NCBI GenBank assembly: GCA_021736785.1
Contig: JAIPFF010000045.1
Coordinates: 1 to 45,347, forward strand
Source: Thiohalocapsa sp.
GTDB taxonomy: Bacteria; Pseudomonadota; Gammaproteobacteria; Chromatiales; Chromatiaceae
Reading direction: 5' to 3'
DNA length: 45,347 nt
The translations under genes were made by a program, and so were the position numbers. Below the pieces are notes generated by a model that ran no database searches, had not been told where the DNA came from, and saw only the letters and a program-made list of their open reading frames with translations. Below are positions 1 through 45,347 of this stretch, one piece after another; positions within the stretch are counted from its first letter, which is position 1; every line of letters starts with the position of its first letter.

Positions 1-2097
1 CTCGGCGTCGTCCGGGGAACGCTCCAGTTCCCCGGCGAGCAGATTCTCCGCCTCGCGGTAGCGCCCGTAGAGCAGATAGATCTCCGCTTCCGCCAAGACG
101 TCTTCCCGGCGCTTGGCATCGGCCGCGGCCGGGTCCGGCGCGGTTGGCGGGGCCGACTCGGAGGCCGGCTCGTGATCGGACCCGGTCTTCGGCGCCTGTG
201 TCTCCGCGACATCCGCCGAAAAGACGGCAGGGCGAGCCCGGCTCGGGTCGGGCGCCGGCAACACGGCGGCGTCCGGCGCGAGCGTCTGCTCCTCGTCGTC
301 CCAGTCAGTCGCCTGCAGATCTTCGTCGGCGCGCCGGCGGCGGCGCAGCGCGATCAGTCCGAGGCCCGCAAGCGCGATACCCGCTCCCGCCGCACCCAAG
401 GCCCAAGGCGATAGTGACGACAGCAAGCTCGATGTCGGCGATGGCGGCGGCGAGCCGGCGTCGGTGGCCGTTTTCGAGCCGGCATCGGCAGTGGCGGGCG
501 GCGCGGTATCGAGCGCACTGCCGCCGCCGTCCGGACTCGCTGCCGGTCCGCTTCTCTCCCCCGGGCCCTGTGCGGCATTGCCCGAGGGCGTACCGTCGGC
601 GCCCGCGGCGGCCGCGACTTGCTGCGCTTCGGCATCTTCGTCGGGTGTTTCATCGGCCGAAGTGTCGGCGACGGTGCCGGCGGGAGCGTTGTCGGTGCCG
701 GCATCGTCGGAGGATAGGTCTCCGGTTTCGGTGCCGGTTTGCGTGGATGGTGGCTCGGCTTCCGCCCGCGGGTCCGTGTCGGCGATGCGCTGGCCGTCTT
801 CGGGCAACAACGCAATCGGGGCATCGGCGGTGCGGTCCGCGGCGACGTCTTCATCGTCCGCTTCGACGCCGGTGCCCGCGTCCCGGCCATCGTCTCCCGG
901 CGCCCTGCCCTCGCCCGGGGCAGGTGCGGCTGGAAGCGGCAGGTCGCTGTCGGCCAGAACGCTCTGCAGCTGTGCAACTCTCTCGTTGCGCAATTCCAAC
1001 AATCTGCGAATGTCCGTCAGCTGGGATTCCAGTTCCTGGATGCGTCCCCGAAGCTCGGTGGTCTCCTGGCGGTTGGTCTCGGTCACCTCCCGCACCATGA
1101 GGACTTCTTCTTCAAGTTCGTCCACCGAGTCGGCGGCTGGCGGGGCAACACCGCTAGGGTCGCCGCCACCGGCCGGAGTCGTCTCTTCCGCGGCGGCCCC
1201 GGCGATGCGCAGCTGCGCGCGATCGGGCACGTCCGTGAGCGGACGGGCGGTGACTTCGCGTCCCGCGAGGGCATCGCGAAACTGGCGCTCGGCGCTGTCC
1301 ACATCGAGCGCGAACAGTTCCTCCGCGGTCGGGATCACCAGCTCGGCGCCTTGGCCCAGGACGTTGATATCGCCGCGAACGAAGGCGCCCTGATTGTTCC
1401 GGTAGAGTGCCATCGCCGTCTGGGCGACGGTTGCTCCCGGCGGGGTCAGCTCCCGGGCGATCCGCCATAGGCCTGCGCCCGGCGGAACCGGTCCGTACTC
1501 CAGCGGAAAGGCCGTGCCGGCTGTGGCCGCCGGAACCGGCTGCGGCGATGGCGCTTCGTCCCGGGGTGCCGCGCGCGGTGCTTCGGCGCGGGCGGACGGG
1601 CGGGGTGCCGCGCGCGGCGTGGGCTCCGGGGGGGCGCGGCGGGTGGGGCGCGACGTTACCGGCGCAGCGATGGGCGGTGATGCCGACGCGCCGGAGACCG
1701 CGGGCGGATCAAGCAGAACGGTATATTCTTTGACCAGCCGACCCTGCGGCCAGATGGCTTCCAGAAGGAAGTCCAGATAGGGCTCGCGCATCGGCTCGCG
1801 GCTGGTGACCTGAACCACCGGACCGCCGCGCGGCCCGACCACAGGCTTGAATTGCAGTCGGGTCAGAAAATGCGGTCGCTCGGCACCGGCTTTCTCGAAG
1901 TCCTCGCGGCTCGCCAGGCGGATCTTGACGGCATCGAGCTCGTCGCTGGGAACGTCCAGCAGCTCGATTTCGGCATAAAAAGGCTGGTTCAGGGCGGACT
2001 GCGTTCGCATGGCCCCCAGACCCAGAGCGGCGGCGCCACCCGAGGACAAAGCCAGACTGACGGCCAGCGCCAGTGTCGACGTCGGTTTGCGCAACAT
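1..2097 (-). CDS. fimV: FimV-type polar/pilus assembly protein (C-terminus cut by window edge)
   Basis: The frame stays open from an ATG at 2097 to the left edge, giving 699 codons of an incomplete gene. It starts with a signal peptide (residues 1-26, ending in an alanine-rich cleavage region) and the FimV N-terminal domain (about 27-130, with the family pattern of small periplasmic beta segments). A LysM-like region follows at about 198-265, then a coiled coil (about 329-379), a long acidic Ala/Pro/Asp-rich linker, one membrane helix (about 560-585, followed by an arginine cluster) and the start of the cytoplasmic TPR part (LAEAEIYLLYGRYREAENLL near residue 670). FimV proteins bind peptidoglycan and organise type IV pilus assembly and polar signalling. 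Its place after leuCDB-asd matches Pseudomonas. The missing C-terminus should hold the conserved FimV tail. Confidence 0.93.
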   Translation of the reverse strand, partial: MLRKPTSTLALAVSLALSSGGAAALGLGAMRTQSALNQPFYAEIELLDVPSDELDAVKIRLASREDFEKAGAERPHFLTRLQFKPVVGPRGGPVVQVTSREPMREPYLDFLLEAIWPQGRLVKEYTVLLDPPAVSGASASPPIAAPVTSRPTRRAPPEPTPRAAPRPSARAEAPRAAPRDEAPSPQPVPAATAGTAFPLEYGPVPPGAGLWRIARELTPPGATVAQTAMALYRNNQGAFVRGDINVLGQGAELVIPTAEELFALDVDSAERQFRDALAGREVTARPLTDVPDRAQLRIAGAAAEETTPAGGGDPSGVAPPAADSVDELEEEVLMVREVTETNRQETTELRGRIQELESQLTDIRRLLELRNERVAQLQSVLADSDLPLPAAPAPGEGRAPGDDGRDAGTGVEADDEDVAADRTADAPIALLPEDGQRIADTDPRAEAEPPSTQTGTETGDLSSDDAGTDNAPAGTVADTSADETPDEDAEAQQVAAAAGADGTPSGNAAQGPGERSGPAASPDGGGSALDTAPPATADAGSKTATDAGSPPPSPTSSLLSSLSPWALGAAGAGIALAGLGLIALRRRRRADEDLQATDWDDEEQTLAPDAAVLPAPDPSRARPAVFSADVAETQAPKTGSDHEPASESAPPTAPDPAAADAKRREDVLAEAEIYLLYGRYREAENLLAGELERSPDDAE

Positions 2098-2454
2098 CCT
2101 ACACCTTCGTCCGTGTTGCGGCCGGTGCGGTCGCCGGGCTCACCTGCATAGACGCCTCGGTGCGCGTATGCGCGGGCGGTGCCAGGCGGTTCGGACGACC
2201 GGTGCCCGCGTCGGCGCGGACCGGCCACTGTTGATATGCGACTCCTCGATAGCGCCCTGTCGATTCCTGCCGCAGGGCGCACCCGAACCGTTGCCGGCGT
2301 CGCGGCCGCCGCGTGCCCGGACGCTACCGGCGCAGCGCTTTCCCGCGCAAGACCGCTCGGGAACACGCAGCGCGTTGTTTTAGAGCCAAACCCTATTGTA
2401 ATTTCGCGACTATAGCGAAAACCGCCGGGCCCCCCAAGGAATTTCCGACTACAA
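2098..2454 (-). other. asd-fimV intergenic region with possible fimV promoter and dyad
   Basis: This is a 357-base gap between the asd stop and the fimV start. On the minus strand it contains TACAAT at 2395-2400, a fair -10 box without a convincing -35. A small dyad, TTTCGC/GCGAAA with a 7-base loop, lies at 2402-2420 just upstream of it. The dyad could be an operator or a weak stem. No convincing gene, RNA or typical U-tailed terminator was seen in the remainder. Confidence 0.3.
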
Positions 2455-3570
2455 TCAGCGCGCCAACAACAGGCCGAGCATCCTGCGCAGCGGTTCCGCG
2501 GCCCCCCAAAGCAGCTGATCGCCGACCGTAAAGGCGGAAAGATAACCGCGCCCGAGACCCATCTCCCGAAGCCGTCCGACCGGAATCGACAAGGTTCCGG
2601 AGACCACCGCCGGCGACAGCTCGCCGATGCTGCGCTCTCGCTCGTTCGGGACCACCCGCACCCACTCATTGCTGGCGGCGATCATCTCGGCGATCTCGTC
2701 CAGCGGCACATCCCGGCGCAGCTTGATCGTCAAGCCTTGGCTGTGGCAACGCATGGCGCCGATACGGACACAAATGCCGTCGATGGGAACGGGATCGTGC
2801 TCGCGGCCGAGGATCTTGTTGCTCTCGACACTGCCCTTCCACTCTTCTTTGGACTGGCCGTTTTCGAGCTCCTTATCGATCCAGGGAATCAGGCTGCCGG
2901 CCAGCGGGACGCCGAACAGCTCATCGGGAAAGGCCTCGGAGCGCATCGCCTCGGTCACGGTCCGGTCGATGTCGAGGATGGCGCTTGCACGGTCATCCAG
3001 GAGGTGGGCGACGCTGTCGCGCAGCGCCCCCATTTGCTGCAGCAGTTCGCGCATGTTGCGGGCGCCGGCACCGGATGCGGCCTGATAGGTCATGGCGCTG
3101 ACCCATTCCACCAGGTCCCGGCGCAACAACTCGCCGACGGCCATCAACATCAGGCTGACGGTGCAGTTGCCGCCGACGAAATCGCGCTTGCCATCGGACA
3201 GGGCCTGCTCGATCACGTGCAGGTTGACCGGATCGAGCACGATCGTGCTATCCGGCTTCATGCGCAGCGTCGAGGCGGCATCGATCCAGTAACCCTTCCA
3301 GCCCGAAGCCCGCAGCGGCTCGTACACGGAGGCGGTATAGTCACCGCCCTGGCAGGTGACGATCGCATCCATCTGCGACAGCGCCGCGAGATCCGTTGCG
3401 TCTTGCAGCGGCCGCGCCCCTCCGCCGACATCCGGCCCCGGCTCACCCGTCTGCGAGGTGCTGAAGAACGCGGACTCCGGGATTGCGGCAAAGTCATTCT
3501 CGTCGCGCATGCGGTCCATCAGGACCGAGCCCACCATCCCGCGCCATCCGACGAAACCGACACGATTCAT
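2455..3570 (-). CDS. asd: Aspartate-semialdehyde dehydrogenase
   Basis: Asd catalyses the NADPH-dependent conversion of aspartyl-4-phosphate to aspartate-4-semialdehyde, the branch point to lysine/diaminopimelate, methionine and threonine. The 371-residue product has the usual length of the gammaproteobacterial type. The N-terminal dinucleotide-binding motif is [12 protein letters not shown] (residues 4-15). The catalytic cysteine is C136 in GGNCTVSL, and the catalytic histidine is H276 in RCHSQGL, at the positions expected from the E. coli enzyme. The ATG at 3570 has GGGAG six bases upstream. The gene lies 42 bp after leuB and is probably in the same operon. Confidence 0.97.
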
Positions 3571-3612
3571 GTCATACTCCCGAAATAGTCAGCTACCCGC
3601 AAAGGTTTGATT

Positions 3613-4707
3613 CTAATCGACTTCGCCGTCGGCGCGCAGGGCCGCGACCACCGCGTCCCCCATCTCGGCGGTACCGACCGGCTTGCTGCCCGCGGCGGCG
3701 ATGTCGGCCGTTCGCAGGCCCCGGTCGAGCACCGCCGAGACCGCCGCTTCCAGCCGGGCGGCGTGATCGGCGGCATCGAGGGAATAGCGCAACATCATGG
3801 CCACGGAGAGAATGGTGGCGAGCGGGTTGGCGACACCCTGTCCGGCGATGTCCGGCGCCGACCCGTGAATGGGCTCGTACATGCCCTTGCCGTCGGCGTC
3901 GAGCGACGCGGAGGGCAGCATGCCGATGGAGCCCGTCAGCATGGCCGCGCAATCCGACAAGATGTCGCCGAACATATTAGTGGTCACCATGACATCGAAC
4001 TGCTTCGGCGCGCGCACCAGTTGCATGGCCGCGTTGTCGACGTACATGTGGCTCAACGCCACGTCGGGATAGTCCGCCCCGACGCGCGTTGCGACTTCCC
4101 GCCACATCTCCGTGCATTCGAGCACGTTGGCCTTGTCGACGGAGCAAACGCGCTTGCCGCGCTTCATCGCGATGTCGAATGCCACCCGGCAGATCCGATC
4201 CACCTCGGATTCGGTGTAGACCAGCGTGTTGAAGCCGCGCCGCTCGCCGGAGTCCAGCGTCTCGACGCCGCGGGGCTGGCCGAAATAGATACCGCCGGTG
4301 AGCTCGCGCACGATCATGATGTCGAGGCCGGCCACCACGTCCGCCTTCAGCGTCGAGGCATCGGCGAGCTGCGGATAGAGGATCGCCGGGCGCAGGTTCG
4401 CAAACAGGCCGAGGCCGGCACGCAGCCCGAGCAGGCCCTTCTCGGGGCGCACGGAGATGTCGAGCGGCTCCCATTTGGCCCCGCCCACCGCACCGAGCAG
4501 CACCGCATCGGCTTCCTTGGCCAGATCCAGTGTGGCATCGGGCAGCGGATGCCCGGCCGCATCGTAGGCGGCGCCCCCGACCAAGGCCTCGTCCATGTCG
4601 ATGTCGAGCCCGAAATCGTCGCGCAGACAGGCGAGCACCTTCACCGCCTCGTCGATGATCTCCGGGCCGATACCGTCACCCGGCAGGATCAGAATCTTTT
4701 TGCTCAA
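3613..4707 (-). CDS. leuB: 3-isopropylmalate dehydrogenase, TTG start
   Basis: LeuB oxidises and decarboxylates (2R,3S)-3-isopropylmalate with NAD in leucine synthesis. The 364-residue product starts with the family motif [11 protein letters not shown] and carries the substrate-binding arginines in the [10 protein letters not shown] segment and in [11 protein letters not shown]. The metal-binding region is DNAAMQL, and the C-terminal nucleotide-binding segment is [14 protein letters not shown]. The only start that keeps the complete N-terminal motif is a TTG at 4707, with GGAG seven bases upstream; a TTG start may lower its translation relative to its neighbours. leuD lies 157 bp upstream, with a strong hairpin in the gap. 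Confidence 0.97.
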
Positions 4708-4750
4708 TCTCTTACTCCAGAAAAAAGCGATCGGTCGGATTCAACGCATT

Positions 4751-4772
4751 CGGGCCGCCCGAGGGCGGCCCG
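4751..4772 (-). repeat. GC hairpin between leuD and leuB
   Basis: Ten-base perfect inverted arms (CGGGCCGCCC and its complement) enclose a two-base spacer in the leuD-leuB gap. A run of six T occurs on the minus strand only about 25 bases further on, so this is not a standard intrinsic terminator. It could stabilise the leuCD message or reduce read-through into leuB. Confidence 0.5.
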
Positions 4773-4864
4773 GTTCGCTACTGGTCGACGCGATTGCCGC
4801 GGGCACGCCGCGGCAGCGGTTGCGGCCATCGAAGACGATGCGCTGCAGCCCCCGGGCCATGCGG

Positions 4865-5515
4865 TCAGGCGAACAGCCACGGCGCCTCGGTGCGGCGCCG
4901 TGCCTCGTAGTCGGCGATCTTGTCGACCTGCTGCAGCGTCAAGCCGATGTCGTCCAGCCCGTGAATCAGGCAGTGATGGTGAAACCGATCGATGACGATC
5001 TCGATGGGCGCAAGCTGTTCGGCGCCTCGGCCGGGATGCATGCGCAAGTTGTGCAGATCGACCTCGATCTCCAGCGGGTCCTCGCTCGTCGCGAGCTCGA
5101 ACAGTTCATCGACGATTCGCTCGTCGAGCACCACCGGAAGCAGGCCGTTCTTGATGGCGTTCTGATGGAAAATGTCGGCGAAGCTCGGCGCAATGATCAC
5201 TCGGATACCGTGGTCCGCCAGCGCCCAGGGCGCATGCTCGCGTGACGAGCCGCAGCCGAAGTTGTGACGCGTCAGCAGGATCGTCGCACCCGCGTACTTC
5301 GGTTGATTCATCACGAAGTCCGGGTTCAGCGGACGGCCGCTGCAGTCCTTGCCGGGCTCGCCGGTATCGAGGTACCGCCACTCGTCGAACAAATTCGGGC
5401 CGAAGCCGGTGCGCTTGATGGACTTCAGGAATTGTTTCGGGATGATGGCGTCGGTGTCGACGTTGGCACGGTCCAGCGGCAGCACGGTGCCGCGAAAGTT
5501 CTCGAACGGCTTCAT
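4865..5515 (-). CDS. leuD: 3-isopropylmalate dehydratase small subunit
   Basis: LeuD is the swivel-domain subunit of isopropylmalate isomerase and works with LeuC to interconvert 2- and 3-isopropylmalate. The 216 residues are the usual length. The N-terminus ([20 protein letters not shown]) and the substrate-binding loop [13 protein letters not shown] are diagnostic. The ATG at 5515 lies one base after the leuC stop, so the two subunits are almost certainly translationally coupled. Confidence 0.97.
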
Positions 5516-5516
5516 G

Positions 5517-6935
5517 TCAGATCTCCCGAACGTCGACGAAACGGCCGTGGATGGCGGCCGCAGCCGCCATGGCCGGACTGACCAGGTGGGTGCGCCCGCC
5601 CTGGCCCTGGCGGCCCTCGAAGTTGCGGTTGCTGGTGGACGCGCAGCGCTCGCCCGGCTCGAGCCGGTCCGCGTTCATCGCGAGGCACATGGAGCAGCCC
5701 GGATCGCGCCACTCGAAGCCGGCCTCGATGAAGATCTTGTCCAGCCCTTCCGCCTCTGCCTGCGCCTTGACCAGCCCGGAGCCCGGGACCACCATCGCAA
5801 GCTTCACCGAATCGGCCACCTTGCGTCCTTTCGCAACCTCGGCGGCGGCGCGCAGATCCTCGATGCGCCCGTTGGTGCAGGAGCCGATGAACACCTTGTC
5901 GATCGAGATATCGCCGATCGGCGTGCCGGGCACGAGCCCCATGTAGCCGAGCGCATGGCGAAAACTTCCGGCCTTGACGGGATCCGCAACCGCATCCGGA
6001 TCCGGTACGGCTCCGTCCACCGGCAGCACCATCTCCGGCGACGTCCCCCAGGTGACCTGCGGGCGAATCGTTGCCGCATCGAGATGCACGACGCGGTCGA
6101 ACGCGGCGCCGTCGTCGCTGCGCAGCGTACGCCAATGCGCCGCCGCCTTCTCGAACAGCTCACCCTCGGGCGCGAAGGGACGCCCGCGCACGTACTCGAC
6201 CGTCGTCTCGTCGACGCCGATCAGCCCGGCACGCGCGCCCGCCTCGATGGCCATATTGCAGACCGTCATCCGGCCTTCCATAGACAGGGCGCGAATGGCT
6301 TCGCCGCCATACTCGACCACATGGCCGGTGGCGCCGGCGGTGCCGATCTCGCCGATGATGGCGAGCACGATGTCCTTGGCGGTGACGCCCGGACCGAGCA
6401 CGCCGTCGACAGTGACCAACATCGATTTCGACTTTTTCTGCAGCAGGCATTGAGTGGCCAGCACATGCTCCACCTCGGAGGTGCCGACACCGAACGCGAG
6501 TGCGCCGAAGGCGCCGTGTGTCGACGTGTGGCTGTCGCCGCAGACGATGGTCATGCCGGGCTGGGTAAACCCTTCCTCGGGGCCGACCACGTGCACGACG
6601 CCCTGGCGGCGATCCGCCATGTCGAACAGCTGGATGCCGAACTCGCGGCAATTGGCCTCCAGTGTCTCCACCTGCAAGCGTGAAATCGGATCGACGATGC
6701 CGAGGTGGCGGTCGAGCGTCGGGACGTTGTGATCGGGAACGGCCAGGTTCGCCTCCGGGCGGCGCGGCTTGCGCCCTGCCAGACGCAGGCCTTCGAACGC
6801 CTGCGGCGAGGTCACCTCATGAACGAGCTGCCGATCGATATACAGTAGCGCCGTGCCGTGCTCGTCGGTGCGCACGACGTGCTCGTCCCAAACTTTGTCG
6901 TAGAGTGTTTTCGGGCTATGGTCGGCGGGTGCCAT
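5517..6935 (-). CDS. leuC: 3-isopropylmalate dehydratase large subunit
   Basis: LeuC is the aconitase-family subunit that carries the [4Fe-4S] cluster. The 472 residues include the N-terminal [12 protein letters not shown], the motif [19 protein letters not shown], and the cluster ligands: one cysteine in FIGSCTNGR and two in [11 protein letters not shown]. It heads the leuC-leuD-leuB-asd series and is divergent from hspQ across 161 bp. A GGAG lies about 10 bases before the ATG. Confidence 0.97.
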
Positions 6936-6967
6936 GGCGGAAGGCTCCGGAAGAAACGAAACATAGC

Positions 6968-6996
6968 AGCATAAACCCGGCTTCCCGCAAACTCAA
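6968..6996 (-). promoter_or_regulatory. Candidate leuC promoter
   Basis: On the minus strand TTGAGT (6991-6996) and TATGCT (6968-6973) are separated by 17 bases. Each matches the sigma-70 hexamers at 4 of 6 positions. The site is 33 bases upstream of leuC in the divergent gap with hspQ. No leader peptide or attenuator was recognised. Confidence 0.35.
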
Positions 6997-7096
6997 TTGC
7001 CCAGGACCGGATTCGGCCGGACCGACGAACCTGGCGGGGCCGTCCCCGGCGAGCTATCTTCCCCGGCAGCCCCACAACGAGCGCAAGGAGATCGCC

Positions 7097-7414
7097 ATGA
7101 CGAGTATCGCCGCGAAGTTCCATATCGGCCAGATCATCCACCACCGACTGTTCGACTACCGCGGCGTCATCGTCGATGCCGACCCGACGTTTTCGGGCAG
7201 CGAGACATGGTACGAGCGCGTAGCCCGCTCACGCCCGCCGAAAGACGAGCCCTGGTATCGGGTGTTGGTGGACGGAGGCGACCACGAGACCTACGTCGCC
7301 GAGCGCAATCTGGAAGACGACGCCTCCGGTGCACCCATCAGCCATCCGCTGGTCGAACGGCTGTTTTCGGGGCTGCAGGACGGCCGTTATCGCACCCGTA
7401 CGCCGCACAACTGA
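7097..7414 (+). CDS. hspQ: Heat shock protein HspQ (hemimethylated-DNA-binding YccV family)
   Basis: HspQ is a small factor that in E. coli modulates Lon specificity and binds hemimethylated DNA. The 105 residues are the normal length and contain the family core: KFHIGQIIHHRLFDYRGVI near the N-terminus, WYERVARSRPPKDEPWYRVL in the middle and TYVAERNLE towards the end. The ATG at 7097 has AAGGAG six bases upstream, and longer in-frame starts lack family similarity. Its last 28 bases overlap the convergent pabB gene. Confidence 0.95.
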   Translation: MTSIAAKFHIGQIIHHRLFDYRGVIVDADPTFSGSETWYERVARSRPPKDEPWYRVLVDGGDHETYVAERNLEDDASGAPISHPLVERLFSGLQDGRYRTRTPHN

Positions 7415-8835
7415 GCACCCGCTGCCGAGGCGACGGAGCCGGCGGCGTCGAAATGCTCCGCGACCGCCAGCATGGCGCGCGCCTTGATGCCGATCTCGGC
7501 CCACTCGGCGTCGCAGCGGGAGTCCGCCACCAGCCCGCCGCCGGCCCAAAAGCCGAGGGTTGCCTCCGCGAACGTCAATGTTCGGATGGCGATATTGCAG
7601 TCCATGGCACCGTCGAAGCCGACATAGCCGATGCTGCCGCAATAAACCCCGCGCGGCTCGCCCTCGAGTGCATCGATGATCTGCATCGTGCGTCGCTTCG
7701 GTGCGCCGGTAATCGATCCTCCCGGAAAACAGGCCCGAAGCAGCGATAGCGCATCCTGACCGGGGGCGAGCCGTCCGGTGACCGTACTGACCAAATGGTG
7801 GACACCGGCAAACGACTCGACCTCGAGCAAGCGCGGCACCCGCACACTGCCGGGCACGCAGCAACGCCCGAGATCGTTGCGCAATAGGTCCACGATCATG
7901 ACGTTCTCGGCGCGATCCTTGGGGCTGAGCGCCAGCGCCGCGGCCAGCGCGCGGTCGACGGCCGGATCCGGGTCGCGCCGCGTCGTCCCTTTGATGGGCT
8001 TGGTCTCCACGCGTCCGTCGCGCACGTGCAGAAATCGCTCCGGCGAGGCACTCATGACAACCGTGCCCGGCGTGTGCAGGTAGGCCGAGAACGGGGCGGG
8101 GTTGATCGCCCGAAGCCGCCGGTACACCGGCCAGGCATCGCCCCGCGCCGGCGCCGAGAAGCGCCGCGCGAGATTGACCTGATAGCAGTCACCGGCCCTG
8201 ATCAGGGCTTGCACGCGATCGAAGCGCGCGCGGTAGCCGTCGGCATCCATGTTGCTGCATAGCCGACCCGCGACGGTGAACCCGTCGTGCGCGACCACCG
8301 GCTCCGACGCCCCGGTCTGCCCTCCCAGCACCGCGTCGAGCAGCAGTTGCCGCGCGGGATCGCCGGGCGAGCCGCGCCCGGTCAGCCAGGTTCGGCGCTC
8401 GCGATGGTCGGTCACCAGTGCCCAGTCGTAAATGCCGATGGCCATTTGCGCGGCCCGGGCCGGCAGTACACTGCCGAGATCCAGCCGCACGAACCTTCGC
8501 CCCAAGTCGTAACCGAGCCAGCCGATCGCGCCGCCGACAAAGGGTAGCGGCGAGCCTTGCGGATGCCGCTCGCCCAGCGCCTCGCGCACCAGTTCGAGCG
8601 GGTCGTCGCAAGACAGCCGCGTATCGCCGTCGCGGCGCACCTCGGTGAGGTCGCCGTATGTCTGCAGCGTCGCGCGCGGGCGTGCCGCGAGAATATCGTA
8701 GCGCCCGGCGGCTTCCCCGCCGACGCCGCTGTCGAGGAGCACGGCCCAAGGCTCCGCGGCGAAGCGGCCGAAGACCGCTGCGCTATCGCGCCGATAAGGG
8801 AGGGGCTGCAGCCGCAGCGGCGGCAGCGCGGTCAT
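7387..8835 (-). CDS. pabB: Aminodeoxychorismate synthase component I
   Basis: PabB makes 4-amino-4-deoxychorismate from chorismate for folate synthesis. The product has about 482 residues with the chorismate-binding fold of the TrpE/PabB family. The PIKGT motif (lysine about residue 284) marks PabB, since anthranilate synthases carry PIAGT there. Further signatures are ENVMIVDLLRNDLG and CFPGGSITGAPK. Two ATGs lie six bases apart, at 8841 and 8835. I chose 8835 because GAGG sits eight bases before it and only two before the other. No PabA-like amidotransferase is encoded nearby. Its 3' end overlaps hspQ by 28 bp tail to tail. Confidence 0.94.
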   Translation of the reverse strand: MTALPPLRLQPLPYRRDSAAVFGRFAAEPWAVLLDSGVGGEAAGRYDILAARPRATLQTYGDLTEVRRDGDTRLSCDDPLELVREALGERHPQGSPLPFVGGAIGWLGYDLGRRFVRLDLGSVLPARAAQMAIGIYDWALVTDHRERRTWLTGRGSPGDPARQLLLDAVLGGQTGASEPVVAHDGFTVAGRLCSNMDADGYRARFDRVQALIRAGDCYQVNLARRFSAPARGDAWPVYRRLRAINPAPFSAYLHTPGTVVMSASPERFLHVRDGRVETKPIKGTTRRDPDPAVDRALAAALALSPKDRAENVMIVDLLRNDLGRCCVPGSVRVPRLLEVESFAGVHHLVSTVTGRLAPGQDALSLLRACFPGGSITGAPKRRTMQIIDALEGEPRGVYCGSIGYVGFDGAMDCNIAIRTLTFAEATLGFWAGGGLVADSRCDAEWAEIGIKARAMLAVAEHFDAAGSVASAAGAQLCGVRVR

Positions 8836-9075
8836 CGGCATCGCCTCGGCTCGGCGGCGTTGCCGGTATCGGTCGGCGGCTCCATAACGATCCGGTGCGG
8901 ATATCCCGCGCAGCGAAACAACTGATCGGCCATGGCCGCAGCGGGCCGGGGCGCGGCGTGCAAGCCGCGTGGTGCGTCTTGCCCGGCCCCTTGCTCGGAC
9001 TAGCCGCCGCGCGTCACGGCGCCGCCTCGAGGCGCACCGGGCATGGACCTGCGGCCGACGCTCGACGGCCGGGGC

Positions 9076-10542
9076 TCAGGCTCGGATGTGATGGTAGATA
9101 TCCAGGTAGTGCTGGCCCGGCCGATTCCAGGAATTGTCCATTCGCATGCCGTTCAGGCGCAGTTGGCGGAAGTATTCCGGGTAGCGGTGCCAGAGCCCGA
9201 TTGCGCGCCCGAGCGCCGACTCCAGGCCGTCGTAAGTGAGATCGTCGAACAGATAGCCGTTGCGCTCCTCGAAAGGCCGGTCGCTGTAGTTGGCGTCGAA
9301 GACGGTATCGGCCAAGCCGCCGACACGGCGCGCGATCGGCACGCAGCCGTATTTCATCGCGATCATCTGCGTCAGTCCGCAAGGCTCGTAGACGCTCGGG
9401 ATCAAGATCATGTCCGAGCCCGCGTACATCAGATGGGCCAGTTCCTCGTCATAGCCGAGCTCGAGGTGACAGTCGGGGCTGGCATCCATCTCGTGCTTGA
9501 TGGCTCGAAAACGGGCGTCGACGCCGGGATCCGGTGCGCTGCCGAGCAGCACGAACTGACAGCCCTGCTCCAGCGCGTAGTAGATGCCGTGGCGGATCAG
9601 CTCGACACCCTTCTGCTTGTCGAGCCGGCTCACCACGGCGATCAGCGGCTTGAACACGTCGGTCAGGCCGACACGCCGGCGCAGCGCCACCTTGTTGGCG
9701 GCCTTTTTCGGCAGACTGTCGACACCGTAGTTGGTCGCGATATGGGAATCGATCTCGGGATTCCAGGTGCTGTAGTCGATGCCGTTCAGGACGCCCCCGA
9801 ACTTGCCGTCATGCGCCTTAAGCACGCCTTGCAGGCCCATCCCCTGGTCGGTGTGCTGAATTTCCCAGGCATAGCGGGGGGACACCGTGGTGACGAAATT
9901 CGCGTAGACGATGCCGCCTTTCATCAGATTGACGGCGCCCGGGCTACCGGGGTCCTGCAGCCGCTCCGGCGTTATCAGCCGCGCGGCGTCCAGGCCGTTC
10001 ATGTGCAGCACTTGCGGGCCGGTCCAGCCCTGGTGGCCCATGTTGTGCAGCGAGTAGCAGACCCGCGAGCGCTCCATGCCGAGTCCCGCGTAAAGCTCGA
10101 ACAGCAGCACGGGCACCAGCCCCGTCTGCCAGTCGTTGCAATGGATCACGTCCGGGCGCTTGCCTGACTTGTACAAAAACTCCATGACCGCGCGCGAAAA
10201 GAAGGCGAAGCGCTCCGGGTCATCCGCGTCGCCGTAGATCTTGCCCCGATTGAAGAAGCCGTGCTCGGAATGCGCATCGATGAAAAAGCACTTCAGCCCA
10301 TCGACCTCGCCATACTCCACGTCGCAGTGGATGGCCCGATCGTGGAACGGGACCCAAAGGTCGCGATAGATCTTGTGCATGCCCCAGACACGGTCGAAGC
10401 GCAGGCAGTCGTACTTGGGCAGGATAATCTCGACCGCGTTACCGCGAATCGCGACCTCCCGCGCCAAGCCCTGCACGAAATCCCCGAGACCGCCGGCCTT
10501 GGCGACGGGTGCACACTCGGGGCTGACCATCGTGATAAACAT
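9076..10542 (-). CDS. glgA: Glycogen synthase (GT5)
   Basis: GlgA elongates alpha-1,4-glucan from a nucleotide-glucose. The 488-residue product has the GT5 N-terminal nucleotide-sugar loop KAGGLGD (K15-D21) and the C-terminal donor-binding motif PSVYEPCGLTQMIAMKYG. The ATG at 10542 has AAAGGA at good spacing; a longer frame to 10662 adds residues without family similarity. The segments ILPKYDCLRFDRVWG and FAFFSRAVMEFL resemble, from memory, the second cyanobacterial synthase (GlgA2) more than E. coli GlgA. It is the last of five storage-polymer genes on this strand; no glgC or glgB is in view. Confidence 0.94.
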   Translation of the reverse strand: MFITMVSPECAPVAKAGGLGDFVQGLAREVAIRGNAVEIILPKYDCLRFDRVWGMHKIYRDLWVPFHDRAIHCDVEYGEVDGLKCFFIDAHSEHGFFNRGKIYGDADDPERFAFFSRAVMEFLYKSGKRPDVIHCNDWQTGLVPVLLFELYAGLGMERSRVCYSLHNMGHQGWTGPQVLHMNGLDAARLITPERLQDPGSPGAVNLMKGGIVYANFVTTVSPRYAWEIQHTDQGMGLQGVLKAHDGKFGGVLNGIDYSTWNPEIDSHIATNYGVDSLPKKAANKVALRRRVGLTDVFKPLIAVVSRLDKQKGVELIRHGIYYALEQGCQFVLLGSAPDPGVDARFRAIKHEMDASPDCHLELGYDEELAHLMYAGSDMILIPSVYEPCGLTQMIAMKYGCVPIARRVGGLADTVFDANYSDRPFEERNGYLFDDLTYDGLESALGRAIGLWHRYPEYFRQLRLNGMRMDNSWNRPGQHYLDIYHHIRA

Positions 10543-10844
10543 GCGACTGTCCTTTACTGGGTAATGCTTGGTCCGAGGCGTGGCGGGACGCAAGGCGAGT
10601 TGCGGTCGCGAGCGGAGCGCGGCGCGGACATCGACGATCGCGCTGCGGGAAGCCGGCGCCACTCGCCCGCGCCGGGCAACGCTCGCGCGGCCCGCGTAAA
10701 GACCCTATGGTCCTATCAAGCCGGTGACGCTATCAATAGCGCCGACGCGATTGCCGAACGGTGTTGCCATCGCGCCGATTATACGCCCTTGCCCGACCAA
10801 CCGAGGCTCGGCACTCGGGCACGATCGATCTGCCGGCGACCGCT
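10543..10844 (-). promoter_or_regulatory. glgA leader region with perfect -10 box
   Basis: This is a 302-base gap upstream of glgA. The minus strand has a perfect TATAAT at 10778-10783 but no good -35 at 16-18 bases, so it may need an activator. Further on is a small palindrome, GCTATTGATAGC (10729-10740). If the -10 is used, glgA has a leader of about 230 bases. I see no gene in it. Confidence 0.4.
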
Positions 10845-12101
10845 TCAACGGGTGTCGTTCTCGTCGTCGCGCTCGGCACGCGGCGCAACGGGCAGTTTCG
10901 GCACAGCCGCCAGCGCCGCCGTCACCAGCGCCGGATCCCGTACCGGCACGCGCAGGCTGAACCGCCCGCCTGCGCCCACAAGATAGCCGTGACCGCCCAA
11001 ATTCACGATGGTGCCCGGGGCGGCACTGCCGTGCACGATCAGCTCGGCCGAGACGGACACGGGCTGATCGGCACGCGGCGGGACAATCGGTCCGCTGCCG
11101 CGGGCGACGGGCGATGCGGCGGGCGGCGGGCCGGCATCTTGCTCGGCCGGCCCGGGTATCCAGCGCCCCGGCATCTCGGCACCGTTGAGGTCCTGCTCGC
11201 GGGCATGGACAGCGTTTCCAAGACCATTCGACGAGCGAGCGTCCGGCGCCGCCGGCCGCTGCGAGTCCGCGGAGAGCATTGCGAAACGGTCCGAAACGGA
11301 CGCCGCGGACACCGGGGCCCGGCCGACAAGGTCAATCTCGCCGGAACTGTCCGAGGGCGCGGCGCTCGCGCCGCCGCCGGCAGGCGGCGAAGCGGCGCCG
11401 GCGTCATCCGGGAATTCGGGCGGGGATCCGGGAGCGCCCGGGCGCCGGCCAGGAACCGGCGCTGCCGCGACGAACGGGAACTCTGGACTCAGCGTCGCGC
11501 CCGGCGCAGGGCGCGTGGATACGGGCGCCGCGGCATCGACTACCGCCTGGCGGTCGAGGCCGTTCCCGGGTGTGGTCGCGGCAGGCGTCGATACCGCCTC
11601 CTCCTCTGCGCGGTTCTCCGCCAGGAAGTCCACCCCGACGGGCGACGTGGCCTCCAAGCGGTTCGACCGCGCGACCAGCACCCAGCCGCCGCCCGGGCTG
11701 GTCATGCCGAGCTCCGCCTGCAGGGCGCCTGCCAGATCGGCCGCCTCGTAATGGGCAACCCCGGTGCGCATCGCCTGCACCTCGTCCAGTCGGGCCGAGG
11801 CCGCGACATGGGCGTCGCCGTGCTCATCGAAACATCGCAGCCGGAGCACGGGCGACGGGCGGTCGTCGCCGCCGCGAAATGCGGCCTCGGCATAGGCGAT
11901 ATCGGCGGGGTCGATGTGCCAGCGCAAATCGACGCCGCCGTCTCGGGTCTGATACGCCACCAGCCGCGACCCTTCTCCGGTGTCCGGAAAGCCCGCCGGC
12001 GGATCGTCCCGGGGCGGATCGGACCGTCTCAGACTCGGATCGGCCGGAGCGGGGAACGTCGCGTCGTCTTCGGGTCCGTCGCGTGTGCGGTCACCGCGCA
12101 T
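10845..12101 (-). CDS. DUF4912-domain protein
   Basis: The 418-residue product has a DUF4912-like region at about 45-150 (including RLVAYQTRDGG, DIAYAEAAF and WVLVARSNRLEAT), a Pro/Ala/Gly-rich linker and a C-terminal segment (about 350-400) with VNLGGHGYLVGAGGRFSLRV, resembling a small beta domain. DUF4912 proteins have no established function. They are found beside GH57 glucan enzymes, as here, where the gene follows the GH57 gene after 39 bp. A role in glucan binding or storage-granule organisation is an inference. No signal peptide is visible, so a cytoplasmic location is likely. Confidence 0.72.
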   Translation of the reverse strand: MRGDRTRDGPEDDATFPAPADPSLRRSDPPRDDPPAGFPDTGEGSRLVAYQTRDGGVDLRWHIDPADIAYAEAAFRGGDDRPSPVLRLRCFDEHGDAHVAASARLDEVQAMRTGVAHYEAADLAGALQAELGMTSPGGGWVLVARSNRLEATSPVGVDFLAENRAEEEAVSTPAATTPGNGLDRQAVVDAAAPVSTRPAPGATLSPEFPFVAAAPVPGRRPGAPGSPPEFPDDAGAASPPAGGGASAAPSDSSGEIDLVGRAPVSAASVSDRFAMLSADSQRPAAPDARSSNGLGNAVHAREQDLNGAEMPGRWIPGPAEQDAGPPPAASPVARGSGPIVPPRADQPVSVSAELIVHGSAAPGTIVNLGGHGYLVGAGGRFSLRVPVRDPALVTAALAAVPKLPVAPRAERDDENDTR

Positions 12102-12140
12102 GACGGTGTTCCGCCTGACGCAATGTCGTTGTTGAATCGC

Positions 12141-13874
12141 TCAGCTTTCGCTCCCCGGCTCGCCCTTCCGATTCTTTTTCGCGACACCGGCAGGCTTCGC
12201 GGACGGAGCGCGCGCTTCGCGCCGATCCGCGCCGGCGCGCGTCTGCTTGCCGCGATGCTCCGCGGACGACCGGGCCTTGGTCTTCTTGGCCGTCTTGGCT
12301 CGTGCCGTATCGCCGCTCGCCGCGGGATCCGCCGGCGCAGACGGAGCCAGGCGTCCGCCGGGAGGCCGCTGCCGTGGCTTGGCCGACTTGGACTTGCCGG
12401 CGGCCCCCGACGCATCGGCCCGCGAGCGTATCGGCGATTGTCGCGTCGCCTTTTCCGAAGCACCCGAAGCACCCGAAGCGACCGACGGGTCCGGTATCAC
12501 CGATGTGTCGTTGTCCTTCGACGCCTCGGCGCCGGCCCCGGTGCGTTCCTGCACCCCGGGGGGCTCGGCGGACGTCTTGCTGTCGGCGGCTTTGTCGGGG
12601 GCAGCGGCCGGGCTCGCCGCGGCATGCGTCTGGCTCGCCCCGCCCGCCTGCATTGGGGGCTCTTGCGTCGAGGTGCCGTTACCGGCGGCACCCGCCGGCT
12701 CCGCGCCGTGCTCGACGGCCGCGAGCAGTCGGTCCGTCTCGTCCGCAAGCTGATCGAGCTTCGGCAGCCAGTCGTCGCCCCAAAACAGGTAACAGCTCGT
12801 CTCCGAGGTCAGCAGCGACTTTCGCGCCTCGGCGAGCCGACGGAGCCCGTCTTTGCCGAAGCGCTCGCGCCGACCGGCGAGCGACCACCAGCGCCGGCTC
12901 TGATCCGTGACCCTGGTCACCGCGCGCTGTTGGCGCTCGGAGCCCGCCCATTGCGCCAGATCGAAACCGGATGTGGCGCCGACATTCCAGGCGCCGGTCT
13001 GTACCCGGGCATGGGCCGACGGTTGATGCGTCTGCACATAGTCGCCGAGCGCGACCGGTCGGACCGGATAATCGCCGCCGCGTACGTGCTCCATGTAGGG
13101 GGAGAAATAGTGGCCGAAGAAGCCGGAGCCCTCGTGCATCTGCCGGAACCAGCCACCGTTCTCGCCATCGGACCAGGTGGTGACCAGCCGGTGCTCGTGC
13201 GGGCGCGCGGAGAACCGGCAGCGATGCGTGACCTCATGGGCAAACCACGTGGCGTCAAGGCCGCTTTCCTGGGCGTTGGAGACATCCCGGTCGCGGGGAA
13301 CGACAGCGATACACACATTGTCGTGGCAGGCAAGGTAGGGCCGGAAAACGTCGGCGACGCCGTCCTCCGGGTGTACGTGCACACCGTCGACGACCACGTA
13401 TTCGTAGCCGGCCTCGACCAAAGCGGGAATCATTTCCATCGAGAACGCCATCTCCGGCGGCCAAAAGCCTCGCGCCGCGCGCCCGAAGGTGTCTTGCATC
13501 ATCTCCCGCCCCAGCTGCAATTGCTCCTTCCAGTCCGCGGGCGGTATCAGCGGAAAGATCGGATGGTAGTAACCCATGCCGATCAGCTCGATATTGTCTG
13601 CCTCGGCGTAGGCGGCAAGCATCGCGGGGATATCGACGATATGGCGGTAGCGATCGACGATGCCCGGATCGCGCAGTTGCTCCAACAAAACGCCGGAGAA
13701 ACCGACATGCAGTTTGGCCACATCGGCGTAGTTGCCCGCGTAGCGCGCCGGGCGCTCGTAGCACCGGATGATCTGCTCGGCCTCCCACGGATCGGTGTCG
13801 ATCAGTAGCCCGAGGTTGCCCGGCGGCTGGTGCATATGCAGCCCCAAGGCGTGAAAAACATTGGTCTCAATCAT
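12141..13874 (-). CDS. Glycoside hydrolase family 57 alpha-glucan enzyme with long disordered tail
   Basis: Residues 1 to about 385 form a GH57 domain. It opens with LHMHQP (H13, H15). The expected nucleophile is E141 in GFWPPEMAFS, and the probable acid/base is D236 in TTWSDGENGGW. GH57 enzymes are alpha-amylases, 4-alpha-glucanotransferases or branching enzymes, and the exact activity cannot be read here. Since no glgB is visible, a branching or transferase role is possible. Residues from about 390 to 577 are Ala/Pro/Ser-rich low complexity that turns lysine/arginine-rich near the end, which is unusual for the family. The gene lies between glgX and the DUF4912 gene. Confidence 0.88.
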   Translation of the reverse strand: MIETNVFHALGLHMHQPPGNLGLLIDTDPWEAEQIIRCYERPARYAGNYADVAKLHVGFSGVLLEQLRDPGIVDRYRHIVDIPAMLAAYAEADNIELIGMGYYHPIFPLIPPADWKEQLQLGREMMQDTFGRAARGFWPPEMAFSMEMIPALVEAGYEYVVVDGVHVHPEDGVADVFRPYLACHDNVCIAVVPRDRDVSNAQESGLDATWFAHEVTHRCRFSARPHEHRLVTTWSDGENGGWFRQMHEGSGFFGHYFSPYMEHVRGGDYPVRPVALGDYVQTHQPSAHARVQTGAWNVGATSGFDLAQWAGSERQQRAVTRVTDQSRRWWSLAGRRERFGKDGLRRLAEARKSLLTSETSCYLFWGDDWLPKLDQLADETDRLLAAVEHGAEPAGAAGNGTSTQEPPMQAGGASQTHAAASPAAAPDKAADSKTSAEPPGVQERTGAGAEASKDNDTSVIPDPSVASGASGASEKATRQSPIRSRADASGAAGKSKSAKPRQRPPGGRLAPSAPADPAASGDTARAKTAKKTKARSSAEHRGKQTRAGADRREARAPSAKPAGVAKKNRKGEPGSES

Positions 13875-13991
13875 CGAATCGACAACTCCGTTCTGCGGAG
13901 CTTGCTATTGTGCCCGATAGATTTTTCCGCCGCCTCGGCGGCGATGGGGCGCGGCCGATTATCCGGCAGCGGCGATAGTCGGCGGCCCGCG

Positions 13992-16070
13992 TCACGCCGA
14001 TGCGCCGGCGTCGCCGCGCATCCCTTCCAGCACGATCATGGCGTGCCCGCCGACACGATAGCGCTTGCCTGCCAGCGGCCGAAAGCGATCGCGCTCGACA
14101 AGGTCTGCCGGTGACGAAGCCCCGGTATCGACGACCTGCGCCCATGACCAACCCTCGCACGGCGGCACCGCGAAGGTCGCCGCGGCGGCGGCGACGTTGA
14201 TCATGGCATGCAGCGGCGGCTCGTCGCTCGTTCTTCCGAGCAAAGTGAATGCCACCTCCGTTGCTTGCGGATTATCCCACTCCGGCGGTGTCGCGCCGAC
14301 GCCGTACCAGCGAATGTCGTCGTCGCTGAGGAATTGCCGCCGGCGCAGGCTCGGGTGACGCTTGCGCAGCGCGATCAGCCCACGCACGAAGCGCAGCATG
14401 CCGGCGTTGCGCTCCGCCAGTGACCAATCGATCCAGCTCAGCGCGTTATCCTGGCACCAAGTGTTGTTGTTGCCGCCGGCGGAGCGCAACAACTCGTCGC
14501 CGGCGGTCAACATCGGAATCCCCTGGCTCAGAAACAGCATAGTCAGCAAATTCTTCGCCTGCCGCCGGCGCAGCCCCAAAACCGCGGCGTCGTCGGTCTC
14601 GCCCTCGATACCGCAATTCCAGCTCAGGTTATCGTTGCAGCCGTCGCGGTTGTCCTCGTGGTTCGCGGCATTGTGCTTCTCGTTGTAGGCGACCAAGTCC
14701 GCCAGCGTGAAGCCATCGTGACAGGTCACGAAGTTGATGCTGTTGATTGGATGGCGCAGGTTCGCCTGATAGAGGTCGCTGCTGCCGGCCACGCGCGTGG
14801 CGACTTCGTCCACGAGCCCGGGATCGCCACGCACGAAACGCCGGATGCTGTCGCGAAAACGGCCGTTCCACTCCATCCAACGGTAGCCGGGAAACGAACC
14901 GACGTGATAGAGGCCGGCGGCGTCCCATGCCTCGGCGATGATCTTGCTGCCGGCCAATACGTCCGAGAGCTCGATTCCCCACAGGACGGGCGGGTGGCGC
15001 ATGGGCACGCCGTACTCGTCGCGGGCCAGCGCGCTGGCCAGGTCGAACCGGAACCCGTCGACGTGCATCTCGCGGACCCAGTACTCCAGGCAGTCGATGA
15101 TGAAGCGCGCGACGAACGGATGATTGGCATTGACGGTATTGCCGCAGCCGGTGAAATTCAGATACCCGGAGCGATTGACGGCATCGAGCATGTAGAAGGT
15201 CTCGTTGCCGACCCCCTTGAAATTGATCGTGGGGCCGCCCTCGCCGCCCTCGGCGGTGTGGTTGAATACCACGTCCAACAGCACGCCGATGCCCGCGCGG
15301 TGCAGTTCCTTGACCATGTCCCGGAATTCCCGACGATGCGAGTCGCCGGCCCCGCTGCAGAAACCGGGATGGGGCGCGAAAAAGCTGTGAGTGCTGTAGC
15401 CCCAATAGTTTTGCAGACCCGCCGCGGCGACGCCCTCGGGCACGTCCTGCTCGTCGAAAGCCATCACCGGCATCAACTCGACATGCGTGATGCCGAGCGC
15501 CTGCAAGTAGGGAATCTTCTCGATAACGCCGGCGAAGGTGCCCGGTTCGGCAACGCCCGAGGACGGGTGGCGGGTAAAGCCGCCCACGTGCATTTCATAG
15601 ATGATCATGTCCTGGGACGGCATCCGCATCGGCTCATCGCCCTCCCAGTCATAGTCTTCCGCCAGCACCACACCACGGATCGAATCGTGCGGTCGCGGTC
15701 CGTCTGCGCAGCGCCGGAGGCGGTGCCAATCATGCGTCTCGACGGCGCGCGCCCAGGGATCGACCATTTCCACGGCGTCGTCGAACAACCAGCCGTGTCC
15801 GGCGGGGTCGTAAGGCCCCCGCATACGCCAGGTGTAGCGCGTGCCCGGCGGTAGATCCACCACCAGCACATGCCAGCTGAAAAAGCTGTGGTTCTCTTCC
15901 GGGTCCAGTTCGATCACCTGAAACGGTGCGCGGCTGTGCGGACCTTCGTAGAGCAGCAGTATCGCCCCGGTTGCGTGGCGGCTGTAAATCGAGAAATTGA
16001 TGCCGTCGTCCGCGACCGTGGCACCGGGCGGGTAACGTCGGCCGGGACGAATGGAATAAGGGATGCTCAT
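13992..16070 (-). CDS. glgX: Glycogen debranching enzyme GlgX (GH13, isoamylase type)
   Basis: GlgX hydrolyses alpha-1,6 branches of glycogen trimmed by phosphorylase. The 692 residues begin with a CBM48-like domain (about 10-110) followed by the GH13 barrel. The conserved regions are visible: LLDVVFNH (264-271), GFRFDLAS with nucleophile D343, IIAEAWD with acid/base E380, and TCHDG with D452. The length fits the GlgX/TreX group. It lies 79 bp downstream of ppk2 and 117 bp upstream of the GH57 gene on the same strand. Confidence 0.95.
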   Translation of the reverse strand: MSIPYSIRPGRRYPPGATVADDGINFSIYSRHATGAILLLYEGPHSRAPFQVIELDPEENHSFFSWHVLVVDLPPGTRYTWRMRGPYDPAGHGWLFDDAVEMVDPWARAVETHDWHRLRRCADGPRPHDSIRGVVLAEDYDWEGDEPMRMPSQDMIIYEMHVGGFTRHPSSGVAEPGTFAGVIEKIPYLQALGITHVELMPVMAFDEQDVPEGVAAAGLQNYWGYSTHSFFAPHPGFCSGAGDSHRREFRDMVKELHRAGIGVLLDVVFNHTAEGGEGGPTINFKGVGNETFYMLDAVNRSGYLNFTGCGNTVNANHPFVARFIIDCLEYWVREMHVDGFRFDLASALARDEYGVPMRHPPVLWGIELSDVLAGSKIIAEAWDAAGLYHVGSFPGYRWMEWNGRFRDSIRRFVRGDPGLVDEVATRVAGSSDLYQANLRHPINSINFVTCHDGFTLADLVAYNEKHNAANHEDNRDGCNDNLSWNCGIEGETDDAAVLGLRRRQAKNLLTMLFLSQGIPMLTAGDELLRSAGGNNNTWCQDNALSWIDWSLAERNAGMLRFVRGLIALRKRHPSLRRRQFLSDDDIRWYGVGATPPEWDNPQATEVAFTLLGRTSDEPPLHAMINVAAAAATFAVPPCEGWSWAQVVDTGASSPADLVERDRFRPLAGKRYRVGGHAMIVLEGMRGDAGASA

Positions 16071-16149
16071 GGCAGGTAGGCCGGGGATGCGGCGGCGTCC
16101 CGGCGCTCGCGCGCGGGAGCCGGCCTCTTGCAGCCGCCCGCGGGCGGCA

Positions 16150-17091
16150 TCAGATCGTCAGACGTCCTTCGCGCAGCAACTGGGCTTCCATCATCTCCAA
16201 CTCGCGCGCACCGGACACCACGACCTGCGGATCCGGGACGAAATCCAGTTCGGAATTCAGCCGCTGATAAGGGACGGCATTCAAGATCACTTTGATCGCG
16301 TTCAGACGCGCCTTCATTTTGTTGTTCGAGCGGATGATGGTCCAAGGCGCCCGCGACGTATGCGTCCGGCGCAGCATTTCGTACTTCTGATAAGTGAACT
16401 CGTCCCAACGGTCCTGCGCCTGAACGTCGATCTCCGAGAGCTTCCACTGGCGCAGCGGATCGGTCTTGCGGCGCTCGAAGCGGCGTGCCTGCTCTTCCTT
16501 GGTGACGCTGAAATAAAGCTTCACGAGGATCGTGCCCTGGCGCACGATGTCCTTCTCGAAGCCGACGACGCCGTGCATGAAGTGCTCGTACTCTTCCGGC
16601 GTACAGAAACCGAACACCGGCTCCACCATCGCCCGGTTGTACCAGCTGCGATCGAAGAGCACCTGCTGGCCACCGTAGGGAAACTGCTCGACATACCGCT
16701 GAAAGAACCACTGGGTGCGCTGATGTTCCGTGGGCCTTCCGAGCGCCACCACACGGTAGCGTTTCTCGTTCATGTAGCGGGTCACCCGCCGGATGGTACC
16801 GCCCTTGCCCGCCGCATCGCGCCCTTCGAACAGGATGATCATGCGTTTGTTGCTCTGCTCCAGATGCTTTTGCATCTGGATCAGCTCGGCCTGAAACGGC
16901 TTCAGCCCTTGCTCGGACCGGCGCTTGAGCACCGCGCGGCGCGTGTCCTTCTTGACCTTGGCCAACTTGCCGCGCATGGCGGCATGATCGGCGATCAAAT
17001 CCGCGAGCCGAACGCGCTCACCATGCAGATCGACCCATTGGTCGGGATCGGTCGTCGACTCGGTCACCGAAGCGTCCTCGTGTTGCGCCAT
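16150..17091 (-). CDS. ppk2: Polyphosphate kinase 2
   Basis: PPK2 transfers phosphate between polyphosphate and nucleotides, usually favouring NDP phosphorylation from polyphosphate. The 313 residues form a single PPK2 domain. Walker A is GRDAAGKGG (90-98), Walker B is LFDRSWYNR (145-153), and the lid segment follows with RRKTDPLRQWKLSEID. One-domain class I proteins of this length act on ADP or GDP; which one cannot be told. The gene precedes glgX, which joins phosphate and carbon storage. The upstream region holds an 11-bp phased repeat array. Confidence 0.95.
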   Translation of the reverse strand: MAQHEDASVTESTTDPDQWVDLHGERVRLADLIADHAAMRGKLAKVKKDTRRAVLKRRSEQGLKPFQAELIQMQKHLEQSNKRMIILFEGRDAAGKGGTIRRVTRYMNEKRYRVVALGRPTEHQRTQWFFQRYVEQFPYGGQQVLFDRSWYNRAMVEPVFGFCTPEEYEHFMHGVVGFEKDIVRQGTILVKLYFSVTKEEQARRFERRKTDPLRQWKLSEIDVQAQDRWDEFTYQKYEMLRRTHTSRAPWTIIRSNNKMKARLNAIKVILNAVPYQRLNSELDFVPDPQVVVSGARELEMMEAQLLREGRLTI

Positions 17092-17173
17092 GTCTAGGCT
17101 CTCGTGCAGGTTGACGCCGACATGTTACCACGCGGGATCGCACGCACGGCGTGATCGCCCGGGGCGGCTGATC

Positions 17174-17261
17174 CATCTCAATTCCGGCTCATATCCGGCT
17201 CGATTCGTGCGCGATGACGGCTCAATGCCGGCGCATTATCGGCTCAATATCGACGCATGCG
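17174..17261. repeat. Degenerate 11-bp tandem array upstream of ppk2
   Basis: About eight 11-base units start at 17174, 17185, 17196, 17207, 17218, 17229, 17240 and 17251 with no slippage. The best units read CGGCTCA or CGGCTCG followed by four AT-leaning bases (17185, 17196, 17218 and 17240); the others are diverged. The array sits between the MFS stop and ppk2 and overlaps the last codons of the MFS gene. A possible ppk2 -10 (TAACAT on the minus strand, 17122-17127) is 46 bp closer to the gene. Repeats with this phasing place protein sites on one DNA face, as in PhoB boxes. Confidence 0.6.
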
Positions 17262-18383
17262 ATCGACATGGCGAAAGGCCGCGACCCAGCCCAGTGCGGC
17301 CGCGCCGGCCATCGCGACGAACGTCGGCGTCGGACCCGCCGTGGACCACATCGCGCCGCTGACCAAGCTGCCGACGGCGCCGCCGACGCCGAAGCTGGCG
17401 CTGTTGTAAAGGGCTTGCCCGCGGCCCTGGGTCGGGCCCGGAAAATAATGATGCGCCAGGTGGATCGCCGCCGCGTGAAACGCACCGAAGGTCGCCGCGT
17501 GCAGGGCCTGGGCGAAGATTTGCACCGCGACGATGTCGACGAAAAAGCCGATCAGCGTCCATCGCAGCACCGCGACCGCCAGACTCGCGAGCAGCACGCG
17601 CCTCGCGCCGAAACGCTCGAGCAGGCGGTGCATGCCGAGGAACACGATGACTTCGACGACCACGCCGAACGCCCAAAGCGCGCCGATCGCCGTTCCGGCA
17701 TAGCCATTCTGCTGCAAGTAGATGGAGTAGAAGGCGTAGTACGCGCCATGGCTCGCCTGCATCGACATGCAGGCGGCCAAAAAGAACAGAATTTCCGGAC
17801 GCCGCACGATACGCCGCAGCGACAGTTGTACGCCGTCGTGGCCTGCTTGGTCTTTATCGGGAATGATCAGGCAACTGGCCCAAACGCCGACAAACAGGAC
17901 CAACACCATGATCGGAATGACGCCGGTGCCGGCGCGCTCCTGCCACCATCCGATCGTCGTCACCGTCAGAATGAAGCCGACGCTGCCCCAAACGCGCACG
18001 CTGGCGTAGCGGTTCGCCCGCGTACCGAGGTGGTTGAAAGTCACCGATTCCATCAGCGGTAACGGCGCGTTCCAGAAAAAGCTGAAAACCGCCATCACCA
18101 GGGCCATTGCCCAAAGACCTTCGGCCCAGAACACGCCGAGGAAGCCGAGCACGGCGAGCGCCGCGGACAAACGCACGATCGGCATGCGCTCGCCGTAGCG
18201 ATCGGCAAGCAAGCCCCAAACATTCGGAGCGACGATCTTGGTACCCATCAGGATCGCCATCAGCAGACCGATGGCAGCGGGACCGAAGCCGCGTTCCAGC
18301 AAATAAGGCCCCCAGAACGGCACCAGCGCGCCGAGCGCGGCAAAGTGAAAAAAGTAGTAGCTGGATAAGCGCGCGTAGGGCAT
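17244..18383 (-). CDS. MFS transporter, LacY/HcaT-like
   Basis: The 379-residue membrane protein has about twelve hydrophobic segments. It has an MFS loop motif of the form GLLADRYGERMPIV (about 57-70) between helices 2 and 3 and a repeated element in the second half (GMHRLLERFGARRVLL). The start YARLSSYYFFHFAALGALVP resembles the MFS_1-like group that includes the E. coli phenylpropionate transporter HcaT and nucleoside permeases. The substrate cannot be predicted. It is 221 bp downstream of aroC on the same strand, and its last codons fall in the 11-bp repeat array. Confidence 0.85.
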   Translation of the reverse strand: MPYARLSSYYFFHFAALGALVPFWGPYLLERGFGPAAIGLLMAILMGTKIVAPNVWGLLADRYGERMPIVRLSAALAVLGFLGVFWAEGLWAMALVMAVFSFFWNAPLPLMESVTFNHLGTRANRYASVRVWGSVGFILTVTTIGWWQERAGTGVIPIMVLVLFVGVWASCLIIPDKDQAGHDGVQLSLRRIVRRPEILFFLAACMSMQASHGAYYAFYSIYLQQNGYAGTAIGALWAFGVVVEVIVFLGMHRLLERFGARRVLLASLAVAVLRWTLIGFFVDIVAVQIFAQALHAATFGAFHAAAIHLAHHYFPGPTQGRGQALYNSASFGVGGAVGSLVSGAMWSTAGPTPTFVAMAGAAALGWVAAFRHVDRMRRY

Positions 18384-18565
18384 GCGGGGGGATCTCGAAT
18401 GGGGGAGCTACGGATCGCGCGGTGGTGCCGGCGCCCGATGCGCATGCACCCGGAAGGGACAGGGAGCGCCCCCGCGCTCTTCCGGACGGCGCCGTGATCG
18501 GAGCACAACCGACAGGCCCGGAAAGAAAAGCATCGGCTCACGACAATCCGCCGAGCGCCGTCTCG

Positions 18566-18583
18566 GCGCGCCGGCCGGCGCGC
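18566..18583. repeat. 18-bp perfect GC palindrome after aroC
   Basis: GCGCGCCGG followed by its exact complement lies 22 bases beyond the aroC stop, within a 221-base non-coding stretch before the MFS gene. It lacks a U-run, so it would be a weak terminator or an mRNA 3' end stabiliser. I see nothing else in the gap. Confidence 0.5.
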
Positions 18584-18604
18584 GGCGGTCGGCGGCTACC
18601 CGTG

Positions 18605-19720
18605 TCAGTCCGCGCTCGGCGGAATCGGCGCCAGTGGCGGCGTCACCCGTGCGTTCTGGCCACGGTGGCGCAATAGGTGGTCGGCCAGCACGATCGCCAG
18701 CATCGCCTCGGCGATCGGGGTGGCGCGAATGCCGACACAGGGATCGTGCCGGCCCTTGGTGACGATCTCGGTCGGATTGCCGTCGAGGTCGATCGTCCGG
18801 CCCGGCAGCCGGATGCTCGAAGTCGGTTTCAACGCGAGGCGCGCCAACACGGGCTGACCGGTGGAAATGCCGCCGAGCACACCGCCGGCGTTGTTGCCGA
18901 TAAAGCCGTCGGGCGTCATCTCGTCGCGATGCTCGGTGCCCTTTTGCTCGACGCAGGCGAAACCCGCCCCGATCTCGACACCCTTGACCGCATTGATGCT
19001 CATCAGCGCGTGCGCGATATCGGCGTCGAGCCGGTCGAAAATCGGCTCGCCCAGCCCCGGCGGTAACCCCTCGGCGACCACCGTCACCTCGGCACCGATG
19101 GAATTTCCCTCCTTGCGCAGCGCATCCATATAGTCCTCGAGGTCGGCCAGCGCAGCGGCGTCGGGACAGAAGAACGGGTTCTGCTCCACCTGCGCCCAGT
19201 CGAAGCCCGGCTCGCCGGGGCCGGCAAGACGGATCGGGCCGAGCCGCGACAGAAAACCGCGCACGCGCGCGCCGGCGAGCGTCTCGAGGCAGATCTTGGC
19301 AACGCCGCCGGCCGCCACGCGGATCGCCGTCTCGCGCGCCGAGGAGCGGCCGCCGCCGCGGTAGTCGCGGAAGCCGTACTTCATGGTGTAGCTGTAGTCG
19401 GCGTGGCCCGGGCGGAACTTGGCGGCGATCTCGGAGTAGTCCTTGGAGCGCTGGTCCTCGTTGCGGATCAGCAGCCCGATGGGCGCGCCGGTGGTGCGGC
19501 CCTCGAACACGCCGGACAGGATCTCGACCTTGTCCGACTCGCGGCGCTGGGTGGTGTGTCGCGACTTGCCCGGCGCACGCCGGTCGAGGTCGTGCTGGAG
19601 ATCCGCGGCGCACAGCGCCAGCCCGGGCGGACAGCCGTCGACGATACCGCCGATGGCCGGCCCGTGGCTTTCGCCGAAGCCGGTGACGACGAAGGACTTT
19701 CCGAAGCTATTGCCGGACAT
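18605..19720 (-). CDS. aroC: Chorismate synthase
   Basis: AroC makes chorismate from 5-enolpyruvylshikimate-3-phosphate using reduced FMN. The 371 residues start with the family sequence [19 protein letters not shown]. Signatures include [32 protein letters not shown] and the FMN-binding [11 protein letters not shown]. The C-terminal [17 protein letters not shown] is also typical. It supplies the substrate of pabB, about 10 kb away on the same strand. tolC lies 125 bp upstream. Confidence 0.97.
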
Positions 19721-19845
19721 GACTGTGATCGATGGAGCTCAGAACGTGCGATGAAATGGAAACGGCTGGCTGGCGGGCGGCCGATGCAGCCGGGCGCCGG
19801 CGACCGCGAGCGGCGTTCCCTGCTGCGCGCTCGCGGCCGGGCCGT

Positions 19846-21207
19846 TCAATAGGCCGGCGGCGGCACGGTGTCGGACGTCGTCAGCCACGCGTTGCCGCGG
19901 GCGAGAACGTCGCGATTCAAGGTGCTGGTGGCCTGATGCAGCCGCACGCCGTTGATGATGTAGTCATAGCGGGCCGACAGATAATCGAACTCGGCCTGGA
20001 AGAGATTGCGCTGCGCGTTGAGCACGTCCACCTGCGTGCGCGTACCGACGTCGAGGCCCGCTTGCGTCGACTCCAGCGAGCTGCGTGCGGAAACGATGGC
20101 GGCCTGGCGCGCCTTGACGTCGCTGATGCTGGAAATGATACCGCGGAAAGCGTCTTTGACCTGGTTGATGACGGCCCGGCGCTCCTGATCGAGACGATCC
20201 TGGGCGGCGCGGAAATTGTGCCCGGCTTGGCGCGTGCGCGAGGCCACCGCCCCGCCCTGGTAGATCGGCACGTTTACATTGAGCCCGATGAAGGCCGTGT
20301 CGGTGTCGGTGCCGAACTCCGCACCGCTGCGCGAGAGATCGTAGCCGGCCTGCATGTCGACGCGCGGGAAGTAGCCCGAGCGCTCGATCTCGATATCCTT
20401 TCGTGCAGCCTCGGCGGCTTCCTTTGCGGCTACGACGCCGTAATTGTTGGTAAGGGCCGTCTCCGCCCAGATGTCGATGTTGTTGGGCTCCGGGGGCGCC
20501 AGCGGCAGCCGGTCGCCGAGCCGCGCCAACGGCACCGTCACGGGGCCGACAATGCGGCGCAGCGCTTCCCACGCATTGTCCAGCGCGTTCTCGGCGGAGA
20601 TCAGGTTTGCGCGGGAGCGGTCATAGGCGGCCTGACTGTCGTTGACGTCGGTTATGGCCACCAAGCCCACTTCGAAGCGCTGCCTGGACTGCTCGAGCTG
20701 GCGCTCGTCGGCGGCGACCAACGCCTCTTGCACCCGCACTAGGTCGGCCGCGCGCAGCACCTCGAAATAGGCCTCGGTGGTGCGCACCATGAGGTCGATC
20801 TCGGCGTTGCGGAAACCGGCCTCGGCCTGTGCAATGGTGTTGTCGCTTTGGCTCAGCCGCACCCAGTCGGCGCGGTTGTAGACGGACTGCGACACCACGG
20901 CCGCGGCGTTGGTGGTCTCGAAGCTGTCGCTCCGGCTGAAGGAACCGAGCGCGTTGGAGCCCGATGAATCGACTTCGCTGTAGTCGGCACTGCCGGTCAC
21001 GCTGAAGTTGGGCAGCAACAGCGCACGTGCCTGAGGCTTCACCTCGCGCGTGGCAAAGAGCACCTGCTCCGCCTCGCGAAGGGTCGGGTCGCTCTTGACC
21101 GCCAAGTCGTAAATTTGCAGCAAATCCTCCGCCGCCGCCGGCATCGTCGCGGTCAGCGACAGGACAAAACCGAAAGCGAGAGAATAGGCCGAGATCGGCT
21201 TTTTCAT
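19846..21207 (-). CDS. tolC: TolC-family outer membrane efflux protein
   Basis: TolC trimers form an outer membrane channel and periplasmic tunnel for efflux pumps and type I secretion. The 453 residues start with a signal peptide (1-26, cleavage likely after MPAAA) and contain the two-fold repeat of coiled-coil and beta segments (LLQIYDLAVKSDPTLREAE at the start of the first half, ETALTNNYGVVAAKEAAEAA at the start of the second). The C-terminal RTQVDVLNAQRNLFQAEFDY is characteristic. It diverges from an ABC transporter gene, but no membrane-fusion-protein gene is nearby, so its partner is unknown. Confidence 0.94.
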   Translation of the reverse strand: MKKPISAYSLAFGFVLSLTATMPAAAEDLLQIYDLAVKSDPTLREAEQVLFATREVKPQARALLLPNFSVTGSADYSEVDSSGSNALGSFSRSDSFETTNAAAVVSQSVYNRADWVRLSQSDNTIAQAEAGFRNAEIDLMVRTTEAYFEVLRAADLVRVQEALVAADERQLEQSRQRFEVGLVAITDVNDSQAAYDRSRANLISAENALDNAWEALRRIVGPVTVPLARLGDRLPLAPPEPNNIDIWAETALTNNYGVVAAKEAAEAARKDIEIERSGYFPRVDMQAGYDLSRSGAEFGTDTDTAFIGLNVNVPIYQGGAVASRTRQAGHNFRAAQDRLDQERRAVINQVKDAFRGIISSISDVKARQAAIVSARSSLESTQAGLDVGTRTQVDVLNAQRNLFQAEFDYLSARYDYIINGVRLHQATSTLNRDVLARGNAWLTTSDTVPPPAY

Positions 21208-21547
21208 ATGCAGGACATCCTGATGCGCAATTCGAGGCGCCGAGCGTTAATACTGAGCGTCCGCAGTATAGGGGAGAGTGTCGGATCGCTACAATCCGGG
21301 ACCGGAAGGTACGGTAAACGCCGCGTGGGAAATTGGTTTTGATTCAGCATGGTAAATGAGGGTGTCCCCGATGGGGTGACCACCGCGGCCGCTCGCTGCA
21401 GCGCGCAAGCTGCGCGACACCCATGCGTGTCCGGGATGGCGCCCCGCGGCACCGGGCGGCCCTCTGCAGGCCTCCATCCGGCCCCCTTTGCGTGTGCGTT
21501 TCCTGCAGGCGGCCACCACGCCACCGAAAAGGCCCCGAAGGCTACCG
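21208..21547. other. Divergent tolC / ABC transporter intergenic region
   Basis: The 340 bases hold the candidate tolC promoter (21265-21294). Two small hairpins are seen: GGTGTCCCC/GGGGTGACC (21361-21381, imperfect) and CGCGCA/TGCGCG with a three-base loop (21402-21416). A ribosome site, GAAGG, precedes the ABC gene. I found no convincing plus-strand promoter and no gene. Confidence 0.4.
21265..21294 (-). promoter_or_regulatory. Candidate tolC promoter
   Basis: On the minus strand TTGTAG (21289-21294) and TATACT (21265-21270, 5 of 6 matches to the -10) are 18 bases apart. The start would be about 50 bases upstream of the tolC ATG at 21207. Confidence 0.45.
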
Positions 21548-23389
21548 ATGGCCCTGATGCAAGACGATAAGACGGTCGAAACTCACACCGCTGCAACGCC
21601 GTCCGGGGAAGCCCGCGCCTATCGCTGGTCCGATCTCCTGGCGATGGTCCGCCGCCACCGGCGCGAGCTGATACTTGCCAACGTGGTCGCAGTCCTTGCG
21701 ACGCTGGCCGCGGTCCCGGTGCCGTTGCTGATGCCGATCCTCGTCGACGAGGTGCTGCTGAGCCAGCCGGGCACCGCGGTCGCCCTGATCGACAGCCTGT
21801 TCCCCGCCGCTTGGCAGGGTCCGGTGCTCTACATCCTGGCGGTTTTGGCGCTGACGGTCTTGCTGCGCCTCGCCTCGCTCGGCCTCGGCGTGTGGCAGAC
21901 GCGCGAATTCACGATTATCTCAAAGGATGTCATCTACCGGATGCGGCGCGATCTGCTGCTGCGCCTGCGCCGCGTCTCCATGGCCGAGTACGAAACCCTG
22001 GGCAGCGCAACCGTCGCCTCCCACTTGGTCACGGATCTGGACGCGATCGACCAGTTTATCGGCAGCGCGGTATCGAAATTCATCGTCGCCGTGCTCAGCA
22101 TCGCCGGCACCGCCGTCGTCTTGTTGTGGATGCATTGGCAACTGGGCCTCTTTATTCTCTTGCTGAATCCCGCCGTTATCTACGTGACCACCGTCTTCGG
22201 CCGTAAAGTCAAAGAGATGAAGCGGCGCGAGAACGGCGCCTATCAGGCATTCCAGGAAAGCCTGTCCGAAACGCTCGACGCCATTCAGCAGATCCGAGCC
22301 AGCAACCGCGAACGGTTCTATATCGGCCGCAGCATCGATAGTGCCGACGCCATTCGCCGCTTCTCCTGTGCCTTCACTTGGAAGAGCGACGCCGCCAACA
22401 AGCTCTCGTTCATCGTTTTTCTGCTCGGATTCGACCTATTCCGGGCGGTCAGTATGCTGATGGTGCTGTTCTCCGATCTGACCATCGGCGAGATGCTGGC
22501 GGTGTTCGCCTACCTCTGGTTCATGATGGGACCGGTGCAGGAAGTATTGAACGTCCAGTACGCGTACCACGGCGCCCGGGCCGCACTGACGCGCATCAAC
22601 ACCCTGATGCGCATCCGCCTGGAACCGCAGTACCCGCACCGCGCCGATCCCTTCGCGGACAAGCGCACCGTCGGCTTCGCGCTGGAACGGGTAAGCTTCC
22701 GCTACGGCGACGGACCGACCGTGCTCGACGACGTCTCGCTGCGCGTCGCGCCCGGCGAGAAAGTGGCCGTGGTCGGGGCCAGCGGCGGTGGCAAGACGAC
22801 GCTGGTACAGATACTGCTCGGGCTGTACCCGCCGGAATCGGGGCGCGTGCTCTACGACGGCACGCCGCTTGAGCGCATCGGCATGGACGTGGTCCGCGAC
22901 CACGTCGCCACCGTGCTGCAGAACCCGGCGCTGTTCAACGACACCGTGCGCATGAACCTGACCCTGGGCCGCGCGCTCGACGAAGCGCTGGTGTGGAAGG
23001 CATTGCGCGTGGCGCAGCTCGAGGATGTCGTCGCGCGGCTCGATGATGGGCTCGAGACTCTGGTCGGGCGCGGCGGCGTTCGCCTCTCCGGTGGCCAGCG
23101 TCAGCGCCTTGCGGTGGCACGGATGGTGATCGCCGAGCCGAAGATCGTCATCCTCGACGAGGCCACGTCGGCGCTGGACAGCGCCACCGAGGCCCGACTG
23201 CACGCCGCCTTGGACGACTTTCTGGAAGACCGCACGACGCTGATTATCGCCCACCGGCTGAGCGCGGTGCGCCAGGCCGACCGGGTGCTGGTCTTCGACC
23301 GCGGCCGCGTCGTCGAAGAGGGCAGACACGAGGATTTGATCGACCGTGACGGACGCTATGCCGCACTTTACGCCGGACAATTCGCTTGA
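21548..23389 (+). CDS. ABC transporter, fused membrane and ATPase domains (MsbA-like exporter)
   Basis: The 613-residue half-transporter should act as a dimer. The membrane domain (about 40-345) has six predicted helices. The ATPase domain (375-613) has Walker A GASGGGKTT (410-418), Q-loop Q458, signature LSGGQ (513-517), Walker B IVILDE (533-538) and switch histidine H569. All catalytic residues are present. The exported substrate cannot be predicted. I placed the start at 21548, where GAAGG lies six bases upstream, rather than at an upstream in-frame ATG. It overlaps the hydrolase gene downstream and diverges from tolC. Confidence 0.92.
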   Translation: MALMQDDKTVETHTAATPSGEARAYRWSDLLAMVRRHRRELILANVVAVLATLAAVPVPLLMPILVDEVLLSQPGTAVALIDSLFPAAWQGPVLYILAVLALTVLLRLASLGLGVWQTREFTIISKDVIYRMRRDLLLRLRRVSMAEYETLGSATVASHLVTDLDAIDQFIGSAVSKFIVAVLSIAGTAVVLLWMHWQLGLFILLLNPAVIYVTTVFGRKVKEMKRRENGAYQAFQESLSETLDAIQQIRASNRERFYIGRSIDSADAIRRFSCAFTWKSDAANKLSFIVFLLGFDLFRAVSMLMVLFSDLTIGEMLAVFAYLWFMMGPVQEVLNVQYAYHGARAALTRINTLMRIRLEPQYPHRADPFADKRTVGFALERVSFRYGDGPTVLDDVSLRVAPGEKVAVVGASGGGKTTLVQILLGLYPPESGRVLYDGTPLERIGMDVVRDHVATVLQNPALFNDTVRMNLTLGRALDEALVWKALRVAQLEDVVARLDDGLETLVGRGGVRLSGGQRQRLAVARMVIAEPKIVILDEATSALDSATEARLHAALDDFLEDRTTLIIAHRLSAVRQADRVLVFDRGRVVEEGRHEDLIDRDGRYAALYAGQFA

Positions 23390-24386
23390 GCGCCCGGCCG
23401 GGCGCATCGTGGCCAGCGGGTTCAGGCCGGCCTGGTGGCTGCCGGGGGCCCATGCCCAAACCATCTGGCCCACCCTGGCCCGCCGCCGCCCGGGCTCAGC
23501 GCTGAGGCGCCGGCGAATCGAGCTTTCCGACGGCGACTTCATCGACCTATCGGTCGGCCAAGGGCCTGGTCCGCGGGTGCTCATCATCCACGGGCTCGAG
23601 GGCGACCTGCATTCCCATTACGCCGGCTCGCTGGTCGAGCGCGTGGCGCGCGAGGGCTGGTGCCCCGTGTTCATGCACCTGCGCGGCTGCAGCGCCGAGC
23701 CCAACCGGCTCGATCGGATGTACCACTCGGGCGCCACCGAGGAGTTGGCCGAGGTGCTGGAGCAATTGGCCGCGGAGCCCGGTGCCCTGCCGGTCGCGGC
23801 GGTCGGCTTTTCGCTCGGCGGCAATCTGCTGCTCAAGTACCTCGGCGAAGACCCCCGCGCGCGCCGATTCGCCAACGGACCGCCGCTGCTGAGGCATGCA
23901 ATCGCGGTCTCGGTACCTTTTGTTCTCCGTGACGCGATGCTGCGGCTGGACATCGGCGCCTCGCGGATCTACCGGAGTTACCTGATCGGAAAGCTCAAAG
24001 CCGCCTACCGGCGCAAATTCGCCGAGCGCCCCTCACCGCTCCGCATCGATCTGCGGGCGATCCGAGACTTCAACGAATTCGACGACAAAATCACCGCACC
24101 GCTGAATGGTTTCGCCGGCGTCTACGACTATTACCGCCGCGCCAGCTGCCGGCAATTTCTGCCTCGCATCACGACGCCCACGCTGATTATTCAAGCCGCC
24201 GACGACCCTTTCATGTTTCCCACCTCGATTCCGTTCGAGCACGAGCTCGGACCCGGCGTGACGCTGGAGCTTGCCCGGCGTGGCGGACACGTCGGGTTCG
24301 TCGCGGGGCGCCTGCCCTGGCGGCCGCATTACTGGCTGGAGGAGCGCGTCATCGCGCAGCTGCGAGCCGCGCTTTCCCCTGGATGA
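23358..24386 (+). CDS. yheT: YheT-family alpha/beta hydrolase
   Basis: The 342-residue hydrolase shows the YheT group pattern. It starts with WWLPGAHAQTIWPTL and has the oxyanion region IIHGLEGDLHSHY. The nucleophile elbow is GFSLGGN (S152), the acid lies in AADDPFMFP, and the histidine is in RRGGHVGF. Members act on small esters; the physiological substrate is unknown. The reading frame begins inside the 3' end of the ABC gene. I chose the ATG at 23358; a GTG at 23346 in the same frame is possible. The overlap indicates co-transcription. Confidence 0.9.
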   Translation: MPHFTPDNSLERPAGRIVASGFRPAWWLPGAHAQTIWPTLARRRPGSALRRRRIELSDGDFIDLSVGQGPGPRVLIIHGLEGDLHSHYAGSLVERVAREGWCPVFMHLRGCSAEPNRLDRMYHSGATEELAEVLEQLAAEPGALPVAAVGFSLGGNLLLKYLGEDPRARRFANGPPLLRHAIAVSVPFVLRDAMLRLDIGASRIYRSYLIGKLKAAYRRKFAERPSPLRIDLRAIRDFNEFDDKITAPLNGFAGVYDYYRRASCRQFLPRITTPTLIIQAADDPFMFPTSIPFEHELGPGVTLELARRGGHVGFVAGRLPWRPHYWLEERVIAQLRAALSPG

Positions 24387-24402
24387 GGGATCCGAGCGGT
24401 AC

Positions 24403-24424
24403 CGGGCCGGCATGTTCCGGCCCG
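24403..24424. terminator. Hairpin between convergent genes
   Basis: CGGGCCGG and its complement (8 bp) enclose a six-base loop, 17 bases after the hydrolase stop and upstream of the opposing small-gene stop at 24510. It has no U-tract, so it would be a bidirectional weak or Rho-assisted terminator. Confidence 0.45.
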
Positions 24425-24509
24425 CCTCGAGCAGCCGGGACACGCGCGTGGCGGCGACTCCGGATCCGATCTGATCCCGACCGCAAGCGCCGCCCCGCGC
24501 CGGCCCGAC

Positions 24510-24902
24510 TCAGTCGAAGTCGACGCTTTTGAACGCGTAGAACCGGCCCAAGCCCTGCTCCTCGGTCCAACGCAGATAGGCTGCGAATTGCTCGGCCATT
24601 TCGGGCGACAGCAAACCCGTGGCCGAGTCGTTCGCCATCGGCCCCGCGCCCTGTTGTTCCAGACGCTCGAACGCGGCCAATCGGCTGAGGCCCCGGGACT
24701 TGGTCCATGCCAAGTATGCAGAGAACTGCTCCGCCATGGCAGCGGTCGGGAAGACATCCGCCGGAATATGGGGCGTCACCAGGCCATGGCTCGGCACCGA
24801 TGCCAGGTCGCTCGTCACCGGATCGGAATTGTTCGCCGACGCGCCTGCGGCGGTCAGCATCAAGACGCTCAACCCGCCTGCGACTAGTGTAGGAAAGATC
24901 AT
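24510..24902 (-). CDS. Small secreted protein with internally duplicated motif
   Basis: The 130-residue product is not recognised. A signal peptide covers residues 1-24 (hydrophobic core, cleavage near GASANN). The mature part has a duplicated block: MAEQFSAYLAWTKSRGLSR, followed about 40 residues later by MAEQFAAYLRWTEEQGLGR, each followed by a Phe/Ala-rich end. The repeat looks like a helical pair, and a periplasmic or secreted location is expected. The ATG at 24902 is preceded by AGGGTG; an upstream GTG at 24944 would place the start inside an operator-like dyad. It stands alone, convergent with yheT. Confidence 0.7.
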   Translation of the reverse strand: MIFPTLVAGGLSVLMLTAAGASANNSDPVTSDLASVPSHGLVTPHIPADVFPTAAMAEQFSAYLAWTKSRGLSRLAAFERLEQQGAGPMANDSATGLLSPEMAEQFAAYLRWTEEQGLGRFYAFKSVDFD

Positions 24903-24921
24903 TGCGGTCACCCTGTAACTT

Positions 24922-24951
24922 GTGATCAAAACTCGATTGATCACTATTTTA
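24922..24951 (-). promoter_or_regulatory. Operator-like dyad and -10 box of the small secreted protein gene
   Basis: GTGATCA at 24922-24928 and its exact complement TGATCAC at 24938-24944 form a perfect 7-bp inverted repeat with a 9-base spacer. TAAAAT on the minus strand (24946-24951, 5 of 6 to the -10 consensus) lies immediately upstream. A dyad just after a -10 box is a typical repressor site. The -35 is poor. Confidence 0.5.
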
Positions 24952-25015
24952 GCATTTACTAATACGAATTCCGTGACAGAGTGCCGCTAAAGTGCAACAA
25001 GTCGTATCGGAAATG

Positions 25016-25783
25016 TTACTGAGCCTGGGGTCCGGCGGACGGCTGCAAGCGGCGCATGATCTCGCCCCAGAGTTGCTCGTAGGCAACGGAGGCGTCGACC
25101 GACGGCGCATAAGCGGCCAAGGGCATGCGGTGGATACCCATGCGCTCGACCTCCGTCGACTGCGGCACGGGGACGGTGAGCATGTCCGGGTAACGTTCGG
25201 GCAGGCGAAGCATCATGTCGGTGTGCAGCGCCTTGTCCCCATCCGCCATCGAAAAAAACGGCAGCACGCGCAAGCGAGCGGCGTGTGGCCGCTCGGCCAG
25301 GAACTCGGTGAGCTGATCGAGGGTGCGCGCCGACAGCGTCGTGGGGATCACCGGGACCAGCAGCGCATCGGCCAGCCGGAAGACGTCTTCGGACATGCGC
25401 GAGATGCTCGGCGGGCAATCGATGAAAACCCGGTCGTACTCGACCAGCAGCGGCTCCAGCAATCGCCCGAGCCCGCGATCGGACTTCGGAGTGCCCGCGA
25501 GCAGCAGATCCAGGTTGCGGTACGAGAAATCCGCCGGTATCAAATCCAGGAGCTCGAAATCCGTGCCCTTGACGGCCTCGTCGAGCGAGCGCTTACCGCG
25601 CAGCAGCGCCTTGCTGCCGCCCTTGACCTTCGGCTTGATCCGATAATAGAAGCTGGCCGCGCCTTGGGGGTCCAGATCCCAGAGCAGCGTCCGATAGCCC
25701 GCCCTCGCCGACAGGTAAGCCAAGTTGACGGTCGCGGACGTCTTGCCGACACCGCCCTTGATGCTGTAGGTGGCCAGGATCAT
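25016..25783 (-). CDS. ParA/MinD-family ATPase
   Basis: The 255-residue protein has the deviant Walker A KGGVGKTS (9-16, with the signature lysine K9), the switch segment WDLDPQGAASFY, Walker B VFIDCPPS and LLVPVIPTTLSARTLD. ATPases of this family form dynamic patterns on nucleoid or membrane and position DNA or protein cargo. There is no ParB gene beside it. Its start overlaps the end of the CHAD gene by four bases (ATGA), so the CHAD protein is the likely partner. It lacks an N-terminal DNA-binding domain and a clear membrane-targeting tail. Confidence 0.9.
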   Translation of the reverse strand: MILATYSIKGGVGKTSATVNLAYLSARAGYRTLLWDLDPQGAASFYYRIKPKVKGGSKALLRGKRSLDEAVKGTDFELLDLIPADFSYRNLDLLLAGTPKSDRGLGRLLEPLLVEYDRVFIDCPPSISRMSEDVFRLADALLVPVIPTTLSARTLDQLTEFLAERPHAARLRVLPFFSMADGDKALHTDMMLRLPERYPDMLTVPVPQSTEVERMGIHRMPLAAYAPSVDASVAYEQLWGEIMRRLQPSAGPQAQ

Positions 25784-27357
25784 CGGCGTCCGCCTCGGGC
25801 GCGGAACAGCGCCTCGAATGTGGCTCGGTTGCGGCGCGTGTCGAAGCGCTCGAAGGTGACCGCAAACTCGGCGCGCGCCGCCTGCTGACCGGCCAGCAGA
25901 TCGCGCATCAGCGCACCCATGGCAAGCATCGTACCTACCTCGTGCATGCCTTCGTCGTGCATCGCCAGCGCGGTCTCCCGCAGGTGCTCGGCTTGCACGG
26001 CCAGATCCTGAAAGCGACCCAAATTGTCCAGTAGCGTCTTGGTCTGTTTGATGAGGCCGCGCATCTCCTCCTGCGGATAGAGGCTCTGGAAGAACTCCAT
26101 CAGATAACGCAGTTTCTTGCAGCTCTTGCGCAACTCGTGCAGATCCTCCGGCGGCGAGTCGCCGGTGATTGCCCGGCCCTCGCGCCGCACGCGCCGATAC
26201 ATGCGCCCGATGCGGGCATCGGCGACGTCCTTCACCGGGCGCATCGCGTTGATCGGGGCCGCGGCTTGCGGCACCGGAGCTTCCAGAAACGCCCGCCAGT
26301 CACGCAGCAGCGAGTGCAATTGCGGCGACTCCAGCATCGCGGCGAGCTTGCGCTGCTCCTGATCGTAGTGGGACAGCACGAAGGTACGCAGCGGCTCCAA
26401 GTCGCCGCGCAGCGGCGCCGGCAGGCTCTCGCGCATGACCGGGAAGTCCAGCAGATAGACGTCGAGGTCGCGCACCGGGCCGGTCACGCGCTGCAGCCAG
26501 CCGAAGCGCTCTTTCATGTCGGCGACAACGGGCTCGGGAAACACGCCCTTGATCTGCGTCAGCGCGGAGCGGGCCCGCCGGGTGGCGACGCGCAGGTCAT
26601 GCAGGAATTCGGAGTCGAGATTGTCGATCGTGCCCTGAACGTTTGCCGACAGCGTATCCAGCAGGCCCAGATGGATCTCTTTCGCCGCCGCGTCGGCGCG
26701 CTGGCGCGGGTCGAGCCGATAGTCGAGCTTCGGCGAATAGCTGCATGGGTGGATGCCCGCCGCCGACAAGGCCTCGAGCAGGACCGGGGCGTATACCGCG
26801 GCGAGGCCGAGCTCGCCCTCGAGCAAGTCCGCGACCTCGCGCAGTGCATCGCCGTAGCCGCGCACCGGCAGCAGCCGGACGCGCCCGGAAAGCGGCAACT
26901 CCGCACGCTCGTTGTCCGCACGCAGCCGGGGCTCTTCGATCAGGATGCGCACCACGGTCTTGTCCTCGTCGTCGAGGACGTTCAGGCTTCTTCGGCCGAT
27001 GTCGAGATCGAGCAGCGGCAGTAGCCGCCGAATGCCGAGCAACGGAAGCAGGCGCTCGCGCACGGGACCGGGCGCCATCGCCTGGGCAAAGCCCGGCTCT
27101 TCGGGGATGCGCTGACGAACAACCGATGCGCCGCCGTCGGCCAAGTCGTGCCAGACAAGCTCGCGGCCGGTATCTGCGCCGATCTCTTCCAACGCCGCGC
27201 CGGCCGCATAGAGGCGCCAGTCGAAGCTGTCCAGCCAACGCGTGGGCAGTTTGACGGGCGCGGCGGCGTCGCAGTGCAGCCGGGTGCTCAGCGCCATGGC
27301 CATTCGAGTGCCGTCGCTGCCTTCGGGAATCGCGTAAACGCGTGGCTCAAGTTGCAT
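25780..27357 (-). CDS. CHAD-domain protein (polyphosphate-binding), with degenerate CYTH-like N-terminus
   Basis: The 525-residue protein has a C-terminal CHAD domain (about 222-510). It contains the paired conserved motifs FLHDLRVATRRARS (H253) and EDLHELRKSCKKLRYLMEFF (about residue 405), whose histidines and basic residues bind polyphosphate. Residues 1-200 resemble a worn CYTH-like beta domain and lack the usual ExExK signature. CHAD proteins associate with polyphosphate granules. The downstream ParA gene overlaps by four bases, and ppk2 elsewhere in the window shows that the cell makes or uses polyphosphate. Confidence 0.88.
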   Translation of the reverse strand: MQLEPRVYAIPEGSDGTRMAMALSTRLHCDAAAPVKLPTRWLDSFDWRLYAAGAALEEIGADTGRELVWHDLADGGASVVRQRIPEEPGFAQAMAPGPVRERLLPLLGIRRLLPLLDLDIGRRSLNVLDDEDKTVVRILIEEPRLRADNERAELPLSGRVRLLPVRGYGDALREVADLLEGELGLAAVYAPVLLEALSAAGIHPCSYSPKLDYRLDPRQRADAAAKEIHLGLLDTLSANVQGTIDNLDSEFLHDLRVATRRARSALTQIKGVFPEPVVADMKERFGWLQRVTGPVRDLDVYLLDFPVMRESLPAPLRGDLEPLRTFVLSHYDQEQRKLAAMLESPQLHSLLRDWRAFLEAPVPQAAAPINAMRPVKDVADARIGRMYRRVRREGRAITGDSPPEDLHELRKSCKKLRYLMEFFQSLYPQEEMRGLIKQTKTLLDNLGRFQDLAVQAEHLRETALAMHDEGMHEVGTMLAMGALMRDLLAGQQAARAEFAVTFERFDTRRNRATFEALFRARGGRR

Positions 27358-27598
27358 AACTCGCTCGTCGGTCGCTGAGGGTTTGCGTTATCCGCGGCCG
27401 GCGCGCGCGGGCGTCATCGGGCGGGCGTAAAAGGCCGTCATTATCGTCGGCTCGCAAGAACCACCGGCCGGCTCTTGTGGTTGTCGGGGCCAGCCAAAGC
27501 CCCGCTTGCTCGGCGGGATTGATTGTCCCTCAATGGTCACGACTATCGGGTAACCTGCACGATCGGTTTCGTGCGCAGTACCCGCAGCAGGTGAAACT

Positions 27599-28567
27599 AT
27601 GAGCAAGCTCGACCAACTCAAAACCATGACAACCGTTGTCGCCGACACCGGCGATTTCGGAGCCATCGCCGAGTATAAGCCGCAGGATGCCACAACCAAT
27701 CCTTCTCTGTTGTACAAGGCGGCTCAGATGCCGCAATACCGGCATCTGGTCGAGGACGCGGTCGCCTTCGGCAAGGACAAGGGCGCGGATGCCGACGCCC
27801 ATGCACGCTGGACCATGGACAAGCTGGCGGTCAATTTCGGTGCGGAGATACTGAAAATCGTCCCGGGCCGGGTTTCCACGGAAATCGATGCGCGGCTGTC
27901 CTTCGATACGAAGGGCACCATCGCCAGAGCGGAAGGCCTGATCGGGCTATACGAGGACATCGGCATCGACCCGAAGGAAAAGGTGCTGTTCAAGATCGCT
28001 TCCACTTGGGAGGGCATCCGGGCCGCCGAGCTGCTCGAGCAGCGCGGTATTCACTGCAATCTCACCCTGTTGTTCAGCTTCCCGCAAGCGGTGGCCTGCG
28101 CCGAGGCCGGAGCCACGCTGATCTCCCCCTTCGTCGGCCGCATCCTCGATTGGTACAAGAACGCCGAGAACGTCGTGGGCTACCCGGCAGACGAAGACCC
28201 CGGCGTGCGCTCGGTGACGCAAATCTTCAACTATTACAAGCGCCACGGATACCGCACCATCGTCATGGGCGCGAGCTTTCGAAACGTCGACGAAATCCTG
28301 GAGCTGGCCGGCTGCGATTATCTGACCATCGCGCCCAAGCTGCTGGCGGAGCTGGCGGAGTCCGACGGCGACCTGCCCCGCAAGCTCGACCCGGAAGCCG
28401 CGGTCGCCATGGACATTCCCGCCGAATCCTTGGACGAGCCGGCATTTCGCTGGCGACTGAACCAAGACGCCATGGCAACCGAAAAATTGGCCGAGGGCAT
28501 CAGGCTATTCGCCGGCGACACGGAAAAGCTCGAAGTTTTCACACGCGAGATCTGCAAAAACTGCTGA
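27599..28567 (+). CDS. tal: Transaldolase
   Basis: Transaldolase moves a dihydroxyacetone unit between sedoheptulose-7-phosphate and glyceraldehyde-3-phosphate in the pentose phosphate pathway. The 322 residues match the TalB type. The Schiff-base lysine is K132 in [12 protein letters not shown] and the proton-transfer aspartate is D17 in [16 protein letters not shown] and [11 protein letters not shown] are also conserved. AGGTG lies five bases before the ATG. It diverges from the CHAD gene across 241 bases, in which I see only an AACCAC/GTGGTT stem and no clear promoter. Confidence 0.97.
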
Positions 28568-28609
28568 TCCAGCCGACCCGCCGGTGCGCCGCGACGGCGC
28601 ATCGCGTTG

Positions 28610-28658
28610 CCTGCCCCCTGCCCCTGCCACCTGCTCCCGGCTCCCGGCTCCCCGCCGC
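28610..28658 (+). repeat. Degenerate C-rich 7-bp repeat
   Basis: About seven 7-base units (CCTGCCC, CCTGCCC, CTGCCAC, CTGCTCC, CGGCTCC, CGGCTCC, CCGCCGC) follow in register. It may be a decayed simple repeat and could act as a Rho-utilisation segment downstream of tal. Confidence 0.45.
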
Positions 28659-28744
28659 TCCGGTGCCGAGCGCCGCCGCGGCCGGCTTGCCTCCCCCTTT
28701 GTCCGTCATCCCCGCTCGAGACAGGCCCGATCTACGGGATTTCC

Positions 28745-28774
28745 CTGACGATCACGCGGTCGCTCGGTTATCAT
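28745..28774 (+). promoter_or_regulatory. Candidate promoter of the glycosyltransferase pair
   Basis: CTGACG (28745-28750) and TATCAT (28769-28774, 5 of 6) are 18 bases apart. They would produce a leader of about 155 bases ahead of the GT-C gene. Confidence 0.4.
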
Positions 28775-28938
28775 TACACTTTGTAAGGGCAGCCAGCGCG
28801 CACACGATACGGCACCGCGCGCAACCGCAAAACAAGCGCGCCGATGCGACCGGCCTTATGCTTCGTCCGGGCAAGGCATGAACCGCCCGCGAAGCGAGAA
28901 GACCCGACAGAACGATTCACAGCTCCTAGACACGATTT

Positions 28939-30633
28939 ATGTCTGCATCCGTCACTACCGGAGCCTCCGGCATTTCTTATCGTACCGGCCTGTTCGCGCT
29001 CGCCATGGCCGCCGTTATCGTGACCGCGAGTGCCGCCCGCCTGGCCGGCCTCGACGACCTGCTCATCTGGCACGACGAGGCGTTTACGCTGATCCGGGTG
29101 CTCGGCTACAGCCAGAGCGACGTACAGACCGGTCTTTTCAATGCGCAGTTGCTGACACCTGCCGAGGTGCTGCGCTTCCAGCAAGTGGACCCGGGGTTGG
29201 GTTGGGCCGACACTTGGCGGGCGCTCGCGCAGCACCCGGAGCATGCACCGCTGTACTACGCGCTCGGGCGCGCGGCGGTGGCGCTCCCGCTCGATCCCGT
29301 CACCGCGCTGCGCGGCACCGCGGCCGTGTTCGGCTTGTTGCTTCCGCTGACGGTGTTCTGGCTGATGCGCGAGCTCTTCGGGCGCGGTCCCGTGCCCTGG
29401 GTGGCGGCGGCTTTGATTGCCTGTTCTCCGATCCATTTCCTGTATGCCCAGGAGGCGCGCCAGTACGCACTCTGGATGTTGGCCACGGCGGCCGCGAGCG
29501 CGGCGCTGCAGCCGGCGCTGCGGCGCGGACACCGAGGCGACTGGTGGCTGTATGCTGCCTGCGTCACCGTCGGACTCTACGCCCACCTGCTCTTCGTCGT
29601 GCTGCTGCCGGTACACGCGGCCTACGCCTGGCTCGTACGTGCGAAGGAATCCGGCTCGCTGCTGCGCCCGCGTGGCTTGCCGGCGCGTCAGTGGCTGCTC
29701 GCGGTCGGCGCGTCGCTGGTGCTGTTTCTGCCGTGGATCCTTGTCTTGGTGACCCGCTTCGACCGCGCGGTGCATTACACCGCCTGGATGGAGCGCCCGA
29801 TCGGGACGCTGCAGATTTTTACGGAATGGGGGCGCCACCTATTTCGGGCCTTCGTGGACCTGATTCCGGCGGCACCGCCGCTGCCCGTGCTGATCCTGTT
29901 GATACCGTTGGCCTGGGCGCTTTACATCTATCTGCGCTACGCGCCGCGGCCGGCGGTTTGGCTGCTGCCGCTGCTTGCACTTGCCTATATCGGCATCGTG
30001 CTCGGTCCGGATCTGCTCTTCGGCGGCAGTCGCTCGGGCCATGCACGCTATGCACTGCCGGCCGTGCTGTCGGTGCAGTTGATGGCGGCCTGGACGATCG
30101 GCCACGGGCTCACCGCCGGCACCGCGCGGGCGCGGCGGATCGCCGCCGGCGCGCTCGCGGTGCTGCTTGCGGCCGGCGGTCTCTCCATCTGGCGCATTCA
30201 GCAGGCGGAAACATGGTGGACGAAGAACTTCAGCAGCGACAACGCCGAGATCGCCCGCGCCGTGAACGCGGCAGACCGCCCGCTGGTGGCCGCCAGCCCC
30301 AGCGGCGTCGGCACCGGCGAGTTGATCTCCCTCGCCTACCACTTACAACCGCATGTACGTCTTTGGGGCAGCGCGGCCGACGCCCCGCCCGCGCTACCGA
30401 CGGGGTTCGGCGATCTATTCCTGCTGACGCCGTCGGAAGCACTGCGCCGGAGCGTCGGCCCCGGGCGCCGCGCCGAGCCCTTCGCCGGCAGTTGGCAGTG
30501 GCTCCGTGTCGTTGCGGTGCCGAAGCCGGAGCCGCAACGCACGCCGGCGCAAGCGCCCCATGGGGGCGGCGCCGGGGCAGGCCATAATCACCTCGCGGGC
30601 AGCATCCAAGACAAACCGGTTCTCTCCCGATGA
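28939..30633 (+). CDS. GT-C fold membrane glycosyltransferase (GT39/ArnT-like)
   Basis: The 564-residue integral membrane protein has about ten hydrophobic segments. The first extracytoplasmic loop carries the acidic motif IWHDEAFT (about 48-55), the usual catalytic and metal site of protein-mannosyltransferase/ArnT-like enzymes that use lipid-linked sugars. HAPLYYALGRAAV and FLYAQEARQYALWML are also typical of the family. Donor and acceptor are unknown. The start at 28939 has no clear ribosome site. Its stop overlaps the start of the NdvB-like gene (ATGA), so the two are translationally coupled and may act on the same envelope glucan. Confidence 0.83.
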   Translation: MSASVTTGASGISYRTGLFALAMAAVIVTASAARLAGLDDLLIWHDEAFTLIRVLGYSQSDVQTGLFNAQLLTPAEVLRFQQVDPGLGWADTWRALAQHPEHAPLYYALGRAAVALPLDPVTALRGTAAVFGLLLPLTVFWLMRELFGRGPVPWVAAALIACSPIHFLYAQEARQYALWMLATAAASAALQPALRRGHRGDWWLYAACVTVGLYAHLLFVVLLPVHAAYAWLVRAKESGSLLRPRGLPARQWLLAVGASLVLFLPWILVLVTRFDRAVHYTAWMERPIGTLQIFTEWGRHLFRAFVDLIPAAPPLPVLILLIPLAWALYIYLRYAPRPAVWLLPLLALAYIGIVLGPDLLFGGSRSGHARYALPAVLSVQLMAAWTIGHGLTAGTARARRIAAGALAVLLAAGGLSIWRIQQAETWWTKNFSSDNAEIARAVNAADRPLVAASPSGVGTGELISLAYHLQPHVRLWGSAADAPPALPTGFGDLFLLTPSEALRRSVGPGRRAEPFAGSWQWLRVVAVPKPEPQRTPAQAPHGGGAGAGHNHLAGSIQDKPVLSR

Positions 30634-33611
30634 AGCGTTCCATCACCATCATCATCCCGGTCATCATCGCGCTGCTGACGATCGCGCTCTGGGCCATGTT
30701 GAATCAGCCCTCCAGCGAGCCGCCCTGGCCGCAGCGCATCCAGGGATTTTCCTTCTCGCCGATGCGCGCCGACGACGACCCGACCAAGAAGGTGTATCCG
30801 TCGATCTCCGAGATCGACGAAGACCTCGCACTGCTGCAGGGCGATGTCCACGCGGTGCGCACTTACACCCTTGAAGGCGGTATGGATCAGGTCCCCCGCT
30901 TGGCGAAAGCGCACGGGCTGAACGTGACGGTGGGCGCGTGGATCGGCCCCTTCGAGAACGCGAATCAACTCGAGATGGAGCGCCTGACGTCGCTGTTGCG
31001 GGAATGGAACGACAACATCGTCCGCGTCATGGTGGGCAACGAGGCCATTCTGCGCCGGGACGTGACGGTGCCCGAGCTCATCGAGCAGTTGGACGCCGTG
31101 CGCCGCATCACCGATATTCCCGTCGGCACCGCCGAGCCCTGGCACGTCTGGCTCAAGCACCCCGAACTGGTCGAGCATGTCGACTTCATCGCGGTTCACC
31201 TGCTGCCCTACTGGGAGGGACTGCCGGTGGACGAGGCCGTCGACTATGCCTTCAATCGGCTGGCCGAGGTCAAGGCCCTGTATCCCAACAAAGAGGTCAT
31301 CGTCGGCGAGGTAGGCTGGCCGAGCAACGGCCGGCGCAACCGGGGCGCCGAGGCCTCGCAGGCCAACCAGACCCGTTTCCTGCGCCGCTTTCTGGCCCGC
31401 GCGGAGCAGCAGGACTTGGTTTATTACGTCATGGAGGCCTTCGACCAGCCTTGGAAGGTGCAGATCGAGGGGGCTATCGGCACCTATTGGGGCGTTTACG
31501 ATGCCCAGCGCGAGCCGAAATTCCCGCTCAGTCAACCCGTCGTGCGAATCCCCAACTGGCACGAGCTGGCCGCCCTATCCGTGGGCATGTCGGTGCTGTT
31601 GCTGCTGTTCCTGTATCGCGACAGCGCAACGCTGTCGTCCTCCGGCAAGAGCTTCCTCGCACTGGTCACTTATGCCGTGTCCACCGCCGCGGTCTTCTTG
31701 GTCTACGACTACACGCGCCAGTACATGACCCCGGCAACCACCGCCGTCGGCATACTGTTGCTGATCGGCGGCATCGGCGTCTTGGTGCTGCTCTCCGCGG
31801 AGGCCCATGAATGGGCCGAATCCCTCTGGCTGCGCCGTTGGAGGCGGGCCTTCCCGCGACGCGAAGTGCCCGACGAATGGCTGCCGACGGTGTCCATTCA
31901 CCTGCCCGCCTATAACGAGCCGCCGGACATGCTGGCGCAGACACTCGACGCCCTGGCCGGCCTCGACTACCCGAGCTACGAGGTCATCGTCGTCGACAAC
32001 AACACCAAGGATCCGGCTGTTTGGGAGCCGATTCGCGCGCATTGCGAACGCCTCGCGGCCGCCGGCAACGGCCGCTTCCGGTTTTTTCACGTCGACCCTC
32101 TCGAGGGCTTCAAGGCCGGCGCATTGAATTACGCCCTGCGCGAAACCGACCCGCAAGCCGGGATCATCGCAGTCATCGATGCCGATTACATCGTGAATCC
32201 CCGCTGGCTGAGGGATTTGGTGCCGGCATTCCTGGAGGAGTCGGTGGCCATCGTACAGGCGCCGCAGGACTATCGCGACGCCCATGAGAGCGCATTCAAG
32301 GCCATGTGCCTGGCCGAGTACCGGGGCTTCTTCCACATCGGCATGGTCACGCGCAACGAGCGCAACGCCATTATCCAGCACGGCACCATGACCATGATCC
32401 GCCGCGAGACGCTGGAGTCCGTGGACGGCTGGGCCGAATGGTGCATCACCGAGGACGCCGAGCTCGGCCTGCGCCTGTTCGAGCTCGGGCACAAGGCCCT
32501 CTACATTCCCGAGACCTACGGCCGCGGTCTGATGCCCGATACCTTCGCGGATTTCAGGAAGCAACGCTTCCGCTGGGCCTACGGCGCCGTGCGCATTCTG
32601 CTTGCGCACCGAAAGGAGCTTTTGGGTACGAAACGCACCGAGCTCACCGCCGGGCAGCGCTGGCATTTCCTGTCCGGGTGGCTGCCCTGGTTCGCGGACG
32701 GTTTCAATCTGCTTTTCAACTTCGCCGCGCTGGCCTGGTCAGTGGCGATGGTGTCTTTCCCGCACCACGTCACACCGCCCTATATGTCCATCGCAATGGT
32801 GCCGCTGGTGCTTTTCGGCTTCAAAATGCTGAAGAGCTTCGTCCTCTATCGCCGGCGCGTCGCCGCCTCTCTGCGTCAGAGCATCGGCGCCGGCATCGCC
32901 GGGCTGGCCCTGTCCCACACCATTGCACGCGCCATGTTCGCCGGTGTTTTCTCGGGGGGCATCGGATTTTTCCGAACCCCCAAGCAGGGCAAGGCGCCGG
33001 CACTGCTGCGGGCGCTGGCGGATGCCCGTGAAGAGTCGCTGATGATGATCGCGTTCTGGATCGCCGCCGGCGGGGTGCTGCTGCGCGAAGACGCCTACAT
33101 GCTCGACGTGAAGGTCTGGGCCGCAGTCCTGCTGGTGCAGTCGGTGCCTTACCTGGCGGCGCTATTGGTCTCCCTGCTCAGCGCGATGCCGCGGATACCG
33201 GCCAGCCTGATCGGCCCGATGGGGGAAATGCGCGGTCCCGCACCGGTCTCGGCCGCGTCACCCGGCACTGAAGGCGCGGCGCCGGCAGCAGGCATTGCGG
33301 ATCGCGGGTCACTCGAGACTTCATCCTGCGACGATGCGGACCTGGCGCCGCAGACCGCCGCCGAGAAGCGCGTCACCGCGCAAGCAACGCCGGACCAGGT
33401 CGAGCCGCCTGCTCACCCGGGGAGCCCGGTGACCCCGAACGAAGCGACGCCGGCGCAAACCGGGCCGCCGGCGGCGGCAGGCGATCACCCGTCATCGGAG
33501 GCCGGCGCGCAGGCGCGCGACAGCCGATCGACGCGCCCGAGCGAAAACCGGCAAGGCTTCGTCGGCCCGATGCCCGAACAGGCGCTTCGCCAATCGGGCG
33601 AGCCTTGTTGA
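30630..33611 (+). CDS. ndvB: GH17-GT2 fusion, NdvB-like beta-glucan synthase
   Basis: The 993-residue fusion begins with a membrane anchor (5-23) and a periplasmic GH17 domain (about 35-305), with likely catalytic residues E138 in VGNEAIL and E227 in VGEVGWPSNG. Three membrane helices follow (about 312-390). A cytoplasmic GT2 domain (417 to about 660) has DAD at 517-519, TED at 607-609 and QRFRW at 645-649. More helices follow (about 665-840), then a disordered acidic Pro/Ala tail of about 150 residues. This architecture is that of P. aeruginosa NdvB and rhizobial beta-1,3 glucan synthases, which make periplasmic (cyclic) beta-glucans. The tail is unusual. Confidence 0.87.
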   Translation: MKRSITIIIPVIIALLTIALWAMLNQPSSEPPWPQRIQGFSFSPMRADDDPTKKVYPSISEIDEDLALLQGDVHAVRTYTLEGGMDQVPRLAKAHGLNVTVGAWIGPFENANQLEMERLTSLLREWNDNIVRVMVGNEAILRRDVTVPELIEQLDAVRRITDIPVGTAEPWHVWLKHPELVEHVDFIAVHLLPYWEGLPVDEAVDYAFNRLAEVKALYPNKEVIVGEVGWPSNGRRNRGAEASQANQTRFLRRFLARAEQQDLVYYVMEAFDQPWKVQIEGAIGTYWGVYDAQREPKFPLSQPVVRIPNWHELAALSVGMSVLLLLFLYRDSATLSSSGKSFLALVTYAVSTAAVFLVYDYTRQYMTPATTAVGILLLIGGIGVLVLLSAEAHEWAESLWLRRWRRAFPRREVPDEWLPTVSIHLPAYNEPPDMLAQTLDALAGLDYPSYEVIVVDNNTKDPAVWEPIRAHCERLAAAGNGRFRFFHVDPLEGFKAGALNYALRETDPQAGIIAVIDADYIVNPRWLRDLVPAFLEESVAIVQAPQDYRDAHESAFKAMCLAEYRGFFHIGMVTRNERNAIIQHGTMTMIRRETLESVDGWAEWCITEDAELGLRLFELGHKALYIPETYGRGLMPDTFADFRKQRFRWAYGAVRILLAHRKELLGTKRTELTAGQRWHFLSGWLPWFADGFNLLFNFAALAWSVAMVSFPHHVTPPYMSIAMVPLVLFGFKMLKSFVLYRRRVAASLRQSIGAGIAGLALSHTIARAMFAGVFSGGIGFFRTPKQGKAPALLRALADAREESLMMIAFWIAAGGVLLREDAYMLDVKVWAAVLLVQSVPYLAALLVSLLSAMPRIPASLIGPMGEMRGPAPVSAASPGTEGAAPAAGIADRGSLETSSCDDADLAPQTAAEKRVTAQATPDQVEPPAHPGSPVTPNEATPAQTGPPAAAGDHPSSEAGAQARDSRSTRPSENRQGFVGPMPEQALRQSGEPC

Positions 33612-33673
33612 GCGCAAGCGCGGATTGGGTGGCTCGCGCAGCGCCCCTTGCCGCGGGCAGCGACCGCCGGCCG

Positions 33674-33702
33674 GGCCGCCGGCCCGCGCTCGCCCGGCGG
33701 CC
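33674..33702. terminator. Hairpin between convergent genes
   Basis: GGCCGCCGG and its exact complement (9 bp) enclose an 11-base loop, between the ndvB stop (33611) and the opposing gene end (33708). There is no U-tract; it may stop transcription from both sides. Confidence 0.45.
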
Positions 33703-33707
33703 GAGGC

Positions 33708-34139
33708 TCAGGCCGCTGCCGTCGGTTGCGCGGACCGCCGGGCGTCGGCCGTGTCGACAAGTGCGCGCACCCAGCTCTCCATCGCGTTGTTCGCCAGCGC
33801 CATCGGCGCCTCCAGGAAGCTGACCACGAAGCGATCCCCCTGATCGACGACGCCGATCGAGCGCGGCCGCACGGCCATCACTTGCGGATTGGGCAGATGC
33901 GTGCCGAAGCAGAATACGACGTGCTTGGCCTGCTCGATGTCGTCCGCAATATGTCCTTCCGGCAACGCGCGCGTGTGCTCCAGATGGTCGAACTCGGCGA
34001 TGAAGCGCGCGATCGAATGCTCGTCGATGCACCGGCGCAGATAGGCGATGATCGAGTCCACGTCCGGGTAACTGGTCTCGCTTTTGTTCACTTCCAACGT
34101 GTAGACGGGATATTTTTCTTGCAGCAGTGTCTGCTTCAC
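33708..34139 (-). CDS. Conserved hypothetical protein, GTG start
   Basis: The 143-residue soluble protein is of unknown function. It begins VKQTLLQEKYPVYTLEV and has an acidic/histidine-containing middle (EFDHLEHTRALPEG) followed by a beta-rich part (AKHVVFCFGTHLPNP, GDRFVVSFLEAPM) and an Ala/Thr-rich end. It may belong to the DUF6858-type proteins, but I am not sure. GTG at 34139 is the best start, with GAGGAG seven bases upstream. It lies downstream of the TehA-like gene on the same strand, separated by 142 bases. Confidence 0.72.
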   Translation of the reverse strand: MKQTLLQEKYPVYTLEVNKSETSYPDVDSIIAYLRRCIDEHSIARFIAEFDHLEHTRALPEGHIADDIEQAKHVVFCFGTHLPNPQVMAVRPRSIGVVDQGDRFVVSFLEAPMALANNAMESWVRALVDTADARRSAQPTAAA

Positions 34140-34281
34140 GATTGATCTCCTCGGGTTGAACCTTCCGTTGAACGGGGGTTGATGGACAGGCACGAGCGCT
34201 CGGTCGGAAAACGAGACCGAGGCCCGCACCACGACCGCGCCGACGCGGCCATACTCGAGCCGGCGGCGCGGCGAACGGGCG

Positions 34282-35256
34282 TCAGTGGCCCGGCACGCAG
34301 ATCCGGTGCCGCGCCACCGCGATGGTCGTGCGCACCAACAGCATCGACACGATCGCCGTCAGCACCAGCAGCAAGCCCGCACCGAGCCAGCGGTAGGCCG
34401 GGATGCCGCTGAGCTCGAACATCAGCATGCTGGCGATGCTGATGGCCGCAAGCGGAAAGGAATAGGCCCACCAGGACAGGAAGAACTTGAGCTTCGCGAA
34501 ACGCGGCGCCTGGGTAAAAAGCAACAGCGTCAGAAACAGGCCGCTGAAGTAGAGGACGCGTGCCAGCGTGTCCAGCTCACCGGTCAGCCGCGTGTAGGCG
34601 ATGAAGCCGACCGCGGGCGGTGCGATCAGGATGAACAGGGTCGGCATCAGCCGCTCGTCGATCGGGTTGTGGAACAGTATCCGGTAAAAGATGATCGTCA
34701 GCAGGACACCCCAGAACAGCATGCCGACACTGAAGAAGAACCAGGACACATCCGTGAACCCGAGCGGCACCCCGGCCACCGGCACCAGCACATTGCCGAC
34801 CGCCGGAATGAACCAAGCGGGGTTCATGTGGTGCACCTCGAAGTGCTCGTGATGGATCCAGACATTGACCACATACAACGTGAACGCGAGGTGCAGCGCG
34901 GCACCGGCCATCCACAGCGGCCGACTGATGGCCGCGTCGATGGGCAGAAACGCGATGGACAGCAGCAATAGGCTGATGGAAATGGTGGGAAAGAAGTTCA
35001 GCTTGACCGGGTGGCGCAGCTCGCCGAGCACGGCACTGCCATGCAGGACCAGCTTGAACGCGTAGATCGCCGCCAGCGTGACGAAGACGCCGGCAGTGAT
35101 CCCGGCCAGCCAGAGATTGATATGCAGGTCGACGCCGAAGATGTGCTGCGCCTTTTCCCAGGCGATGGTCAGGCCCGCCAGTCCCATCACCACGGCAAAG
35201 AAAGAGATGGGCAGGTACGGCAACCGCCGTGCCGCCGCGTCGGTCGAATCGCTCAT
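34282..35256 (-). CDS. TehA/SLAC1-family membrane channel or transporter
   Basis: The 324-residue protein has ten hydrophobic helices in the TDT (tellurite resistance/dicarboxylate transporter) pattern. The family start is PYLPISFFAVVMGLAGLTIAW, followed by HHEHFEVHHMNPAWFIPAVGNVLVP and a late LSWWAYSFPLAAISIA. Relatives include plant SLAC1 anion channels, yeast sulfite exporter Ssu1 and bacterial TehA, so anion or sulfite efflux is possible but not shown. The ATG at 35256 gives the family N-terminus; a longer frame to 35283 is unlikely. It is divergent from the isochorismatase gene. Confidence 0.88.
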   Translation of the reverse strand: MSDSTDAAARRLPYLPISFFAVVMGLAGLTIAWEKAQHIFGVDLHINLWLAGITAGVFVTLAAIYAFKLVLHGSAVLGELRHPVKLNFFPTISISLLLLSIAFLPIDAAISRPLWMAGAALHLAFTLYVVNVWIHHEHFEVHHMNPAWFIPAVGNVLVPVAGVPLGFTDVSWFFFSVGMLFWGVLLTIIFYRILFHNPIDERLMPTLFILIAPPAVGFIAYTRLTGELDTLARVLYFSGLFLTLLLFTQAPRFAKLKFFLSWWAYSFPLAAISIASMLMFELSGIPAYRWLGAGLLLVLTAIVSMLLVRTTIAVARHRICVPGH

Positions 35257-35426
35257 AGCGGTCGCGCTCCGGAAAACTGGCAACGGGATGAAAGCTTGAC
35301 GAAAAGTCTAAGGATTCAGCCCGGTTCAGCCATTGAAGATTCGCAACCGCTAATATACGAATGTGACAAACGCGCATCGCCTCTGTGAACGCGCCGGCGG
35401 TTCTGGCACAGTGCTCGGTACCGACC

Positions 35427-36134
35427 ATGACGCAACCATCGCTGTACGGTATCCCGCCGATGTCCTGGAAAACCGCCCATCGATCTTTCTACTATCAAGG
35501 TGCTCCGGAGCCTCCGGACCCCGACCTGCGCCGCGAGCAGACCGCCTTGCTGTGCATCGACGTGCAAAACTACGGCATGGTGCTCCATGACGACCCTGCC
35601 GAGCGCGAACGCTGGCGCCCCTTTCACGAACGTATGCGCTCCGCCGTGATCCCTACCCTGCGCAGCGTGCAGGACAGCTTCCGCAAGGCCTGCATCGACG
35701 TCATCCACGCCCGGATCGCCTGCCTGCTCGAGGACGGCCGCGACCGTTCCCTGAGCCAGAAAATGCCGGGCTGGAATAATCTGCTGATGCCGAAGGACAC
35801 GGATGCCTCGCAGATCATCCCGGAGCTCGCCCCCGCCGACGGCGAGATCGTCGTCACCAAAACCACCGACAGCGCACTGACCGGCACCAACCTGCGCTTG
35901 GTGTTGGGGAACATGGGCATCCGCAACGTCATCGTGACCGGCATCTACACGGACCAATGCGTCAGCTCCACGGTGCGCAGCCTGGCCGACGAGAGCTTCA
36001 ACGTGATCCTGCTCGAAGACTGCTGCGCCGCCGGTACCGACGCGTTGCACCGCCAAGAGCTGGCGATCATCAATATGATCTACTGTCACGTTATGACGTC
36101 CGCGGAACTGCTTGATCTCATGGGTATTGCCTGA
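35427..36134 (+). CDS. Isochorismatase-family cysteine hydrolase
   Basis: The 235-residue hydrolase has the complete cysteine hydrolase triad of this family: D45 in LLCIDVQNYG, K145 in VVTKTTDSAL and C178 in YTDQCVSSTV, the last following the cis-peptide motif. Members cleave amides such as ureidoacrylate, N-carbamoyl compounds or nicotinamide, and the substrate here is open. I chose the ATG at 35427; a GTG at 35385 extends the frame, and neither has a good ribosome site. It is the last clearly chromosomal gene before the phage-like element. Confidence 0.88.
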   Translation: MTQPSLYGIPPMSWKTAHRSFYYQGAPEPPDPDLRREQTALLCIDVQNYGMVLHDDPAERERWRPFHERMRSAVIPTLRSVQDSFRKACIDVIHARIACLLEDGRDRSLSQKMPGWNNLLMPKDTDASQIIPELAPADGEIVVTKTTDSALTGTNLRLVLGNMGIRNVIVTGIYTDQCVSSTVRSLADESFNVILLEDCCAAGTDALHRQELAIINMIYCHVMTSAELLDLMGIA

Positions 36135-36160
36135 TCCGAAGGCGCGTAGCAACAGACTGA

Positions 36161-36184
36161 TTGCCGCGTTTGTTGCCGCGTTCG
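36161..36184. repeat. 12-bp tandem duplication at the element boundary
   Basis: TTGCCGCGTTTG is followed directly by TTGCCGCGTTCG, with one mismatch, in the 133-base gap between the isochorismatase gene and the phage-like operon. It could be part of an attachment or duplication scar, but the other end of the element is not in view. Confidence 0.35.
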
Positions 36185-36267
36185 GCGCACGGTGTCCGCG
36201 CTTATTCGGTCGGGGCATCGGCACGATTTCGCCCCGAGCACGGCACCGGCATTGCACCGACGCACCG

Positions 36268-36513
36268 TCAGCCGAGCACGTCTTCCAGCCGAAGCCCCCG
36301 GGCCCTGCACCACCGGCGGCACTTCTCCAACGCCTTCTGCTCGATCTGGTGCACCGCCTGCCGGGACATGCCCAGCTCGGCGGCGAGCTCGTCCAGGGTC
36401 ATGCGTGCGTCGCGGGTGTCGGCATGGGTCCGGCGCCGTCGCGGTGTCGTCGGCCACGCCCAGCGCCGTTGCAGCCGCTCAAGCTCGCCCTCGTCCAGCC
36501 AGTGCGCGGCCAT
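36268..36513 (-). CDS. Small sigma region-4-like DNA-binding protein
   Basis: The 81-residue basic protein has a C-terminal helix-turn-helix of the sigma-70 region 4.2 type, MTLDELAAELGMSRQAVHQI followed by EQKALEKCRRW (about 38-68). The N-terminal half is Arg/Trp-rich and unclassified. It lacks sigma region 2, so it could be a region-4-only regulator that touches RNA polymerase or the -35 element. It starts three bases after the large virion-type gene, at the end of the operon, which suggests a role late in the element's programme. Confidence 0.7.
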   Translation of the reverse strand: MAAHWLDEGELERLQRRWAWPTTPRRRRTHADTRDARMTLDELAAELGMSRQAVHQIEQKALEKCRRWCRARGLRLEDVLG

Positions 36514-36516
36514 GTG

Positions 36517-38583
36517 TCAGCGCCCGCGCAGCCGCTGCAGCTCCCGCTCAAGCTCCGCGATTGCCCGCAGCCGATCGGCCTCGGACATCAGCGGTGTGCG
36601 CCCTTCGCGCGTCGGCTCATCGAGCAGCGGCGGCATCGGCCCTGCCTGCGGTGCGCCACTGTCCGACAGCATCGGCGGCTCCATCGCCGTCAGTCCGGCC
36701 CGCCCGGCAGCGCCACTGGCAACACCCGTACCGGCTCCGATGGCCCCGTCAACGGCCCAGCGTGCGAAGCTCGGCGATGCCAACGCGCGGTTTGCCACCG
36801 AGCCCACAACAGGGAAGGCTGCGGCACCCGCAAGACCGCCGACCGAGCCGCCAAGCGCGCTACCGGCACCACCGACGCCAAGCCTGATCATGTCGTTTGT
36901 CATGGTCGCGGCGCCGGTGTTGCTGCGGTTCACGAGCGACTCGACTTCCTTCAGCAGCTCCGATACGCGGGCCAGGTCGCCGACATCCCCGCCGATGTCC
37001 GGGAACAGCACCGCGCGGGCCTGCGGCGTCAGCTCGTTCCATGCGCCGGCAAACCGGGTCGCGGACCATGCCTCATCCTTCGCCGACCATCCCATGTCGC
37101 GCAACAGCCCGCCACGGAATGCATCCCACTGCGCCTGACCGCCGTTCTTGGCCAGCACGTCGCGTACCTGCTCCAAGCGCCCTGCGCCGCGCGTCGAGCC
37201 CTGCCGCACGTAGTTGACAAGGTCATCCGCGTTGCCGCTCAGCATGCGCTTCAACAACTGCTCGTCACTGAGCCCGGTCGGCCCCGGCGCATTGAAGCCG
37301 CGCACGTGGTCGTCATGGGCGCGCACCGCCGCCGCTGCATCCGACGCCTGCCTCGACACCGCCGAGTCCAGATCCTCGCGCAAGGCGCCGTACACCCGCC
37401 GCAGCGCCTGCCCGGACTTGCCGACGTAGCCCGTAGCCATCGCCGGGTCTTCGAGCTTCTGCCCGAGGTGCGTCATGTATTCCCGCGCCTGCCCGTACCC
37501 GACCCGATCGAACTGCAACAGCCGGTCAAGCTCCTGTTGCGCCGGCACCAGGTGCCCGGACATACCGGGGTTGTCCGCGATCGCCTGCGCCAGCTCGTCA
37601 CGCAACCGCCCCACCGCAGGCAGATCCCCCGGTGTCAGCGTAACGCCCTCGGTCGCCTGCAGCATGCGCCCGTACAGCTCTCCCTGCCTTGCGCGCCAGC
37701 CCTCTCCGGCAGCCTCCGCGCCTTCGCGCAAAACGCCGCCCTGCGCCCCTCTGAGCGGGACTTCTCCGCTCGGCGAGACACCCGCGGCCAGCCCCTCGAT
37801 ACGCCCCTGCAGCGTCGCCATGGTGCGCTCGCGAGCCTCCTGCATGCGGGCACCGCCGGGGATGCGGTCGATATTCGCTGTCGCGCCCTGGAACCACTTC
37901 GCCCCGGCGATCTCACCGGGCGCCCCGGTCGGGTCAACCCCGGTACGGCGGAACAGGTCCAGCCGCTCGGCGACGCCCGGCCGCGCCACCAGCGAGCGCG
38001 CACCCGACGATAGCCCCTGCATCGCCAGCCGCCCGGCGCCCTCGCCGGCAGCCCCGAGCGCGGCGGTCATGGCCGCATCGGTCAGCCGCTCCTGCCGCGT
38101 ACTGGTATCGACCGTCGGGCCGAAGCGCGCCATCAACTGCTCGACAGCCGCCCCGCCGCCGGCAGCGCCGATGCCTGCGCCCGCCATGGCGCCGGGAATG
38201 CCGCCCGCGGTTCCTGCCAGCGCTCCAAGGGTTCCGCCGATGAACTCGCCGGCTTCCGGCAGGATCGACGCGAAGTCGCCACGGTCGAGCCCCTTCGGGT
38301 TATACAGCCGCGTCTGCCCGGTCGGGTCGGTGTACGCAAAGTTGTCGTCGCCGTAGGGACGCGCGTCCGGGTAGAAGCCCTGCAGCGTGGAGAGCCTGTC
38401 CCGCGGCAGGTCGGCAGCACCGACAGCCGCGCGCACCATCGGCGGGGCACCGAAGGCGGTAGGCTCAACGGGCGCAGCGTCGGCGCGGGCAATCAGCCCT
38501 CCCAGGAAATCCACCGACTCGGTATCGCCTGCAGCCTCCGCGGCTTCGTACAGGTCCAGCAATTCGGCAAGATCGGCGCTCAT
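36517..38583 (-). CDS. Large phage protein, putative internal virion / DNA-ejection protein
   Basis: No family was recognised with certainty for this 688-residue product. The N-terminus is acidic and helical. Residues about 110-165 are a Gly/Ala-rich stretch with glycine-zipper spacing (GGTLGALAGTAGGIPGAMAG), which can insert in membranes. Long amphipathic helices follow, then a second Gly/Ala region (about 575-650) and an Arg/Glu-rich C-terminus. This profile, and its position directly after a virion lysozyme (ATGA overlap), fits podovirus-type internal virion or ejection proteins. Alternatives are a tail tape-measure fragment or a membrane-active effector. Confidence 0.6.
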   Translation of the reverse strand: MSADLAELLDLYEAAEAAGDTESVDFLGGLIARADAAPVEPTAFGAPPMVRAAVGAADLPRDRLSTLQGFYPDARPYGDDNFAYTDPTGQTRLYNPKGLDRGDFASILPEAGEFIGGTLGALAGTAGGIPGAMAGAGIGAAGGGAAVEQLMARFGPTVDTSTRQERLTDAAMTAALGAAGEGAGRLAMQGLSSGARSLVARPGVAERLDLFRRTGVDPTGAPGEIAGAKWFQGATANIDRIPGGARMQEARERTMATLQGRIEGLAAGVSPSGEVPLRGAQGGVLREGAEAAGEGWRARQGELYGRMLQATEGVTLTPGDLPAVGRLRDELAQAIADNPGMSGHLVPAQQELDRLLQFDRVGYGQAREYMTHLGQKLEDPAMATGYVGKSGQALRRVYGALREDLDSAVSRQASDAAAAVRAHDDHVRGFNAPGPTGLSDEQLLKRMLSGNADDLVNYVRQGSTRGAGRLEQVRDVLAKNGGQAQWDAFRGGLLRDMGWSAKDEAWSATRFAGAWNELTPQARAVLFPDIGGDVGDLARVSELLKEVESLVNRSNTGAATMTNDMIRLGVGGAGSALGGSVGGLAGAAAFPVVGSVANRALASPSFARWAVDGAIGAGTGVASGAAGRAGLTAMEPPMLSDSGAPQAGPMPPLLDEPTREGRTPLMSEADRLRAIAELERELQRLRGR

Positions 38584-40145
38584 CGGCCATTCCTCCCGTA
38601 CTTGCTGCGGATCTCATCGAGCCTGCGTTGCCGCCCTGCGTCCAGCGCTGCGCCGCTGCCTGTCGGTGTCGGGATCTCGATTTCGCCCGGCGCCGGCCCG
38701 ATATACGGCGCGGGATCGATACCAATCTCGCCGAACTGCTGCACATAGCGTCCGTGCAGGTCGCGCAGCTCACCGGACCGTGCCGCTGCCAGCCTGCGCA
38801 ACTCGTTGAACACCTCGATTTGCCGCTTTGGCGAAATCGCAGAATCGATCGCCTTGCGGTACAGATCATCGATCCACGGGTATTGGCGGCCGGTGTTTGC
38901 CACCGCATCGGCCTCGCCTTCCATCACCGCCGATGTCGGGTCGAGGGCCTTGGCGAACGCCACGACAAGCGCGCGCTGTTGGGCGCCGTCCATTTTGCCG
39001 GGCGTGTAAGTGGAAACGTCCTGCCAGCGGCGAACGGGCTCGGCCAGCGGCGCGGACTCCTGCCGGTAGTTGTCCGCCACCGTGTTCGTCCACGTCACCC
39101 GATCGCCGGGCGCAATCTGTGCCGGGGCCGGTTCTGGAAGCCCCATCGTCGGGGCCGGGACATACGCCTGCGACTCGCGGTCCCAGATCGTCGGGACGCC
39201 GTTCATGGTGACAACGTCGGGGCGCTCGTCTCCGCCCTGCATGCGCATGATGTCGCCGACACCGAGGCCCGCATCGATCTCGGTCCGATACTGCGGGTAC
39301 TTCGAGGACAGCGCCTCACGCGCTTGCCTTGCAGCCTCCTCCTCCCGGCGCTTGCGCATCCGCTCCGCTCGCGCCGCCTCAAGCTGGTATAGCTGCATAT
39401 CGGCCCGTAATGCTTGACCGGTGCTGTCGCGCTCCAACCCCTGCAATGCGCCAAGCGCTCCCCCCGCGGCGCCGGCAAGCGGACTACCGCCGGCACCTGC
39501 GGGGTTCGCCAAGATGCCCATCCCCATGCGAATCCATGGATTGCGGAACGGGTCGTTCTCCTGCTCGGCGTGGTAAGCCTCAAGCTGCGCTCGCAGCGGG
39601 GCCAGATCATCCATCGGCATCAGCGGTTGCATGCCGGGATCGCGCATCGGGGGTTCGTACATCGCGGCTCCTTTGTCGGGCAAGGTGTAGGGCGAGACAG
39701 CGGGAACGGGCATGCCGGCGTTGGCGGTGTCTCCGCCCATGCGGGTATCGAGATACCGCAGCCGCTCTTCCGCGCGCTGCTCCGCGTTCGCCGGGCGCAG
39801 CCATTGCGTCGTGAATGCGCGCGATGCGTCGGCGGGGTCGGCAAACTGCTGCGACAGGTAGCGTTCCGTATCCGGTTCGGTCAGCGCAAAGTCGATTTGC
39901 GCTTGCCAGTCCGATACGGGCACGCCGCGTTGCTCGGCGTAGGCTTCCAGGGCCTTGCGCCGCGGGCCGGTGTGCTGGAACAACCCGAAGCCGCCACGGC
40001 TGCCGGGGACGATCGGCGCGATCTCGTTGATCGACGGATCGAAGCCGCTTTCGGCCTGGATATTCGGGATGATGCCGAGCGCGTGCGTGTAGGGAACGCC
40101 GCTCTGCAGCAGGTATTGCAATACGTCGTCGCGGGTCGGTTTCAT
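38580..40145 (-). CDS. Virion-associated lysozyme (phage tail lysozyme domain)
   Basis: The 521-residue protein has an N-terminal lysozyme-like domain (about 5-125) of the phage tail lysozyme type, with IPNIQAESGFDPSINE (the glutamate of AESGF is the likely catalytic residue) and GFGLFQHTGPRRKALEAYA. The central region has a Gly/Ala patch (NPAGAGGSPLAGAAGGALGA) and a long charged helix (ARAERMRKRREEEAARQARE); the C-terminus is helical. Such proteins puncture peptidoglycan during DNA entry. The ATG has GAGGG seven bases upstream. It overlaps the next gene by four bases. Confidence 0.75.
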   Translation of the reverse strand: MKPTRDDVLQYLLQSGVPYTHALGIIPNIQAESGFDPSINEIAPIVPGSRGGFGLFQHTGPRRKALEAYAEQRGVPVSDWQAQIDFALTEPDTERYLSQQFADPADASRAFTTQWLRPANAEQRAEERLRYLDTRMGGDTANAGMPVPAVSPYTLPDKGAAMYEPPMRDPGMQPLMPMDDLAPLRAQLEAYHAEQENDPFRNPWIRMGMGILANPAGAGGSPLAGAAGGALGALQGLERDSTGQALRADMQLYQLEAARAERMRKRREEEAARQAREALSSKYPQYRTEIDAGLGVGDIMRMQGGDERPDVVTMNGVPTIWDRESQAYVPAPTMGLPEPAPAQIAPGDRVTWTNTVADNYRQESAPLAEPVRRWQDVSTYTPGKMDGAQQRALVVAFAKALDPTSAVMEGEADAVANTGRQYPWIDDLYRKAIDSAISPKRQIEVFNELRRLAAARSGELRDLHGRYVQQFGEIGIDPAPYIGPAPGEIEIPTPTGSGAALDAGRQRRLDEIRSKYGRNGR

Positions 40146-40155
40146 TGCGGCGCCC

Positions 40156-40344
40156 TCAAGCGGTCTTCGTGACGTAGATCGTCTTGAAGATCGCGGCGTC
40201 CTGCCTCGCCTTGACCTCCTCCGGCGTCAGTCCCTCAAGCTGCTCCGGCGGGATGTATCGCCCGATGCGGATTTCGGCCGTGATCGGTTTCATGTACGGC
40301 TCGTTGCGTCCGGCCGCGTGGATCAGTCGAAGCAGATTACTCAT
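40156..40344 (-). CDS. Small hypothetical phage protein
   Basis: The 62-residue product is not recognised. It contains MKPITAEIRIGRYIPPEQLE and an amphipathic helix (LTPEEVKARQDAAIFKTIYV). Its ATG overlaps the stop of the DUF5681-like gene by four bases (ATGA), and the lysozyme gene starts 10 bases after it. Tight packing supports that it is real. A second in-frame ATG at residue 17 is possible. Confidence 0.6.
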   Translation of the reverse strand: MSNLLRLIHAAGRNEPYMKPITAEIRIGRYIPPEQLEGLTPEEVKARQDAAIFKTIYVTKTA

Positions 40345-40856
40345 TCGTCGGTGCCCTCGGTTGCGGCCGGCTCGCGGCCTTCGGTGATTGCCAGCGCTTC
40401 GGCCAGCGTCTTGCCCTCGCGGACATGGCTCAACAGCAATTCGATGCGTGCAAGGTCGGTGAACTTCGCCCGTGATTCGAGCGCCCGGCTCAGGGTCGCG
40501 TGCTGCTCGACAGACAGCCGCCCGTCGGCGAGCGCGTCATCCAACACCTGCGCACGCTGCTCGAGCGACAGCGCCGGGTCGGCGTATCCAGGCAGATCGA
40601 CATAGGTTCCGGGTGACTTCGAATCGGGGATCGCCTTCGCCAGCACCAGCTTTGCCGCCTGCAGCGCATCCGGGTGATTGGCGGCCATGGATGCCTCGAC
40701 CACCTCCAACGCCTGCCCCAGCATCGCGGACAGCCGCTCCTTGGCTGCCTGCTCCGCCAGCCGCTCGGGCTTCGGGCGATTCTTCGCGCCCTTCGGTTTG
40801 ACGCCGCCGCCGGATTGCCCCGGCATCCACCGCCCCTTGTCGTCGCGGTTACTCAT
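40341..40856 (-). CDS. DUF5681-like phage protein
   Basis: The 171-residue protein begins KGRWMPGQSGGGVKPKGAKN, the Gly/Lys-rich N-terminal motif of DUF5681 proteins, which lie in phage and mobile regions, often near terminase genes. The rest is helical (RLAEQAAKERLSAMLGQALE, EQRAQVLDDALADGRLS). Its function is not known; a role in DNA packaging or DNA binding is only a guess. The ATG at 40856 has GAGGGG eight bases upstream and overlaps the stop of a 45-codon frame. Confidence 0.6.
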   Translation of the reverse strand: MSNRDDKGRWMPGQSGGGVKPKGAKNRPKPERLAEQAAKERLSAMLGQALEVVEASMAANHPDALQAAKLVLAKAIPDSKSPGTYVDLPGYADPALSLEQRAQVLDDALADGRLSVEQHATLSRALESRAKFTDLARIELLLSHVREGKTLAEALAITEGREPAATEGTDE

Positions 40857-40990
40857 CGTGCAAGCCCCTCGATGTCGCCTGAATCAGCGCCCGCACCGGT
40901 CCACCACCGGCGGCGCCCGGTCGATTGATCGGCAATACCTATCGGGCATGGTCCTTGCGGGGTCCTTGGATCAGTCGCTTGCGTCGTCAT
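40853..40990 (-). CDS. Possible 45-residue phage ORF
   Basis: A short frame with an AGGA ribosome site seven bases before its ATG ends with a four-base ATGA overlap on the DUF5681-like gene. The protein (MTTQATDPRTPQGPCPIGIA at its start) matches no known family. It could be a real small protein or a translational-coupling leader. The DNA also holds direct repeats, so it may not be coding. Confidence 0.35.
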   Translation of the reverse strand: MTTQATDPRTPQGPCPIGIADQSTGRRRWWTGAGADSGDIEGLAR

Positions 40991-41025
40991 AAGCAAATCC
41001 TACGCCTATCGGTCGTGCCTATCGA
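40938..41025. repeat. Three CCTATCGG-type repeats and a GGTCCTTG pair
   Basis: CCTATCG followed by G or A occurs at 40938-40945, 41005-41012 and 41018-41025, the last two 13 bases apart. GGTCCTTG is repeated at 40950-40957 and 40961-40968, 11 bases apart. They lie in the one sizeable gap inside the leftward operon, where a second (late) promoter and its operator would be expected. Confidence 0.4.
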
Positions 41026-41044
41026 CCGTCGTTCGTGGTGTCGG

Positions 41045-41320
41045 TCAGTCGCCCACGATCCAGCGGGCGAGCCAAACGGCACCCGCAAGCACGACCACTG
41101 CCACGCAGGCGAGGTACGCCGGCATCGCATCCGTCCAGACGTAATGAAGCCCGACCGCGCCGTAGTCCAACTGCATCAGCGGCGGGCCGCCGAGCGCTAC
41201 CCAAACCACAGGCCCGATCAAAAGCGCGCCCGTGCCGAACACGACGACGAAGCCCAGCACCAGCAGAACGAACAACAGGCGCCGCCTCGTTTCATGCTTG
41301 CGGTCGGACGGATCGTTCAT
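41045..41320 (-). CDS. Small two-helix membrane protein
   Basis: The 91-residue protein has a charged N-terminus (DPSDRKHETRRRL) and two hydrophobic segments (about 14-40 and 66-88). It starts with a four-base overlap on the proQ-like gene. A holin role is possible on size and topology, but the position next to replication genes and the lack of an adjacent endolysin argue against a firm call. Confidence 0.6.
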   Translation of the reverse strand: MNDPSDRKHETRRRLLFVLLVLGFVVVFGTGALLIGPVVWVALGGPPLMQLDYGAVGLHYVWTDAMPAYLACVAVVVLAGAVWLARWIVGD

Positions 41321-41766
41321 TTCGGATGCCCTCCAACGTCCCGCATATCGACCGCCGCTCGCTCGGCCAGCGCTTCCCGTGCGTGCTGCCTGTCGCCGTC
41401 GGACACCGGGCCAGCATCGGCGCCGTCGAGCCCGATACGGCGGCTGCCGTCAGCGGCCAGCGCACGCAGGTAGCCCGTTCGCCGAGTCCATGCCCGCAGC
41501 GCCCGGCGGATGCCGGTGTGCGAGACGCCCTCGGGCCGCAGTCGAGCAAGCTCCCGGCCGACTCCGATTGCCAGCGGCTTGGGCTCGGCGAACAGCACCG
41601 GGTATTCCCCGCGCAACCACACTGCCGCTCGGCGCAGGATCTCGGCATCGCGGGGTTGGTTGCCGCGGGCCTCCCGCTCGGCGCCGATGTCCTCGACGGC
41701 AGCGGAAACCGCCGGGGACAGTCGCTTGCGCGGCGCCTTGAGTGTCAACACTTGTCGCTCGGTCAT
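41317..41766 (-). CDS. ProQ/FinO-domain RNA chaperone encoded by the element
   Basis: The 149-residue protein carries a ProQ/FinO domain at about 38-115: AAVWLRGEYPVLFAEPKPLA, IGVGRELARL, VSHTGIRRALRAWTRRTGYL and the following small/polar end. The family binds RNA 3' stem-loops with U-tails and stabilises or pairs small RNAs; FinO does this in plasmid control. AAAGGAGG eight bases before the ATG is the best ribosome site in the operon, implying strong expression. It follows the resolvase gene and precedes a small membrane protein. Confidence 0.82.
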   Translation of the reverse strand: MTERQVLTLKAPRKRLSPAVSAAVEDIGAEREARGNQPRDAEILRRAAVWLRGEYPVLFAEPKPLAIGVGRELARLRPEGVSHTGIRRALRAWTRRTGYLRALAADGSRRIGLDGADAGPVSDGDRQHAREALAERAAVDMRDVGGHPK

Positions 41767-41803
41767 CTCGTCCGCCTCCTTTATGTGTCTACAGATCCGG
41801 CGC

Positions 41804-42278
41804 TCATCGCTCGGCGCCGAAGTAAGCCAACAGCAGCGCGTCGGCCCTGCCTTGGTCCCGCTTGCGTGCCAAGTCCGCGGCCACCTCCGGGAACAGGCCC
41901 AGCGCCAGCGCGCGCCCCGCGTCTTTGTCCTTGCCCAGCAACCGCGCCCGGCGCTTCCATGTCTGCGGCGTCACCAGCACCATCGGCAGGGCCAGCGCAC
42001 CGATAACGCCCTCGGCGACACCGGCAGCGCGCCCGAACGCGAACATCGACGCGACACCTTGCCCCGGACGTGCTCCTACGCGCTCCAGGAAGACCGCAGG
42101 ACGCTCGCCAGCCATCCCCAGGGCATTGGGCCAGCAGATCGGCCAGCAACGGCGCAGAGACGCTCCTAGCGCGCTTCTCGCCCGTCACGGGCATATCCCA
42201 CACCTTGAGCGCCCGGTCGCCCTCGATCAGCGCGACGGCGCCGCTAAGCCCCGGGTCGATCCCGATACGCGTGCTCAT
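41804..42278 (-). pseudogene. RuvC-like Holliday junction resolvase split by a frameshift
   Basis: The first 54 codons from the ATG at 42278 encode the RNase H-like start RIGIDPGLSGAVALIEGD (first catalytic Asp, D8) through APLLADLLAQ. The frame then leaves family similarity at a GGGG run (minus strand; 42116-42119). The adjacent frame, from 42115 to 41804, continues with ERPAVFLERVGARPGQG (catalytic Glu), the core FAFGRAAGVAEGV and the C-terminal KRDQGRADALLLAYFG (catalytic Asp). Removing one G would give about 157 residues, the usual length. It overlaps dnaB by four bases. The cause may be a true mutation, a programmed shift or a sequence error. Confidence 0.8.
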
Positions 42279-43606
42279 GACGCGGCGCGGGCCAGAGACC
42301 CGAAGGTTGCGCGGCCCTCGACGAAGGCCAGCCTCACGACGAAGTTGGCGGGGCCGTTGCGCTGCTTGGCGACGATCAGCTCAGCGACACCGGGAGTCGC
42401 GTCGGTATCGCCCGCAAGGTCCGGCCTGTGCAGCAACATCACGCAGTCGGCGTCTTGCTCGATGGCGCCGGACTCGCGCAAGTCGCTCAAGCGCGGGCGG
42501 GCATCCGATCGGCCGGCGCTCTCGCGGTTGAGCTGGGACAGCGCGATAACCGGAGCGCCGACCTCCTTGGCGAGCAGCTTCAACCCGCGGCTGATCGCGG
42601 ACACCTGCTGATTGCGGTTCTCGCCCTGGTGCTCGATTAGCTGTAAGTAATCGACGACGACCAACCGGAGCCCGCCCATGCGGCGCTTGATGCGCCTGCA
42701 GCGTGCGCGCATCGCCGACACCGTGGCGCCCGCGTCGTCATCGATCGCCAGCGGCGCCGCCTGGATAGCCCGCACCGACGCATCGACGCGCTCGCGGCCC
42801 CAAGCGTCGAGCGTGCCGGTTTGGATGTCCCGCAGCGCAACCCCGCTCGACAGGCTCACAAGCCGGTCGGTCAGCTCGGCCGCCGTCATCTCCATCGAGT
42901 AGAACGCGACAGGCAGGTTGCACTGCAGCGCGACATGCCGCGCGATGCCGAGCGCAAGCGCGGACTTCCCGACGCTCGGTCGGGCGCCGATAACGACAAG
43001 CTGGCCGGGCTCGAATCCGAGCAGGTGCTTATCGAGATCCGCGAGCCCGGTATGCACGCGCTGCACGTCCTCACCGCGGCTTCGGGCCTCCAAGCGGGCC
43101 AGGAAGTCACGCGCAAGGTCCGCGCCTGTCTGCGCCTGCGATGCACCGTCGGATCGCTCCGACAGCGCGAAGACGCGCGCTTCGGCTTCGGCCAGCACCT
43201 CGGCCGCATCGCTCCCGCTGAAGTCGTACGCGGCGTCGGCGATCTCGCTTCCGGTCTTGACCAGACGGCGCAGCATCGAGCACCGGCGCACGGCCCGCGC
43301 GTAGTGCTTGACGTTTTCCGCAGCGCCGGCTGCCCGGTCGAGATCGGCCAGGTACTCGAAGCCGCCTGCCGCATCGAGCTTGCCGGCAGCGGCCAGCGCA
43401 TCGCCGACCACGACGGTATCGAACAGCTCGCCACCGGCGTGCAGCTCGCGGACTGCCGCGAAGATGGCCCGATGGCGCGGCTCGTAGAAGTCGTCCGCGG
43501 AAAGGTCGCCGATGTCGTCCAGCGCCTCGGCGTCCAGCATCAACGCGCCGAGCAGCGCGGCTTCGGACTCGATGCTTTGCGGGGGCTTGCGGGGTTCCAG
43601 GTCCAT
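42275..43606 (-). CDS. dnaB: Replicative DNA helicase, DnaB family
   Basis: The 443-residue hexameric helicase has the DnaB N-terminal domain (about 8-110, starting PPQSIESEAALLGALMLD) and the RecA-like domain. Walker A is GARPSVGKSA (207-216) and Walker B is LRLVVVDYLQL (313-323); SQLNRESAGR is also present. It starts one base after the initiator gene, repeating the O-P/helicase arrangement of lambdoid phages, except that the element carries a whole helicase instead of a loader. It has no intein and all key residues are present. Confidence 0.95.
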   Translation of the reverse strand: MDLEPRKPPQSIESEAALLGALMLDAEALDDIGDLSADDFYEPRHRAIFAAVRELHAGGELFDTVVVGDALAAAGKLDAAGGFEYLADLDRAAGAAENVKHYARAVRRCSMLRRLVKTGSEIADAAYDFSGSDAAEVLAEAEARVFALSERSDGASQAQTGADLARDFLARLEARSRGEDVQRVHTGLADLDKHLLGFEPGQLVVIGARPSVGKSALALGIARHVALQCNLPVAFYSMEMTAAELTDRLVSLSSGVALRDIQTGTLDAWGRERVDASVRAIQAAPLAIDDDAGATVSAMRARCRRIKRRMGGLRLVVVDYLQLIEHQGENRNQQVSAISRGLKLLAKEVGAPVIALSQLNRESAGRSDARPRLSDLRESGAIEQDADCVMLLHRPDLAGDTDATPGVAELIVAKQRNGPANFVVRLAFVEGRATFGSLARAAS

Positions 43607-43607
43607 A

Positions 43608-44405
43608 TCAGTTCACGATCCGCAGCGTCGGGCCGCGGTCCTGCTTGCGCTGCTTGGCAAGGCGGATCAACGCCGCCTCGACGCGGCCGTTCCGGGTGAG
43701 GCAGAGATCCCAATCAACGCGGCGCTTGCTGCGCGCGGCCCAGTACTCGCGGAACTCGACGATCGCCGGTTTCGCGTCGGCGACGGTCAGGCCGAAGGAC
43801 TCGATCCAGCGAACCGCCCTCGGTCCAGGCTGCCAGTCCGGCGGGATCGGCTTTGCAGGGCGGCGCTTGGGCTTGGCGGTCGGTGCGGGTTGGTCGTCTT
43901 CCTGCGAAGCATCCTCGGCGTCGCACGCGCTCGACGAAGGCGACGCGTTCTTCTCTTCTTCTGACGGGTCTACTGACGGGTAGGGTGAACTGGGGTTCAC
44001 CAATGGTTGGAACTGGGGTTCACCTATGGTCCCCCCATTAGTGAACTGCGCTTCACCTATGCCCCCCACCATAGAGGAACCGGGGTTCACCTTTGCTTCA
44101 CTCGCCCGCGGGATAGTTGCACCGACCTCAAGCGCATCGATGTCCCACTGGTACGCGCTCGACGTGCGGCCACCACCCTTGCGGTATCGCCTCTGCGCCC
44201 GGATCAGCCCGCGTTCGACCATATCCTTCACTAACGCCTTCGTATATCGCTCTGAAACGCCGGTCATGGCCGCAACCCGCGCTAGGCTCGGGTAGCAGTT
44301 GCCGCCGTCGGCGTCGGCATGGAAGGCGAGCGCCACCGCCGCCAACTTCAGCGATGGCGGCAGGTCTCGGTTGCGCATCACGAGATCGACCACTCGAATG
44401 CTCAT
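43608..44405 (-). CDS. Phage replication initiator, O-like, with winged-helix N-terminus
   Basis: The 265-residue protein has a helix-turn-helix/winged-helix domain (about 15-75; LKLAAVALAFHADADGGNCY, then SLARVAAMTGVSERYTKALV). A low-complexity hinge (about 100-180) is encoded by the iteron DNA. The C-terminal domain (about 190-262; WIESFGLTVADAKPAIVEFR, WAARSKRRVDWDLCLTRNGR) resembles the DnaT/replication-protein C-terminal fold that contacts helicase or ssDNA. Lambda O has the same plan: N-terminal origin binding, a hinge encoded by the origin, and a C-terminal helicase-side contact. dnaB follows after one base. Confidence 0.82.
   Translation of the reverse strand: MSIRVVDLVMRNRDLPPSLKLAAVALAFHADADGGNCYPSLARVAAMTGVSERYTKALVKDMVERGLIRAQRRYRKGGGRTSSAYQWDIDALEVGATIPRASEAKVNPGSSMVGGIGEAQFTNGGTIGEPQFQPLVNPSSPYPSVDPSEEEKNASPSSSACDAEDASQEDDQPAPTAKPKRRPAKPIPPDWQPGPRAVRWIESFGLTVADAKPAIVEFREYWAARSKRRVDWDLCLTRNGRVEAALIRLAKQRKQDRGPTLRIVN
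43984..44091. repeat. Four iterons inside the initiator gene: putative replication origin
   Basis: The core AACTGGGGTTCACC occurs at 43988-44001 and 44011-44024. Variants AACTGCGCTTCACC and AACCGGGGTTCACC occur at 44044-44057 and 44078-44091. The first lies in a perfect dyad, GGTGAAC-TGGG-GTTCACC (43984-44001); the third and fourth also have dyad symmetry. In the initiator frame the repeats are read in two different phases (VNPSS/VNPGS versus GEPQF/GEAQF), so selection is on the DNA. A pyrimidine-only tract (43944-43958) lies beside them and could be the melting site. Confidence 0.75.
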
Positions 44406-44409
44406 CGGC

Positions 44410-44613
44410 CTAGCTCGAAAGCTCCGCGAACCGGTTGGCGCGCTGCAGATCGGCCGGCCGCCCCTCGGCGATCGCCCGGAACAGCTCGCGGGCCAGCACC
44501 TCGCGCGTCGTCAGGAAAACGTACTCGCGGGAGACCCTGAGATAGGCGACGGTCGATTCCGGCGCGACCTCGTCGAGCGTTTCGCGTGCTTCCGAAAGCT
44601 CCGTCGCGCTCAC
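44410..44613 (-). CDS. Small hypothetical phage protein, GTG start
   Basis: The 67-residue acidic helical protein (TELSEARETLDEVAPESTVA, then TREVLARELFRAIAEGRPAD) has no recognised family. The start is a GTG at 44613 overlapping the stop of the upstream frame (GTGA), and the initiator gene begins four bases after its end. Tight coupling supports that it is real. Confidence 0.6.
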   Translation of the reverse strand: MSATELSEARETLDEVAPESTVAYLRVSREYVFLTTREVLARELFRAIAEGRPADLQRANRFAELSS

Positions 44614-44783
44614 CGGCGCACCTCCGCCGCAACGGCAGCGGCCCGGATCTCGGGCATGTCGGGCACCGGCGGCAAAATCGCGAATGTCGCGGCGAATGTC
44701 GCGATGAATACGCTTGCGTGCAGGACCACATGCGCAATGCGCTTGCGGGTGATGCGACGGGGGGTTGTCGGGAGTGTTTTCAT
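44610..44783 (-). CDS. Small single-helix membrane protein
   Basis: A 57-residue frame runs from the ATG at 44783. It has a basic N-terminus (TTPRRITRKRIAH), one hydrophobic segment (about 18-40, VVLHASVFIATFAATFAILP) and a short Ala-rich tail. It ends in a four-base overlap with the next gene. The function is unknown. Its topology suggests an inner membrane anchor with the C-terminus outside. Confidence 0.5.
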   Translation of the reverse strand: MKTLPTTPRRITRKRIAHVVLHASVFIATFAATFAILPPVPDMPEIRAAAVAAEVRR

Positions 44784-44829
44784 TTGCGCGTCTCCGAATT
44801 GATCGGGTGCGCGCGGAACGGATGGACGC

Positions 44830-44835
44830 TATAAT
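44830..44835 (+). promoter_or_regulatory. Perfect -10 box of a plus-strand short transcript
   Basis: TATAAT on the plus strand, opposite to the operon, lies about 60 bases before a strong terminator. No -35 hexamer is found at 16-18 bases; TTGATC is 25 bases away. The promoter may therefore be weak or activated. Confidence 0.4.
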
Positions 44836-44841
44836 TCGCCG

Positions 44842-44898
44842 TGGATCTTCGGTGAATCAGCAGCCCCCGCTCCGGCGCAATGTCGGGCGGGGTTTTTT
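44842..44898 (+). ncRNA. Candidate short antisense-side RNA (OOP-like position)
   Basis: A transcript starting about seven bases after TATAAT (44830-44835) would end at the U-run at 44893-44898, giving about 57 nt with a terminal stem-loop. It has no open frame of note. It lies between alpA and the downstream replication genes and runs opposite to them, the place of lambda OOP RNA. Its 3' end touches only the alpA stop codon. It is a computed guess, not a known family. Confidence 0.4.
44865..44898 (+). terminator. Intrinsic terminator, plus strand
   Basis: CCCCGC pairs with GCGGGG and, after a one-base bulge, CCG pairs with CGG around a nine-base loop; six T follow at once (44893-44898). This is the clearest intrinsic terminator in the window. 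It works only on the plus strand, since the minus strand has no U-run after the stem. Confidence 0.75.
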
Positions 44899-45175
44899 AT
44901 GCGGCGGTGTCGGTGTCAATAGGCGCGGCGGGCCGATCCTTCACCCGCCAATGCGCGGGCGCGGCTCCGATGTTGTCGCGGGCATTGCCCTCGACGCGCT
45001 GCAGCCGCTCCAGGAATTCGTCCCACTCGTCTTCGAAATAAGCCAGCGACGCCGACGGCAGGTCAACCGGCTTCGGTGCGTCCGGGTGATGGCGGAAACG
45101 GCGGTAGAAGGTCGCGCCAGAGATACCGCCGAGCTTCTGCAGTAGTTCCGGTCGGCGAATGAGTTTGCGTTGCAT
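44897..45175 (-). CDS. alpA: AlpA-family transcriptional regulator
   Basis: The 92-residue protein has the AlpA (MerR-like/excisionase) fold: LIRRPELLQKLGGISGATFY followed by RRF and the wing DAPKPVDLPSASLAYFEDEW. AlpA proteins act as activators or excisionases in prophages, P4-like elements and phage-inducible islands. I chose the ATG at 45175, with AGGTG six bases upstream; a longer frame to 45208 would start within the operator-like dyad. It is the first gene of the leftward operon. Confidence 0.8.
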   Translation of the reverse strand: MQRKLIRRPELLQKLGGISGATFYRRFRHHPDAPKPVDLPSASLAYFEDEWDEFLERLQRVEGNARDNIGAAPAHWRVKDRPAAPIDTDTAA

Positions 45176-45207
45176 GACAAGCACCTGCGTTGTTCCAGTG
45201 CTCACCA

Positions 45208-45231
45208 TTTACTAAGCGTATCGCAAGTAAA
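45208..45231. promoter_or_regulatory. Operator-like dyad in the control region of the element
   Basis: TTTACT (45208-45213) and AGTAAA (45226-45231) are exact complements with a 12-base spacer that includes AAGCG/CGCA, giving near-dyad symmetry through the centre. It lies in the 80 bases between alpA and the divergent plus-strand gene. On the minus strand TTAACA is found about 10 bases upstream as a possible -35, but the -10 is unclear. Confidence 0.4.
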
Positions 45232-45255
45232 GTCATCGCGTGTTAATATGCCGCC

Positions 45256-45347
45256 ATGAAATGCAAACGCGACTCCGACGGCCGTTCGCTGGACCATGTC
45301 TCGCTGCAGACAATGCGCATTCAGGCGGTCAAGGCAATCGAGAACGG
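45256..45347 (+). CDS. IS630-like transposase, N-terminal fragment at window edge
   Basis: Thirty codons are visible before the edge: MKCKRDSDGRSLDHVSLQTM followed by RIQAVKAIENG. From memory this matches the start of IS630/Tc1-mariner-type transposases, which continue with a homeodomain-like DNA-binding region. No terminal inverted repeat could be confirmed. It is divergent from alpA, where a phage repressor would be expected. Confidence 0.5.
   Translation, partial: MKCKRDSDGRSLDHVSLQTMRIQAVKAIEN

Follow-up and report, generated by a model that had tools for sequence, protein, structure and literature searches.

Results

The initiator gene and its genomic context

The window, i.e., the whole stretch of 45,347 nt of Thiohalocapsa sp. 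DNA that was analyzed, comprises two parts. By gene content, roughly the first 36 kb (from position 1) are host chromosome, with genes for, e.g., chorismate synthase, anthranilate synthase, and starch synthase. The phage part begins at about 36.2 kb, includes genes for a tail lysozyme, a DnaB-type helicase, and a replication initiator, and the prophage extends to the window end. A search with ARAGORN found no tRNA genes in the window. A gene with a ProQ/FinO domain (PF04352; 41317-41766, minus strand) is located in the prophage between the helicase gene and the tail lysozyme gene. The features at the locus are summarized in Table 1. The original prediction that DnaB is encoded one base downstream was correct, as the helicase reading frame starts one base past the initiator stop codon.

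Table 1. Location of the genes and repeated elements at the initiator locus of the prophage.
Feature	Position in the window	Strand	Description
O-like replication initiator gene, 265 aa	43608..44405	-	Pfam, PHROG, AlphaFold2 model
DnaB-type replicative helicase gene	42275..43606	-	PF03796 E 4.3e-85; PF00772 E 6.3e-28; phrog_19 E 2e-104
Iteron copy 1	43984..44001	.	perfect dyad GGTGAAC-N4-GTTCACC, 7-base arms; read as VNPSSP
Iteron copy 2	44007..44024	.	one strong and one weaker half-site; read as GEPQF
Iteron copy 3	44040..44057	.	GTGAA-N6-TTCAC arms; read as GEAQFT
Iteron copy 4	44074..44091	.	one strong and one weaker half-site; read as VNPGSS
Second element, two tandem 12-mers with (A)CCCGTCAG	43957..43980	-	repeat family D7; directly 3' of the iterons in gene sense

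The initiator protein is composed of an N-terminal winged helix (HTH_36), a disordered hinge, and a C-terminal DnaT-like helical domain. Residues 15-68 matched PF13730 (E 1.5e-5, 25.1 bits, cut-off 25), and residues 186-233 matched the DnaT family PF17948 (E 3.2e-5) with 24 bits, one bit under the cut-off of 25. Matches to the PHROG replication initiation families 1032, 8540, and 391 were also obtained. Five Pfam families matched the protein at E ≤0.1, and neither Phage_rep_O (PF04492), the sequence family of lambda O, nor RepA_N (PF06970) was among them. In the AlphaFold2 model, residues 1-70 form blocks with pLDDT values of at least 90, residues 101-170 form blocks with values of 44-52, and helices are present at residues 195-256. 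The hinge that is encoded by the repeat DNA corresponds to the disordered stretch of the model, with a folded N-terminus and a helical C-terminus on its two sides.

A structure search with the model yielded nothing that reached E 0.001. The nearest folds of the winged helix-turn-helix (wHTH), by sequence and by structure, include regulators of the MarR and GntR kinds. When a wHTH profile was compared with the PDB, the best sequence match was 2vn2, a chromosome replication initiation protein (E 0.0011). With the whole protein as query, no close relatives were found in annotated phages at E 1e-5 and none were confirmed in viral contigs, and the N-terminal 102 aa retrieved 7 phage records at E 0.01.

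Four dyads in the hinge-coding region

The 18-base dyads are situated between the winged-helix code and the code for the DnaT-like domain. A repeat search in the window returned them as one family (D1) with copy starts at 43987, 44010, 44043, and 44077 and start-to-start spacings of 23, 33, and 34 bases, and thus the original prediction of four copies at 43984-44091 in the hinge code was exact to the base. The two predicted reading phases were also recovered, one for copies 1 and 4 and the other for copies 2 and 3. On the basis of spacing and phase, readings of the four dyads as a CRISPR or as a coding repeat were dropped.

The array was compared with synonymous-codon shuffles that leave protein sequence and codon usage unchanged. 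The window array scored 14, compared with 4.2 +/- 1.2 in the shuffles, and none of 40 shuffles reached 14. Because the array beats the synonymous-codon shuffles, the repetition is, as had been claimed, a property of the DNA and not of the protein alone. In the 5.2 Mb genome, the pattern GAACYNNNNTTCACC is matched 7 times (copy 1 scores on both strands), 5 times in the array and 2 times at single sites elsewhere, and the same pattern read backwards, used as a control, has 1 match. Repeats scattered in unrelated host genes had been named as evidence against the prediction; they were not seen, the two single sites being the only matches in the genome outside the array.

The same genome also encodes a second O-like initiator (contig C53, locus L162, about 7839-8090), the hinge repeat of which is different and of the GCACCCCAGGGGTGCC type. 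Its array score was reached by 1 of 40 shuffles. Possibly, it belongs to another prophage with a different specificity.

Hinge arrays in other initiator genes

At the family level, profile searches of 194 genomes gave matches in 32; for the genus, 4 of 10 genomes matched, and for the class, 16 of 274. Homologous loci were taken from among the matches listed in these searches (at most 30 per search) and supplemented with 13 genes of named phages. Duplicates of loci in the set (L143, L158-L161) and two weak matches judged unrelated (L163 and the second match in L170) were left out. The set that was tested consisted of 63 initiator-type genes, some of which are close relatives of each other, cut short, or weak profile matches.

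Arrays with three or more copies and a score reached by none of 40 shuffles were present in 33 of the 63 genes, and in 29 of these 33 the copies were in more than one codon phase. The control set comprised 62 open frames of the window and of the same loci, not all of which are real genes, and only two of them carried a qualifying array. One control frame at L147, outside of the initiator, contains three copies of a 16-mer with 22-base spacing (CGCATCACACCCGCAT). For genes of at least 200 aa, 31 of 52 had a qualifying array and the other 21 had no array that beat all 40 shuffles. Homologues without hinge repeats, a second type of evidence named against the prediction, were thus seen in part.

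Lambda O served as a positive control. Its four annotated iterons were recovered, with spacings of 20, 24, and 23 bases and phases 0, 2, 2, and 1. This shows that coding in two phases, as noted for the window, is nothing particular, as the lambda iterons are multi-phase as well. Of the named phage genes, 6 of 13 qualified, namely those of lambda, Pseudomonas phage vB_Pae_CF183a, Mycobacterium phage MooMoo, Salmonella phage S107, Bordetella phage PHB09, and Escherichia phage mEp010. The MooMoo copies start within the wHTH code, and all copies of S107 are in one phase. No array was found in gp03 of Leptospira phage LE1, a distant relative (39 of 40 shuffles reach its score). The repeat word varies among initiators (e.g., GGGAAC..GTTCCC, CAACCGGA..., or CTAGGCC...). 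The homologue comparison suggested with the original prediction came out as expected, i.e., within the initiator-type homologues, a repeated hinge DNA word is kept, while codon phase, order, and number of the copies are variable.

These results bear on the idea of a low-complexity linker at the protein level, the repeats of which would have grown by DNA duplication and be without function as DNA. In its favor, the model shows a disordered hinge, and peptide repeats in frame occur in some homologues, e.g., L041, in which all four copies are in one phase. However, a linker of this kind is very improbable in view of the 29 multi-phase genes with arrays that beat synonymous shuffles, the near absence of arrays from control frames, and the spacings, which cluster at 21-24 and 33-36 bases and are often not multiples of three.

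Census of the GTGAA-type iterons

The single perfect dyad GGTGAAC-N4-GTTCACC was tried as a census word and returned mostly unrelated sequence. That scan yielded at least 120 stretches; among the matches listed, 3 of 120 were in initiator ORFs according to an earlier profile and 6 of 120 according to a later one. It was dropped for a pattern of two tandem GTGAA-N6-TTCAC dyads, which was found in 97 stretches in viral contigs. More than half of these (57/97) fall into one single-linkage similarity cluster of initiator-type ORFs. An iterated wHTH profile detected 52 of the 57 clustered ORFs, and the other five have a helix-turn-helix as judged by eye. The copies in the 57 genes are distributed over the three codon phases with 88, 89, and 17 cases, and phases are mixed in 37 genes. 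In bacterial genome contigs, at least 120 stretches were obtained, and among the matches listed, 5 of 120 were in a profile-matching ORF, one of them weakly.

Two profiles were used for classification. The wHTH profile made before the census (14 rows, one of which, L056, came from the single-dyad scan) matched 40 of the 97 stretches; for a permuted word, the count was 0 of 22. With the later profile, which was trained on the census, the counts were 53 of 97 and 3 of 22. In 44 distinct hinges, 64 of the 111 spacings below 60 bases were 23-24, 16 were 33-36, and 13 were 41-48, compared with 23, 33, and 34 in the window.

The 40 stretches outside the cluster were heterogeneous: 18 were in two ORF clusters read as repressor/Cro regions, 16 were without an ORF of 60 aa, 5 were in other ORFs, and 1 was in an initiator-like fragment (L213). 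The tandem dyads in the 18 repressor/Cro-like loci (e.g., L181, L182, L185, L190, and L197) are of the GTGAAATATCTTTCAC type and mostly 24 bases apart; they look like operator arrays and share their half-site with the initiator iterons. L214 (from 6667) and L260 (from 4748) each have five GTGAA-N6-TTCAC dyads with an exact 25-base spacing and no ORF of 60 aa across them.

Representatives of the cluster were scanned for 35 of the 57 genes, the 22 omitted ones being mostly near copies by eye. The replication initiation family phrog_270 was matched by 30 of the 35, and with Pfam, HTH_36 was detected in 26, Phage_rep_O in 5, and RepA_N in 1. In an alignment of these 35 GTGAA-type initiators, the sole invariant column was an arginine in the recognition helix, which is R53 in the window protein. 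It was present in 39 of 39 distinct GTGAA-type helices versus 17 of 28 others (Fisher p 1.7e-5, uncorrected for relatedness). The arginine as a specificity code by itself was rejected, as it is also present together with other iteron words.

An alternative is that the four sites are bound by a host protein instead of the phage initiator. This is extremely improbable, given that the word differs among initiators of related genomes, that two single matches outside the array are unlike a host regulon, and that the one invariant column of the GTGAA-type initiators is an arginine of the recognition helix itself.

The dyads could also be operators, at which a winged-helix repressor or autoregulator would bind inside its own gene and control the helicase operon, and no origin would be present. 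The 18 of 97 tandem dyad stretches in repressor-type regions and the occurrence of MarR- and GntR-kind regulators among the nearest wHTH folds are in line with this idea. However, the window array is found inside the gene after the wHTH code instead of at its promoter, the proteins match replication initiation families and have a replication initiation protein (2vn2) as the best PDB profile match, and the annotated origins of lambda and P22 are at the same place. Operators are thus a very unlikely explanation, and an origin is the preferred one.

A proposed second repeated element 3' of the iterons

The 60 bases 3' of the window array have an A+T content of 0.40, compared with 0.35 for the gene, and the A+T maximum of the gene is elsewhere. 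The second element of Table 1 is found on this side. Three occurrences of CCCGTCAG are present in the window, counting both strands, and two of them are within 43957..43980. The 12-mers are one base off an AACC(G/A)TCA core, and their tandem score was reached by 9 of 1000 synonymous shuffles. We propose that they are the counterpart of AACC(G/A)TCA repeats in other phage initiators.

The flanks of arrays were analyzed in 78 genes, which remained after removal of near-identical ones from 89. Relative to the gene, A+T was elevated in the 60 bases 3' of the array in 69 of 78 cases (p 6e-13) and in the 60 bases 5' of it in 38 of 78. AACC(G/A)TCA was counted 41 times within about 90 bases on the 3' side of the arrays, never within about 90 bases on the 5' side, and 7 times in the remaining 43 kb; in 200 synonymous shuffles, the mean was 5.2 and the maximum 12, versus the 41 observed. 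The motif accompanies both GTGAA-type and other iterons. At least one copy was found in 19 of the 78 genes, at least two in 15, and copies in more than one phase in 7. Because only 19 of 78 genes carry a copy, the strict motif is a minority form in this set. A word-free test for tandem repeats (9-16 bases, reached by at most 5 of 100 shuffles) was positive 3' of the array in 24 of 78 genes and on the 5' side in 2 of 78.

A scan for three tandem copies yielded at least 120 stretches. Among the matches listed, 118 were in an ORF of 60 aa and 87 in an initiator wHTH ORF; all of these 87 were in sense, and 82 mixed codon phases. Of the other 31 of the 120 listed stretches, several resemble cut initiator genes and others are low-complexity frames. 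The permuted control ACACRTCC gave 19 stretches and no initiators. ACCARTCA was rejected as a control word because it is a related variant, with 18 of 93 stretches in initiators. The ACCA(G/A)TCA triple (L553-L645) has mostly 12-base spacing in initiator ORFs and may be a further version of the second element. The strict AACCRTCA triple was found in two of 397 genomes of the phylum, in one case in an initiator ORF and in the other without an open frame of more than 90 aa, and the reversed pattern was not found in these genomes among the matches listed.

The 73 distinct initiator genes among the matches listed contain 235 copies, versus a mean of 23.4 and a maximum of 35 in 100 shuffles. The spacing is 10-12 bases for 146 of the 162 gaps between their second-element copies. 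In 72 of these 73 listed genes, a 16-mer repeat with at least three copies precedes the second element, a count made without a shuffle control. The iteron words of these 72 genes form 16 single-linkage classes, one of which, probably chained, comprises 54. The largest cluster of C-terminal parts includes 51 of the 73 listed genes, and the neighbors of the listed genes include DnaC-like and DnaB-like genes, as judged by reading of the sequences. The second element appears to be kept at the DNA level in the 73 distinct initiator genes among the matches listed, with copies in all three codon phases, and it is possibly new. No mention of an AACC(G/A)TCA element at phage origins was seen among the open-licence papers listed, in which older phage work may be missing, so that this is weak evidence of absence.

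In P22 gene 18, tandem 14-mers (ACAAAAGACAATAT; L431, 427-454) directly follow the four iterons, with a word unlike that of the window. At the matching site on its 3' side, lambda has a similar ACAAAAG stretch, which as a tandem repeat was not beyond shuffles (655 of 1000 reach its score).

Discussion

A probable origin within the initiator gene

As judged from the sequence comparisons, the locus is very probably a prophage replication origin that is embedded in its own initiator gene, of the type of lambda O and P22 gene 18. We infer that the element replicates by itself. Origins within initiator genes are already known from lambda and P22, and the window has the features of this type that were tested, except for a clear A+T-rich region. 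The claim that the origin of lambda is at the same place in O was borne out by the annotation, and the same is true for P22.

P22 gene 18 is an O-like initiator gene with an annotated internal origin, and gene 12, for a DnaB-like helicase, follows. It has four repeats spaced 20, 24, and 23 bases, which are dyads in our reading, and the tandem 14-mers directly 3' of them. In contrast to the window, its iteron word is of the TTTACC..GGTAAA type, the 3' side is A+T-rich, and genes 18 and 12 overlap by 4 bases, whereas the window has a 1-base gap. As in the window, lambda O carries its four dyad iterons mid-gene, spread over several codon phases. It differs in its A+T-rich 3' side (0.68 over 60 bases) and in the gene that follows O, which is not a helicase gene but gene P, and lambda P loads the host DnaB. 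The lambda iterons are likewise flanked by the code for a DNA-binding N-terminus and that for a C-terminus used in interactions, and they are described as 18-19 base inverted repeats that are bound by O dimers and followed by an A+T-rich region that opens (PMC7466680, PMC6022878).

The model of the window protein has weak fold matches to 4pt7, 4pql, and 5kbj, which are not significant (E 0.009-0.028, TM-score by target 0.42-0.44); the latter two are presumably linked to RepA_N. 4pt7 is described as a staphylococcal RepA, and according to the same source, RepA_N initiators (pTZ2162, pSK41) and the RepA of the satellite PLE have a winged-helix N-terminus that resembles DnaD and binds semi-palindromic iterons (PMC7145576). 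The window protein differs from them in having no RepA_N match at E ≤0.1, and their replicons are plasmids or satellites.

A possible mechanism

A sequence of events at this origin can be envisaged. Dimers of the N-terminal winged helix would bind to the four dyads, the spacing of which, about two and three helical turns, would place them roughly on one face of the DNA. The bound array might put strain on the DNA 3' of it, and opening would occur at the tandem 12-mers located there. The C-terminal DnaT-like domain could then recruit the DnaB of the phage itself to the opened strand. Many sequences would be tolerated in the disordered hinge, and the DNA at this place would therefore be free to carry the origin.

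We hypothesize that many such phage origins consist of two separately evolving parts, i.e., type-specific dyad iterons and a common element of 10-12-base tandem repeats on the 3' side with the core GAACC(G/A)TCA, which would be kept at the DNA level in all three frames and combined with varied iteron words, C-terminal domains, and helicase-loading neighbors. The common part might be a sequence-specific site of unwinding or helicase entry that is recognized in single-stranded form by an iteron-independent factor and replaces the A+T-rich region of lambda in G+C-rich phages. The window would represent a two-copy variant. The chances that this two-part hypothesis is right or wrong seem to us evenly balanced.

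Implications

The likely origin of an unstudied prophage has been placed to about 150 bases. The results also offer a rule for finding origins of this type, namely to search O-like genes, immediately after the part that encodes the winged helix, for a repeated dyad that is out of codon phase. Which signal other than A+T content defines the place of origin opening and helicase entry is an old loose end, and if the second element is real, the question of what marks this place in phage origins would become directly testable with a defined sequence.
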